43,844 bases of DNA from a virus (IMGVR_UViG_3300020005_000013:1-43844); one strand, 5' to 3'. Positions 1-43,844 are shown, counted from the first letter of the stretch. Numbers and translations: made by a program. Notes: generated from the sequence alone by a model not told the origin.

Positions 1-60
1 GCCCCAGCTCCCCGCCCGAGCTGGACGCCGCCGCATGGATCCGACCGGAGCCAGCAGCAC
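1..60. repeat. Terminal repeat, left copy
   Basis: Bases 1-52 are identical to 43785-43836. The next eight bases differ only at positions 53, 56 and 59 (A here, C at the right end). The repeat contains an inverted repeat, CCAGCTC and GAGCTGG around a 7-base loop. The simplest reading is that the window ends overlap because the genome is circular or circularly permuted. A real duplicated leader of an early gene is the alternative. Confidence 0.8.
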
Positions 61-92
61 CGACGCCCCACGCGTCGCCACGACAGGAGAAC
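61..92 (+). promoter_or_regulatory. Leader hairpin (CCCAC loop) plus GACAGGAGA ribosome site
   Basis: CGACGC and GCGTCG pair around the loop CCCAC (61-77). The strong Shine-Dalgarno block GACAGGAGA starts at 82, just upstream of the ATG at 98. The same loop with different but still complementary stems occurs before other early genes (1257, 1842, 2932, 43502), so the stem covaries while loop and ribosome site are conserved. This is probably an RNA element acting on translation or mRNA stability. Confidence 0.6.
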
Positions 93-97
93 ACCCG

Positions 98-340
98 ATG
101 ACCACCGAGCCCATCCCGACCGACGCCGATTTCGCTTACGCAGCCGACCGCCACAAATGCGCCCTCTGGTACGCGTGGGGACAGATCGACGCCGGCATCG
201 GCGGCCCCGACGTCGACCCGTTCGATTTCGCCCAGCACCACCGCGCCGAGGCACTCGCCTACCGCACCGAAGCGCGCTGCTGGCTGCCCAGCATCACCGG
301 CGCGTGGACCGCCTATCTCGCCGAGCAGGTGACGCCATGA
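98..340 (+). CDS. Small hypothetical early protein (80 aa)
   Basis: I do not recognise a family. The ATG at 98 is chosen because it follows GACAGGAGA with good spacing; an upstream in-frame ATG at 35 lies inside the terminal repeat. The product is rich in Ala, Trp and Tyr, with a single Cys pair too far apart for an obvious zinc knuckle. It is likely cytoplasmic. Its stop overlaps the next start as ATGA, so it is translationally coupled. On a circular map it follows the gene at 43542 in the same operon. Confidence 0.75.
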   Translation: MTTEPIPTDADFAYAADRHKCALWYAWGQIDAGIGGPDVDPFDFAQHHRAEALAYRTEARCWLPSITGAWTAYLAEQVTP

Positions 341-417
341 CCGCCGTCGCCATCGCCGGATTCGGCGCCTACTGCGCCGCCGCCATGTACGTACTGCGCC
401 GGATGGTCGCACGATGA
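337..417 (+). CDS. Tiny membrane peptide (26 aa)
   Basis: This 26-residue frame starts in the ATGA overlap with the preceding gene and ends in an ATGA overlap with the next. That four-base coupling at both ends is the main reason to call it. The first about 20 residues are hydrophobic and the C-terminus has several Arg, so it could be a single-pass membrane peptide with its positive end in the cytoplasm. Function unknown. Confidence 0.55.
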   Translation: MTAVAIAGFGAYCAAAMYVLRRMVAR

Positions 418-659
418 CGCAACCCCGCTTGCTCGCCGACTTCGCCGCCGTTCCCACCCCACGGGAACGGCGGCACGCCCGCGCCACCAACCGCGCCGCA
501 CAGTCGAGCATGTTCGACGACCCGAGCACGTGGGGCGATGACCCCGCGGCGTGCGACGTCTGCGGATCCACCGTTCACGTCACCGAGCGCTGCCCCCACG
601 GCACACCGCTCGCGTTGGCGCTCGACACCCACCACGACCGACAGGAGACCACGCCATGA
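414..659 (+). CDS. Small Cys-pair protein (81 aa)
   Basis: Begins with ATG overlapping the upstream TGA by four bases and ends overlapping the next ATG. The C-terminal half has CDVCG and a later CPHG, a spacing compatible with a zinc knuckle. The N-terminal third is Arg-rich. Similar short CxxC proteins occur throughout this operon. Function unknown; nucleic-acid or protein binding is only an inference from the Cys/His pattern. Confidence 0.7.
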   Translation: MTQPRLLADFAAVPTPRERRHARATNRAAQSSMFDDPSTWGDDPAACDVCGSTVHVTERCPHGTPLALALDTHHDRQETTP

Positions 660-991
660 CCACGACCCGACATCACGCCCTCTACCACTGCGCCACGTGC
701 GACACGGTGGACGACGTCGAGCACGTCGGACGCGAAGCCAATCGGCTCACCGCCAGCGACCGCGCCGCCATCGACGAACGCCTACGCGAGACGCTCGCCC
801 GCATCGCCGCCGGCAACGGTGGCCGCTACGCCCCGACATGGGCGGACGTCGAGACGTTCGCCCGCGTCATGGCGCACTCGATCGGATGCAGTCACTACGA
901 CCTACGTGTGTGCGAGATCGACGAGATCCGCGGCAGGGCATCCCGCACCGTCGGCCGCAGCTACGACCACGCCGGGCGGATCACGTCATGA
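656..991 (+). CDS. Hypothetical early protein with N-terminal CxxC (111 aa)
   Basis: ATG at 656 overlaps the upstream stop (ATGA) and is preceded at 640 by GACAGGAGA, which lies inside the previous gene. CATC near residues 12-15 and a later Cys/His-containing helix could bind a metal. The middle is predicted helical (TASDRAAIDERLRETLARI). No family recognised. Its stop overlaps the next ATG. Confidence 0.75.
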   Translation: MTTTRHHALYHCATCDTVDDVEHVGREANRLTASDRAAIDERLRETLARIAAGNGGRYAPTWADVETFARVMAHSIGCSHYDLRVCEIDEIRGRASRTVGRSYDHAGRITS

Positions 992-1200
992 TCGACACCA
1001 CGGGGTGGACCATCTGCCCGACGTGCGCCTACCCGCACGACCCCGCCACCGGATGCGACAACCCCGCATGTCCGGACAACCCGCGGCACACCCCCGAGAC
1101 GCGCGCCGCCATCGTCGAGCGCGCCGCCGCCTACCACGCCGAGCAAGCAGCCGACGCCGAACGCCGCCGGCTCTGGGGCGCATCGTTCACCCGCCGCTAA
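988..1200 (+). CDS. Small zinc-ribbon-like protein (70 aa)
   Basis: Starts in an ATGA overlap. It shows CPTC, then CDNPAC, then an Arg/Glu/Ala-rich helix. This arrangement (CxxC, about 12 residues, CxxxxC) resembles a zinc ribbon of the kind common in actinophage accessory proteins. It closes a run of five coupled genes; a noncoding leader follows before the next gene. Confidence 0.75.
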   Translation: MIDTTGWTICPTCAYPHDPATGCDNPACPDNPRHTPETRAAIVERAAAYHAEQAADAERRRLWGASFTRR

Positions 1201-1296
1201 CCCCGACCCCCTCGCCCCGGTCACGCCGGCGCCCGTTCACGACGGGAACGAGGGACCACCGCCCCACGCGGTGACCACCATCAACGACAGGAGAAC
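1201..1296 (+). promoter_or_regulatory. Structured leader: two hairpins and GACAGGAGA
   Basis: Two hairpins are visible: CCCGT/ACGGG around TCACG (1232-1246) and CACCGC/GCGGTG around CCCAC (1257-1273). GACAGGAGA starts at 1286 and the next ATG is at 1304. The leader at 1786-1881 has the same layout with compensating stem changes. No clear promoter is visible here, so this looks like a post-transcriptional element. Confidence 0.6.
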
Positions 1297-1303
1297 CCAT
1301 CCC

Positions 1304-1483
1304 ATGAGCCGCAAGCACTACATCGCCATCGCCGCGATGCTGCGCCAACACATCACCGGCGCGACCAGCACCGCCGAAGCGGTCACCGCGACCGTCATCG
1401 CCGGGAACCTCGCCGGCTACTTCGCCGAAGACAACCCGGCTTTCGACAGTGACCGCTTCCTCACCGCCTGCGGGCTGTCATGA
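1304..1483 (+). CDS. Small conserved phage protein (59 aa)
   Basis: ATG at 1304 follows GACAGGAGA; an upstream start at 1271 would read through the hairpin leader. The C-terminal half (AGNLAGYFAEDNPAFDSDRF, then LTACG) matches a pattern I associate with small proteins of many actinophages, in which an Asn-Pro-x-Phe-Asp segment ends the frame. Function unknown. It ends in an ATGA overlap with the next gene. Confidence 0.8.
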   Translation: MSRKHYIAIAAMLRQHITGATSTAEAVTATVIAGNLAGYFAEDNPAFDSDRFLTACGLS

Positions 1484-1785
1484 GCGGACCACGCAAGCCG
1501 ATCGAACCGACCCCCGAAGAGCACCGCGCCGCCATGTTCGACCACGAACGCCCGAACCCGTTGATGCCCCAAGATTGGGAGTACCAGACCGTCATGCCTG
1601 ACGGCGCGACCGTGCTCGTATCCAAGGTCGGCGGAGGGACACTCGGCCGGTACTACGCCGGCGCGTGGCACTACAACTACAGCCGACGCGATCGGCACGC
1701 CGAAGGATCCGACCTCGTGACCCCAGTCGCGCACACGCACGCCGACGCCGCATCTCTCGTCGCCGACTTCCACACCCCGGACTGA
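1480..1785 (+). CDS. Hypothetical early protein (101 aa)
   Basis: Starts in an ATGA overlap. The protein is hydrophilic with several aromatic residues and ends with a His/Ala/Asp segment. No membrane segment or recognised motif. It is followed by a second structured leader, so the operon appears built of coupled gene pairs, each with its own leader. Confidence 0.75.
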   Translation: MSGPRKPIEPTPEEHRAAMFDHERPNPLMPQDWEYQTVMPDGATVLVSKVGGGTLGRYYAGAWHYNYSRRDRHAEGSDLVTPVAHTHADAASLVADFHTPD

Positions 1786-1878
1786 CCGACCGCCTCGCCG
1801 CGCTCACGACGCCGCCGGTTCACGACCGGGACGAGGCACGACCATGCCCCACGCATGGCACCACCAGACAGGAGAACC
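1786..1878 (+). promoter_or_regulatory. Structured leader, second copy of the two-hairpin type
   Basis: CCGGT/ACCGG around TCACG (1815-1829) and CCATGC/GCATGG around CCCAC (1842-1858) are followed by GACAGGAGA at 1867 and the ATG at 1882. Both loops match those at 1237 and 1263, while stem bases differ and remain paired. Covariation of this type supports a functional RNA structure. Confidence 0.6.
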
Positions 1879-1881
1879 ACC

Positions 1882-2175
1882 ATGCCCGAGCGAATCACGC
1901 TCACCGACCTAGAACGTGCCCTTGCCGCGCACGCCGCCGCCCTCGACGCCCTCGACGTCCCCCGCGGCCCCCTCACCGTCGAGAAAGGCAACTCCAGCTA
2001 CGCCTACCCATACCGCCTCGTGATGACCGACGCCGACGGACAACGGACCCGGCCTCCGGTCGGCGCGATGGAGATCGGCCGCACCATCAGCGCGGCGTAC
2101 GCCACCCTCACCGAGCGCACCGCCATCCTCCGCGACCTCGTGGCCCTGCGCCGCGCCGGAACGTGGCGGCCATGA
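1882..2175 (+). CDS. Hypothetical early protein (97 aa)
   Basis: ATG at 1882 sits just after the GACAGGAGA block. The protein looks helix-strand-helix: an Ala/Leu-rich N-terminal helix, a central Tyr-containing strand region and a long C-terminal helix. No motif recognised. Its last codons overlap the start of the next gene (ATGA). Confidence 0.75.
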   Translation: MPERITLTDLERALAAHAAALDALDVPRGPLTVEKGNSSYAYPYRLVMTDADGQRTRPPVGAMEIGRTISAAYATLTERTAILRDLVALRRAGTWRP

Positions 2176-2357
2176 GCGCCCTGCTCCTCCTCCTCGTGTC
2201 CGTGCTCAGCGGCCATGCCCACATCGTCGAGCACGACGCCCCGACCGGCGACCTCCGGCGCGGTGACGTCCTCATCGAGCTGCACACGCCGCCGGCCCAA
2301 TGCCTCGACCGTGGCGGCCGCCCCTTCCTCAGCATGTGCATCGGGGAGGACTTCTAA
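2172..2357 (+). CDS. Small exported or membrane-anchored protein (61 aa)
   Basis: The ATG overlaps the upstream stop. The N-terminus is a Leu/Val-rich stretch of about 14 residues ending Ser-Gly-His-Ala, resembling a signal sequence. The rest is hydrophilic with two Cys (CLDRGG and SMCIG). It may be secreted or remain membrane-bound. Function unknown. Confidence 0.65.
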   Translation: MSALLLLLVSVLSGHAHIVEHDAPTGDLRRGDVLIELHTPPAQCLDRGGRPFLSMCIGEDF

Positions 2358-2390
2358 CCGGCCACCAGACGCACCACACGGGCGCCTCCC

Positions 2391-2442
2391 GGGCGCTGAC
2401 GGGTCGGCCGCACCATCACCGCGGCCGACCCGTCCAGCGCCC
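2391..2442 (+). terminator. Very stable hairpin (possible terminator or mRNA-processing site)
   Basis: A stem of about 21 pairs with a single bulged C is formed by GGGCGCTGACGGG plus its continuation and the complementary arm 2421-2442, around a 9-base loop. No U-run follows, as is usual for GC-rich actinobacterial terminators. It lies in a 148-base gap between the genes ending at 2357 and starting at 2506, so it may set different expression levels within the operon. Confidence 0.6.
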
Positions 2443-2505
2443 TACAGCGTGACCCCACGACAGACCGCAACACCACACGACAGACCACTACGATTAGGAC
2501 CCACC

Positions 2506-2715
2506 ATGAACCGCAGAGACCGCGTCGACGTCATCGACGCCATCGTCACGTTCACGCAGCCCGTGCTCGCCGAAATCCGCGCCTACCAGGCGCAGGTCGC
2601 CGCCTACCGGGCGGAAGCCCGCGCCGACATGGACCGCATGGAACGCAAGTTCACCGAACACGACCGCGACATCGCCGCGATGATGCGCCGCCTGTTCCCG
2701 GACGACGAAGCATGA
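2506..2715 (+). CDS. Small coiled-coil protein (69 aa)
   Basis: ATG at 2506 follows a weak ribosome site (TTAGGACC). This leader lacks the GACAGGAGA/CCCAC pattern of its neighbours. The product is almost entirely helical with heptad-like charged residues (AEIRAYQAQVAAYRAEARAD) and a short acidic tail, so an oligomeric coiled coil is likely. Function unknown; it overlaps the next gene by ATGA. Confidence 0.7.
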   Translation: MNRRDRVDVIDAIVTFTQPVLAEIRAYQAQVAAYRAEARADMDRMERKFTEHDRDIAAMMRRLFPDDEA

Positions 2716-2924
2716 GCACCGTCACCGCATGCGACCACTGCGGCCAGCCAATCAACGGTGGCCGCGTCGCCATCCACGTCACGGACTACTACCTCCCGAA
2801 GATGAGCGACGTCAGCGCGCCCATCCCCGAAGACCTGCACCTCCGCCTCGACCTGCACCGCGCCTGCTACGTCGAGCACCTGCTACCGCACATCACCGCC
2901 TCGATCGGCGCGCCCGACCTCTGA
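2712..2924 (+). CDS. Small CxxC protein (70 aa)
   Basis: Starts in an ATGA overlap. An N-terminal CDHCGQ and a later His-x-x-x-Cys (HRACYVEH) form a plausible Cys2-His-Cys zinc site. The pattern resembles short phage zinc-finger proteins of unknown role. Confidence 0.7.
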   Translation: MSTVTACDHCGQPINGGRVAIHVTDYYLPKMSDVSAPIPEDLHLRLDLHRACYVEHLLPHITASIGAPDL

Positions 2925-2986
2925 CCAAGTCGGGCGGCCGGAACCCCACGTCCCGACCGCCCTAACCCCGACCGCCGACAGGAGAA
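2912..2986 (+). promoter_or_regulatory. Overlapping alternative hairpins and an orphan GACAGGAGA
   Basis: GCCCGAC (2912-2918) can pair with GTCGGGC (2929-2935). Alternatively 2932-2944 can pair with 2950-2962 (11 of 13 pairs) around a CCCAC loop. The two structures share GGGC and exclude each other. The ribosome site starting at 2977 has no start codon at usable distance, unlike every other copy. It may be a relic of a lost gene or a decoy or standby site for the gene at 3034. Confidence 0.5.
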
Positions 2987-3033
2987 GGCGAACGGGGCTG
3001 CCACCCACACTACGAACGACAGGAGAACACACC

Positions 3034-3189
3034 ATGAGCGCACCAACCGTCACCGTCGAACCCACCCCCCGAGGGTTCCGCGTCGTCATCACCAGCCCGA
3101 ACGGCACCCGCACCACCGTCGGCCGCTGGACGGCCCGCTACCAAGCCAACGCCCACGCCGCCCACCTACGCACCGAGTACCAACGATGA
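3034..3189 (+). CDS. Small beta-strand-rich protein (51 aa)
   Basis: ATG at 3034 follows a second GACAGGAGA (from 3018). The sequence alternates hydrophobic and polar residues in its first half (TVTVEPTPRGFRVVITS), suggesting a small beta-sheet followed by a C-terminal Ala/His helix. No family recognised. Stop overlaps the next ATG. Confidence 0.7.
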   Translation: MSAPTVTVEPTPRGFRVVITSPNGTRTTVGRWTARYQANAHAAHLRTEYQR

Positions 3190-3413
3190 CCGGCGCGACC
3201 TTCCTCGTACTCGCCATCATCGCCATCGCCATCTACGCGATGGGCCGACATGACAGCGGCGCCTCAGCTCGCCCATGCCGACATTGCGGCCACCTCAACG
3301 GCGCCCACCGCGCCCCCCTCGACCAGTCGAAAACCCACGACGGACACGGCTACTGCTACCCGTGCCGCACCTGCTACGAGAACGCCGCCACGCACCGAGC
3401 AGGCCTGTCGTGA
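3186..3413 (+). CDS. Membrane-anchored zinc-ribbon-like protein (75 aa)
   Basis: Starts in an ATGA overlap. Residues about 5-20 form a hydrophobic segment (FLVLAIIAIAIYAM). This is followed by CRHCG and CYPCRTC, which together look like a four-Cys zinc ribbon on the cytoplasmic side. Function unknown; the combination of one membrane helix and a zinc ribbon is unusual at this size. Confidence 0.7.
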   Translation: MTGATFLVLAIIAIAIYAMGRHDSGASARPCRHCGHLNGAHRAPLDQSKTHDGHGYCYPCRTCYENAATHRAGLS

Positions 3414-3553
3414 TCGGGTACCTCATCGCCATCGGCGTACTCGCCATCGGCGCCCTGTCGTTCGGCTACAACTACCGCAAGAGCCGCGCCGAGCGCACCG
3501 CGTGGCTCGAACACGACCGCCAGATCCGCCGGGACCGAGGCGAAGATGTCTGA
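3410..3553 (+). CDS. Small single-pass membrane protein (47 aa)
   Basis: GTG start overlaps the upstream TGA (GTGA). The first about 20 residues are hydrophobic (IGYLIAIGVLAIGALSFGY), followed by a basic, highly charged helix. The topology suggests a cytoplasmic C-terminus. Coupled to the recombinase gene, whose ATG lies eight bases before this stop. Confidence 0.65.
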   Translation: MIGYLIAIGVLAIGALSFGYNYRKSRAERTAWLEHDRQIRRDRGEDV

Positions 3554-4274
3554 CCTCGACCTGTTCACCGGCGCAACGGGGCTCTCGACGCGGGCTCCAG
3601 CGATCGGCTACCTGCGGGTGTCGACCGAAGCGCAGCTTGACGGCATGGGCCTCGACATCCAACGTGACGCCGTCATCGCCCTCGCCGCCGTCGAGAACCT
3701 CGACCTCGACGGGACGTTCACCGACGAAGGGATCTCCGGATCGGAAGGCCTCGACGGACGGACCGGCCTCGCCGCCGCCCTCGACTGGCTCGCCGACCAC
3801 CCCGGCTCCACGCTGATCATCCCGCGCCTCGACCGGTTGGCCCGCGACCTGATGGTTCAGGAGTCGGTGCTCGCTGACGTGTGGAAGACCGACGCCACCG
3901 TCCTGTCATGCTCGGAGACCGAGCGCACGTACTGCCGGCCGGACTCACCCGACGACCCGGCACGCACGCTCATCCGCCAGGTGCTCGGCGCCGTCGCCGC
4001 CTACGAACGGGCGATGATCCGACTGCGCATGACCCGCGGCCGCCGTCGCCTCCTCGATGCCCAAGGATGGGCCGGCGGACCGCAACCGTACGGTTGGGCC
4101 TGCCCTGATGAGCGCGCCGTGCTCGTCCACGTCGGAGCACGGCGCAGCTCGGGCGCATCCTGGCAGTCGATCGCCACCGAACTCAACGCCGGCGGCCGCC
4201 ACAAGCGCAACGGCCGACCGTGGGCACCGCAAGAGCTACAACGGACCCACGCCCGCGCCCTCGCCCGCCAATAG
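3546..4274 (+). CDS. Serine recombinase (resolvase/invertase family)
   Basis: Residues about 18-30 read IGYLRVSTEAQ, the conserved N-terminal strand with the nucleophilic Ser of the resolvase family. IIPRLDRLARD (the arm with catalytic Arg) and the YERAMIRLRMTRGR helix follow. The C-terminal about 80 residues resemble the start of a recombinase domain (GGPQPYGW and IATELNAGG). At 242 residues it is longer than a classical resolvase but far shorter than large serine integrases. It is the last gene of the early operon. Because the phage also encodes a tyrosine integrase, this enzyme may resolve multimers or invert or exchange DNA rather than integrate the phage. Confidence 0.9.
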   Translation: MSDLDLFTGATGLSTRAPAIGYLRVSTEAQLDGMGLDIQRDAVIALAAVENLDLDGTFTDEGISGSEGLDGRTGLAAALDWLADHPGSTLIIPRLDRLARDLMVQESVLADVWKTDATVLSCSETERTYCRPDSPDDPARTLIRQVLGAVAAYERAMIRLRMTRGRRRLLDAQGWAGGPQPYGWACPDERAVLVHVGARRSSGASWQSIATELNAGGRHKRNGRPWAPQELQRTHARALARQ

Positions 4275-4306
4275 CGTTCATCCTCGAAGCCTCCGCCCGC
4301 TTCAGC

Positions 4307-4356
4307 AACGGCCCGGCCGTCGACAGCACCCCTGCTATTGACGGATCCGGGCCGTT
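4307..4356. terminator. Long hairpin between convergent operons
   Basis: AACGGCCCGG (4307-4316) pairs perfectly with CCGGGCCGTT (4347-4356). The inner sequences extend the stem imperfectly to a CCCC loop, giving about 20 pairs. It lies in the gap 4275-4413 between the + strand recombinase stop and the - strand gene ending at 4414, so it can act as a terminator in both directions. Confidence 0.65.
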
Positions 4357-4413
4357 CGCCGTTGCCCCTGGCCGCGCGTCCCCAACCCGCTGCGGCACTG
4401 GCTGTCCGCTCTT

Positions 4414-4929
4414 CTAGTCGACGACGTAGTACCGCGTGTTGTGCGGACCCTGTCGCTCCACATGCACCCTCGGCCGAATGCCCGACCGCTGGCACGCCAC
4501 GAGATAGGCGCGCAGCCGGTTCCCGATCGTCTGACCCTGCCTGACCCTCGGCGCCGCCGGCAGCAACGCCTTTCCGATCTCCGATGGGCGAGACCCTGGA
4601 TGCTCACGCAGATAGTCGAAGATGTCGTCGACCGTCACCCGGTACGTGCCCGACGGCTTCCGCCCCCGCCTCGAAGGTGGCGCTGATGGCAGCTCGTGAG
4701 GGACGTGCGGTCCTGCCACCAGCGCCGGCTGGCGGGATGCCCCTTTCTTGTGCCCGTTGTAGCCAGCCTCGTGCAACAGTCCGAACCCGAGCGCCACCAT
4801 CGCGCTGGCGTCACCACCGAAACCGGGTCCCGGCTTGATGATGGCGACCTCTTCAATCTCGTCGGACTCATCATCGGCGAGGTAATACCGAAGCTTGCCG
4901 TCGGCGAATGTAGATGCGAGCTGCTTCAT
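4414..4929 (-). CDS. Winged-helix-like phage protein (171 aa)
   Basis: Last gene of the left - strand operon. The N-terminal half is mixed and acidic. The C-terminal half (VTVDDIFDYLREHPGSRPSE, helices, then a basic segment ending YYVVD) looks like a winged helix-turn-helix fold, so DNA binding is plausible. It starts in an ATGA overlap with the gene at 4926. Position after RuvC and RecT suggests a role in DNA metabolism, but no family is recognised. Confidence 0.7.
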   Translation of the reverse strand: MKQLASTFADGKLRYYLADDESDEIEEVAIIKPGPGFGGDASAMVALGFGLLHEAGYNGHKKGASRQPALVAGPHVPHELPSAPPSRRGRKPSGTYRVTVDDIFDYLREHPGSRPSEIGKALLPAAPRVRQGQTIGNRLRAYLVACQRSGIRPRVHVERQGPHNTRYYVVD

Positions 4930-5297
4930 GCCCGCTTCCTCTGGCGCGGCGCCGGCGCCTCTTCATCGAACAAGGTGACGACGAGACGTTGCCGCCATTC
5001 GAGTTTCGTCGGGGCGGGCTCATCGTCGACACTCGACTTCTTGTGGCAGTAGCCATCGGCGTAGCGGTAGCGGTTCACGACCTCGCCGGAATGCGCGTAC
5101 CACTGGATCCGATCACTAGTGCAGCTCGTGCAATTCGAGCGCAAGCCAACGCATCTCGTCATCGCATACGGGGCTCGCAGTCCCGGCTCCGCCTGAAGCG
5201 GATCGACCTTCCCCTGTTCGTGATGCCATTGGTGACCTGCCGAGTGGCAGATCTCGAATGCTCGCTGAAGCGTGGCTACCGGCTGAACGAGACTCAT
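4926..5297 (-). CDS. Cys/His-rich conserved phage protein (123 aa)
   Basis: The start at 5297 is chosen because its ATG overlaps the RuvC stop (ATGA); an upstream start at 5336 would add 13 basic residues. Residues about 15-75 contain C-x3-H-x3-H and CVGLRSNCTSC, followed by Arg and Trp, then RYRYADGYCHK. This cysteine-rich block suggests a zinc-binding domain of a type common in actinophage DNA-metabolism operons. Function unknown. Confidence 0.75.
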   Translation of the reverse strand: MSLVQPVATLQRAFEICHSAGHQWHHEQGKVDPLQAEPGLRAPYAMTRCVGLRSNCTSCTSDRIQWYAHSGEVVNRYRYADGYCHKKSSVDDEPAPTKLEWRQRLVVTLFDEEAPAPRQRKRA

Positions 5298-5821
5298 CGT
5301 CCGAGCCCCTCCCTTGCGTCGTGGTCGTTGCGCCATGTCGCTGATTGTTGCACACTGTCGTGGTTCGTGGTGACCTTACGCTGCCAGGCAACAGCGATCA
5401 GCGCCGCCTCCGCCCGACCGGTGTCCTTCACCCGAGCGAACAGATCACGATGTTGCGGCCACAACCTTGCCGCGGCCGCACGCCCCGACGCCTTGTCTTT
5501 CGACACCCCCATCAGGCGCTTCCACACGTGCGGAGGGATCGACACCGCTGCCACCCCGAGCGCGGCGACAATCCCCTCGACTGTCCCGAGCGCCCGCCCG
5601 AACGTGAACATCGAACGCACACCCTGCCCTGGCATCGAATGCACCGCCTCGATCACCACCAGATCCGGCGACCACGACGACAGCAAATCGACCAGCGCTC
5701 CGGCCATCACCACCCCGTCAGCCGAGTCGATGTCGCCCACGGCCAACAACGTGCAGCGCTCGCCGTCGATCATGCCGAGCGCACCACTCAACCCGGGATC
5801 GACACCGACAATCCGAGTCAC
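5294..5821 (-). CDS. RuvC-like Holliday junction resolvase
   Basis: GTG start overlaps the RecT stop (GTGA). The RNase-H-like fold shows its acidic residues in order: IVGVDPGLSGALG (first Asp), VVIEAVHSMPGQGV (Glu) and a C-terminal DTGRAEAALIAVAW (Asp), with the basic DKASGRAAAA helix between. At 175 residues the length fits the family. It would cleave branched recombination or replication intermediates before packaging. Neighbouring recT and exonuclease genes support this. The 3' end contains four abutting 10-bp repeats (see 5321-5360). Confidence 0.88.
   Translation of the reverse strand: MTRIVGVDPGLSGALGMIDGERCTLLAVGDIDSADGVVMAGALVDLLSSWSPDLVVIEAVHSMPGQGVRSMFTFGRALGTVEGIVAALGVAAVSIPPHVWKRLMGVSKDKASGRAAAARLWPQHRDLFARVKDTGRAEAALIAVAWQRKVTTNHDSVQQSATWRNDHDAREGLGR
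5321..5360 (-). repeat. Four 10-bp-phased CGACA/CAACA repeats inside ruvC
   Basis: Read on the - strand, four abutting ten-mers begin CGACA, CAACA, CGACA and CAACG. The same alternating pattern occurs beside attP (13606-13645) and at the early promoter (43454-43473). It is coding here, so chance or codon constraint cannot be excluded. Confidence 0.4.
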
Positions 5822-6870
5822 TCCTCCGACGGCTCCAGGCTGTCTTGGTAGTCGATCACCTTGCCGGCCTCGTCGACGTTCAACTGGTTGTGCGTCAGGA
5901 TGTCCCGCCCGATCACCGCCGACGACGTGCGGAGCTGCTCGTAACGGTCGTAGCCCATGCGCTCATACACCGCCTTGATCAAGCCGACCTGGCCGCGTGA
6001 CGCCGGCCGGACCTCATCGCCCGCACCCTCAGTACCACCCTCTATTTCGTCGCGACGAAATTCCTCCAGGTCAGGCTCGGGGTCAGGCACCGTCCCCTCG
6101 TGCTCGGCGAGCAACACTTCCTCTTCGACCATCGCCCGGAACACGTCACGCAGACGTGGCAGCTCGGTGTCGAGCACGGGGTCGTCGAGCTGGTGATCGG
6201 GGAACGCACGCGCCATCACCGCCGACGGGTCGAGACCGTGCTGCTCGCAGGCCTCGACGAACTTAGACATCGCCTCAGCGCCGAGCGCCACCGGTTCGGC
6301 CGGCCCGTGGTCGATCGGTCCGATGTCGATGACCTCGCCGTTCTCGTCGATGTCGGCGCCCAGCTCCTCGACCGACATCAGCCCGAGCGTCACGTCGGAG
6401 AAGTGGACGCGGCACAGGATCCCGATCGCCCGCCACCAGCACATCATCTGCGGGTAGTTCTTCCAGGTCTGCTTGTTCGCCAGCCCAGCGCGGCGAGCAT
6501 CCTCGACCGTGAACGTGATCGACATCTCGGTCCCGTCATCGGCGCGCTTGCCGAGCACCGTCGCACCCTCCGCCGTCATCGTGCCGGTCACCGAGTGCCC
6601 GGCACGCCGCACCAACCCGAGCTGCGCCTCCGGGCGCAGACCCCACGTCCCCTCGATCACGTGCCCATTGCGCATCGACGTGATCACGTCCCAGCCATGC
6701 GTCCGACCGGACAACGCGGCGACGACGATGTTCGCCGGCTTGCGGCGGTAGTCGCGCGGCACGATGTCTGACTGCGCGAGGTACTCGGCCTGGTTGGTCA
6801 TCAGCAGCCACTCGTTCGGCGGCACCACCGACGACGGCGCACGATGCGGCGCAACCACCAGATCGGTCAT
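5818..6870 (-). CDS. recT: RecT-family single-strand annealing protein
   Basis: The N-terminal two thirds carry the RecT-family signature. One stretch reads YLAQSDIVPRDYRRKP and VVAALSGRTHGWDVI. A later stretch reads ANKQTWKNYPQMMCWWRAIG, then HFSDVTLGLMSVEE. The protein would bind and anneal single strands produced by the YqaJ-type exonuclease at 8743-9648, forming a Red-like recombination system. The C-terminal about 100 residues are acidic, then more basic. It starts in an ATGA overlap with the holin-like gene. The two halves of the recombination pair are separated by the lysis genes. Confidence 0.88.
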   Translation of the reverse strand: MTDLVVAPHRAPSSVVPPNEWLLMTNQAEYLAQSDIVPRDYRRKPANIVVAALSGRTHGWDVITSMRNGHVIEGTWGLRPEAQLGLVRRAGHSVTGTMTAEGATVLGKRADDGTEMSITFTVEDARRAGLANKQTWKNYPQMMCWWRAIGILCRVHFSDVTLGLMSVEELGADIDENGEVIDIGPIDHGPAEPVALGAEAMSKFVEACEQHGLDPSAVMARAFPDHQLDDPVLDTELPRLRDVFRAMVEEEVLLAEHEGTVPDPEPDLEEFRRDEIEGGTEGAGDEVRPASRGQVGLIKAVYERMGYDRYEQLRTSSAVIGRDILTHNQLNVDEAGKVIDYQDSLEPSEE

Positions 6871-7145
6871 TGCGGCGGAGCCTCCTGCTCCTGCTGCGCC
6901 ATGCGCTGGCTGCGCTCACCGGCGCGGTAGCCGAGATAGCCGCCGAGCACGCCGATAATCCCGCCGAACACGGAGACGAGGATCTGCGTGGCGTTCTCAC
7001 TCAACCCGGGGTCCTCCCCCAGGATCGCGTCGTAGAGCACCGCGAACGTGATCGTGTTCACCGCGGTGACCAACCCGAACGCGAGAACGAGCGCGACCCA
7101 GTCCTTGCCATGGGCTTCTACCGGTTGACCCAGCGGGCGGGGCAT
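6867..7145 (-). CDS. Holin-like membrane protein (92 aa)
   Basis: Two hydrophobic segments are visible, about residues 16-42 (VALVLAFGLVTAVNTITFAV) and 55-76 (ILVSVFGGIIGVLGGYLGY). They are followed by a charged Gln/Glu-rich tail with Arg. Size, two-helix topology and position just downstream of an amidase endolysin match phage holins, which form membrane lesions to release the endolysin. Holins have little sequence conservation, so the call rests on context. Confidence 0.65.
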   Translation of the reverse strand: MPRPLGQPVEAHGKDWVALVLAFGLVTAVNTITFAVLYDAILGEDPGLSENATQILVSVFGGIIGVLGGYLGYRAGERSQRMAQQEQEAPPQ

Positions 7146-7147
7146 CG

Positions 7148-7282
7148 CTACGAGCCTCCATCAGGTGGCGGCTCCGGCTTCGGCGGCAGCCGCGCGTCGA
7201 GACGGCGTTCCCACACCATGTACACGACGCCGCCAATGATGAAGAACAGGATGGCGGCGATGATGATGACAGCGATCCACAT
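7148..7282 (-). CDS. Tiny membrane protein of the lysis cassette (44 aa)
   Basis: Starts ATG at 7282. The first about 24 residues are strongly hydrophobic (MWIAVIIIAAILFFIIGGVV), then WERR and a Pro-rich cytoplasmic tail. It lies between endolysin and the two-helix holin-like gene, so it may be a second holin, an antiholin or another lysis regulator. The call is from membrane topology and location only. Confidence 0.6.
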   Translation of the reverse strand: MWIAVIIIAAILFFIIGGVVYMVWERRLDARLPPKPEPPPDGGS

Positions 7283-7314
7283 CAGCGCTCAGCGCTCGCT
7301 CGGCGCTTCGACGA

Positions 7315-8169
7315 TCACGACGCGTGCTCCAGCCGCTCTAGGCGGGTGATGATGTCGTTCAGCTTCGAGTCGATCGGCCCGCTGATGTATGACCAGTTCC
7401 ATGCCGCGGCCCATGGCAGGTTGAGGTTCGCCCCGCCGGGGTCGGTGAACTGGCCGGGCGCGCCGATCCGTTGCGTGCAGTACTGCCACAGCTCGGCGAG
7501 CTGGCGGGCCTGGTCGTCAGTCATGTCTGGCACCTCCGGGGTGTCGGTCGTCGTCGCGCGGCGTAGGCATTCGGCGCGCATGTCGTCGAGATTCCACGTG
7601 CCCGAGCTGTTGCACGAGCGCGGCTTCCACGGCCCCTGCACGGCGTCGGCGGTGGCTGGGTCGACCTTGCGGCTGGTGTAGTGGGCGTGCCCGACGATGT
7701 CGGCGGCGAGGTTGCCGAGGTAGGTGTTGATCGCGTTGGACCAGGCGAAGTAGGCGTCGATCAGCTTGGTCGACCACGGCTCGCCGACGCCGTTGTTGTT
7801 GACCTCGGTATTGACGAGCGTGGTGTTTCCGCCGTCAGTCGGACAGGTACCGCGGCTGAACTTCGTCGGGCCGCCCTTTCCCGAGCAGTTCGAGGCACCA
7901 CCGGCGATCGGCCAGGCGTCGCCGTTGCGGCCGAGCGTGAGGTTGCCGACCGGGTTGTCCGGGTTGCCGCGCACTTGGTAGTTGACACAGGCCTCGTCGG
8001 ACATGCTCGTCGAGCTGGCGGCGTGATGCCACATGTGTCCCAACGGGACTGCCGAGAATCCGCCGCTGGAGCGGGCGCGCCGTTCCCACCCGGCGTTAGT
8101 GGAGGTGACCTTGACGACGAGCCCGGCGTCGCTGGCGATGTCGGCGAGCGGGAGATAGATGCTGCCCAT
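7315..8169 (-). CDS. Endolysin, N-acetylmuramoyl-L-alanine amidase
   Basis: The amidase (PGRP-like, Amidase_2 type) domain spans about residues 10-200. Candidate zinc ligands and active-site residues are GHMWHHAAS near residue 45, then VGHAHYTSRKVDPA near 185 (His, Lys, Asp). It cleaves the bond between N-acetylmuramic acid and the peptide stem of peptidoglycan. There is no signal peptide, so export needs the nearby holin. The last about 65 residues are a Trp/Gln-rich segment and a short coiled coil, with no recognisable cell-wall binding repeat. Start at 8169 overlaps the upstream stop (TGATG). Confidence 0.88.
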   Translation of the reverse strand: MGSIYLPLADIASDAGLVVKVTSTNAGWERRARSSGGFSAVPLGHMWHHAASSTSMSDEACVNYQVRGNPDNPVGNLTLGRNGDAWPIAGGASNCSGKGGPTKFSRGTCPTDGGNTTLVNTEVNNNGVGEPWSTKLIDAYFAWSNAINTYLGNLAADIVGHAHYTSRKVDPATADAVQGPWKPRSCNSSGTWNLDDMRAECLRRATTTDTPEVPDMTDDQARQLAELWQYCTQRIGAPGQFTDPGGANLNLPWAAAWNWSYISGPIDSKLNDIITRLERLEHAS

Positions 8170-8564
8170 CAGACGGCGTCCAGTGCGCCTTGGCGGCGCA
8201 GCCAGTCCAAGATGATCTGCATCAGGTCGACGCCGATCTGGCGGTCGTCGGGCTCCAGCTCGTCCCAGGCCGGCAGTGGCGAGGTGGCGACGTAGCGGCG
8301 GGCGTCGTGCAGTGTGCGGGCCAGCTCGGTGGCGTCCTCCGGCTCGCGCTCGATGATGTAGCGGACGATGACGCCACCGATGCCGCGGGCCATCTCCTGT
8401 GCTCCGGTGTCGAGCTGGTCCCACGTCGGGAGGCCGCGGTCGCCGACGAGCTGGTCGAGGGCGAGGCGTAGCTCGTGGAGCTTGTAGGTGGCCTGTTCCT
8501 CGTCGGGTGGTTCGATGCCCCAGGCGTCGGCAGGATCCCAATCGCCGAAGGTGACGTCACTCAT
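8169..8564 (-). CDS. Acidic protein with internal duplication (131 aa)
   Basis: ATG at 8564 overlaps the upstream stop. Residues about 29-73 and 81-125 look like two copies of one about 45-residue unit. The first contains LPTWDQLDTGAQ and the second LPAWDELEPDDRQ, each followed by an amphipathic helix ending in Ile/Leu-rich sequence and Arg. No family recognised. It lies between a Cys-rich small protein and the endolysin, in the recombination/lysis operon. Confidence 0.75.
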   Translation of the reverse strand: MSDVTFGDWDPADAWGIEPPDEEQATYKLHELRLALDQLVGDRGLPTWDQLDTGAQEMARGIGGVIVRYIIEREPEDATELARTLHDARRYVATSPLPAWDELEPDDRQIGVDLMQIILDWLRRQGALDAV

Positions 8565-8746
8565 CCGAACCCTCCCGGGTAGTTCATCCGCCGGCCGCAC
8601 TGATGCTGGGACAGGTTGTAGGTCCAGCGCCGGCAGTCCGTGCACAGGTACATCAGGCGCCCGACGCGGTGCTTGGGCTGGATCGCCCGGCGCACCTTCT
8701 CCAATCGCCGCCGCCGCACGGTCGCCGCCGCCCCGGCCGTCCTCAT
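8561..8746 (-). CDS. Small basic Cys-rich protein (61 aa)
   Basis: Starts in an ATGA overlap with the exonuclease stop. The first 25 residues are Arg-rich. Then YLCTDCRRWTYNLSQHQCGR provides C-x2-C and H-x-x-C, a likely zinc finger. A basic N-terminus plus zinc knuckle suggests nucleic acid binding, but the function is unknown. Confidence 0.75.
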   Translation of the reverse strand: MRTAGAAATVRRRRLEKVRRAIQPKHRVGRLMYLCTDCRRWTYNLSQHQCGRRMNYPGGFG

Positions 8747-9648
8747 GCCGGCTCCCCGAGCTTGACCAGCATCCGTCGGGTACCCGGGCGCTCACGCGAG
8801 TAGCGCTCGACGAGGTCGGGATGATCGGCGCGCAGCATGTCGACGTCGAGCTGCGTCGACGGGCGCGTCACCTTCCAGGTGACGACCTCGATCCCGTTCC
8901 AGGTGCCGACCTCGTGGCCGAGCAGCAGCTTGGCGATGGCGTCCTTGGTCAGGTCCTCCTCTTTGGCCGCGTCCTTGCGGATCTGGCGCAGGGTGTGCAG
9001 CTCGCGCACCAGGTTCAGCGCCTCGTCGTCCAGCTCGGCGACGCCTTCGGGTTCGGGGTGCAGCTTGGCGATGTTGTCGTAGGACAGCTCGATCCAGTCC
9101 GGCACGATGCCCAGCTCGATCGCCGCCATGAACCGCTCCGCCCGGCTGAGGATCTCGGCCTGCAGCTCGGGGTAGGCGTTGACGCGGTACTCGTTGAGCG
9201 CCATCGACGGGTCGAACCAGATCAGCCAGCACATGTCGGCGCCGGTGCAGGCCATGATCGACTGGCACTGGTCCAGCCAGTAGGGCTCGGGCCGGGGGGC
9301 GTAGTTGCTCGTCGTCTTGATCTCGATCGGGCAGTCGTCGTCGAGCGCCCAGCGATCAGGCGTGGCCATCATCGGCCCGTTGACGTACAGCTCGTCGACG
9401 GTCTCAACGGCACAGGCGTGCTCGATCCCCCACCACTGGGCGATGGCGTCTTCGAGCATCACGCCGCGGCGCATCGCCGACGTCTGGGACTGCTCGACGC
9501 CCGTCAGCTTGATCGTGGCGTAGTCGCCAGGCGACATGTAGGGATGGCGGTCGAACAGGATCGACGTCGCCGAGGCGTTGAAGTAGGGCCGGCGGGCGGC
9601 CAGCCACTCGTCACGGTCGACGGGCTTGGGGATCGTCGAATGGATCAT
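8743..9648 (-). CDS. YqaJ-like viral recombinase exonuclease
   Basis: The PD-(D/E)XK nuclease pattern is clear. It shows RRGVMLEDAIAQWW (Glu), then TPDRWALDDDCPIEIKTT (Asp and Glu-x-Lys), then YWLDQCQSIMACTG (the Gln typical of YqaJ/lambda-exonuclease-like enzymes). These nucleases resect double-strand ends 5' to 3', leaving a strand for RecT. The C-terminal about 100 residues look helical. Stop and start overlap neighbours by ATGA. recT lies about 1.9 kb downstream, beyond the lysis genes. Confidence 0.88.
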   Translation of the reverse strand: MIHSTIPKPVDRDEWLAARRPYFNASATSILFDRHPYMSPGDYATIKLTGVEQSQTSAMRRGVMLEDAIAQWWGIEHACAVETVDELYVNGPMMATPDRWALDDDCPIEIKTTSNYAPRPEPYWLDQCQSIMACTGADMCWLIWFDPSMALNEYRVNAYPELQAEILSRAERFMAAIELGIVPDWIELSYDNIAKLHPEPEGVAELDDEALNLVRELHTLRQIRKDAAKEEDLTKDAIAKLLLGHEVGTWNGIEVVTWKVTRPSTQLDVDMLRADHPDLVERYSRERPGTRRMLVKLGEPA

Positions 9649-10682
9649 GTCCGCTCCTTGACCAACAGGTAGACGTGCTCCACGCCTTCGCGGCTCGCCG
9701 CGTTATCCCCCGCACCCCCGAGCCCACGGGTGGCGATGGCGTTGTCGTCGCAGAACATCAGCCCGAGCGACAACAGTGTCCGCACATGCCAGCCCGACAC
9801 GCGTACTCGGTCACCGTCGCGCACGTGGTCCTTGACGTTGAGCACGAACAGCCCGCCAACGTCAAGCAGCTTCACGACGCGCCGGTACACGTCGACGTGC
9901 AATGCCCGGTACTCGTCGCCCCACGCCATGCCACCCGCGTTCCCTTCAGTCAGTGGGTGCCCGAGCCGATGACGGTAGGTCGCCCGGTCTGACTCGTCGC
10001 GGGCTTCGTGATGGTCGGCCATCCGGTTGCCGTAGGTCGGCGAGGTCACCACGGCGTCGAACGTGCCGACCATCTGACGCGTCAGCGCGCGCGAGTCGGC
10101 ACACACGTTGCGCGGATGTAGCGCCGCCCATTCGGGCTCGATCTCAACACCGAATGAGTCGGCTCCCAGCTTGTCGGCAATGGCGTGCACCAGACCAGTC
10201 CCCGCGAAGGGGTCCAGGATGCGCCGCGGTGGATGAGGCTCCAGCAGCTCGACGACGGCAGCGACAACCGCCCCGGAGAACCGAGCCGGGTGTTCGCTCG
10301 ACTGGGGACGACGCAGACGCACGACCTCGGCGACTTCGGCGCCGGTCGGCTCGTCACCGTAAGTCTCGACGGCCTCGGCCCATGCGTCCGCGCGCTCCTC
10401 GATCGGCAGCGCCGACAAGGGACGCACCTGTCGCTCGGTCGGCGTGGTGCCCATGGGCACCACGGGAAGGGCATCGAGTGTCTCGGCCGCAGCGATCTGG
10501 CGGTTGACGTAGTGGCGCCCGTAGCTCCACCGCTCCCGGCAGTACTCCTCAAACGTCTCGTGCGTCGTCAGGTAGAGCCGCTCGTCACGGATGGCTCGCA
10601 GGTGCCAGCCCAGCTCGGCCAGTGACCGCTCGATCGCGGCCTCGTGCTCCCGCAGCCGGTTGACCGCGACGACGTCAGTCAT
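9645..10682 (-). CDS. DNA methyltransferase with N-terminal ParB/KorB-like region
   Basis: ATG at 10682 overlaps the upstream stop; the longer frame to 10790 is not preferred. The C-terminal two thirds hold a Rossmann methyltransferase: ILDPFAGTG (SAM-binding motif I) and VVTSPTYGNRM (the S/D-P-P-Y-like catalytic motif of N6-adenine/N4-cytosine enzymes, here SPTY). The N-terminal about 120 residues (TTHETFEEYCRERW, RQIAAAETLDALP, TERQVRPLSALP) resemble DNA-binding helical regions next to ParB-type domains. It may protect phage DNA or mark regulatory sites. No restriction partner is nearby. Confidence 0.82.
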   Translation of the reverse strand: MTDVVAVNRLREHEAAIERSLAELGWHLRAIRDERLYLTTHETFEEYCRERWSYGRHYVNRQIAAAETLDALPVVPMGTTPTERQVRPLSALPIEERADAWAEAVETYGDEPTGAEVAEVVRLRRPQSSEHPARFSGAVVAAVVELLEPHPPRRILDPFAGTGLVHAIADKLGADSFGVEIEPEWAALHPRNVCADSRALTRQMVGTFDAVVTSPTYGNRMADHHEARDESDRATYRHRLGHPLTEGNAGGMAWGDEYRALHVDVYRRVVKLLDVGGLFVLNVKDHVRDGDRVRVSGWHVRTLLSLGLMFCDDNAIATRGLGGAGDNAASREGVEHVYLLVKERT

Positions 10683-10861
10683 CGACGCGACCGTCTGGCC
10701 AGCTCGTGCATCGCGGCCGATACCGCGACCGGCACCCGCTTCTGCTCGGGTGTCGTCAGAAAGTCCAGCTCGGCGAGCACGTAGGCCCACAGCTCACCGT
10801 CGGGCATCTCTGTGATGCGCTCGACGGGCGGATGCTCACGGACGACGTGAACTGCGGTCAT
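10679..10861 (-). CDS. Small hypothetical protein (60 aa)
   Basis: ATG at 10861 has a good ribosome site (AGGAGG). Its stop overlaps the methyltransferase start by ATGA, suggesting coupled expression. The product is helical, with an acidic middle and a basic Arg-rich C-terminus. No family recognised. Confidence 0.7.
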   Translation of the reverse strand: MTAVHVVREHPPVERITEMPDGELWAYVLAELDFLTTPEQKRVPVAVSAAMHELARRSRR

Positions 10862-10877
10862 GCTGTCCTCCTACTGG

Positions 10878-11375
10878 TCACGTCCACGGCGCCATGCCCA
10901 TCCGGTCGTAGGCCGCGGCGGCGCAGGCGATGTTCTTCTCGGCGTTCGTGACGCTGGCCAACGTGACGCCGCACCAGCCATGCCAGACGGCGCCGAGACT
11001 GCCGCGCAGGTTGATGCCGAGCAGCCCGCCGCCGGCGTCGTCGCGGTCGACGACGTACGACCTGTGATCGCAGCCCGACTCACGCCACGCGATCCGAGTG
11101 AACGCGGCGACCGGCAACCCGTAGCGCTCGAAGAGCGGGGCGTAACTGGCGCAGTTCCCCGGTGTCGGCAGAGCGGTCAGCCACTCCTCGAACTGCGGGC
11201 CGTCGGTGTCGGTCTCGGCGAGCGCGGCCTCACCCTCGGGCGTATCAAGATACGCGACGGCGCCCTCTGGATCGTCGTGATGCCAGGCCAACCAGGCCCG
11301 GGTCTGGGCCGGCGTGCAACCGAGCACGAGCAGGATGACAGGGGTGCTAGCCCAGCGCAGAATGCGACGCAGCAT
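10878..11375 (-). CDS. Lysozyme/transglycosylase-like lipoprotein (165 aa)
   Basis: The N-terminus looks like a lipoprotein signal: Arg-rich start, hydrophobic stretch TPVILLVLGC, with Cys as the likely lipidated residue. The mature part has IAWRESGCDHRSYVVDRDDA and GGLLGINLRG, the pattern of a lytic transglycosylase/lysozyme-like fold with catalytic Glu in WRES. It lies in the early operon far from the endolysin, so its role may be cell-wall remodelling or superinfection control rather than lysis. The ATG at 11375 overlaps the upstream gene by 29 bases. Confidence 0.7.
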   Translation of the reverse strand: MLRRILRWASTPVILLVLGCTPAQTRAWLAWHHDDPEGAVAYLDTPEGEAALAETDTDGPQFEEWLTALPTPGNCASYAPLFERYGLPVAAFTRIAWRESGCDHRSYVVDRDDAGGGLLGINLRGSLGAVWHGWCGVTLASVTNAEKNIACAAAAYDRMGMAPWT

Positions 11376-11571
11376 CGGTCCGTCCTTGGGTCAGGGCGTG
11401 CGGCGTGTCAGCGCGAACCAACTGGTCGAGCGGAACGACGACGACATCGCCGGAAGGAAGCAGCACCTTGGCCCGCGGCCGGTACGGGTCGACGAAGAGC
11501 AGCGTCCCTTTCCAGCCGCGGTGAGTCAGGATCACCTGCTCGCGGCGCTGCGCATCCGTCGGCGTGAGCAC
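11347..11571 (-). CDS. Small SH3-like protein (74 aa)
   Basis: GTG start one base after the upstream stop. The core GWKGTLLFVDPYRPRAKVLL and VVVVPLDQL alternates strands and turns in the manner of a small SH3-like barrel. Both ends are polar. No specific family recognised. It is the second gene of the - strand early operon. Confidence 0.65.
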   Translation of the reverse strand: MLTPTDAQRREQVILTHRGWKGTLLFVDPYRPRAKVLLPSGDVVVVPLDQLVRADTPHALTQGRTDAASHSALG

Positions 11572-11572
11572 G

Positions 11573-11770
11573 TCAGGACGCCTCCCGGACCTCGTGAACG
11601 GGCAGTGCGTCGAGATCGCGCTGGTCGAACAACCACTGGCCGGCGATGTTCTTGCGGGCCGGCACCTTGCCAGTCCGCGCCCACCGCTTGACCGTTTCGT
11701 GGTGCACGCAGAGCTGCCGCGAGGCTTCCCGTGCGGTCACGGTGTACGTCCGTTCGGCCTCTTTGAGCAC
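11573..11770 (-). CDS. Excisionase-like HTH protein (65 aa)
   Basis: The sequence TAREASRQLCVHHETVKRWA, a wing, then WLFDQRDLDALP is the MerR/HTH_17-like fold shared by phage excisionases and small DNA-binding regulators. The GTG at 11770 is chosen because it lies seven bases after the -10 box of a good promoter (TTGCAC, 17 bases, TAGGTT), so the message is probably leaderless. As first gene of the - strand operon, opposite the repressor, it could direct excision, regulate promoters, or both (Cro/Xis-like). Confidence 0.8.
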   Translation of the reverse strand: MLKEAERTYTVTAREASRQLCVHHETVKRWARTGKVPARKNIAGQWLFDQRDLDALPVHEVREAS

Positions 11771-11806
11771 CCGGCCGAACCTAGTGCCCTACGCAGCAGG
11801 GTGCAA
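11768..11806 (-). promoter_or_regulatory. Leaderless promoter of the - strand early operon
   Basis: -35 TTGCAC (11806-11801), spacer 17, -10 TAGGTT (11783-11778), then seven bases and the GTG start. The spacer contains one GTGCCCTA (11784-11791, read on +), so a protein bound there would block RNA polymerase. This is the best promoter match in the window. Confidence 0.7.
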
Positions 11807-11843
11807 CGTGTCGTTGTGGAAGGTTGCGGATTGTTGTGCCCTA
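11784..11843. promoter_or_regulatory. Operator candidates GTGCCCTA (two copies)
   Basis: GTGCCCTA occurs at 11784-11791 and 11836-11843. One copy sits in the spacer of the excisionase promoter; the other sits exactly at the -35 position of the repressor promoter. The octamer also occurs at 43451-43458 and, on the opposite strand, at 13641-13648. A repressor binding here would control both operons and its own gene. Confidence 0.55.
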
Positions 11844-11874
11844 CCCACGACAACCCGCTACAGTCCGCTACATG
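11836..11874 (+). promoter_or_regulatory. Leaderless promoter of the repressor-like gene
   Basis: -10 TACAGT at 11859-11864 is followed by seven bases and the ATG at 11872, the same geometry as the divergent promoter. The -35 position is occupied by GTGCCC, a poor match, which suggests activation or autoregulation through the operator. Ten-base-phased CGACA, CTACA and CTACA units run from 11848 to 11877. Confidence 0.6.
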
Positions 11875-12243
11875 ACAGCACCCAACCTGACGTTGCCTAC
11901 TGACGAAAGTGTCCTGGACGAAAGAGTGCGGGACAACATTCGCATGCTGAAGGCACTGCGCAAGATCTCCGACGCCACCATCGCCGAGCGAGCTAAGTAC
12001 ACCAGTCGCCAGCAAGTCGCTGACCGCATCGGTGGGCGTACTGGACTCAGTCTCAGCGACGTCGTCAGGATCAGCGCGGCGCTTGGCGTTGACTTCGACG
12101 CCCTCCTCGACCCGTCGACTGAACTGATGCAGCACGTCTCCGACCAGAAGGCAATCGCGGAGGCGGGAGTCGTCGTCGTAGGGGAGAAGCCGAAGCCCGC
12201 ACCGCGTAAGCGTCCTACCAAGCGCACAGCGAGCAAGTCGTGA
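11872..12243 (+). CDS. Repressor-like HTH protein (123 aa)
   Basis: ATG at 11872 is chosen over 11824 because it lies seven bases after a TACAGT box. Residues about 20-80 resemble a Cro/CI-type HTH: an N-terminal helix (RDNIRMLKALRKIS), a recognition-helix region (TSRQQVADRIGG) and a closing segment (DVVRISAALGVDFDALL). The C-terminus is basic and Pro/Lys-rich with no protease or dimerisation domain visible. It is co-transcribed with the integrase through a GTGA overlap and diverges from the excisionase-like gene, the classic immunity position. Confidence 0.8.
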   Translation: MTAPNLTLPTDESVLDERVRDNIRMLKALRKISDATIAERAKYTSRQQVADRIGGRTGLSLSDVVRISAALGVDFDALLDPSTELMQHVSDQKAIAEAGVVVVGEKPKPAPRKRPTKRTASKS

Positions 12244-13448
12244 CCGGGGGACGGGGACGCCCGAAGGCGAGGCCCGCCAAACGGGAGAACGGATCAGGCT
12301 CGATCACATGGGACGCCAGCAAGCAGCGGTGGCGCGTCGAACTCACTGTCGGGCGGACGGCCGACGGACGACAGATCCGCAAGAAGCGGCTGATCGTAGA
12401 CCGCGAGGAAGCCGAGCAAGTCCGTCTCGACATGCTCCGCCAGTACCGCGGCGCCGAGATCACCGGTGCCACGCCGACCCTCGCCCAGCACGCCGAAGAC
12501 TGGCTGAAGCTGGTCAACGCCCGCCGGGCGCCATCGACTCGCACCGTCGTGGAGTCCGACGTCCGCAAGCACATCATCGGCGGCCAGCTCGGCCATCTCG
12601 TGATCGACCGCCTGACCTACCGCCACGTCGAGATCTGGCTGGCCGACATGCGCGACCAAGGGTTCACGCACTGGACGATCACGACAAAGAAACGGACCCT
12701 CAGCCAGATCTTGCGCTGGGGCGTGAAGCGCGGACTGATCGGCGCCAACCCTGTCCAGTTCGCCGAGATGCCAGCAAACATCCGAGCTGGCGAAACCAAG
12801 CGAGCGTTCACCCTTGACGAGGCGTCGCGATTCATCGCCGCGTGCCAAGCGAGCGAACATCCGACTGGTGTCTACTTCCTCACAACGATGATGCTCGGGC
12901 TTCGCCCCGGCGAGACAAGCGGGCTGCGCTGGTCATCGGTCCGCTGGGCAACCGGGACGCTCCACGTCGATCGCGCCCTCAAACGGGAAGCCACCGGTCG
13001 GCCCATCGAGATCGGCCCAACTAAGACGCGCCACACCCGCACCGTGGCGATGCCTCCCGAGGTCGTTGATGCCCTGTCGATGTTCCAGGTACGTCACGAG
13101 GTCGCGGTGATGACTGGGCCAGAGATGCCGGCGCGGTGGGCCGATCTGATCTTCATCGCCCTCGACGACGGCCGTGAGAACTTCGGTTCCCCCGAGTACC
13201 CCACGTTCCTCCGCAAGCATCTCGATGAGCTGACGGCGGCGGCCGACGTCCCTCGCCTGACGCCGTACGAGCTGCGCCACTCGTGCGCCTCGATCCTGCT
13301 CGCTCGCGGCGTGTCGCCGACCACCGTCGCCGACATGCTTGGAACATCAGAGCGGATGCTCCGGGAGCACTACCACCACCTGATCGACCCGACCATCACG
13401 GCGGGCCGTGAGACATGGGCGACGATCACGTCTCAGACCGACGGCTGA
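12240..13448 (+). CDS. int: Tyrosine integrase
   Basis: GTG start overlaps the repressor stop. The protein has an N-terminal arm-binding region (GSGSITWDASKQRWRVELTV), a SAM-like core-binding domain at about 75-165, and the catalytic domain. Catalytic residues are Arg in LGLRPGETSGLRW, Lys in PTKTRHTRTVAM, His and Arg in YELRHSCASILL, and Tyr in MLREHYHHL. The usual LGH motif reads LGT, so one auxiliary His is replaced. At 402 residues it matches phage integrases. attP with a tRNA-Gly fragment follows 230 bases downstream. Confidence 0.95.
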   Translation: MTGGRGRPKARPAKRENGSGSITWDASKQRWRVELTVGRTADGRQIRKKRLIVDREEAEQVRLDMLRQYRGAEITGATPTLAQHAEDWLKLVNARRAPSTRTVVESDVRKHIIGGQLGHLVIDRLTYRHVEIWLADMRDQGFTHWTITTKKRTLSQILRWGVKRGLIGANPVQFAEMPANIRAGETKRAFTLDEASRFIAACQASEHPTGVYFLTTMMLGLRPGETSGLRWSSVRWATGTLHVDRALKREATGRPIEIGPTKTRHTRTVAMPPEVVDALSMFQVRHEVAVMTGPEMPARWADLIFIALDDGRENFGSPEYPTFLRKHLDELTAAADVPRLTPYELRHSCASILLARGVSPTTVADMLGTSERMLREHYHHLIDPTITAGRETWATITSQTDG

Positions 13449-13527
13449 TACCCACCGCTCAGCCGTTGGGCGGCCCCGGCTTGATCCCCTTCCCGCCATG
13501 GGGGCTCGCCGGGGTCGTTCCGCGTCC

Positions 13528-13572
13528 GGGGCGCTACCGCGCGGGGCGGGGCGCTACCCGGGGCGCTACGGG
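13528..13572 (+). repeat. Arm-type repeats GGGGCGCTAC, left side (three copies)
   Basis: Copies lie at 13528, 13548 and 13560. The last two plus GGG form a 25-base block (13548-13572) repeated exactly at 13763-13787. Direct repeats flanking the core on both sides are the hallmark of arm sites bound by the integrase N-terminal domain. Confidence 0.7.
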
Positions 13573-13605
13573 TACAAGAAACTCATCATGCCATGTCACG
13601 CCACA

Positions 13606-13648
13606 CGACAACTCGCAACAACATGCGACAACCCACAACATAGGGCAC
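13606..13648 (+). promoter_or_regulatory. 10-bp-phased CGACA/CAACA array with TAGGGCAC
   Basis: Four abutting ten-mers begin CGACA (13606), CAACA (13616), CGACA (13626) and CAACA (13636); TAGGGCAC follows at 13641-13648. Helical phasing and position between arm sites and core fit an excisionase filament, but the same 26-base unit recurs at the early promoter, so a repressor operator is also possible. Confidence 0.55.
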
Positions 13649-13678
13649 GCAATTATCCCCTACGACGATCCCGTGAGA

Positions 13679-13726
13679 ACCTTGCCAAGGTGAGGGTCGC
13701 GGGTTCGAATCCCGTCGTCCGCTCCA
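13679..13726 (+). other. attP: attP core: 3' part of tRNA-Gly(GCC)
   Basis: The segment reads as the 3' part of a bacterial glycine tRNA: anticodon loop TTGCCAA with half its stem, variable loop, T arm GCGGG-TTCGAAT-CCCGT, acceptor strand CGTCCGC, discriminator T and CCA. The 5' side of the anticodon stem stops pairing just left of 13679, marking where identity with the host gene probably ends. It lies directly beside int. Integration would rebuild the tRNA end. Confidence 0.85.
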
Positions 13727-13762
13727 GGTCAGAGGGCATTTTCACCCTTCGACCAGAATCTC

Positions 13763-13787
13763 GGGGCGCTACCCGGGGCGCTACGGG
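13763..13787 (+). repeat. Arm-type repeats GGGGCGCTAC, right side (two copies)
   Basis: Copies at 13763 and 13775 form the same 25-base block as 13548-13572. It ends three bases from the stop codon of the tail spike gene (13790), so the arm site is just outside the coding region. Confidence 0.7.
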
Positions 13788-13789
13788 CC

Positions 13790-16690
13790 TCAGAATGGGG
13801 GCAGCACGGCCGGCCGCACGATGAGGCGGGCCTCCCGGCTCGACGGGGCGGTGATCGAGCCGCCGTCGGGGAAGGTCACCGTGACGATCAGGTCGTCGAC
13901 GCCGACGGCGAGCCCGGCGGTCTGGGCGTCGGGCCAGTCGTAGACGACGATGCCGTTGAAGGCGTCATAGATGTAGGCCGGCAGCCTGAGCCACCCGTCG
14001 ACGTAGGTGACGGGCGGGAACCCGTCCGGCAGCTCCAGGGTCGGGCCGCCGTCCTCGGCGCGCAGTTGGAGGAAGGCGGTGCCGTCGGTGAGGTCGACCG
14101 GGAGGCCGGTGTCGTCCTCGATGGCGACCGCCAACATCGGCAGGCGATCGCCGCGGCGCATCGCCCATTCGCCGAGGATCATCGACGGACCCGGATCGAT
14201 GGCGCCCGGCACCCCGCCGCGGAGGCGGGCGATGTCGTTGGTCTCGACGGCGACGATCACGCCGGTGATCGGGGCGCCGACGAACGAGCCGGTGATGACG
14301 GCGACGTCGGGCTCCTCGACTACCGCGATGAGACCGTCGCCGAACGTGCCGGTGATGACGGCGACGTCGGGACCGCCCTCGACGGCGGCGATGACGCCAA
14401 TGACCGCGACAGGCGGCGTGAACACCGCGATGATCGCCGCCACATCGGGCTCCTCGACGGCGGCGATGACGCCCGACGGTGGTGCCGTGGACGTGCCGAC
14501 GATCGTCGCGACATCAGCGGTCTCGGTGGTGGCGATGACACCGGTGGGCGGCGCCGGATCGACGACGAGCACGAAGTCGGCGGTGCCGTCGACATGGTTG
14601 CCGGGATAGACAACGGTTCGGCCGGCGGTCTGGGCCTCGCTCGCCGAGATCGTCGTGTACGTGCCGAGGAACGGGTCGAACCACCGCAGACGCACGTCGC
14701 CGGTGCCGGCGATGATGGTCGTGTCGACGGTGACGGCGCGGTTGTTCGGGAAGTAGGCGGCGGCAACGGTGCCCGAGGCTCCGATCGCGGCCCGGTCGCT
14801 ACCGGTGCCCTGCCCGGTGGTGACGAACGCCGATGTCGGCGCCCACGTCGGGTCGGCGACGAACTCGTCGAGGAACGCCCAGCAATACGACTGCTGGGTG
14901 GTGTGGACGTGCGTGAGGACCTGCTGCCAGGTCAGGCCCTCGCCGAAGCCGAACGGGTTGGAGAACCCGAAGCACCACCAGTCCTCGTGGCCGTAGTTCT
15001 CGTAGCTGCCACCCTCCAGGAACACGGCCCATGACCGGTAGCGCAGGTTGAGACCGAGGTTGCCAGGGTTGTAGTGGGGGCTGCCGTCGTAGGGCGGTTC
15101 GACGTCGCCGGTGGGCAGGGTGGTGGCGCCGACCTCGTTGTAGCTGGTCTCGATCCGGTCGGTGCTGTTGCCCTCGTACTCGTAGAACCCGTTGCACGTG
15201 ACGTTGAAGTGCGAGTAGCCCTGCGTGATGATCGCGCCGTAGGTCGAGCTGTCCTGGTTGGCCTCGCACCAGCGCACCGGTCGACGCCCCGCCGTCTCGG
15301 CATCGTTGATGCCGTGGAACAGCGCGTCGATGTTCGCGTTGAGCCCCGGGTTGAGGTCGAACATGACGTGCCACACGATGTTCGTGTAGGCCAGGTACCG
15401 GATGGCCAGCTCGAACCCGGCGTTGTACGCCTGCGTGGTGGTCACGGCGTTGAAGTTGTTGGCGTTGCCGTTGTCGCCCCAGCTGTAGAAGAGGCTGAGG
15501 TTGATCGTCATCCCGAGGCGGTCGCACTCCGAGACGCACCAGTCGACCGACGACCAGCCGGGGCCGAACGTCGAGGCCCACGGGGTGCCGTTCCAGAAGG
15601 CCTGGCCGGCATCGTTGGTGTAGCGGTGCCAGCCGCCGAAGTCGATGCCGCCGCCGTAGCCGATGGTGGCGGCGTTGAACCCCTGCGCGGCGAGCCCTTC
15701 GAGCGCCTCGGTGATCTCGGCGTTGGAGAGGTTCTCCGCCATCGACCACGACGAGAAAGCCCGCATGAGGTAGACGTCGCCGAACTGGTCGACGATCTTG
15801 CGACCCGAGATGGCGGAGGCGTAGCGGTGCGAGAACGGGACGGTGCCGGTGATGGCCGAGATATCGCCGGTCTCGACCGCGACGATGGTGCCGGTGACGT
15901 TGGAGGGGTCGGTGGATGTGCCAGCGAGCGCGGCGACGTCGGCCGCCTCAGTGACGGCGATCACGCCCGAGTTGCCGGGCGGATCCGTGGACGTGCCGGC
16001 GATCGCCGAGACGTCGGCCGCCTCGCTGGCGGCGACGACGCCGATGACCGAGGATGGCGGACCCTTGTAGGTGACGATGACGGCGGTCCACGGCACCGAA
16101 CCGAAGGTCTGCGTCCAGGCATGGTCGATGGCGGTCGTCGCCGCCACGATCTTGTAGGCCGCGTTGGAGATGTAGGCGAGGCCCGACTCCTGCTCACCGA
16201 TCAGGGTGAAGGTCGGATCCTGCGTGATGGTGTCTCCGACGTCACCGCTGTCGACGGCGACGTAGACGAAGGCGATCTCGTCGGCCTGGGCCAGCGTGCC
16301 GGTCGAGCCGGTCGTCCACGTGGCCGAGGTCGCCGCGTTCTGCGACGACTTGTCGAACGCGGCAGTGACCATGTCCTCGACCTCGATGATGTCGAGGTTG
16401 GCGATGTCGACCCCAGCCTGACTGAACGTCACCGTGTGGGTCGCGCCGCCGGTGGCGATCGGCGCTGAGTAGACGGCGATCCAGATCGGCGACGTTGCCG
16501 TGTCGAAGTCGCGGGTCCAGGTATTGCCCTTGTTGTCGGTGACCGACGAGGGACCGGACGCGCCTTGATAGCCGCCGACGATGGCCACCGCGTGCCGACC
16601 GACCGTCGTCGGGTTGGTGAACGTGGCCGCGGTCGTCGAGCTACCGCTGGTGGGGTAGGTGTGCGCGACTTGCGCGACGGCTAGCGCCAT
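13790..16690 (-). CDS. Tail spike/fibre with DUF4038-like glycosidase domain
   Basis: Last gene of the virion operon. Order: an N-terminal virion-binding or jelly-roll-like region (about 1-210), three short repeats (about 217-280), a glycoside-hydrolase-like barrel beginning ISGRKIVDQFGDVYLMRAFS (about 285-640), a small beta domain like the collagen-binding domain that follows DUF4038 (about 640-710), five more repeats (about 713-827), and a C-terminal domain like the BppU N-terminus (MRRGDRLPMLAVAIEDD). The eight repeats share GVIA..E..DVA.I.GT. The barrel probably degrades a host surface glycan. Ribosome site AAGGGGG precedes the ATG. Confidence 0.8.
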   Translation of the reverse strand: MALAVAQVAHTYPTSGSSTTAATFTNPTTVGRHAVAIVGGYQGASGPSSVTDNKGNTWTRDFDTATSPIWIAVYSAPIATGGATHTVTFSQAGVDIANLDIIEVEDMVTAAFDKSSQNAATSATWTTGSTGTLAQADEIAFVYVAVDSGDVGDTITQDPTFTLIGEQESGLAYISNAAYKIVAATTAIDHAWTQTFGSVPWTAVIVTYKGPPSSVIGVVAASEAADVSAIAGTSTDPPGNSGVIAVTEAADVAALAGTSTDPSNVTGTIVAVETGDISAITGTVPFSHRYASAISGRKIVDQFGDVYLMRAFSSWSMAENLSNAEITEALEGLAAQGFNAATIGYGGGIDFGGWHRYTNDAGQAFWNGTPWASTFGPGWSSVDWCVSECDRLGMTINLSLFYSWGDNGNANNFNAVTTTQAYNAGFELAIRYLAYTNIVWHVMFDLNPGLNANIDALFHGINDAETAGRRPVRWCEANQDSSTYGAIITQGYSHFNVTCNGFYEYEGNSTDRIETSYNEVGATTLPTGDVEPPYDGSPHYNPGNLGLNLRYRSWAVFLEGGSYENYGHEDWWCFGFSNPFGFGEGLTWQQVLTHVHTTQQSYCWAFLDEFVADPTWAPTSAFVTTGQGTGSDRAAIGASGTVAAAYFPNNRAVTVDTTIIAGTGDVRLRWFDPFLGTYTTISASEAQTAGRTVVYPGNHVDGTADFVLVVDPAPPTGVIATTETADVATIVGTSTAPPSGVIAAVEEPDVAAIIAVFTPPVAVIGVIAAVEGGPDVAVITGTFGDGLIAVVEEPDVAVITGSFVGAPITGVIVAVETNDIARLRGGVPGAIDPGPSMILGEWAMRRGDRLPMLAVAIEDDTGLPVDLTDGTAFLQLRAEDGGPTLELPDGFPPVTYVDGWLRLPAYIYDAFNGIVVYDWPDAQTAGLAVGVDDLIVTVTFPDGGSITAPSSREARLIVRPAVLPPF

Positions 16691-16711
16691 CGGTCTCGCC
16701 CCCTTCGGGGT

Positions 16712-17116
16712 TTAGGCGTTGCCGGTGGTGATGGTGCCCGAGGTGATGGCGATGGTGCCGCCTGCGGTGACTGAGGTGGTGTTGAGCGTCATGTCGCCGC
16801 CGCCGCCAGTCGGGGTGATCGAGCCGTCGAGGACGCCGGTGGTGCCGTCGGCCTTCATGAGGCGGAACCAGCCGGCGGTGCCCGAGTTATCGGCCGACGT
16901 ATCCGACGTGACGGTGTTGAAGGTGAGCACGCCGGCCGACCCGGTGCCGAGCGCGCCCGCCACGACGAGCGTGCCGAGCAGCGTGCCCGACGGCGCGGTG
17001 GCCACCGACGCTGGCTGCAAGCCGGTGTACAGCTTGATCTGCGCGCCGGTGCCGGCCTCGGTGGCGATCGCCGTGGCCTGCGCGGTCCGCAGGGTGGTGT
17101 TGTACCTGAGCGTCAT
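16712..17116 (-). CDS. Small tail-associated protein (134 aa)
   Basis: The sequence starts LRYNTTLRTAQATAIATEAG and continues IKLYTGLQPASV and VLTFNTVTSDTSADNSGTAG. This is a pattern I associate with short beta-rich phage tail-fibre-associated proteins rich in Thr, Gly and Ala. No catalytic motif. ATG at 17116 follows AAAGGA. It sits between the tail spike and other fibre-like genes, so a structural role at the tail tip is likely. Confidence 0.65.
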   Translation of the reverse strand: MTLRYNTTLRTAQATAIATEAGTGAQIKLYTGLQPASVATAPSGTLLGTLVVAGALGTGSAGVLTFNTVTSDTSADNSGTAGWFRLMKADGTTGVLDGSITPTGGGGDMTLNTTSVTAGGTIAITSGTITTGNA

Positions 17117-17126
17117 GTCGGTCCTT

Positions 17127-17615
17127 TCACACGTTGCTGGGGTTGACGACGAACTGCATCCGGTCGTCGATTGGGATGGTCAGCCGTCGCCCGCTGCTGT
17201 AGGTGATGACGGCCGCGGCGCGGTAGACGCCTGGCGTGTCGAGATCGCCCGGCTGCCAATCGCGCACCAGCCGGTCGTCGCCGTCGGCGGATTCCACGCT
17301 CAGTGGGAAGCTGCGCGAGATCGCCTCGGTGTCGGACAGCACGAGTACGGCCGTAGTCAGCCCGGCGTCGTCGAGCGGCCCCTCGTCGGAGCAGACGAGC
17401 GCTGAGAACCGGGGCAGCACGTCGCCTTGGCGGTAGATCCAGCTGGGATCAGTGAGGTACCCGCCGGGCCAGGGCACGAGGTAGTAGCGCAGCGACGCCA
17501 GCGGGTCGCTGGCCTGCATCCCGTAGGTGCCCTCGCCATAGGTGCCGCTGCCGTACGTCGCCCCGGTCAAGGCGACGCCGGTGACGAAGCGGAGGCGGTA
17601 GCGGGTGGCCTTCAC
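17127..17615 (-). CDS. Phage structural protein with YGxGTYG motif (162 aa)
   Basis: The GTG at 17615 is chosen because it overlaps the upstream stop as GTGA; a GTG at 17633 is possible. The N-terminal part contains ATYGSGTYGEGTYGMQ, a glycine/tyrosine turn repeat seen in tail or baseplate-type proteins. The rest is beta-rich with a Pro/Asp motif (GDLDTPGVYRAAAVITY). Probably part of the tail or fibre attachment. Confidence 0.65.
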   Translation of the reverse strand: MKATRYRLRFVTGVALTGATYGSGTYGEGTYGMQASDPLASLRYYLVPWPGGYLTDPSWIYRQGDVLPRFSALVCSDEGPLDDAGLTTAVLVLSDTEAISRSFPLSVESADGDDRLVRDWQPGDLDTPGVYRAAAVITYSSGRRLTIPIDDRMQFVVNPSNV

Positions 17616-18130
17616 TGCCGATACCGGTTCCACACGACGTCAGCAGCGGCGTAGGTAGTGCCAGCAAAGCCGCCAGCCCAGTTCACGCTGAGCCCGAACT
17701 GCGGGGAACCCCCGGCCGGAACGACCCATGAGTGAGTGAACGGGCACGGTGCCCACAGGTTGGCGCCGGGGGAGTTCGTGGGCTGTGTCTGCACGTTGGT
17801 GCCGAACACCTGGGTGTTGAGGGAGTACCCGACGAAAGCGAGGGCCGATGAGTCGGAGCCGGCCCACCCGACGCCGGTGACGGACATGACCGTCGGATAG
17901 TCCAAGACCGGCGTCACGGCCACGTGCAGCACGGTGCTGCCGGCGACCGTCGGAGTCGAAAGAGCACGGGCGGCTGCACCGGCGACGCGGGATCCCGATT
18001 CGATCACCGCGATGTGGTTGATGATCTCGGTCAGCGCCGTCGAGATGACGATGTGGTCCGAGGGGTGCGCGTCGACCTGCGGTGTGGAGTTGGTGCGGTC
18101 CAGCGGTGGGACCGGCGGGGGGTATGGCAT
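17612..18130 (-). CDS. Tail-fibre-like protein (172 aa)
   Basis: ATG at 18130 overlaps the stop of the giant virion protein (TGATG). The N-terminal third has a helix preceded by THR-free Pro-rich sequence and DHIVISTALTEIINHIAVIE. The remainder is Gly/Thr/Val-rich and beta-like, with no motif I recognise. Location among tail genes suggests a virion role. Confidence 0.6.
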   Translation of the reverse strand: MPYPPPVPPLDRTNSTPQVDAHPSDHIVISTALTEIINHIAVIESGSRVAGAAARALSTPTVAGSTVLHVAVTPVLDYPTVMSVTGVGWAGSDSSALAFVGYSLNTQVFGTNVQTQPTNSPGANLWAPCPFTHSWVVPAGGSPQFGLSVNWAGGFAGTTYAAADVVWNRYRQ

Positions 18131-21100
18131 CAGCCTCTCCTCATCGCGCGGGCTCGCTGCTTGCGCAGTTCTCGCTCCTTCTTCTCGACGTCGATCGTCT
18201 CGGCGGTCGGGATCTGGAGACCACGACTGATCGTGGCGAGCAAGCCGGCGTTCTCACGTTCGGCGCCCTTGTAGGCGTAGCCCGTCTGGTAGCGGGCTTC
18301 TTCGCCGGGAGTGACGGTGAGATCGCGCAGGGCGCGGATCGGTGCGGGAGCGGCCTGCTGGGTGGCGATGTAGCCGATCTCGCCCAGGGCATGGAGCGGA
18401 TCGGAGACGAGGCGACTCAGCGGCGAAGTGGTCTCTTGCTGACCGTACCGGTTGAGGGCGGCGGTCGACGATGGCCGCCCGAGTGGGCGGATGGCACCGA
18501 CGTCGAAGCCGGTCGCCGAGGCGACACCGGTCTTGATCCACGGCGAGATGGCGTTGGTGTAGGTCTGCGCCCGCAGCGGGTTCCCCTCGAAGTTGAAATA
18601 CGGGGACGTGCCGCCGAGGTTGAGGAACTGGCCGCCGCCGAGCGGGATCTTGTTGCCGAGGAAGCCGAGCAGGTCGTCGGACATCTCCGGGTCGGCGTAC
18701 ATGTTGGCCAGGTTGAACAACATCGCGGCGCGCGTCGGCGAGTGGATCGGCAGCTTCATCGTGGCGGTGACCGAGTGGCGCAGCCAGGCGTAGAACGGCA
18801 GCACTTCCCGGACGTAGCGCCGCTCGAAGTTGGTCATCCGGGTGAAGTCGCCGAGCGCCGCCAACGTCGAGCGCATCGCCGCTTCGGTCGGGATCCCTTC
18901 GGCCCGCTTGGCGAGGAACACGGCGGAACGGGTGGCGTTGTCGACGAACTGGTTGACGGCGAACGAGAACCGCCCGGCGCGCTGCACGCCACGCCCGATC
19001 CGGGTCCGGGCGACCTGGTCGGGGCGGTCGAACTGGGTCCGAAACTCTTCGTAGGTGAGCCCGTAGTTGGCCAGCTCGTTGGGGGCGCCCCGGGACAGTC
19101 CTTCGTTCTCCCAGAGCTTGCGGAACCCGCCTTCGGACTTGGCGATGTTGCGGAACTGGCGGACCAGCTCGACGGGGCCGACGCCGGCGTTGAATCCGGC
19201 CATGATCCCGTTGCCGATGATGTTGCCGGTGAACCACTTGGTGGAGAACGGAAGCACCCATGTCTTCCACGTGCGGTTGGCCTTCGACAGGCCCCGGAAC
19301 AGGGCGTTGGTCGGCGCCGCCGCGTTGAGCTGACGTTGGATCTGTTCGGGGACGATGACCTGCTGCGGGTGGATCTCGCCGCCGCCGTTGATCGCCTTGT
19401 AGCCGGCCGCTTCGGCGACCTTGGCGATGTCCCGTGACGGCATGATCTCGCCGCCGTGCCCGTCGGCCCATGTCGCCATCGCCTCTTGGACCTCGGGGAT
19501 GGCGTCGGCGCGCTTGCCGAACTGCTCCATCACGGTCTGGTCGCGCACGTTGTACTCGTGCTTGCGGACCTCGGCGGCTTCGAGGCGGGCGTAGGCGTCA
19601 GGTGACAGCGGGCGCAGGCCGGTCTTACGTTGCTGCGTGGCGCGCAGGGTGCGGGTGCCGGTGAGCCGGCTCGACGACAGGGACCCACCGGTCGCCTCCG
19701 GGCCGCCGGTCAGATGGATCGGGTCGAGATCCCGTTCGACGTAGTCGGCGAGCGTCGTCGCGGTCTCTTCAGCCATCTCCAGGAACGTGTCACCGGAACC
19801 AGGCGAGCGCCGGTTGTACCCCTCGGCCATCTCGATGAGGGCACCGACGGCACGCTGGTTGCCTTGCGCCACGGTGCGGTACCTGGCCGGCATCGCGCCC
19901 GTGTAGTCGTTCATGATGGTGTGGATCGTCTTGGCCCGTGCCCCCTGGTAGCGCTCCATGTCGGCAGCGAGCGCGCTGCGGACGTCGTCGGGGATCAGCC
20001 ACGGCGTCTGATGGACGGCGTCGGCGACCCGCAGCGGCGTGTTGAGCCGACGCCCGGCCGCGGCGTCGGCCGACACGAGGGCGTCGATGTCTTCGAGCAG
20101 GGTGGCTTTGCCGACGGCGTCGTTGAGGGCGGTCAGGTCGTGCGGTTCGAGCACCACCCCCTTCTCGTCGAGGACACGTTGCACGGTGCGTCCGATCACC
20201 GCCGACGGGGTGCCTTGCTGGACGCCGAGTTCGGTGACCGGCGACAACGGCTGCTGCGTCCCGTCGAGCGCGGCGAGCATGTCGTCGTAGGCGCCGTACT
20301 TGCGGGCCAGACGGTTGACGACACCGGTCAGGGCGCGCCCGTCGCCACGGCCGACGAGCCCGCCGAGCGTCGGGCCGGCCCGGTCGATCTTGTTGCGCAT
20401 CCGCACGACGGCCGGACGGTTGACGTCTTCGACCATGCGATCCTGGAAAGAGCGGCCCAGCTCGGTCTCCAAGTTGGCGATGCGCTCGTTGCGGTAGTTG
20501 ATCGAGCGTCGGCGGCGGACCTGGGCGGACCGCATCGTGATCGCCCGGTCTGATTCGACGGCGGCGCGCTGCTGGAATCGTTCCGCCGGCGACAACGGGT
20601 GGGTCGTCTCACCGGTCGACGTGGTGCCGGTGCGGCGCTTCCACACGTTCGTCTCGACCGGCGGCTTGGCGATCTCGGACAGCTTCGGGCCGACCGGTGG
20701 GCGGGCGTTCAGCTCGGCGGCGGCGGCCTGGCGGACCCGTTCAGCGGCCGCGGTGAGCGCCGGCGTCGATTCGCCGGAGCGCATCCAGTCGGCGACGTCG
20801 CGGATCGGGACGGTAGAGCCGATCCCGTTGACGAGCGCCTCGACGTTGGCGCCCGGTAGATAGGACTCCAGCAGGTCGGTGAAGTCGCCCCACCCGGCGG
20901 CTTCGTCGCCGAGCATGGCGTCGAGGGTGGCGTTGAACGAGACCTGCTCATCGGGCGTCAGCGCGCCGTACTCGGTGCGTACGTCGGTGAGCGCCGTCTC
21001 GGCCGTGCGCACGGCCCGCCCGGCGTAGTCGGCGAGCCCGCCGCGCAACGCCGAGGTGACCTGCTCGACCGGCATCCCGCGTTCTTGGGCGATCAGCCCG

Positions 21101-23286
21101 ATGACGGCGTCGCCCTTGCCGGATCCGGCGTCCCAGCGGCGCTTGACGGCGTCGACGTAGCGGGCCATCGCCTCGTCGACCGACATGTTGGTGCCGAGCC
21201 GGGCGTTCATCGAGTCGGCGATGACGTCAGGGCCGAGCGCTTCGCCCGGTGGCCGCAGCCAGCCTTCGCGCCGCATCCGGCCCCGCGTCTTCGAGTCGAG
21301 GGCGTTCAACCAGTCGTACTCGCCGCCGACCTGCTCGCCCTTGGCCGGTAGGCCGGGACGGCCGACGTCGCCGACCATCCGATCAATCTCGCCTTCGATC
21401 CGGGAGGCTTCTTCGGCGCCGAGTTCCTTCGCCCGGGTGCGAAGCGCGGTCAGCTCGCCACGCGGCACCGCCGGCTCCGGACGTGCGCGAGCGCCGGCGA
21501 TGTGTTCGTCGATCCGCTGTGCCCGCTGCGTCAGCTCATCAACCCGGTTGGCGGCTTCGGCGACGATCTCCACCGGGGCGTCAGGTGCGAGCGCCTCGTA
21601 CTCGTCGACGGCTCGCTCCAGCCGGCGCAGCGTCGTCGTGTGTTCGGCGCGGGCGGCGGCGTCGCGGATGCTGGCCTTGCCTTGGGTCTGGCCGAGAGCG
21701 AAGTCTTCGCGGGCGACGCCCGGCGCCGGCAGCTCGGCGGCCAAGGCCTCGTAGGCGGCGGCGACGCGTTCCTGGCGGACGGTGCCTGGTTCGCTCTGCT
21801 CCCAGACCCGTTGCGCGGGGGCGCGGAGACGTTCCTGTTCGCGGCGTAGCCGGCCGACTTCCGCCGGCAGCAGTTCGGTGCCGGTCTGGGCCGGGTTGAG
21901 GGTCGGCTCGAAGCCCGGTTCGTTGCCGAGCCCGCGCTGTGTGCGCCGTTCCGACATGACCCCGAACCGCTGTTGGACGGCGTCCATCGCCTTCAAGGTC
22001 GACGGCGCGTGGGCGCGGTCGGCGTAGTCCCATGCCGCCTTGACGTCTTCGACGGTCGGGCGCTCCGCCACCGACACGTTGGGGTAGCCACGGTCGAGCG
22101 CTTCGGCGAGCTGGGCTTCGTCAAGCCCGCGGTAGGCCTCGAACATGTCGGGTCGATCGAGGGCGAACAGGGCGGCGCGGCCTTGCGGTTCGGTGAGCCC
22201 GAGCTGGTCGGCCATCGTCCCGCCGCGCAGCGCCTCGCGGACTTCGTCGGTGACGGCACGGTGGGCGCCGGCTTCGACACCGCGCAGCTTGCGGCCTTCT
22301 TCGGTGAGCCCGAACGCGAAGTCGGGGGCGACCCGGCGGGCGACGCCGGACAACATCGCTCGCGGTGTCGGCAGGCCGGCGGCTTCGAGCCCCCGCCCGA
22401 TCCCTTTGCCGGCCAGCTCGAACGGCAGCGCCGGGGCGTTGCCGACCCGTTCGCCGAGCCGGCCCACTTGGCGGATAGTGGCGCCGGTGCGTTGGAGACT
22501 GCGGGCCAGTTCAGGGTTGCCGGCCCGTTCGGCGACGCCAGCGAGTCCGCGGTGCGGCATCTGGATCGTCTCGACGGCGTTGGCGCCGGGCAGCTCGGCG
22601 ACGGTGCCGACCGGGCGCGGTGGCGCGGCGACACGCCCGACGCCTTCGGTGAGGTCTTCGGCGATGGCCGACCCGGCGGCGCGTGTCCCGCCACGGCCGA
22701 GGGCGGCGCGTTCGCCGACGGTGGCAGCTTCGATGGTGGCGCCACCGCCGGCGCCAAGGGCTTTGCCCGCCGCGCCGAGCACGATCGAGGCGTTGGCGGC
22801 GTCTTCGACGATCGCCTCCAGGATCCGGCCTTCCTTGACCGCTTCGCCGTACTGCTCGGGATGAGTCACGCGGCTGCCGGTGCGGACGATGGATTCGCCG
22901 AGCCCCGTGGCCGCCGGCGCGTAGTGGTGCAGCGCCCCGATGATCCCTTCGCCGCCGGTGCTCAGTTCTTGGTGGGCGGCGAGGTCGTAGGCAGCACGAG
23001 GGATGGCGATGGCATCAGTGACGCCGGCCTTGACCAGCCCGGCGATGCCTTGGGGCAGGCTGGTGACGAGCCCGGTGGCCTGCTCGAACAGGGAACGGGG
23101 CTGCTCCTTCGGGGCCTTCGCCGCCTTCACTGCCCGGTACGAGTCGAGGCTGGGCAGCACGATGTTGGACACCGCCGGGCGCGGCGTCGTGCGTCGGGTC
23201 GGCGCCGGCGCAGCGCGCGCAGCCAACGGCCGCGACGTCGTCAACGCCCGGACCGGCGCCGGCGCAGCGTTGCGGATGATCGCCAT
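18130..23286 (-). CDS. Giant internal virion protein (1718 aa)
   Basis: The largest gene in the window. The N-terminus is Ala/Pro/Arg-rich (about 1-45), followed by long helical regions rich in Ala, Glu and Arg. Near residues 1330-1480 is a hydrophobic/aromatic section (VLPFSTKWFTGNIIGNGIMA; VLPFYAWLRHSVTATMKLP) that could insert in membranes. No enzyme motif is clear. Its size, position next to a transglycosylase and a Gln/Ala-rich protein, and the absence of a tape measure fit a podovirus ejection protein that helps DNA cross the envelope, as T7 and P22 internal proteins do. Confidence 0.7.
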   Translation of the reverse strand: MAIIRNAAPAPVRALTTSRPLAARAAPAPTRRTTPRPAVSNIVLPSLDSYRAVKAAKAPKEQPRSLFEQATGLVTSLPQGIAGLVKAGVTDAIAIPRAAYDLAAHQELSTGGEGIIGALHHYAPAATGLGESIVRTGSRVTHPEQYGEAVKEGRILEAIVEDAANASIVLGAAGKALGAGGGATIEAATVGERAALGRGGTRAAGSAIAEDLTEGVGRVAAPPRPVGTVAELPGANAVETIQMPHRGLAGVAERAGNPELARSLQRTGATIRQVGRLGERVGNAPALPFELAGKGIGRGLEAAGLPTPRAMLSGVARRVAPDFAFGLTEEGRKLRGVEAGAHRAVTDEVREALRGGTMADQLGLTEPQGRAALFALDRPDMFEAYRGLDEAQLAEALDRGYPNVSVAERPTVEDVKAAWDYADRAHAPSTLKAMDAVQQRFGVMSERRTQRGLGNEPGFEPTLNPAQTGTELLPAEVGRLRREQERLRAPAQRVWEQSEPGTVRQERVAAAYEALAAELPAPGVAREDFALGQTQGKASIRDAAARAEHTTTLRRLERAVDEYEALAPDAPVEIVAEAANRVDELTQRAQRIDEHIAGARARPEPAVPRGELTALRTRAKELGAEEASRIEGEIDRMVGDVGRPGLPAKGEQVGGEYDWLNALDSKTRGRMRREGWLRPPGEALGPDVIADSMNARLGTNMSVDEAMARYVDAVKRRWDAGSGKGDAVIGLIAQERGMPVEQVTSALRGGLADYAGRAVRTAETALTDVRTEYGALTPDEQVSFNATLDAMLGDEAAGWGDFTDLLESYLPGANVEALVNGIGSTVPIRDVADWMRSGESTPALTAAAERVRQAAAAELNARPPVGPKLSEIAKPPVETNVWKRRTGTTSTGETTHPLSPAERFQQRAAVESDRAITMRSAQVRRRRSINYRNERIANLETELGRSFQDRMVEDVNRPAVVRMRNKIDRAGPTLGGLVGRGDGRALTGVVNRLARKYGAYDDMLAALDGTQQPLSPVTELGVQQGTPSAVIGRTVQRVLDEKGVVLEPHDLTALNDAVGKATLLEDIDALVSADAAAGRRLNTPLRVADAVHQTPWLIPDDVRSALAADMERYQGARAKTIHTIMNDYTGAMPARYRTVAQGNQRAVGALIEMAEGYNRRSPGSGDTFLEMAEETATTLADYVERDLDPIHLTGGPEATGGSLSSSRLTGTRTLRATQQRKTGLRPLSPDAYARLEAAEVRKHEYNVRDQTVMEQFGKRADAIPEVQEAMATWADGHGGEIMPSRDIAKVAEAAGYKAINGGGEIHPQQVIVPEQIQRQLNAAAPTNALFRGLSKANRTWKTWVLPFSTKWFTGNIIGNGIMAGFNAGVGPVELVRQFRNIAKSEGGFRKLWENEGLSRGAPNELANYGLTYEEFRTQFDRPDQVARTRIGRGVQRAGRFSFAVNQFVDNATRSAVFLAKRAEGIPTEAAMRSTLAALGDFTRMTNFERRYVREVLPFYAWLRHSVTATMKLPIHSPTRAAMLFNLANMYADPEMSDDLLGFLGNKIPLGGGQFLNLGGTSPYFNFEGNPLRAQTYTNAISPWIKTGVASATGFDVGAIRPLGRPSSTAALNRYGQQETTSPLSRLVSDPLHALGEIGYIATQQAAPAPIRALRDLTVTPGEEARYQTGYAYKGAERENAGLLATISRGLQIPTAETIDVEKKERELRKQRARAMRRG

Positions 23287-23289
23287 CGG

Positions 23290-25092
23290 CTACAGCTCGA
23301 ACTGGAGGAGGAGTCGGCGGACGTTGGACGGGATCCCGGCGACGCGCAGCTTCTCGTTGATCGCCTGCTCGGTGGGCTGGTCGCCTTCGTCTTCGATCTC
23401 GGCGATCGCGTTGTCCAAGGCGGGGATGGCCTGCGCGTAGGCCGGGTCTTGGAGCGCTTGGAGGATCTGGGACGGCGTGCCGTAACTCGAATCAGGGACC
23501 CGGCCCTTCTGCTGGAGGATGATCTGGCGGGCGGCATCCTCGTTCTGCTGGGCGCGAGCCGTCTCCGCCGTGGTCTGAGCCGTCTCGGCCGCTGTGCCGG
23601 CCTTGGCCTCTTGGGCGGCCATTGATTCGGCGAGGGCGCGGTCACGTTCGTCGGCGGTGATCTCGTCGGCGGCCGTCGGCTGGCCGGCGAGTTCGCGGCT
23701 GGCGTCGTAGGCCGACATGCCCTGAGTGCCGAGGGCGCCGTAGATGTCGGCGTCGGTGATGTCGTAGCCCTGGTCCTGCATCCGTCCGGCGGCGAGGATC
23801 TGGGCTTGGCGCATGACGTCGGCGGCGTAGGGGTCGGTGCCGAGAACGGGTTGGCCGCTGTAGGCGCCGGTGCCGGTCTGATAGGGGGCGCCCATGAGCA
23901 TCCGTTCGACGGACGTCCCGGAGCTGAAGCGGCCCGGCGCGTTCTGCACCGCCCACTGGGCGAGCGGATCCATGCCGCCGAGCTGGGTCGGGGTGACCCA
24001 GCCGTACTGCGACGTGTACTGCTGGCGAATCTGGTTCATCGCCTCGCCGTAGCCGACGTCGGCCTGCTCGCGGATCGCCTTCAAGGGCCGAGCGGATTGG
24101 GCGATGCGCTGCTGGAGTGCCGCGATCTGCTGCGCTGCGGCCTGCGCTCCGGTGTTGGCGGCGGCCTGCTGTTGGGGGGCGGTGGGGACCGCCGGCGGCG
24201 GTGTCGGCAGCATGAACTGGCTGGAGACGCCACGGCCGGGGCGGATCGTCACCTGCGGGATCGGCGGCGGCGGCGGCGCCGCAGCGGCGGCAGCAGCGGT
24301 GCGCTGGGATTCCTGGACCGCCTTGCCGGTGTAGGCGGCGGCCATCGTGTCCCAGTAGGAACGCCCGGCGAGCGCCGCGGCCTCCGGCGTGTTCTGCGCC
24401 ACGGTCCGTTTCGCCCCGGCGGCGACCTGGCCAAGTTGGGCTCGGAAGGCGTTCTCGGATTGCGCCTGTTCGACCTGTTGCGAGGCGCCCTGGATGTCGG
24501 CGGTGGCCTGCTGGGTGAGCGCCGACCGGAGCTGGGTCTGGTTGATCGGCTCACCCTTCGATGCCTTGCCGCTGCCCTTCTTGGCGGCGGCGGCTTTGGC
24601 GGCGGCGATCTCGGCGGCCTGCGCGGCGGCGGCCATGCGGGCCATCTGGAGCTGTAGGTCGGCGTTGATGCCGGCGACGTTCTGCTCTCCGCGCACCTGT
24701 TCCTGGCGGACGTCGTACTCACCGCGGGCCCGGATCGGAGCGACCTGCTGCTCGACTTGCTGGGGGATGTAGGAGCGGGCGGCCTGCGTCGCCGCGTTGT
24801 AGTCGGCGAGCCGCCGATCCCGTGCCGACAGGTCGGCTTGGTAGGCGGCGCCGGACTGGGTGAGCGAGGCGATGCGCTGGTCGTAGGGGCCGGTGATCTG
24901 GCCTTGTACCGACTGCGCGGCGCCGGCCGGGGCGCCGCGCAGTGCGGCTTCCTGCATCGCTGACTGCACCGCGGTCTGTCGTTGCTGTTGCATCGAGGCG
25001 ATGGCGGCGTTGTAGGCGTCGACGCCGGCCTGGCCGGCTTTGGCTTGGGCGGCGAGGAGGGCGGGATCGACGGTCGGGATCGGCTCGGCCAT
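23290..25092 (-). CDS. Gln/Ala-rich internal virion protein (600 aa)
   Basis: Rich in Ala and Gln, with long predicted coiled-coil stretches (residues about 100-180 and 480-570) and Pro-rich linkers such as AAAAPPPPPIPQ. It starts where the preceding transglycosylase gene stops (TAATG overlap) and ends three bases before the giant virion gene. Composition and place resemble the smaller ejection proteins of P22-like phages. No catalytic motif seen. Confidence 0.65.
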   Translation of the reverse strand: MAEPIPTVDPALLAAQAKAGQAGVDAYNAAIASMQQQRQTAVQSAMQEAALRGAPAGAAQSVQGQITGPYDQRIASLTQSGAAYQADLSARDRRLADYNAATQAARSYIPQQVEQQVAPIRARGEYDVRQEQVRGEQNVAGINADLQLQMARMAAAAQAAEIAAAKAAAAKKGSGKASKGEPINQTQLRSALTQQATADIQGASQQVEQAQSENAFRAQLGQVAAGAKRTVAQNTPEAAALAGRSYWDTMAAAYTGKAVQESQRTAAAAAAAPPPPPIPQVTIRPGRGVSSQFMLPTPPPAVPTAPQQQAAANTGAQAAAQQIAALQQRIAQSARPLKAIREQADVGYGEAMNQIRQQYTSQYGWVTPTQLGGMDPLAQWAVQNAPGRFSSGTSVERMLMGAPYQTGTGAYSGQPVLGTDPYAADVMRQAQILAAGRMQDQGYDITDADIYGALGTQGMSAYDASRELAGQPTAADEITADERDRALAESMAAQEAKAGTAAETAQTTAETARAQQNEDAARQIILQQKGRVPDSSYGTPSQILQALQDPAYAQAIPALDNAIAEIEDEGDQPTEQAINEKLRVAGIPSNVRRLLLQFEL

Positions 25093-26501
25093 TACACGAC
25101 CACCCCCTGAGCGGCGTAGTTGGCGATGGCGTCGGTCTGCTGTTTGAGGGCGTCAGAGGTGGCCTGCTGCTGACGCTGCCAGGACAGGTCAGCGGCGGCC
25201 TGCTGCGCCTTCAAGGCGTCGGCCTGCGCCTTGGCGGTGGCGGACTGCGTGGCCTGTTCCTGTTCGGCGCCGATGACCCGGTCGAGGGCCTGTTGCCGGG
25301 CGAGGTCCTGGGACTGGCGGTAGGCGTCTTCGGCGGTCTCTTTGGCCTGCGCCGAGGTGCGGGTGACGTCGGACTGTTGGGCGCCGACGTCTTCGGCCTG
25401 GCGGGCGTAGCGGGTGGTCGACTCGCCCGACGACAGGATCCCGCGGCGCACGAGGTCGGCGGTGATGTTCTGCTTGTTGCGGCCGGCGGCCCGGTCGATG
25501 TCAGCCATCGCGTCGGATGTCGACGCGCCGATCCGTTCGATCGCTCGACGCTTGACGTCTTCGGCGGTGGACAGGTTGAGCCCGATGCCTTTGAGGAAGG
25601 CGAGCAGGGCCGGGGTCGGCTGCGGCGCGTTCGGGTACGACACCCCGAACGTCTGGAGCAGGTTGGTGATCTCCTGCGACTGCGCCGGGTTGGCCGGCGC
25701 AGCGCCAGGATCGGCGGCGCCCTGCACGACGAGGCGCTCCTTGGCGGCGACCTGCTGTTCTTCGGGGAGCGCCGACAGGTAGTTGATGTAGTCGTTGACG
25801 CCCTGCGGCGCCGACGCCATGTACTCAGCGACGCCACCGAGGTCACGGGCCTGCTTCAGCTCGTTGATGATCTGGGCCTGGCGCTCGGCGGTCTGCGTCT
25901 TCAGATAGGCGTTGAACGTCGCCTCGGACTGGTCCTGCCACTGCTTGATGCCGCCCCAGCCGAGCGGGTCTTCGGCGGTGCCACCGGGGGCGGTGCCCCC
26001 ACCAGCGCCGCCGCTGCTGTAGTCCTGGCCGAGCAGACCTTGGTTGGCTGCGTTCTGCACGGCGGTCGCCGCGGCGCCACGGTTGGTGCCGTAGAACGGG
26101 TCGCCACCGGCCGCCCACCCGCCTTTCATGGCGCCCCACGGGAACAGGTTGGTGCCACCGTTGGACAGGTGGTAGGCGGCTTTGGCGTTGGTCAACGGGT
26201 CGAACAGGTCCTCCGCCGAGTTGATGACCCCGGCGGCGATCAGTCCCTTGTCGTTGGAGTAGTTGATGCCGAACAGGCCACGGTCGCCGGAGACGCGGTC
26301 CTTGGGGGAGGCGGTGCCATGGATGCCGGGGCGGTAGTTGGACTCGCGCCCGGCGATGGCGACCATGTTGACGAGGGCGTCGCCGCGGAACCCGGCCTGG
26401 TACAAGATCTGGGCGGTCTGCTCACGGGTCAGCTTGACGTTGGTCCAGTCGTAGACGCGACGGGCCGCGTTCTCGGCGGCGCTGAGGGCAGGCTTAGGCA
26501 T
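25092..26501 (-). CDS. Virion transglycosylase/ejection protein (469 aa)
   Basis: Residues about 25-125 form an SLT/lysozyme-like domain: MVAIAGRESNYRPGIHG contains the catalytic Glu, GDRGLFGINYSND the following Gly-Leu/Phe-Gly-Ile segment, and NAKAAYHLSNGG closes the fold. The C-terminal 300 residues are Gln/Ala-rich coiled coil. Such proteins travel in the virion and open peptidoglycan during DNA entry. The ATG is preceded by AGGAGG. It opens the three-gene ejection block. Confidence 0.8.
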   Translation of the reverse strand: MPKPALSAAENAARRVYDWTNVKLTREQTAQILYQAGFRGDALVNMVAIAGRESNYRPGIHGTASPKDRVSGDRGLFGINYSNDKGLIAAGVINSAEDLFDPLTNAKAAYHLSNGGTNLFPWGAMKGGWAAGGDPFYGTNRGAAATAVQNAANQGLLGQDYSSGGAGGGTAPGGTAEDPLGWGGIKQWQDQSEATFNAYLKTQTAERQAQIINELKQARDLGGVAEYMASAPQGVNDYINYLSALPEEQQVAAKERLVVQGAADPGAAPANPAQSQEITNLLQTFGVSYPNAPQPTPALLAFLKGIGLNLSTAEDVKRRAIERIGASTSDAMADIDRAAGRNKQNITADLVRRGILSSGESTTRYARQAEDVGAQQSDVTRTSAQAKETAEDAYRQSQDLARQQALDRVIGAEQEQATQSATAKAQADALKAQQAAADLSWQRQQQATSDALKQQTDAIANYAAQGVVV

Positions 26502-26515
26502 CGCTCACTTCCTCC

Positions 26516-27031
26516 TCATGGCGCCACGACCGGTCCGAGATCTTCGACGTAGAAGTGGCCGTCGGTGTCGGTGAAGACGGTGACAATGGCGGCGCCGGCG
26601 CGGATCATCCCGACGAACGTCTGGCTGATCCCGGTGCCGGCGAAGAGCCATTGGTGGCTGAAGCCGTCGTAGTTGCCGCCGATCCACTTCCAGGAGTCGC
26701 CGGTGTTGACGCCGGTATTGGTGCTCAGCGCGATCTGGACCGGCCCGGCGGTGGCGCCGAGTGCCCTGATGCGCAGGTTGATGCGGTAGTAGCGGCCGAG
26801 CTGGCAGCGCAACGTGATCGGGTCGGTGACATTGCCGAGCACGCCCGCCGCGATCACCGGGTTCGGGGTTTGCAGCGCGCCGACGGCGACGAGGCGTGGC
26901 AGGTTGCCGAGGTGGTCCTCCAGGTCGCGGTCGCGCTGCTCGTGGGTGGCGGCCAACATCTGGCCGTCGAGTTGGGCGAGACGGTCGCCGCGCAGGAGGT
27001 ACTGGAAGGGGAGCGTGTTGGCGGTCGCCAT
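26516..27031 (-). CDS. Phage structural protein (171 aa)
   Basis: ATG overlaps the stop of the gp10-like gene (TGATG). The N-terminal 50 residues are helical and charged. The C-terminal 110 residues are beta-rich (ITLRCQLGRYYRINLRIRAL; AAIVTVFTDTDGHFYVEDL), looking like a beta-sandwich. It may attach to the hub or be a tail knob part. Family not recognised. Confidence 0.65.
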   Translation of the reverse strand: MATANTLPFQYLLRGDRLAQLDGQMLAATHEQRDRDLEDHLGNLPRLVAVGALQTPNPVIAAGVLGNVTDPITLRCQLGRYYRINLRIRALGATAGPVQIALSTNTGVNTGDSWKWIGGNYDGFSHQWLFAGTGISQTFVGMIRAGAAIVTVFTDTDGHFYVEDLGPVVAP

Positions 27032-28545
27032 CAGGCACGCTCCGTGCGGACGTCGCAGAGGGCGACGACTTCGCGCAGCGCCACGCCGGCGATCCGTTGG
27101 AAGTCGATCTGGAACCCGTTGCCGTAGCCCTGCTCACCGATGTTGACCCGCCACGAGTCGTCGGTGCCGTCGGTCGACGCCCGCTCGCATGGCTCGACCC
27201 ACGGCTGGCTGTTGCCGAGTTCGAGCCCGCCGCCGTAGCGACCGAGGGCGTTGACCCGGACCCACATCTCGTTCTTGGCGGTCGGGATCCCGGACGCCCA
27301 TTTGCGGAACTGGATGATCAGGGTGCGGACCCGTACCTGACGCCCGATCGGCTCCCAATAGGTCGGGAACGTGACGGCGCCGGCGACGAGATCGGGGAGC
27401 CCGGCGTCGGTCGGCGCGGCGTACTGGTCGTCGAGGTGACCGGGGCGGTCCAGGTCGTGGTGGTAGGAGCCGATGACGACGGGCTCGCCGACGATCGTCG
27501 GGGCCTGCACGCTGTAGATGACGTCGGCCGGCATCTGGGAGCCGTCGATGACGTCGACGGGGACGAGGCCGGCCAACTTCTGTGGGAAAAGATGCCTGGT
27601 CCACGCCGAACTCGACCAGGTCAAGATCTGGGTGCCGGCGGTGGTGTCGTTGGCGAGGATGAGACGCCGCGCCGTCGGCGTGACGATGACGGTGTCGCAG
27701 GTGAACGGCGACGAGCGATGCTCCACCTGCTGTTCGGATTCGATGCTCACGCGTTCACCGTTGAACCAGGCCGGGCGCGGCTCGACGGGCCAGTACAGGA
27801 TCCGGTTGTCGGTGGTCGCGGCGGTGAGGCGGGGGTCGGTGGGGCCGAGGCCGAGGGCGACGCCGCGCACCGAGGCCAACGTCCCGAGGACACCGGACAC
27901 GGCGTTCCAGCCGGTGCGCTTGCCGACGTAGAGGGTGTTGAAGATCGGGTTGAGCGCGGTGATCGGTTCGCTGTTGCCGACGTCGAGGTAGTTGTTGGCC
28001 GGCCACGAATCGAAGTTGGAGCCGGAGGCCGTGACATCGCTGAACCAGATCCGCCACGGTGTGGTGACGTCGACGGCGACGAACCAGTACCCCCAACGCA
28101 CCATGTAGGAGAAGTCGGCCGGGGTGGTGACGAGCGTCGTCGACGCCGGGCTGGCGTGCTTGTAGAGCTTGCCGCCCATCAGCGAGTAGTTGATGCCGTT
28201 GCCGACGAGGAACTTGATCGGCGAGGTCGGCGTCGTCGCCGGCGGCGGATACCCCGTCCACGCGACAGCGGCGCCGCCGGCGTTGGGGACCTGGTACGGC
28301 TTGTCCAACACGACGATGAGAGCGCCGGACGGCATCGACCAGAACCCGGCCGGTCCGGGCACCAGGTTGTGGCCGGGCAGCCCGGTGACGTTGAGCCGTT
28401 TCAGTCCGGCCCGTACGCCGAGCAGCCGCGAGTTGTAGGGCAGGACGTTGGTGCCGCTGAACTGGTCGGCGTCGGCCTTCGACGGGTCGCGGATCCCGAA
28501 GTCGCCGCCTTTCCAGTCGCCGTAGCGCAACGTGAAGTCGGCCAC
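27031..28545 (-). CDS. P22 gp10-like tail hub/stabilisation protein (504 aa)
   Basis: A beta-rich protein of about the length of P22 gp10, with repeated blade-like units and a start (LRYGDWKGGDFGIRDPSKAD) typical of such proteins in actinophage podoviruses. It follows the head-tail adaptor as gp10 follows gp4 in P22-like phages. It would form the hub that keeps packaged DNA inside and connects spikes. GTG start. The assignment is from order, length and fold type, not from a distinct catalytic motif. Confidence 0.65.
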   Translation of the reverse strand: MADFTLRYGDWKGGDFGIRDPSKADADQFSGTNVLPYNSRLLGVRAGLKRLNVTGLPGHNLVPGPAGFWSMPSGALIVVLDKPYQVPNAGGAAVAWTGYPPPATTPTSPIKFLVGNGINYSLMGGKLYKHASPASTTLVTTPADFSYMVRWGYWFVAVDVTTPWRIWFSDVTASGSNFDSWPANNYLDVGNSEPITALNPIFNTLYVGKRTGWNAVSGVLGTLASVRGVALGLGPTDPRLTAATTDNRILYWPVEPRPAWFNGERVSIESEQQVEHRSSPFTCDTVIVTPTARRLILANDTTAGTQILTWSSSAWTRHLFPQKLAGLVPVDVIDGSQMPADVIYSVQAPTIVGEPVVIGSYHHDLDRPGHLDDQYAAPTDAGLPDLVAGAVTFPTYWEPIGRQVRVRTLIIQFRKWASGIPTAKNEMWVRVNALGRYGGGLELGNSQPWVEPCERASTDGTDDSWRVNIGEQGYGNGFQIDFQRIAGVALREVVALCDVRTERA

Positions 28546-28548
28546 GGC

Positions 28549-29169
28549 TCAGATCCATGATCCCGGTCGGACCCGGACTCGGGTGGGTGGCGTGGAGCGG
28601 CGCACGTCGCGGCGCATCCGGGTGACCCAGTCGGTGTACTCGGAGTGGTGGCGGGTGGAGTCGGCGCCGGCGCCTTCGCGCATCGACAGCAGCTCGGCGG
28701 CTTTGGCGACGATCGACCCGGCGAACTGGTCGGGGATGTCAGGCTGGTCGGCGTCCTCGCGCAGCCAGGCCGGTCGGCGGTACCAGTAGTGGGTGAGGGT
28801 GAGGTCGCCTTGGGTGGCGGGGCGGATGGCGATGCGGTCGCCGAGCGGACACCACACCCGCGGCGGCGCTCCGACCGAGCTGGTCCGCGCCAGCAGGTCG
28901 CCGGGGGCGACGTAGAACAGTTCCCGTTGGGCGTCGAAGACGGCACGGGTCGCCCGCCAGTTCTCGGCGACGACGATGTCGGGGATGGCCGGGGTGATCG
29001 GCACGTCGTCGAGGACCTCGGACCAGGGCCAGCGCTGCTCGCTGTCGATCTCGGCGATCGCCAGGTTGATGTGATCGTCGAGCACGGGGTCCTGCATGAA
29101 GTTGTCGGACAGCGGGATGCCGAGCCGGAGCCGGGTGAGACGCCGCAGTTGGGAGAGGGTGGTCGTCAT
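28549..29169 (-). CDS. Head-tail adaptor (gp4/gp6-like, 206 aa)
   Basis: ATG at 29169 overlaps the upstream stop (ATGA), favouring it over 29226. The N-terminal helices (LSQLRRLTRLRLGIPLSDNF; LDDHINLAIAEIDSEQRWPW) are typical of portal-ring adaptors. A beta section and a C-terminal helical part follow. It would bind under the portal and seal the head after packaging. Confidence 0.75.
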   Translation of the reverse strand: MTTTLSQLRRLTRLRLGIPLSDNFMQDPVLDDHINLAIAEIDSEQRWPWSEVLDDVPITPAIPDIVVAENWRATRAVFDAQRELFYVAPGDLLARTSSVGAPPRVWCPLGDRIAIRPATQGDLTLTHYWYRRPAWLREDADQPDIPDQFAGSIVAKAAELLSMREGAGADSTRHHSEYTDWVTRMRRDVRRSTPPTRVRVRPGSWI

Positions 29170-29600
29170 GCCATGTCCTGACGGAAGGCGTGGCGGAGCC
29201 GGGGGGCCATGTCTTCGGCGAGCCATTCGTCACGCCGGCGGTCGTTGGCGGCGGTGACCCGTTCGTTGTTGGTGACGATCTCGTCGTGCAGCGACACGCC
29301 GCGGCGGTTGCGGTCCCACGACAGCAGGGCGTCGATGATCCGTTCGTCGAAGGCGACGCCGGGACCGGAGCGGCACACGAAGCGGTACTGTCCGTCGTCT
29401 TCGTGGCGCCACAGCTCGAACCGTTCGTCGTTGCCGTCCCAGTACACGCCGAGCCGGTCGTCGCCTTCCCAGCCTTTGACCGGATCGCCGAACCGGATCC
29501 GGGCGATCAGGTCGCGCATCGGGGTGTCCATCCACAGCCGCCGGCCGTTGACCCACTCTGGGTGGGTGAAGCCAGCGGTCGACGGCTCATGGAGGTTCAC
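29166..29600 (-). CDS. Conserved head/tail-junction protein (144 aa)
   Basis: GTG at 29600 overlaps the upstream stop (GTGA). The sequence is hydrophilic with several Trp/Arg, beta-rich in the middle (DRLGVYWDGNDERFELWRHE) and helical at the C-terminus. It looks like small proteins placed between capsid and adaptor genes in actinophages. Role unknown. Confidence 0.65.
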   Translation of the reverse strand: MNLHEPSTAGFTHPEWVNGRRLWMDTPMRDLIARIRFGDPVKGWEGDDRLGVYWDGNDERFELWRHEDDGQYRFVCRSGPGVAFDERIIDALLSWDRNRRGVSLHDEIVTNNERVTAANDRRRDEWLAEDMAPRLRHAFRQDMA

Positions 29601-29776
29601 TTGACCGGCGCTCCTTGACGCAGTGGGACGGGGCGTGCCACGAGGCGCCGCGGGGTGCGCGGCGTGATCGGGACGTTGGTGCCGGCCCCGGTGCGTTGCT
29701 GGGCGATGCGCCGTGCGAGGTTGCGCACGACGGCTCGTCGCAGCGTCCGGTCGTCACCTTGCGGTGTGGTCGCCAT
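29597..29776 (-). CDS. Small basic protein downstream of the capsid gene (59 aa)
   Basis: Starts ATG at 29776, two bases after the capsid stop, and overlaps the next start as GTGA. It is very Arg-rich (TLRRAVVRNLARRI) and Pro-rich at the end. Tight coupling on both sides supports a real gene; it could bind DNA or the capsid interior. Confidence 0.65.
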   Translation of the reverse strand: MATTPQGDDRTLRRAVVRNLARRIAQQRTGAGTNVPITPRTPRRLVARPVPLRQGAPVK

Positions 29777-29778
29777 CC

Positions 29779-31020
29779 CTACGCCTCGGTGAGCGAGCCG
29801 ATCTTGGCGTGCGAGTTGCGCCCGTCAGTCGCCAGCTCGGCGTAGAGGAACAACGTCGCCTCATAGGCGTCGACGTTGGGGACCCGGGAGAGGACAGCAC
29901 CGTCCTCTTCCATGAACTCCCAGTCCGACATCTTGTACCACTGGAAGCGGCGGGTCGTCATGCCCCACGCCGTGTTGGACTGACAGTCCTTGTCCCAGAC
30001 CATCGCCACTGTGTTGGTGCCAGTCTGGCCCTGGTTGGTGTTGGACAGGTCGAGCGCCTTGAAGCCGCCGTGCAGGTTGACCGGGTCGTTGAACCGCTTC
30101 AGCGTGGTGAGCAGCGCGGCGTACGCCCGCTGCACCCCGGCCGTGGTCACCCACAGGTTGATCTCCTCGCCCGAGTTGACGTTGACCTCCTGGGAGGCCT
30201 TCATGAACATGCCTTCGGACACGGCCCGGTTGGAGCCGGGATCGTCGACGTAGGCGGCCCATGACGGGACGGCGACGGGGTCGATGTTCCACAGCACGCC
30301 AGTCGCCGAGATCTGGGCGGCGAGGCCGGTGATCTCCTTCTGGGCGGCGCCGGTGCCACCGGCACCCTGCCGGCTGACGATGTCGTTGGCGGTGATCGCG
30401 ACGGCCGCGCCGTTGAACACGAACGTGCCCGCCGCGATGTTGACCGACATGATCGTGCGGGCTGCGGCGGTGGCCGTCGGGTTGGCGGCGGTGCCGATGT
30501 CGATGACCATGCCGACTTGCAGCTGGCGCTTGATGGTGTCGGTCTGCGACACCGTGTTCAACGTCGCCGTGTTGCCGGAGGCGGCGGCGGCGAGAGCACC
30601 GATGGCGCCGGTGCCGTTGTTGTAGACCTGCCGGTTGACGTCGTTGCGCAGGTCGCGGGTGACACCTTGGGTCTCGGACGTGATGGCCCGGGTGAACGAG
30701 CCTTGGTCCGATCCCATCGAGCGGATCACCGGCCCGGAGAGCTGGATGCGGCCGTAGTTGTACTTCAGCGGCACACGCTCTTCGGAGTAGCCCTGGTGTC
30801 CGGCGTCGGGCAGGGTGCCCATCTCGGCGCGGGCGCCGAGGCCGTTGTTGCGGCTGGTGTTGATGGACAGGACGGCTCGGCGTCCTTCGATGTCTTCGCT
30901 GTTCGTCTCCACCTGAGAGAGCAGGAAGACCTCGTTGTTGAGGACGGAACGGATGCCTTGGAGGTAGAACTCCTTCAACGCGGCATCCGCGGTTGATCGG
31001 GTCAGTGGGTCTGCGGCCAC
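29779..31020 (-). CDS. Major capsid protein
   Basis: A 413-residue protein with an N-terminal helix and hydrophobic loop (ALKEFYLQGIRSVLNNEVFL), then the extended strand GLGARAEMGTLPDAGHQGYS and VPLKYNYGRIQLSGPVI. This is the E-loop/spine-helix order of HK97-fold capsid proteins. The C-terminal part also suits this fold. It follows a scaffold gene and portal as expected. The GTG start at 31020 has a clear ribosome site (GAAGGAG), and three small repeated hairpins lie just upstream. Confidence 0.85.
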   Translation of the reverse strand: MAADPLTRSTADAALKEFYLQGIRSVLNNEVFLLSQVETNSEDIEGRRAVLSINTSRNNGLGARAEMGTLPDAGHQGYSEERVPLKYNYGRIQLSGPVIRSMGSDQGSFTRAITSETQGVTRDLRNDVNRQVYNNGTGAIGALAAAASGNTATLNTVSQTDTIKRQLQVGMVIDIGTAANPTATAAARTIMSVNIAAGTFVFNGAAVAITANDIVSRQGAGGTGAAQKEITGLAAQISATGVLWNIDPVAVPSWAAYVDDPGSNRAVSEGMFMKASQEVNVNSGEEINLWVTTAGVQRAYAALLTTLKRFNDPVNLHGGFKALDLSNTNQGQTGTNTVAMVWDKDCQSNTAWGMTTRRFQWYKMSDWEFMEEDGAVLSRVPNVDAYEATLFLYAELATDGRNSHAKIGSLTEA

Positions 31021-31059
31021 TGCAACTCCTTCGCGGGTGGTGGATCAGTTGGATCCGCC

Positions 31060-31140
31060 GAGCGTCAGGCTCCGCGCGGTGTGCCGGGTCGAGCATCGGG
31101 CTCCGCACCCGTGAAGGAGGACCGGTCGAGCATCTGGCTC
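31060..31140 (-). repeat. Three small hairpin repeats in the capsid leader
   Basis: The stem GAGC/GCTC recurs at 31060-31072, 31091-31103 and 31128-31140, each with a five-base loop that differs slightly, within longer imperfect repeats of GCGGAGCC..GAYGCTCG. They fill the otherwise gene-free gap 31021-31162 between scaffold and capsid. A protein-binding translational control site or attenuation signal is plausible. No promoter is clear. Confidence 0.5.
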
Positions 31141-31162
31141 CGCGCCGGTCGACGAGGAAGGA

Positions 31163-31993
31163 CTACTGCGCTTGGCGACGTTCCCGGAGAAACGCTTCGG
31201 TCGCCTTGCGAGCGTCTTCGATGCTGGCGATCGCCGGCGGTGCCGACGACCCTGGCTGGCCGCCCGAAGGGGCGGGAGCCGCGTACGACTTGGTTCGTCC
31301 GGAAACGTAGTCGTCGATGATCTTCTGCTCACGGGCCTTGGCCCGTTCGATGGCTTTGGGGATGTCGCCGTTCGTGAAGTGGTTGGCGTCGTACAGCAGG
31401 GCGAACCCTTCCGACGATTCGGGGTCGTAGCCGGCGGCGCGCACTTCGGCGAAGATCCCGGTGATCGCATCCTGTTCGGCCCGGCTCTGGTCGCGGGTGT
31501 TGAGCGATTCCTCGATGAGCGCCTTGACCCGGTCCGGCGTCAGCGAGTCGTCGGCGGCGGCGGCCCACGCCGGCGGGAGCTGCGTCCCGTCATCGGGCGC
31601 GGCGCGGACGGGGTCCTGCTCGCCGAGCACGTCGTTGGCGATGTTCATCATCGCCTGCGCGGCGACGCGCGGGTCGGTCTTCCAGTCCCGGGCGAGACGG
31701 AACCAGACGTCGACGTCAGCCGGGTCGTAACCGTCGAAGACGTCGTTGTAGGTCTGGAGCTGTTCGGCGGAGGCCCGGGCTTCGGTGCGGTAGCGCTGCG
31801 CTTCACCGCGCACCTTCTCGACGTAGCCCCGGTCGAAGACGGCGCGGTCGGCGGGGAGATCACCGAGCGGGTCGTCCGCCGCCCCCGCCGGCGCGGGCTG
31901 CTCCGGCGGGGACGACGGCGGCGGCGCGGGCATCGCCGCCGTGGTGGGGGCGTCGGCGGTGGTCAGTCCGTTGGTTGCTGGCGTATCACTCAT
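31163..31993 (-). CDS. Scaffolding protein (276 aa)
   Basis: The first 50 residues are low-complexity Pro/Ala/Thr. The rest is helical and charged (EKVRGEAQRYRTEARASAEQ) with an Ala/Arg-rich C-terminal helix (IASIEDARKATEAFLRERR), the usual capsid-binding end. Placement between portal and major capsid and the ATGA overlap with the portal gene match the scaffold of tailed phages. It would guide procapsid assembly. Confidence 0.8.
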   Translation of the reverse strand: MSDTPATNGLTTADAPTTAAMPAPPPSSPPEQPAPAGAADDPLGDLPADRAVFDRGYVEKVRGEAQRYRTEARASAEQLQTYNDVFDGYDPADVDVWFRLARDWKTDPRVAAQAMMNIANDVLGEQDPVRAAPDDGTQLPPAWAAAADDSLTPDRVKALIEESLNTRDQSRAEQDAITGIFAEVRAAGYDPESSEGFALLYDANHFTNGDIPKAIERAKAREQKIIDDYVSGRTKSYAAPAPSGGQPGSSAPPAIASIEDARKATEAFLRERRQAQ

Positions 31994-34083
31994 GGCATCC
32001 CCTCAGGGGGCGGTCCTTCGGTTGGGGGCGGTCCACCGGGTGGCATCCCGGGTGGCGGGCCGCCGGTCTGGCTGATCTGGTTGATCTCGCCTTCGACCTC
32101 CGGTGGCAGCGACCCGGCCTGGCCGAGCGCCTGGCCGGGCGAAGCGGGTCCAGCGGGCGTCATCGCGGTGCGTGGCACGAGGGTGCCGGTGGCTTGCGCC
32201 GAGGCGAGGTCTTCGGTCGGCAACGGCTTGGTGGCGGTCGTCGGGAGCATCGCGGCGAGCGGCGACACGCCGACGGCTTGGACCTGTTCGGCGGCCTGCT
32301 GGGCGGCGTACTGCTCGTGGGCGTCGCAGTGTTGCAGCATCAACGTCTGGATCTGGGGGGGCAGGTACTCCCACCGTTCGGACCGCCGGAAGTCGCGGTG
32401 GTGCTTCAAGTGGTTCTGGTGGTCGTCGATGACGTCGACGGTGCGCGGCGTGCCGATCGCCAGCCAGTAGTTCTCCCGCTGCGCCCGTGCCGTGTCCGGG
32501 TCGATCCCGGCGAGCAGGTCGTCTTGGTCGGGGAGGTCGGCGACCTTAGCCAGTTCGACGGGGGTCTGGATGATCTTGCGGTCGTAGAGCTGGAGGGCGT
32601 AGGCGGCTTGGGCGGCCCGCGAGCGTGGCAGCACCGAGTCGATGGGGACGGTGGCGGTGGTCTGGCCGACGAGGTCGCCACCGGACCACTTGATCGCTTC
32701 GGGGATCCCGCTGCCCGAGTACACCATCGCCTGGCGGGTCTCTTTGACGTTGGCCTCGTAGAGCTTCAGGACCATCGAGGCGGCCCGTCCCCAGCATTGG
32801 CCGAGGGTCATGGCGAGGGCGCCGACGGGGGTGTCGTCGTTCTCCGACAGGATCGACAGGGCGATGCCCGATTCGACGCCGGCGGGCGCTTCGCCACGGC
32901 TGACGTCGTGGGAGCCGAGGATGTCATCCATCGCTTCGCCGAGCATGGCGGGCTGACGGATCCACCAGTCGGGCATCGTCGGCGGTGCATCCCAGCCCGG
33001 TTTCTGCCCGTTGATCGGGTTGTATTCGACGAACTCGCCGGGCGTGTCAGTGAGGTCTTCGACGTCGTCGATGGCGCCCATCGGCACCCAGCAGCGGGCG
33101 TTGCCGGCGAGCTTCATGTGCTCGACGATCGACGACCACGAGGCGTTGAGCAGGGCCTGGACTTGCACGGCGTCGGAGACCGGGGTGTGCCCGAACCAGC
33201 GGCCGTGGATCGGTTCGACGCAGGCGATGGCGATGTTGAGGCGGTCGTTGAACGGGAACGGCCATGGTCCCTGATCGACAACCTCGTTGTCGACGACGGT
33301 CATCACCCGTCCCGGTTTCGTGCCGTCGGGCCGTTCGTAGTAGGTGAACACCATCGTCAGCGGGACGTTGGTCCACTGGTTGCCGTCGGTGACCCGCCAA
33401 ACAGTGTCGATGGCGCGGGCGTCGGCCGGCGGGGTGACAGCCAGGTTGAACATCTGCTTGACTTCGACGGGCGGCAGGGCGACGGCACGGATCCACCACA
33501 GCGCCTTCTCCAGGTCGCGGGTGCCTGGTTCGCAGGCGATCTCGTGGATCGAGATGCTCGACAGCTTGACGTCGCCGGTGCCGACTGGCTGTTGGCGTTC
33601 GTTGAACCCGATCGGCGTGCCGACCCGCCAGTCCCATTCGACGGCGATCCCGGCAACGCCGGCTTCCCACACGGTGCTGGCATGGTCGTGGCGGATGCTC
33701 TCCCAGTCCTGGTCGCGTTGCGCTTCGATGAGCGCCGACTCGGCGATCTTGGAACCTCGGATGGCGGCGTCGTCAGGCGAGGTCGGGGTGACGTCGAACT
33801 GGAGCCCGCGTCGCATCAGCTTGGCGATGATGCGACGCGATTCGGGGCCGACGCGGGCGACGGTGGCACGCACTCGGGTCGGGTCGCGAGGGAGTTCTTC
33901 GAGCCGACCCGAGGCGCGATTCCAGTAGATCCAGTGCCGGTTGCGCAGGAACATGCCGTTGACGGCGGCCTGTTCCCGTTCCATCCGGGTAGCCCGCAGG
34001 GAGCGGTCCCACATCTCGCGGATCGTCTTCGGGCCGAGCGGCTTGTCGTCGCGGTAGACCGGGGTTTCGTAGACGTCGCTCAC
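31990..34083 (-). CDS. Portal protein (697 aa)
   Basis: Large portal-type protein: an N-terminal helical region (TRMEREQAAVNGMFLRNRHW), conserved Trp/Arg/Asp clusters, then the stem/wing region and a C-terminal section with Pro/Gly-rich repeats (GPPPGMPPGGPPPTEG). At about 700 residues it is similar in size to P22 gp1 and larger than lambda-type portals, which fits the podovirus reading. GTG at 34083 overlaps the preceding stop (GTGA). It would form the dodecameric channel bound by the terminase. Confidence 0.82.
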   Translation of the reverse strand: MSDVYETPVYRDDKPLGPKTIREMWDRSLRATRMEREQAAVNGMFLRNRHWIYWNRASGRLEELPRDPTRVRATVARVGPESRRIIAKLMRRGLQFDVTPTSPDDAAIRGSKIAESALIEAQRDQDWESIRHDHASTVWEAGVAGIAVEWDWRVGTPIGFNERQQPVGTGDVKLSSISIHEIACEPGTRDLEKALWWIRAVALPPVEVKQMFNLAVTPPADARAIDTVWRVTDGNQWTNVPLTMVFTYYERPDGTKPGRVMTVVDNEVVDQGPWPFPFNDRLNIAIACVEPIHGRWFGHTPVSDAVQVQALLNASWSSIVEHMKLAGNARCWVPMGAIDDVEDLTDTPGEFVEYNPINGQKPGWDAPPTMPDWWIRQPAMLGEAMDDILGSHDVSRGEAPAGVESGIALSILSENDDTPVGALAMTLGQCWGRAASMVLKLYEANVKETRQAMVYSGSGIPEAIKWSGGDLVGQTTATVPIDSVLPRSRAAQAAYALQLYDRKIIQTPVELAKVADLPDQDDLLAGIDPDTARAQRENYWLAIGTPRTVDVIDDHQNHLKHHRDFRRSERWEYLPPQIQTLMLQHCDAHEQYAAQQAAEQVQAVGVSPLAAMLPTTATKPLPTEDLASAQATGTLVPRTAMTPAGPASPGQALGQAGSLPPEVEGEINQISQTGGPPPGMPPGGPPPTEGPPPEGMP

Positions 34084-34211
34084 GTCTTGGCCTTCAGGTG
34101 GCGGGCCTTCTTGGCCTTGGCGTTGACGATCTTGGCGGCCATCTCCTTGGACGCGCCGGTGCGTCGGATGGCTTCGTACTGCGGCCAGTTCTTGACCTGC
34201 GGCCCAGGCAT
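34080..34211 (-). CDS. Small basic conserved protein (43 aa)
   Basis: Only 43 residues. The pattern NWPQYEAIRRTGASKEMAAK followed by Lys/Ala repeats resembles a family of short actinobacterial proteins (DUF7218-like) in which a Tyr-Glu-Ala-x-Arg helix precedes a basic tail. Both neighbours overlap it (TGATG and GTGA). Function unknown; nucleic-acid binding is possible. Confidence 0.65.
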   Translation of the reverse strand: MPGPQVKNWPQYEAIRRTGASKEMAAKIVNAKAKKARHLKAKT

Positions 34212-34381
34212 CAGAGCACCAGCCAGCCGAGCGCCACGGCGCCGAGGCCGAGGCATACGACGGTGGCCCACAACGCCTTGGCGGTGTAGGCGACGACGCC
34301 GGCGATCAGGAACAGGATCAGCGCGACGAGGAACATGACGTCGGCGAACTCGCGGTGACCTTGGGAGATGTCGGCGATCAC
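34211..34381 (-). CDS. Small two-helix membrane protein (56 aa)
   Basis: GTG start overlapping the preceding stop. Two hydrophobic segments are separated by a short loop with Lys (VMFLVALILFLIAGVVAYTA; VVCLGLGAVALGWLVL), giving a hairpin topology. It sits in the virion operon beside another small membrane protein. It could be a second holin-like protein or a lysis regulator outside the lysis cassette; function unproven. Confidence 0.65.
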   Translation of the reverse strand: MIADISQGHREFADVMFLVALILFLIAGVVAYTAKALWATVVCLGLGAVALGWLVL

Positions 34382-34608
34382 AGCCCGACCGCCACTGGTC
34401 GTTCATGTTCGGGTCGCGGGTCGCGGGCGGCGCCGCTGCGGTCGAGGGCGATGACTTCGCCGACGTGGTGGGCGATGACTCGGTCGACGAGGGTGCGCCG
34501 TTCGACCACCCATTCCTGGCGTTCGCTGGCTTGCATCCGCAGCACGAGCACGAGCACGGCGGCGAGCACGGCGGCGACGGCGGCGAGGGCGATCACGGCG
34601 GCGATCAC
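34378..34608 (-). CDS. Small single-pass membrane protein (76 aa)
   Basis: GTG at 34608 overlaps the upstream TGA as GTGA, choosing this start over the long frame to 34833. Residues 1-24 are hydrophobic (VIAAVIALAAVAAVLAAVLV); the remainder is a charged helix with a Pro-rich end. This resembles Rz-type or other small anchored proteins, but no family is recognised. Confidence 0.65.
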   Translation of the reverse strand: MIAAVIALAAVAAVLAAVLVLVLRMQASERQEWVVERRTLVDRVIAHHVGEVIALDRSGAARDPRPEHERPVAVGL

Positions 34609-34958
34609 ACCGCCTCCAGTTCCTTGGGGACGACGACGTCGTAGCCGGCGACGTAGGCCGCTTCGAGGACGGCGGTGATGACCTTGCGCAGCTTGCGGTT
34701 TTCCTGGACGAGGTCCCGGTTGTGGGCGGTCAGCTTGTCGTTGGTGGCGAGGATGTCGTTGTCGGGGATGTTGATGTCGAGGCAGCGGGCCATCATCCGC
34801 ACGCCCAGCTCGGAGACCACGAGACGCCCCCATGCCGGCAAGGTGTCGAGGTCGGTGTCGAGATCACAGACCTTCTCGCCCGGCGCGATCTCGTACCTTT
34901 TCGTCACGAAACATCCACCCGTACACGTATCAACCGGGTAGGCATTCCTGGCTTGCAT
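34605..34958 (-). CDS. Hypothetical virion-operon protein (117 aa)
   Basis: ATG at 34958 is preferred over 34985 because of the GGAAGG-like ribosome site. The N-terminal half includes two Cys (CTGGC), a Tyr-Glu strand and CDLDTDLD. The C-terminal half is a coiled coil (NRDLVQENRKLRKVITAVLE). No family recognised. It may be a minor head component or regulator. Confidence 0.6.
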   Translation of the reverse strand: MQARNAYPVDTCTGGCFVTKRYEIAPGEKVCDLDTDLDTLPAWGRLVVSELGVRMMARCLDINIPDNDILATNDKLTAHNRDLVQENRKLRKVITAVLEAAYVAGYDVVVPKELEAV

Positions 34959-35001
34959 CAGGCCACCGCCTTCCACGACTTCCACTCGATGCAGTCGTCC
35001 A

Positions 35002-35706
35002 TCAGATGTGGTCCAGGATCCCGACGCGGTTCTTGCCGGCCTCTTCGGCGAGACGGATCCGGTCGATCTGGTCGGGGTATTCGTCGACGTAGGCGAGGAC
35101 TTCGTCGACGGTGTGGGCGCCGGGGTCGTACGCCTCGGGTTCCTCCGGCACCGGCGTTTCGTCGTCGACCTCTTCCGGCGGTGGCATCTGCGGTTCGCCG
35201 CCGCCGACCGGCGCCACGGTGACCTTCTGGTTGTCGCCGTAGAGCACGCCGGCGACAGCGACGGTCAACGTGATCGTGTAGGTGCCCGGCCCGGCGTAGC
35301 TGTGATCGAAGCCGGAAGCGCTGTGCATGATGGCGCCGTCGTCGAAGTACCACGTCACGTTTTCGTCGGGGAGGTCAAGGTCTTCGTCCTCTTCGACGAG
35401 GTGACCGTGGATCGACAGGTCTTCGATCTCGATGTCAGTCATCAGCCCGACCGGCGGGTGGGCCAGCATGACGTTGGCGGCGAGGTAGCCGGCGTCGGGA
35501 TAGGAGGCGTCGAGCATGGTCTGGACGGCGGCGGCGTCAGCGAACCCGGTGTTGGCGAGACGGACGGTGGCGATCACCAGTTGCATCGGCGTCGCCGCCC
35601 AGCTCGTTGGTTGGCCGGACAGTCCCCACGTGTAAAGGATCAACTCGGTGTCGTCGACGGGTGCGACAGATTCGTCTTCGGGCGCGGTGGTCTCGGTGTC
35701 AGTCAC
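35002..35706 (-). CDS. Capsid decoration-like protein with PKD-type domain (234 aa)
   Basis: Residues about 110-165 (VTWYFDDGAIMHSASG followed by YAGPGTYTITLTV) match a PKD/Ig-like domain of the sort fused to capsid decoration or tail proteins. The C-terminal segment (TVDEVLAYVDEYPDQIDRIR and AGKNRVGILDHI) resembles the short helical terminus of small head-decoration proteins. It lies between terminase and portal with overlapping GTGA junctions. Likely binds outside the capsid, perhaps sticking to surfaces or glycans. Confidence 0.65.
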   Translation of the reverse strand: MTDTETTAPEDESVAPVDDTELILYTWGLSGQPTSWAATPMQLVIATVRLANTGFADAAAVQTMLDASYPDAGYLAANVMLAHPPVGLMTDIEIEDLSIHGHLVEEDEDLDLPDENVTWYFDDGAIMHSASGFDHSYAGPGTYTITLTVAVAGVLYGDNQKVTVAPVGGGEPQMPPPEEVDDETPVPEEPEAYDPGAHTVDEVLAYVDEYPDQIDRIRLAEEAGKNRVGILDHI

Positions 35707-36479
35707 AGGGTTACCTCCTCAGGGGTCTCGGGGGCCGGCCCCGGGAGTTGGGTGGGCGATTCGCCTTGGGGGACGATGGCGCCAGCAATTGACAGGGTCC
35801 AGGTCCGACCGCGCGGATCGCCATACGTCAGGCCAGCGCCGGGGTAGTCGTTGGCGTCGAAGCGCCACACGATGTCGTTGTTCGGCAGACCGGACCAGAG
35901 CCGTTCGACCTGCACCCAGTAGATCCGCCCGAGCCAGCCGAGCCCGAGGACAAGGGGGATGGCGCTGTCACGGTTGAACCCGTCGGCGGCGACGGGCGCC
36001 GGCGGCGATCCTTGCGGAGTCCAGGTGACGCCGTCGTTCGACTTCAACCCGGTCGCCTGCAACGTCGGATCCGACGTCGTGCCCCAACCAACGAAGTCGG
36101 CGCCGCGATAGACATCGAGGCCAGGCGGGGTCAGGTTGTACGTGGTGCGTATCCCGAGCACGACGTTGATCTGCGACCCCGACCCCCCGCTCGGCCAGCC
36201 CAACCCGCCGTAGAACGCGGAGGCGAACGTCGACAACAGGCCGTAGGCGAGATCGACCCCCGAGCCCTTGTAGGCGAGGTAACGCGCCGCCGCCGCTTCC
36301 GCCGAGTCATCGCGGAACTTGGCGGTGATGCGAAAGTCGCTGGTGATGTTGAGATCGGCGGCGTCCGGCGTCGAGATGGTGCCCTTCGTCGTGTCGAGGT
36401 ACGGCCCGGACGACACGAGACCACCACCGGCTGGCGTGCCGAGCAGGAACGGCACCGGGTGGGGCAGGCCGAGCACCAT
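35703..36479 (-). CDS. Lectin-like (laminin-G fold) virion protein (258 aa)
   Basis: The sequence begins with a Gly-rich segment and continues GTISTPDAADLNITSDFRIT and AKFRDD, the start of a concanavalin A-like/LamG jelly-roll. Later parts (GRIYWVQVERLWSG; FDANDYPGAG) fit the rest of that fold. It may bind glycans on the host or on a surface. It is placed early in the virion operon, not near the tail, so it may decorate the head. Confidence 0.65.
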   Translation of the reverse strand: MVLGLPHPVPFLLGTPAGGGLVSSGPYLDTTKGTISTPDAADLNITSDFRITAKFRDDSAEAAAARYLAYKGSGVDLAYGLLSTFASAFYGGLGWPSGGSGSQINVVLGIRTTYNLTPPGLDVYRGADFVGWGTTSDPTLQATGLKSNDGVTWTPQGSPPAPVAADGFNRDSAIPLVLGLGWLGRIYWVQVERLWSGLPNNDIVWRFDANDYPGAGLTYGDPRGRTWTLSIAGAIVPQGESPTQLPGPAPETPEEVTL

Positions 36480-36480
36480 C

Positions 36481-36717
36481 TCAGATCCAGAGCAGCATCA
36501 AGGTGGCGGTGCCGCCGGTGATCCGCTTCACCCGCAGCGGGAGCAACGTCCCGGCGTTGATCCCGGCGACAGTCGCCGTCTGGCCGTTGAGCAAGGTCAC
36601 GATGATCGAACCTGCGCCCCCGATCCAGATCCCCTTGTGCTCGACGAGGTCGGTGGCACCCGGGGTGACCGGGATGACCCTGGTCGCCGAGATCAGGTGT
36701 TCGTTGGCGGTTGGCAT
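36481..36717 (-). CDS. Small beta-rich protein (78 aa)
   Basis: ATG at 36717 overlaps the terminase stop by one base. The product reads as alternating short strands (SIIVTLLNGQTATVAGINAG) with Gly/Thr turns, like a small beta-barrel or head-decoration protein. No family recognised. It is the first gene after the terminase. Confidence 0.65.
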   Translation of the reverse strand: MPTANEHLISATRVIPVTPGATDLVEHKGIWIGGAGSIIVTLLNGQTATVAGINAGTLLPLRVKRITGGTATLMLLWI

Positions 36718-38294
36718 CAGGTTCTCCCAAGGACGGGGTGGTAGCGCTTGGAGCGGGCGCGCTTCTCCAGCAGTGCCCACGCCTTGTCGGCCGGGGTGAC
36801 CGGTTCGTTGCGCACCTTGCGGGGCGACACGGTGCGCTTGGCCAGCTCGGCCGCCGCGTAGGCGAGGACGTCGACCTGGTCGTCGTGGGGGGCGACGGGG
36901 AACGAGACGACTTCGTCGAGGAACTCGGACAGCCACGGGGCGTTGCGTGGCAGGAAGATCCTTCCGGCCTCAGCGACGGCGACGGCGGTCTCGGCGCGGG
37001 CGATCTTGTTCTTGTCGGGAACCAGCCAGCGCACGACGACGCCGTTGCGTTGCACGTCGGACCACAGCGACAGGGTCGCCATCTGCTTTTCGACGCCGAC
37101 CCACGACGGATGCCAGGTGTCCCAGACGGACTGGACGAGCGGGGCGTGTTCGGCGTGTTCGACGCGCATCCGGCGCAGGTCGAGCAGCATCAGCGACGGC
37201 GGGTCGGTGGGGGCGACAGCCCACACCGCGCAGACCGTGTAGTCGGACCGCTTGGAGCGGGTGAACGCCGGGTCCATCGTGGCGAACCGCCAGCATTCCT
37301 TGTCGTCGACGAGGTGCTCGCCGAGCTGGTAGTAGGTCTCGCCTTCGCGGGGAGTCGCGGCCGTCCAGTAGTTGAACGCCGACTTGCGGAACATTCCGCC
37401 GCCAACCGACACGGGACGTTGCTGGTACAGCGCCGACCAGGCGGTCGGGCCGACGTCGGTGCGGATCCCGGCGAGCGAGACCTCGTCGAACCGTTGCGGG
37501 CAGAGGGCTTGGCCGGGGACCCGGCCCATCGCGTCGTCGTCTTCGGCGACGGCGGGGAGTCGGACTCGTTCGACGCGCATCCCCATCGTCGTGTTCATGA
37601 TCCGCCCGACGATGTCGTCTTCGTGCCAGCGCGACATGATGAGCAGCCACTTGACGCCGGGCTCGCGGCGGGTCAGCCACGTCGACTGCCACCAGTCCCA
37701 CAGGTGGTCGCGCATGACGAGCGAGTTGGCTTCGTCGTTGTTCTTGATCGGGTCGTCGACGATGTTGAGGTAGCCGCCTTTGCCGGTGATCGGGCCGCCG
37801 GCCCCGGCGGTGTTCATGCCGCCCATCCCGCCGGTCAACTCCCAGCGCTGCGACGCCCGGGACGTGTTGTCGATCTCCAGGCCGAAGCGGGCGCCGTGCA
37901 TGGCGATGATCTGGCGGACCTTGCGACCGTGGGTGGCGGCGTAGTCGGCTTCGTAGCTGGACAGCAGGACGGGCCGGCGGAACTTGGAGATGAACCAGGC
38001 CGGCGTCCAGTGCGAGCACAGCTCGGTCTTGCCGTGGCGGACGGGTTGCTCGATGACGAGGAGGTCGGTTTCGTCCTGCTCGACCATCGCCACGATCCGA
38101 TTGGAGGTGTGGACGAGGTGCGGGTACGGGAGCCAGCGGCCGTCGGAAAGCCGGCTGGCGTAGTCGGCGGGGGACCGCAACGCCAGGTGGACTTCGAGCG
38201 TGGCCCGGAGTTGGGCCTGCTTGTCGGGGGGGAGGGCGAGGATTTCTTCGTCCGTTAACGACGACAGCACGTCGAGAACGTCAGACCCCTGCAC
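36717..38294 (-). CDS. Terminase large subunit
   Basis: ATPase: VIEQPVRHGKTELCS is the Walker-A-like loop (deviant, Arg-His-Gly-Lys-Thr, as in many large terminases), and LNIVDDPI a Walker-B candidate. The C-terminal nuclease is seen as MDPAFTRSKRSDYTV and HDDQVDVLAYA, the conserved Asp residues of the RNase-H-like domain. It packages DNA through the portal. The start is set at GTG 38294 because it lies eight bases after a possible -10 box (TTGCGT, 17 bases, CATCGT); GTG 38312 would add six residues. Confidence 0.88.
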   Translation of the reverse strand: MQGSDVLDVLSSLTDEEILALPPDKQAQLRATLEVHLALRSPADYASRLSDGRWLPYPHLVHTSNRIVAMVEQDETDLLVIEQPVRHGKTELCSHWTPAWFISKFRRPVLLSSYEADYAATHGRKVRQIIAMHGARFGLEIDNTSRASQRWELTGGMGGMNTAGAGGPITGKGGYLNIVDDPIKNNDEANSLVMRDHLWDWWQSTWLTRREPGVKWLLIMSRWHEDDIVGRIMNTTMGMRVERVRLPAVAEDDDAMGRVPGQALCPQRFDEVSLAGIRTDVGPTAWSALYQQRPVSVGGGMFRKSAFNYWTAATPREGETYYQLGEHLVDDKECWRFATMDPAFTRSKRSDYTVCAVWAVAPTDPPSLMLLDLRRMRVEHAEHAPLVQSVWDTWHPSWVGVEKQMATLSLWSDVQRNGVVVRWLVPDKNKIARAETAVAVAEAGRIFLPRNAPWLSEFLDEVVSFPVAPHDDQVDVLAYAAAELAKRTVSPRKVRNEPVTPADKAWALLEKRARSKRYHPVLGRT

Positions 38295-38331
38295 AGAACG
38301 GCACGATGGCACGCCTGTTGACAGGACGCAA
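38292..38331 (-). promoter_or_regulatory. Possible leaderless promoter of the virion operon
   Basis: -35 TTGCGT (38331-38326), spacer 17, -10 CATCGT (38308-38303), then eight bases to the GTG at 38294. The -10 is a weak match. It overlaps the oppositely directed promoter of 38353, so late and + strand transcription may compete here. Confidence 0.45.
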
Positions 38332-38355
38332 CGATGTGCGACAGTCTGCTGCGTG
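38318..38355 (+). promoter_or_regulatory. Leaderless promoter of the right + strand operon
   Basis: -35 TTGACA (38318-38323) is a perfect consensus match; the spacer is 16 and the -10 is GACAGT (38340-38345). Seven bases later comes the GTG at 38353, the same -10-to-start distance as at the immunity promoters. Two 10-bp-phased units (CAACG at 38329, CGACA at 38339) overlap it, suggesting regulation by the same factor. Confidence 0.65.
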
Positions 38356-38616
38356 GTGCATGCGACAGAGGGTACTCAGACGAACACGAACACCGCGTCG
38401 CTTCGCGCTCCCGTCCGGACCCGCCACTGGCTACGGGCACAGCAGGTCGCCGACATGGTTGGGGTGTCGGTGTACACCGTGCGCTCGTGGCGGTACCGCG
38501 GCCAAGGGCCGCCGGCGTACCGGATGAACAGTGCGATCCGCTACGACAAGGCTGAGGTTGAGGCGTGGCACGCGGCGAAACGGATCCGCGGTGATGGGAG
38601 CACGTTCCGTGTCTGA
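38353..38616 (+). CDS. HTH (MerR/AlpA-type) regulator (87 aa)
   Basis: GTG at 38353 is used because it begins at the predicted transcript start. After about 30 polar residues comes WLRAQQVADMVGVSVYTVRS and WRYRGQGPPAYRMNSAIRYD, the HTH_17/excisionase-type winged helix, followed by EVEAWHAAKRI. It is likely a DNA-binding regulator. Its promoter region is shared with the terminase operon, so it may control late expression. Confidence 0.78.
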   Translation: MVHATEGTQTNTNTASLRAPVRTRHWLRAQQVADMVGVSVYTVRSWRYRGQGPPAYRMNSAIRYDKAEVEAWHAAKRIRGDGSTFRV

Positions 38617-38884
38617 GCACGCCTTGTTCGACGCGGAACCGTTCGGCCCGGATCCGCGCCCGAAGCGGGTCCGCAAGCCGCGCCCACAGGAGGTCCGGTT
38701 GGCGAAGCCGTGGGTGTTGCTCGGCGGCCATCTCGGCGCCCGCGCCCATCTGCTCTCCCCGAACGGCTCGATGACGAAGGAGGGCGCGCTCCATGCCCGC
38801 TGCGGCCATTCCGGCTACCGGATCAACGTCGAAGGCCATCCGATGGCGTTGGTCTGCGGCGCCTGTTGGAACCTGAACCGATGA
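38609..38884 (+). CDS. Cys/His-containing hypothetical protein (91 aa)
   Basis: GTG at 38609 has GGGAG about nine bases upstream; ATG at 38594 is an alternative. The first half is basic with PKRVRKPRPQEVR. The second half contains RCGHSGYRINVEGHPM and VCGACWNL, giving a Cys/His set that could bind zinc. Function unknown. Confidence 0.65.
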   Translation: MSEHALFDAEPFGPDPRPKRVRKPRPQEVRLAKPWVLLGGHLGARAHLLSPNGSMTKEGALHARCGHSGYRINVEGHPMALVCGACWNLNR

Positions 38885-39072
38885 GCCCCGACGACGTCGA
38901 CGTCCCGGTCGCCGGCACCCGCCAGCAGCGCCTCTTCGACCGGGACCGCATCGACACCTTGGAGACGCTGGTGGTGTCGTTGCGACGCGACCTTGATGAC
39001 GCGCTCGATCTGGTCGCTGAGCTGGACGTCAAGGTGCGCCGGCTGGTTGTTGCCGAGCGTCGACGCAGCTAG
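38881..39072 (+). CDS. Small coiled-coil protein (63 aa)
   Basis: Starts in an ATGA overlap. After about 20 residues the protein is a continuous heptad-patterned helix (RIDTLETLVVSLRRDLDDAL; DLVAELDVKVRRLVV). It should dimerise. Function unknown. Confidence 0.65.
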   Translation: MSPDDVDVPVAGTRQQRLFDRDRIDTLETLVVSLRRDLDDALDLVAELDVKVRRLVVAERRRS

Positions 39073-39119
39073 CAGCGTCGGCCGGCAGCGTGCGTCTCTC
39101 GTGTGCGTTCTGCCGCATG

Positions 39120-39125
39120 TAGTGT
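39120..39125 (+). promoter_or_regulatory. Possible -10 box before 39161
   Basis: TAGTGT fits TANNNT and lies in the 88-base gap 39073-39160. A degenerate form of the phased motif precedes it (GCCGCATG, compare TGTCGCAT at 43469). No good -35 hexamer is seen. Confidence 0.3.
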
Positions 39126-39160
39126 CCCAGCCCAATGCCCGTGAGGAGGACCTCCCGCCC

Positions 39161-39322
39161 ATGTCCCCGTCCCCGTTTTTCGACAATGGCGACGCTCCGG
39201 CGCCGACCCCTGAAACATTGCTTGCCGCGGTGGCGACGTACCTCGACCGCCACGACCGCGACTTCCAATCCGAGATCCGCGAGATCCTCGCCTCCCTCGC
39301 CCAGGAAGAGGCCGATGACTGA
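39161..39322 (+). CDS. Small helical protein (53 aa)
   Basis: ATG at 39161 follows AGGAGG eleven bases upstream. The product ends in an acidic helix (FQSEIREILASLAQEEADD) and the stop is embedded in the start of the next gene as ATGACTGA. Its last codons (Ala-Asp-Asp) and stop form the same junction sequence repeated between the following genes. Function unknown. Confidence 0.65.
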   Translation: MSPSPFFDNGDAPAPTPETLLAAVATYLDRHDRDFQSEIREILASLAQEEADD

Positions 39323-39479
39323 CGAACCGCCGTTCAATGCCCTCGAACTGTTGCACGCGTCGATGCGGTTGACGCTCTGCGGGTCGGACCGGCCCGGTCG
39401 GTGCTGCCAGTACCACGAGGGGTACTGGGACGCGCTCGGCGCGGTCGAAGCGGCGATGCAGGACACGGCCGATGACTGA
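39315..39479 (+). CDS. DEPPFN-family small protein 1 (54 aa)
   Basis: Starts MTDEPPFN, the conserved N-terminal tag of the tandem family, then diverges (CGSDRPGRCCQYHEGYWDAL). Two adjacent Cys and a His are present. Ends Ala-Asp-Asp. The gene overlaps both neighbours by eight bases (ATGACTGA), an overlap longer than the ATGA used elsewhere. Function unknown. Confidence 0.65.
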   Translation: MTDEPPFNALELLHASMRLTLCGSDRPGRCCQYHEGYWDALGAVEAAMQDTADD

Positions 39480-39615
39480 CGAACCACCGTCCGATTGCGT
39501 CGCCGACATCCCGACTGGGCTGACCGAAGACGAGCTTGACGAGGTCATCGCCATGCGAGCAGCTCGACGGTGGGCCGATGAGATCGGCCGAGCCCTGGGA
39601 TTGGCCGATGAGTAA
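39472..39615 (+). CDS. DEPPFN-family small protein 2 (47 aa)
   Basis: Begins MTDEPPSD, then an acidic and helical sequence (LTEDELDEVIAMRAARRWAD). The start sequence is nearly identical to that at 39315, while the rest is unrelated. It overlaps the next gene by ATGAGTAA. Function unknown. Confidence 0.6.
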   Translation: MTDEPPSDCVADIPTGLTEDELDEVIAMRAARRWADEIGRALGLADE

Positions 39616-40066
39616 CGAACCGCCGTTCAACAGCGACCGCCTGACCACGCCGCAGCGGATCGCGCTCGCCCATCCCTGCTACCTCGGCGGCGAGACGGTC
39701 AACCCGCGGTTCGGTCACCGCTCGGGCGCCTGGTCGCTCGTGCTCACGATCAACACGGGGTACGAATGAATCGAGGAGGGCTACGGCGGGCCGGTCTGGC
39801 ACGCCTCGATCGCACACCACGGACACCGACCGATCCCGCCCGGCGCCGACCATTTCGCCCGTGCCGAGCGGGCGATCCGCAGTGTCGGCGACACCGCCTA
39901 CGAGTGGCGCGAGGTCGGCATCCGGGCTGCGCATCTGCGCCGCCGTCTCACCCTGACCGAACAGGCAGCGACCGGGCTCGTGGTCCGCGATGTGCGCGGC
40001 ACACCCGAGGCGGCTGCTCGCCTCGACGCGGTACGGAGGTGGCTGCCTGATGGCTACGCCGAGTGA
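39608..40066 (+). pseudogene. DEPPFN-family member 3, interrupted by in-frame TGA
   Basis: Begins MSNEPPFNSDRL and reads WSLVLTINTGYE, then TGA at 39767-39769. The same frame continues without a further stop for 98 codons (IEEGYGGPVWHASIAHHGHR, and later LRRRLTLTEQAATGLVV and DVRGTPEAAARLDAVRRWLP) to 40066. The conserved flow across the stop suggests a single Trp (TGG) to TGA change, giving a 53-residue truncated product. Alternatives are readthrough or a sequencing error. The downstream half resembles a conserved actinophage protein of unknown function. Confidence 0.7.
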
Positions 40067-40271
40067 TGGAATCGAACCGCTGTTCAATTGCCACTGGGAC
40101 CGTGACCAGCCATGCGCAGTGGGCCGCGGATCATGCGCGTTCGCTGGCTACCCGGCATGGCTGGCGCCCTACTGGTGCGCCCGTGTGAGCGAGGACGAGC
40201 GCGCCACCCGGCGCGCCGTCTTCTACGCGCCGCCACGGCCGAGCATCGAGGAGCTGTTGGGCGATGCCTGA
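40050..40271 (+). CDS. DEPPFN-family small protein 4 (73 aa)
   Basis: The start MATPSDGIEPLFN carries a variant tag (EPLFN). The body has several Trp and Cys (CAVGRGSCAFAGYPAWLAPY and WCARVSEDE), then PPRPSIEELLGDA. It overlaps the upstream frame by 17 bases and the next gene by 8. The Cys set could bind metal. Function unknown. Confidence 0.65.
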   Translation: MATPSDGIEPLFNCHWDRDQPCAVGRGSCAFAGYPAWLAPYWCARVSEDERATRRAVFYAPPRPSIEELLGDA

Positions 40272-40437
40272 GCCGGGAATGGAACCGCTGTTCAACAGCG
40301 ACCGTGACGCGCTCGCCAAGCTGTACCTAGCGTGCCTCGACCGCCTCGCGCCCAGCGAGCGACGCGAGACCGGACTGGCTCCGATGCTCGATGACATCGG
40401 GGATTACCTCGGAGTGCCCGATGCCGAGTGGCACTGA
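40264..40437 (+). CDS. DEPPFN-family small protein 5 (57 aa)
   Basis: Starts MPEPGMEPLFNSDRDAL; the NSDRD part is also in member 3 (NSDRL). The rest is helical (ALAKLYLACLDRLAPSERRE; PMLDDIGDYLGVP). No Cys pair. Overlaps the next gene by 17 bases. Function unknown. Confidence 0.65.
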   Translation: MPEPGMEPLFNSDRDALAKLYLACLDRLAPSERRETGLAPMLDDIGDYLGVPDAEWH

Positions 40438-40591
40438 CGAACCGCCGTTCATCACCGTGGAGGGGATTGACCAACCCGGCTCGCCGGAGGACGTGTTCGC
40501 ACGGTTGGACGCGATGACCCGTGAGATGCGTGCGCTCGGTCTGACCGTGACGCTGGATATCCGCATCACCGTTGGGATGGCCGATGGCTGA
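40421..40591 (+). CDS. DEPPFN-family small protein 6 (56 aa)
   Basis: Starts MPSGTDEPPFITVEG and continues with a helix and a strand (EDVFARLDAMTREMRALGLT; VTLDIRITVGMADG). The helix-strand form looks like a small alpha/beta unit. Overlaps neighbours by 17 and 8 bases. Function unknown. Confidence 0.65.
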   Translation: MPSGTDEPPFITVEGIDQPGSPEDVFARLDAMTREMRALGLTVTLDIRITVGMADG

Positions 40592-40781
40592 CGAACCGCC
40601 GTTCATCAGCGCAGGGCTGTTCCTTATCGACCTGCCGTACGCGTGTTTCGGCATCGAGGCCACACTGGGTCGGGTCGTGACCGCGCCGCCGATCGCCCGA
40701 TGGATGCGCGGCAAGGACCTGCCGACGATTCGCCTCTGGGTGTTCCGCAAGGGCGGAACGATCGTCGAGGTCGAGCAGTGA
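40584..40781 (+). CDS. DEPPFN-family small protein 7 (65 aa)
   Basis: Starts MADEPPFISAGLFLIDLPYA. The body has a hydrophobic N-terminal third, an Arg/Lys segment, and a final strand pair (TIRLWVFRKGGTIVEVEQ). ATG at 40584 is preferred over TTG at 40572 because of the conserved tag. Ends in a GTGA overlap. Last member of the recognisable run. Confidence 0.65.
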   Translation: MADEPPFISAGLFLIDLPYACFGIEATLGRVVTAPPIARWMRGKDLPTIRLWVFRKGGTIVEVEQ

Positions 40782-40957
40782 CCTGGAAGACGGTCCCGAT
40801 GTGCGCGCAGTGTTGGAACGACACCAACCCCGAAATGCATCGACTCGCCGGCGACCTACGCATCCACGACAAGCTCGGCCCCGGCGCCGAAGAAGACTGC
40901 TACCGCTGCGGACGGGAGACCCGTTCCGGGATCTACATCCGGGCAGACGTGCCATGA
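40778..40957 (+). CDS. Small zinc-ribbon-like protein (59 aa)
   Basis: GTG start overlaps the upstream stop. It has MCAQCW near the N-terminus and DCYRCGRETRSGIY near the C-terminus: two CxxC pairs about 35 residues apart, suitable for one zinc. It lacks the DEPPFN tag. Function unknown. Confidence 0.65.
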   Translation: MTWKTVPMCAQCWNDTNPEMHRLAGDLRIHDKLGPGAEEDCYRCGRETRSGIYIRADVP

Positions 40958-41229
40958 CCGACAGCCGGATGGCGACCTGCCCGTGGTGCCTGTACGTCAC
41001 CAACACCATGACCTACGTCGGCGAGGAACCGGGCGACGGACCAGCCGTCGACATCTCGATCTGCGCCGAGTGTGGGATGCCGGCGATCATCGACGACGAG
41101 GCGATCGGCGGACTGCGCCGACCATCCGACATCGAGCACGTCGAGCTGGCCGCCAACCGGCTCGTGATCGCCATGATGGCCGCCTGGTTCGAGGCGACCG
41201 GACGTCCACTCCCCGAGGACGACCTATGA
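40954..41229 (+). CDS. Zinc-ribbon-like protein (91 aa)
   Basis: ATGA overlap at the start. CPWCLYVTNTMTYVGEEP followed by ICAECGMPAIID gives a classical two-CxxC ribbon of about 35 residues. A C-terminal helix follows (HVELAANRLVIAMMAAWFEA). It may bind nucleic acid or be structural. Function unknown. Confidence 0.7.
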   Translation: MTDSRMATCPWCLYVTNTMTYVGEEPGDGPAVDISICAECGMPAIIDDEAIGGLRRPSDIEHVELAANRLVIAMMAAWFEATGRPLPEDDL

Positions 41230-41552
41230 CCGGCCACGACCACGACATCGACGGCCGCCTGCATGACGGCTGCCCGATGTGCGACGAGATCCGCGGGCGC
41301 GGCCCGACCGCGCTACGCGAACGCAAGGCCGACGAAGCCGCCGAGCGCTACCGCAAGATCGCCGAACGCACCCCGACCGTCTGCAACCACCACTGGATGG
41401 CGCCGCGCGTCGAAGTCCCCGACTCGGTCGACGTCGAACACGTCTGCAAGCTCCCGATCGGCCACTACAAGGCGGCGGGCGCCGACCCGGTCCACGTCTG
41501 CGCCTGCAAGGCCTTCCTGCCCATCGACCTGCGGCCGGCGGTCGAGCTGTGA
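41226..41552 (+). CDS. Cys/His-rich protein (108 aa)
   Basis: Begins MTGHDHDIDGRLHDGCPMCD, a His/Asp-rich metal-binding-like start, then a basic helix (ALRERKADEAAERYRKIAER), then CNHHWMAP and VCKLPIGHYKAAGADPVHVC with another Cys. Such a Cys/His array suggests one or two zinc sites. Function unknown. Confidence 0.7.
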   Translation: MTGHDHDIDGRLHDGCPMCDEIRGRGPTALRERKADEAAERYRKIAERTPTVCNHHWMAPRVEVPDSVDVEHVCKLPIGHYKAAGADPVHVCACKAFLPIDLRPAVEL

Positions 41553-41809
41553 GCGACGACGTCCGCCAGCCCACCGAGGCGGAAATCGGCGCCGTCGTCG
41601 ACGCCGCCATCGTCTGGCGCGACGACCTCATCCCCGGCACCGCCACCGCCACTCTCCCGGCGGTGCTCCAGCTCGTCACCGCCGTCAACCGACTGTGCTG
41701 CGAGCACCCGCGAGCAGTGCGCATCCACTGGTCCGACGGCGGCCGATCCTGCGGCAAGTGCGGCGGCACCCTGCCCGACGAAGACCCAACCCCGGTGCCG
41801 AGCCCATGA
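41549..41809 (+). CDS. Hypothetical protein with C-terminal CxxC (86 aa)
   Basis: GTG start in a GTGA overlap. Helical N-terminal part (TEAEIGAVVDAAIVWRDDLI), then two adjacent Cys (NRLCCEH), and HWSDGGRSCGKCGGTLPDED with a CxxC. The end overlaps a 7-codon frame starting at 41806 that repeats the first bases of the gene at 41226. Confidence 0.65.
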   Translation: MSDDVRQPTEAEIGAVVDAAIVWRDDLIPGTATATLPAVLQLVTAVNRLCCEHPRAVRIHWSDGGRSCGKCGGTLPDEDPTPVPSP

Positions 41810-41825
41810 CCGGCCACACCCAGGT

Positions 41826-41987
41826 CTAGAGCCGGGCCACCAAGGTGACGGCGATCAGGATCAACGCCATCGTCTGCAACACGGTGCACACCAGCGGCAA
41901 CCAGTCGAGCCCATCGGCCACCAGGTCAGGCGGCAGCTCGGACGGCTCGGAGTCCACGTCCGCACCGTAGACGCGGACCAACCCCAC
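41826..41987 (-). CDS. Small C-terminally anchored membrane protein (53 aa)
   Basis: A short - strand frame, convergent with the + strand operon. GTG at 41987; the N-terminal half is acidic with DSEPSELPPDLVADG, and the last 22 residues are hydrophobic (LVCTVLQTMALILIAVTLVA). The hydrophobic tail makes it plausible. No ribosome site is convincing, so confidence is limited. Confidence 0.4.
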   Translation of the reverse strand: MGLVRVYGADVDSEPSELPPDLVADGLDWLPLVCTVLQTMALILIAVTLVARL

Positions 41988-42061
41988 GAAGGGGAGATCC
42001 GGCCGCCGGCCCCAAGATCTGGAGGATCGGGAGGGTTACCAAGCGGCGAAAAGAATGATGC

Positions 42062-42095
42062 CGCAACAGGACGCAATATGCAACCTGCTGTTGCG
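42062..42095. promoter_or_regulatory. Inverted repeat CGCAACAG/CTGTTGCG
   Basis: Perfect 8-base arms with an 18-base centre (CGCAATATGCAAC lies inside). It is in the gap between the convergent small membrane gene and the ORF at 42130, and resembles the CAACA units of the other regulatory sites. It may be another operator for this phage's regulator. Confidence 0.4.
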
Positions 42096-42129
42096 CAGAC
42101 CCCATCTCAGGGTGTAAACCGCAACGCCA

Positions 42130-42351
42130 GTGGGTCTGGAGGGTCGCACTCCCCGGAAGCGTCGACGTCGAGCAATCCGCCGCGCCTCCGCCGTGACGAT
42201 CCACCACCCCGACGGCACCGTCGACACGCAACGGGCATACACCCCACACCAGCTCGCCGCCATCGACCGACGCGCCGCCAGACAACCCCGCACCTGGGAC
42301 GAGCTGAACAGCTCCAAGGGCGGCGGGCGGGACTTCGGCCGAAAACACTGA
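42130..42351 (+). CDS. Small Arg-rich protein (73 aa)
   Basis: A possible gene. The N-terminal 20 residues are very basic (RTPRKRRRRAIRRASA). The remainder (VTIHHPDGTVDTQRAYTPHQ; LAAIDRRAARQPRTWDELNS) looks like a real small protein. GTG at 42130 or GTG at 42193 could be the start; neither has a clear ribosome site. Function unknown. Confidence 0.45.
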   Translation: MGLEGRTPRKRRRRAIRRASAVTIHHPDGTVDTQRAYTPHQLAAIDRRAARQPRTWDELNSSKGGGRDFGRKH

Positions 42352-42874
42352 CGCCTCAGCGGGGCCGACACCGCACCCACCACCGGTTCCAGTGAGGCGC
42401 TGACCTGCACTTATGCAGCGAGGACGCCAACTGGAACCCCGCACCCACCCCCCATAGAACCCGTCGCGGCAAGAACCCCGCCTCTTCTCCGGAAAACGCC
42501 GCTCCGGCACTGAGGGACCAAGCCCTCGTCACTCGAAGGGCTGCGCCTCCGGCGCCTCAACGCGCCGAACCCTCGGGCGCAACATCCGGCACCACCACCC
42601 TGACCCTCCGGGCAAACCACCGCAGGCACACATCCCCGAACCGGAGACCCAACGCCACCAACCCGTACGGACCAGCCCGAGCCGCCAGACCCCGGCAACC
42701 CCGTGAGAAAACCGCACGCTGCCCGTGACCTCCAGCCGGTCCGTACTAGGAGCGGACAGTATCTATATGGACAACGGCGCCACCCTCACCGGGGGTCCCC
42801 CCTCGGCCGACAGCGGACCCCGGCGAAGTCGACACCCCGGGCGGGGGGTCCCCTTCCCCTCCCCGCTCCTCCCA
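42352..42874. other. Gene-free region with palindromes and an AT-rich patch
   Basis: No convincing gene in 523 bases. It contains the nested hairpin at 42385-42438, further GC palindromes (GAGGG/CCCTC near 42512), a short AT-rich patch (TATCTATATG near 42760) and two copies of GGGGGTCCCC (near 42797 and 42843). It could hold a packaging site or replication origin; this is inference only. Confidence 0.45.
42385..42438 (+). other. Nested three-stem hairpin (possible ncRNA or terminator)
   Basis: GGTTCCAGT (42385-42393) pairs with ACTGGAACC (42430-42438). Inside, GGCG (42396-42399) pairs with CGCC (42425-42428), and CTGCA (42405-42409) with TGCAG (42414-42418) around CTTA. The three coaxial stems form a compact structure. 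It lies after the last + strand gene and could terminate that operon. Confidence 0.5.
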
Positions 42875-43426
42875 CTAGGGGTGTGTGACGTCCACGTCGC
42901 TACCGCTGACGTCGACGTCGAGGACTGGCGACGCGACTACGTCACCAGCATCCGCATCCTCGGCTAGCACCGCGGATGATGCGTCGAGCGCAGCACGCGC
43001 CTGGTCACGCAGAGCGAGCACATGATCCGTTGCACGCGCACCGACATGCGCGACGATCGCGTTCGACGTCGACTCTCCAGCTTCGAGCCTGGCGACGTCG
43101 ACGAGGACACGAACCCACGCATCCGGATCCCTCACGGCCTGCTCACCGCGGGTAACGCGTCCGATCATGTCGAGTGCTGCGGCGACGGCCGCGGGTCCGA
43201 GGTCTTCTCGCCGTGCCGTGGCGGCGAGCGTGCGCACCTGTTCGAGGACTGCCACGCCGTCGGCTCGTTGGATGGCTGATCGCCGTTTGCGTGTTTCAGC
43301 TCCTCGCCGGCCCATCTCTGCGGCTCGGGGGTCGCCGCGGGTGAAGGGCCGCAGGTTGGTGACGCCGCCCCGCTTGTCGTCTGCCACCGCTGGAGCCTGC
43401 CGCTTGCGTGTCGTTTGTCGCAGCAT
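42875..43426 (-). CDS. Possible terminase small subunit (183 aa)
   Basis: ATG at 43426 is preceded by the promoter-like CAAGAT eight bases upstream; the longer frame to 43591 would run through the early promoter. Near residue 20 is NLRPFTRGDPRAAEMGRRGA then ETRKRRSA, a start like that of some small terminase or DNA-packaging proteins. Helices with Ala/Arg and an acidic tail ending in Asp/Val repeats follow. On a circular map it precedes the large terminase in - strand order, separated by the + strand operon. DNA binding is likely; the terminase assignment is tentative. Confidence 0.45.
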   Translation of the reverse strand: MLRQTTRKRQAPAVADDKRGGVTNLRPFTRGDPRAAEMGRRGAETRKRRSAIQRADGVAVLEQVRTLAATARREDLGPAAVAAALDMIGRVTRGEQAVRDPDAWVRVLVDVARLEAGESTSNAIVAHVGARATDHVLALRDQARAALDASSAVLAEDADAGDVVASPVLDVDVSGSDVDVTHP

Positions 43427-43450
43427 GTAGCACCATCTTGCAGCGCTTAT

Positions 43451-43490
43451 GTGCCCTATGTTGCGTTCTGTCGCATCCGGATGATAGGGT
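43451..43490 (+). promoter_or_regulatory. Early + strand promoter with operator
   Basis: -35 TTGCGT (43461-43466), spacer 18, -10 TAGGGT (43485-43490). GTGCCCTA (43451-43458) abuts the -35, and the - strand reads two phased units CGACA and CAACA at 43454-43473. The 26 bases 43451-43476 match 13623-13648 (opposite strand) at 22 positions. It should drive 43542 and, on a circle, the genes from 98 onward. Confidence 0.6.
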
Positions 43491-43501
43491 CCCCCGTGAC
43501 C

Positions 43502-43535
43502 GCCGGCCCCACGCCGGCTCCCACCAGACAGGAGA
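43502..43535 (+). promoter_or_regulatory. Leader hairpin (CCCAC loop) and GACAGGAGA of gene 43542
   Basis: GCCGGC and GCCGGC pair around CCCAC (43502-43518). GACAGGAGA starts at 43527, and the ATG is at 43542. This is the first copy of the leader element in the operon, about 12 bases after the predicted transcription start. Confidence 0.6.
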
Positions 43536-43541
43536 CATCCC

Positions 43542-43769
43542 ATGCTCGTTTCGTCGAAGCCAGCCCGTGACCTCGTTCCGGGCGACGTCATCGGCGCGTC
43601 CGATCACGGCCGCATCGTCACCGAGGTTCGCCAAGGCCAGCACTGGCCGGAGGGTCCGGGGACGTTCGTCCGTTGGTTCCGCCGCAGCAACGACGGCACC
43701 CCCCTCGCCACCGAGACGACGTTCTACGACATCGCCGCCGTCGTCTGCGTCGACGTCGACCCCCACTGA
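43542..43769 (+). CDS. Small SH3/Hint-like early protein (75 aa)
   Basis: ATG at 43542 follows GACAGGAGA. The start PARDLVPGDVIGASDHGRIV resembles the entry strand of Hint-like or small beta-barrel proteins, with later strands (TFVRWFRRSN; ETTFYDIAAVVCVDVD). Without catalytic residues it is only a fold guess. It is the first gene of the early operon when the genome is closed. Confidence 0.7.
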   Translation: MLVSSKPARDLVPGDVIGASDHGRIVTEVRQGQHWPEGPGTFVRWFRRSNDGTPLATETTFYDIAAVVCVDVDPH

Positions 43770-43784
43770 GCGGCCCTACCGCCG

Positions 43785-43844
43785 GCCCCAGCTCCCCGCC
43801 CGAGCTGGACGCCGCCGCATGGATCCGACCGGAGCCCGCCGCCC
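43785..43844. repeat. Terminal repeat, right copy
   Basis: The last 60 bases match bases 1-60 except for three A-to-C changes spaced three bases apart near the end (43837, 43840, 43843). The spacing and end position suggest a contig-overlap artefact or allelic difference at the join of a circular genome, but a genuine terminal repeat is possible. Confidence 0.8.

Follow-up and report, generated by a model that had tools for sequence, protein, structure and literature searches.

How do several genes in one phage operon come to be preceded by hairpins that keep an identical loop while their stems differ, and what might read that loop? The phage in question is known solely from environmental DNA, and the window, by which we mean the whole stretch of DNA analysed, is its 43,844-base IMG/VR virus record, encoding a P22-like portal, a terminase, a tyrosine integrase and a serine recombinase. 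Among isolated phages, Arthrobacter phages come closest by portal, at about 22%; a DNA search of isolated phages with window positions 1-8000 gave no match, and a terminase search of genome contigs found no close prophage. Bases 1-52 recur as a direct repeat near the right end (43785-43836), which may mark the end of a circular or permuted molecule or be a genuine repeat; because the final eight bases fall outside the repeat and do not match, circularity or permutation is not proven. A longer identical repeat of both ends, inside the same operon, is present in the relative 3300037153_000943 (G004). Judged by gene order, the rightward early operon continues from the right end to base 1 of the window, beginning near 43,460 and running to the serine recombinase at 3546-4274.

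The sequence leads us to favor, with moderate confidence, the view that the early leaders are start-associated RNA hairpins whose loop is read by a trans-acting factor, for operon-wide post-transcriptional and probably translational control.

Leader hairpins and their ribosome block

The CCCAC hairpins are as follows.

43502-43518, + strand: hairpin GCCGGC-CCCAC-GCCGGC, leader of the first early gene
61-77, + strand: hairpin CGACGC-CCCAC-GCGTCG, perfect 6-bp stem
1257-1273, + strand: hairpin CACCGC-CCCAC-GCGGTG, perfect 6-bp stem
1842-1858, + strand: hairpin CCATGC-CCCAC-GCATGG, perfect 6-bp stem
2932-2962, + strand: imperfect CCCAC hairpin, 13-pair stem with two mismatches (A.C and C.A)

An earlier note on this DNA had described at least five leaders with differing stems around an identical CCCAC loop, and the four perfect copies (61, 1257, 1842 and 43502) together with the imperfect one at 2932 bear this out. 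As it also described, the block GACAGGAGA lies 4-12 bases past each perfect stem (4 nt at 61, 12 nt at 1257, 8 nt at both 1842 and 43502) and is followed by a start codon, an ATG in 4/4 cases, and the 2932 copy has its block at +14 with no ATG, GTG or TTG after it. The invariant core of the perfect copies is nine nucleotides long (GC-CCCAC-GC), and variation is confined to the outer four pairs. The pairs that close the stem on the loop are AC/GT at 2932-2962 and at the matching 27118 hairpin of a relative introduced below, and GC/GC in all the others.

Bare CCCAC hairpins are unremarkable in number (CCCAC gives 4 in 70 occurrences, and CGCCG on the minus strand gives 5 in 473). What lies beyond chance is the joint occurrence of loop, stem, ribosome block and start rather than the raw hairpin count: CCCAC, stem, GACAGGAGA and start come together four times in the window, versus a maximum of two for any 5-nt loop among 200 Markov sequences matched in composition. 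A covariance model trained on the four perfect window leaders recovered, beyond the leaders, just the bare blocks at 640 and 3018 at E<0.01 and one weak match at E=0.05, and thus had no convincing window match outside leaders and ribosome blocks. Together, the Markov maximum and the covariance search argue against the arrangement recurring at similar frequency in shuffled sequence or coding regions, the outcome that the earlier note had named as refuting it. No CCCAC hairpin of the leader kind was found elsewhere in the window, and Rfam gave neither a match at the gathering score nor a relevant weak one.

The block itself is present in seven exact copies, all on the + strand (82, 640, 1286, 1867, 2977, 3018 and 43527), where 0.39 are expected and seven were reached in 0/100 shuffles. 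All seven lie on the coding strand of the rightward early operon, in agreement with the first description, and six precede starts:

43527-43535, + strand: GACAGGAGA block serving ORF 43542-43769 (75 aa)
82-90, + strand: GACAGGAGA block serving ORF 98-340
640-648, + strand: GACAGGAGA block serving ORF 656-991, within the end of ORF 414-659, with no true CCCAC hairpin
1286-1294, + strand: GACAGGAGA block serving ORF 1304-1483
1867-1875, + strand: GACAGGAGA block serving ORF 1882-2175
3018-3026, + strand: GACAGGAGA block serving ORF 3034-3189, with no CCCAC hairpin directly 5'

Since the starts at 640 and 3018 have no adjoining CCCAC hairpin, the hairpin is dispensable for use of the block.

Several further candidates were set aside. 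A weaker copy had been proposed at 591-603, ahead of the 640 block, and this part of the earlier description fails: the site lies within ORF 414-659, codes the conserved C-P-H-G of a zinc-ribbon-like protein and is conserved with that protein, and the homologue, which has CGCAC as its leader loop, retains CCCAC there, so that the site is no copy of the element. Positions 444-469 are likewise coding sequence in ORF 414-659, the relative having C-rich or CCCAC loops at the 444-469 and 591-603 sites and CGCAC in its leaders. The perfect 11-bp hairpin at 444-469 is retained in that relative (L247), and coding constraint may explain it. In IMG/VR, the pattern CCCAC...GACAGGAGA brought up, among the matches listed, one other CCCAC hairpin of at least 5 bp before AGGAG (L084, 5 bp), from a sequence with no sign of relationship to the window. 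A tighter pattern gave 22 matches and one long stem (L242), a GCGCGC run in a phage head-gene region with no other leaders, which we take as chance. Homologue searches with ORF 98 and ORF 1304 returned nothing, or remote homologues without such leaders.

Covariation and a relative with a different loop

Relatives were found by IMG/VR scans with the portal and the recombinase. The nearest one with the early operon, 3300043680_000012 (G001; recombinase 72% and portal 76% at the amino acid level), has three CGCAC-loop hairpins, at 24210, 25922 and 27118, each followed by AGGAGACGC and ATG, and AGGAGACGC occurs in its genome at these three sites exclusively. Each has a counterpart by operon position: 43502 and 24210 both lie 5' of the operon's first gene; 1257 and 25922 both lie 5' of the gene preceding an MSGPR-type ORF (window 1480, G001 26518); and 2932-2962 (2945) and 27118 are both the leader of a small gene upstream of the recombinase. 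At every matched position the loop carries the same C/G substitution and the stem is altered too. Stems of at least 5 bp were found neither on CGCAC in the window nor on CCCAC in G001. The search of related phages with a covariance model, which the earlier note had advised, matched the four window leaders to the first G001 leader at E=4e-5. The first gene products of the two phages show no detectable similarity and do not align; a search for solved relatives of this product gave none of note, and no candidate loop-binding factor was identified.

Statistically, the pairing is well supported. Across eight hairpins from the two phages, 5/6 pairs show changes on both sides and 94% pairing is kept, the set having been partly chosen for having stems, which biases the percentage paired and the double changes less. 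The double-change cells number 15 versus 5.3 in shuffles (0/500 shuffles), and the covariation score is 0.845, where shuffles give 0.224 and slid controls 0.179 at most, figures to be read with the fact that there are just four perfect copies and that some covarying pairs may reflect shared descent. The compensating stem changes reported earlier are therefore strong, with the qualification that the two loop-proximal pairs (GC...GC) are invariant among the four perfect copies.

Might the leaders instead be a recently duplicated module whose hairpin has no regulatory role? Leaders 1201-1306 and 1786-1884 are alike over about 100 nt, both upstream hairpins included, as would be expected of duplication. 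Neutral decay, however, would not retain pairing in 15 double-changed cells, nor would it alter the loop in parallel at three matched positions, and we regard this explanation as highly improbable. The structures shared by the two leaders include predicted junctions:

1209-1254, + strand: predicted three-way junction CCCUCG/CGAGGG with two UCACG-loop hairpins, directly 5' of the 1257 CCCAC hairpin
1792-1837, + strand: the predicted three-way junction again, a UCACG-loop hairpin differing from the first copy by a C-G to G-C swap

Selection seems to hold the loop on a stem near the ribosome site, and a loop that is constant in one phage and altered in parallel in its relative is the pattern that a single reader would be expected to give.

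The fixed-loop form was not seen in more distant relatives, and a further IMG/VR scan with a recombinase alignment brought no additional close member. In G004, one of the more distant phages, the leader hairpins are different ones, and two starts use a block particular to this phage, GGAGACTTCAC. Its first early gene is seemingly leaderless, the ATG and a GACTTCACAC motif lying in a hairpin loop (L264 3499-3560, that is, G004 43499-43560); the same motif also forms part of the G004 ribosome block.

One putative promoter and the layout of the operon

Do the leaders act in DNA or in RNA? A putative early promoter stands ahead of all of them:

43461-43490, + strand: putative early promoter TTGC-N20-TAGGGT, predicted transcript start about 10 nt before the first hairpin

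This is the sole + strand match to TTGC-N19/20-TARGKT in the window, and the pattern precedes the first early gene once each in the window, G001 and G004. The internal leaders lack it and therefore probably act on RNA from the first promoter, although other promoter types are conceivable; no sigma-70-like promoter match was found near the leaders. A second window copy of the pattern lies on the minus strand (11778-11806), facing left, before a small HTH/excisionase-like frame whose GTG sits in a hairpin loop (TTCGGCC...GGCCGAA).

Genes from ORF 98 to the recombinase either overlap their predecessor by 4-8 bases or follow a gap of 96-148 nt. A leader or block occupies 3/4 of these gaps and also the stretch before ORF 98 (4/5 gaps overall), and ORF 656 overlaps its predecessor yet uses the block at 640. 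In the fourth gap, 2358-2505, the ribosome site is a different one and a very stable hairpin (z = -6.3) is present. That hairpin (2391-2442, before ORF 2506) has arms of 21-22 nt and the loop ACCATCACC and is not followed by a T-run; strong hairpins lie at comparable places in the relatives.

The earlier note had pointed to the start-associated sequences (SAS) of cluster K mycobacteriophages and their extended form (ESAS) as an analogue. SAS are 13-bp sequences, GGGATAGGAGCCC, with at most two mismatches, located 3-9 bp before starts; they form a conserved AGGAG-centred block at non-structural gene starts, mostly in larger intergenic gaps, with bases conserved beyond ribosome pairing (PMC3203893). 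The window block is likewise repeated, conserved, AGGAG-centred and placed at non-structural gene starts, so that this half of the analogy is sound, although its sequence is GACAGGAGA rather than GGGATAGGAGCCC and its flanks differ from GGG...CCC. The other half does not carry over. ESAS are 17-bp imperfect inverted repeats with a half-site consensus just 5' of about half of the SAS; Pope et al. 2011 concluded that deviations in the arms lend no support to RNA pairing (PMC3203893), and the ESAS of phage Adephagia include putative SigA-like promoters (PMC11373665). The 6-bp arms of the window, in contrast, have no consensus beyond the two loop-proximal pairs; they covary, the stem being free while pairing and loop are kept, and the early-promoter pattern is found just before the first leader, with no sigma-70-like promoter near any.

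An inverted repeat acting at the DNA level, as an operator or promoter of the kind proposed for ESAS, would share with the leaders a position 5' of the ribosome block (PMC3203893, PMC11373665). A DNA reader needs conserved half-sites, whereas here the outer half-sites vary freely and just the pairing is retained; moreover, the early-promoter pattern is missing at the internal leaders and the leader orientation is invariably the same. Such a DNA element has, in our estimate, very little probability.

Start-associated motifs 5' of the ribosome site also occur in other actinobacteriophages, namely the SAS/ESAS-like motifs of Microbacterium cluster EF and the 18-bp inverted repeats of cluster EG; as far as the available text of that report goes, these are fixed sequences (GGGAAAGGACCCC; GATCAACCNNGGTTGATC), and a fixed loop with a covarying stem is not described there (PMC7302621). 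A search of open-access literature with few term combinations gave no description of the present leader type, and such absence is no proof of novelty.

How the loop might be read

Folding prediction has the stem formed at 96-100% and the loop exposed at 96-100%, with block accessibility at 0.53-0.67 whether the hairpin is allowed or forbidden. A self-acting switch that hides the ribosome site is therefore unlikely, and was rejected on this ground; an exposed loop beside a block of unaltered accessibility is as expected for a binding handle. The same insensitivity would also suit an RNA processing or stabilizing element, in which the hairpin marks a cut site or shields 5' ends so that modules of the early transcript decay independently, and so would the location of the hairpins at module borders and the retention of pairing while stem sequence changes. 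Plain end protection, however, needs neither an identical loop per phage nor another identical one in the relative, and we consider this explanation rather unlikely.

In the mechanism that we propose instead, each leader would be built of three parts: a hairpin whose loop is particular to the phage (CCCAC here, CGCAC in the nearest relative), then a short spacer rich in C and A, then an extended Shine-Dalgarno block. Transcription from one promoter would give a long early transcript carrying leaders or blocks in its gene gaps, and nearly all other genes, with their stop-start overlaps, would not require separate ribosome sites. The loop could then be the handle by which one trans-acting factor recognizes the leaders. 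An RNA-binding protein of the phage is the likeliest candidate, although a host factor or RNase might also be the reader; acting on all leaders jointly, the factor would set ribosome entry (or message survival) operon-wide. The earlier proposal of an RNA element with operon-wide translation control thus stands as to a start-linked RNA element, on the strength of the covariation, the same-strand placement, the confinement of such hairpins to the leaders within the window, the relative with another fixed loop and the single recognizable promoter; the translational control we infer.

Among the systems compared, the closest working analogue appears to be the translational operator of T4 gene 43 (PMC3014915), where a hairpin in the leader lies 5' of the ribosome site, relatives conserve its loop, and a phage protein reads the loop and represses translation. 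The window hairpins resemble it in position and in their conserved loop; they differ in that several leaders occur in one operon here, where the T4 operator serves a single autoregulated gene.

A second comparison is with boxB of lambdoid phages. That hairpin is likewise short, has a loop of five nucleotides and is recognized in a phage-specific way; it works on transcription and is not attached to ribosome sites. Could the leaders, too, be antitermination sites, whose loop is recognized on the nascent RNA by a protein that modifies RNA polymerase? The short stem, the 5-nt phage-specific loop and the single early promoter are all compatible with this, but antitermination needs neither the constant 4-12 nt distance to the ribosome block nor repetition at successive gene starts, and it strikes us as distinctly improbable.

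A bolder form of the preferred loop-reading model, which we put forward tentatively and hold to be possible rather than probable, is that the early operon is an RNA regulon: one phage-encoded protein would read the loop, and loop code and reader would have changed jointly, the code shifting in unison across all leaders. Lambdoid phages show a comparable divergence in boxB and N, although here it would concern ribosome entry. Since 2011 actinobacteriophages have been known to carry start-associated sequences, whose function is unclear; a lineage in which the upstream element is plainly a hairpin in RNA, its fixed loop differing in parallel between relatives, makes the question testable, and would be a simple natural example of post-transcriptional control exerted by a phage on many genes together.

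Ribosome blocks within hairpin loops

One block copy sits inside a hairpin of its own:

2966-2997, + strand: hairpin CCCCG-AC-CGCC-GACAGGAGAA-GGCG-AA-CGGGG, the block is in the loop, with no start codon following; two relatives share the arrangement

All three phages have a copy of their own block in a hairpin loop 5' of the small gene that precedes the recombinase (window 2966-2997, G001 about 27137-27172, G004 about 770-822), and in the window and G004 no usual start codon follows. Were the regulon reading true, these blocks in hairpin loops, most of which lack a start codon, might serve for titration or sensing. A CTG lies 12 nt past the 2977 block of the window, in frame with ORF 3034 (2998-3034), and is conceivably a non-standard upstream start of that ORF. 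The G001 hairpin opens an 8-codon frame, MPRRYASH, whose stop TAG falls in the next ribosome site (L271 7137-7177, that is, G001 27137-27177), and which is possibly a leader peptide.
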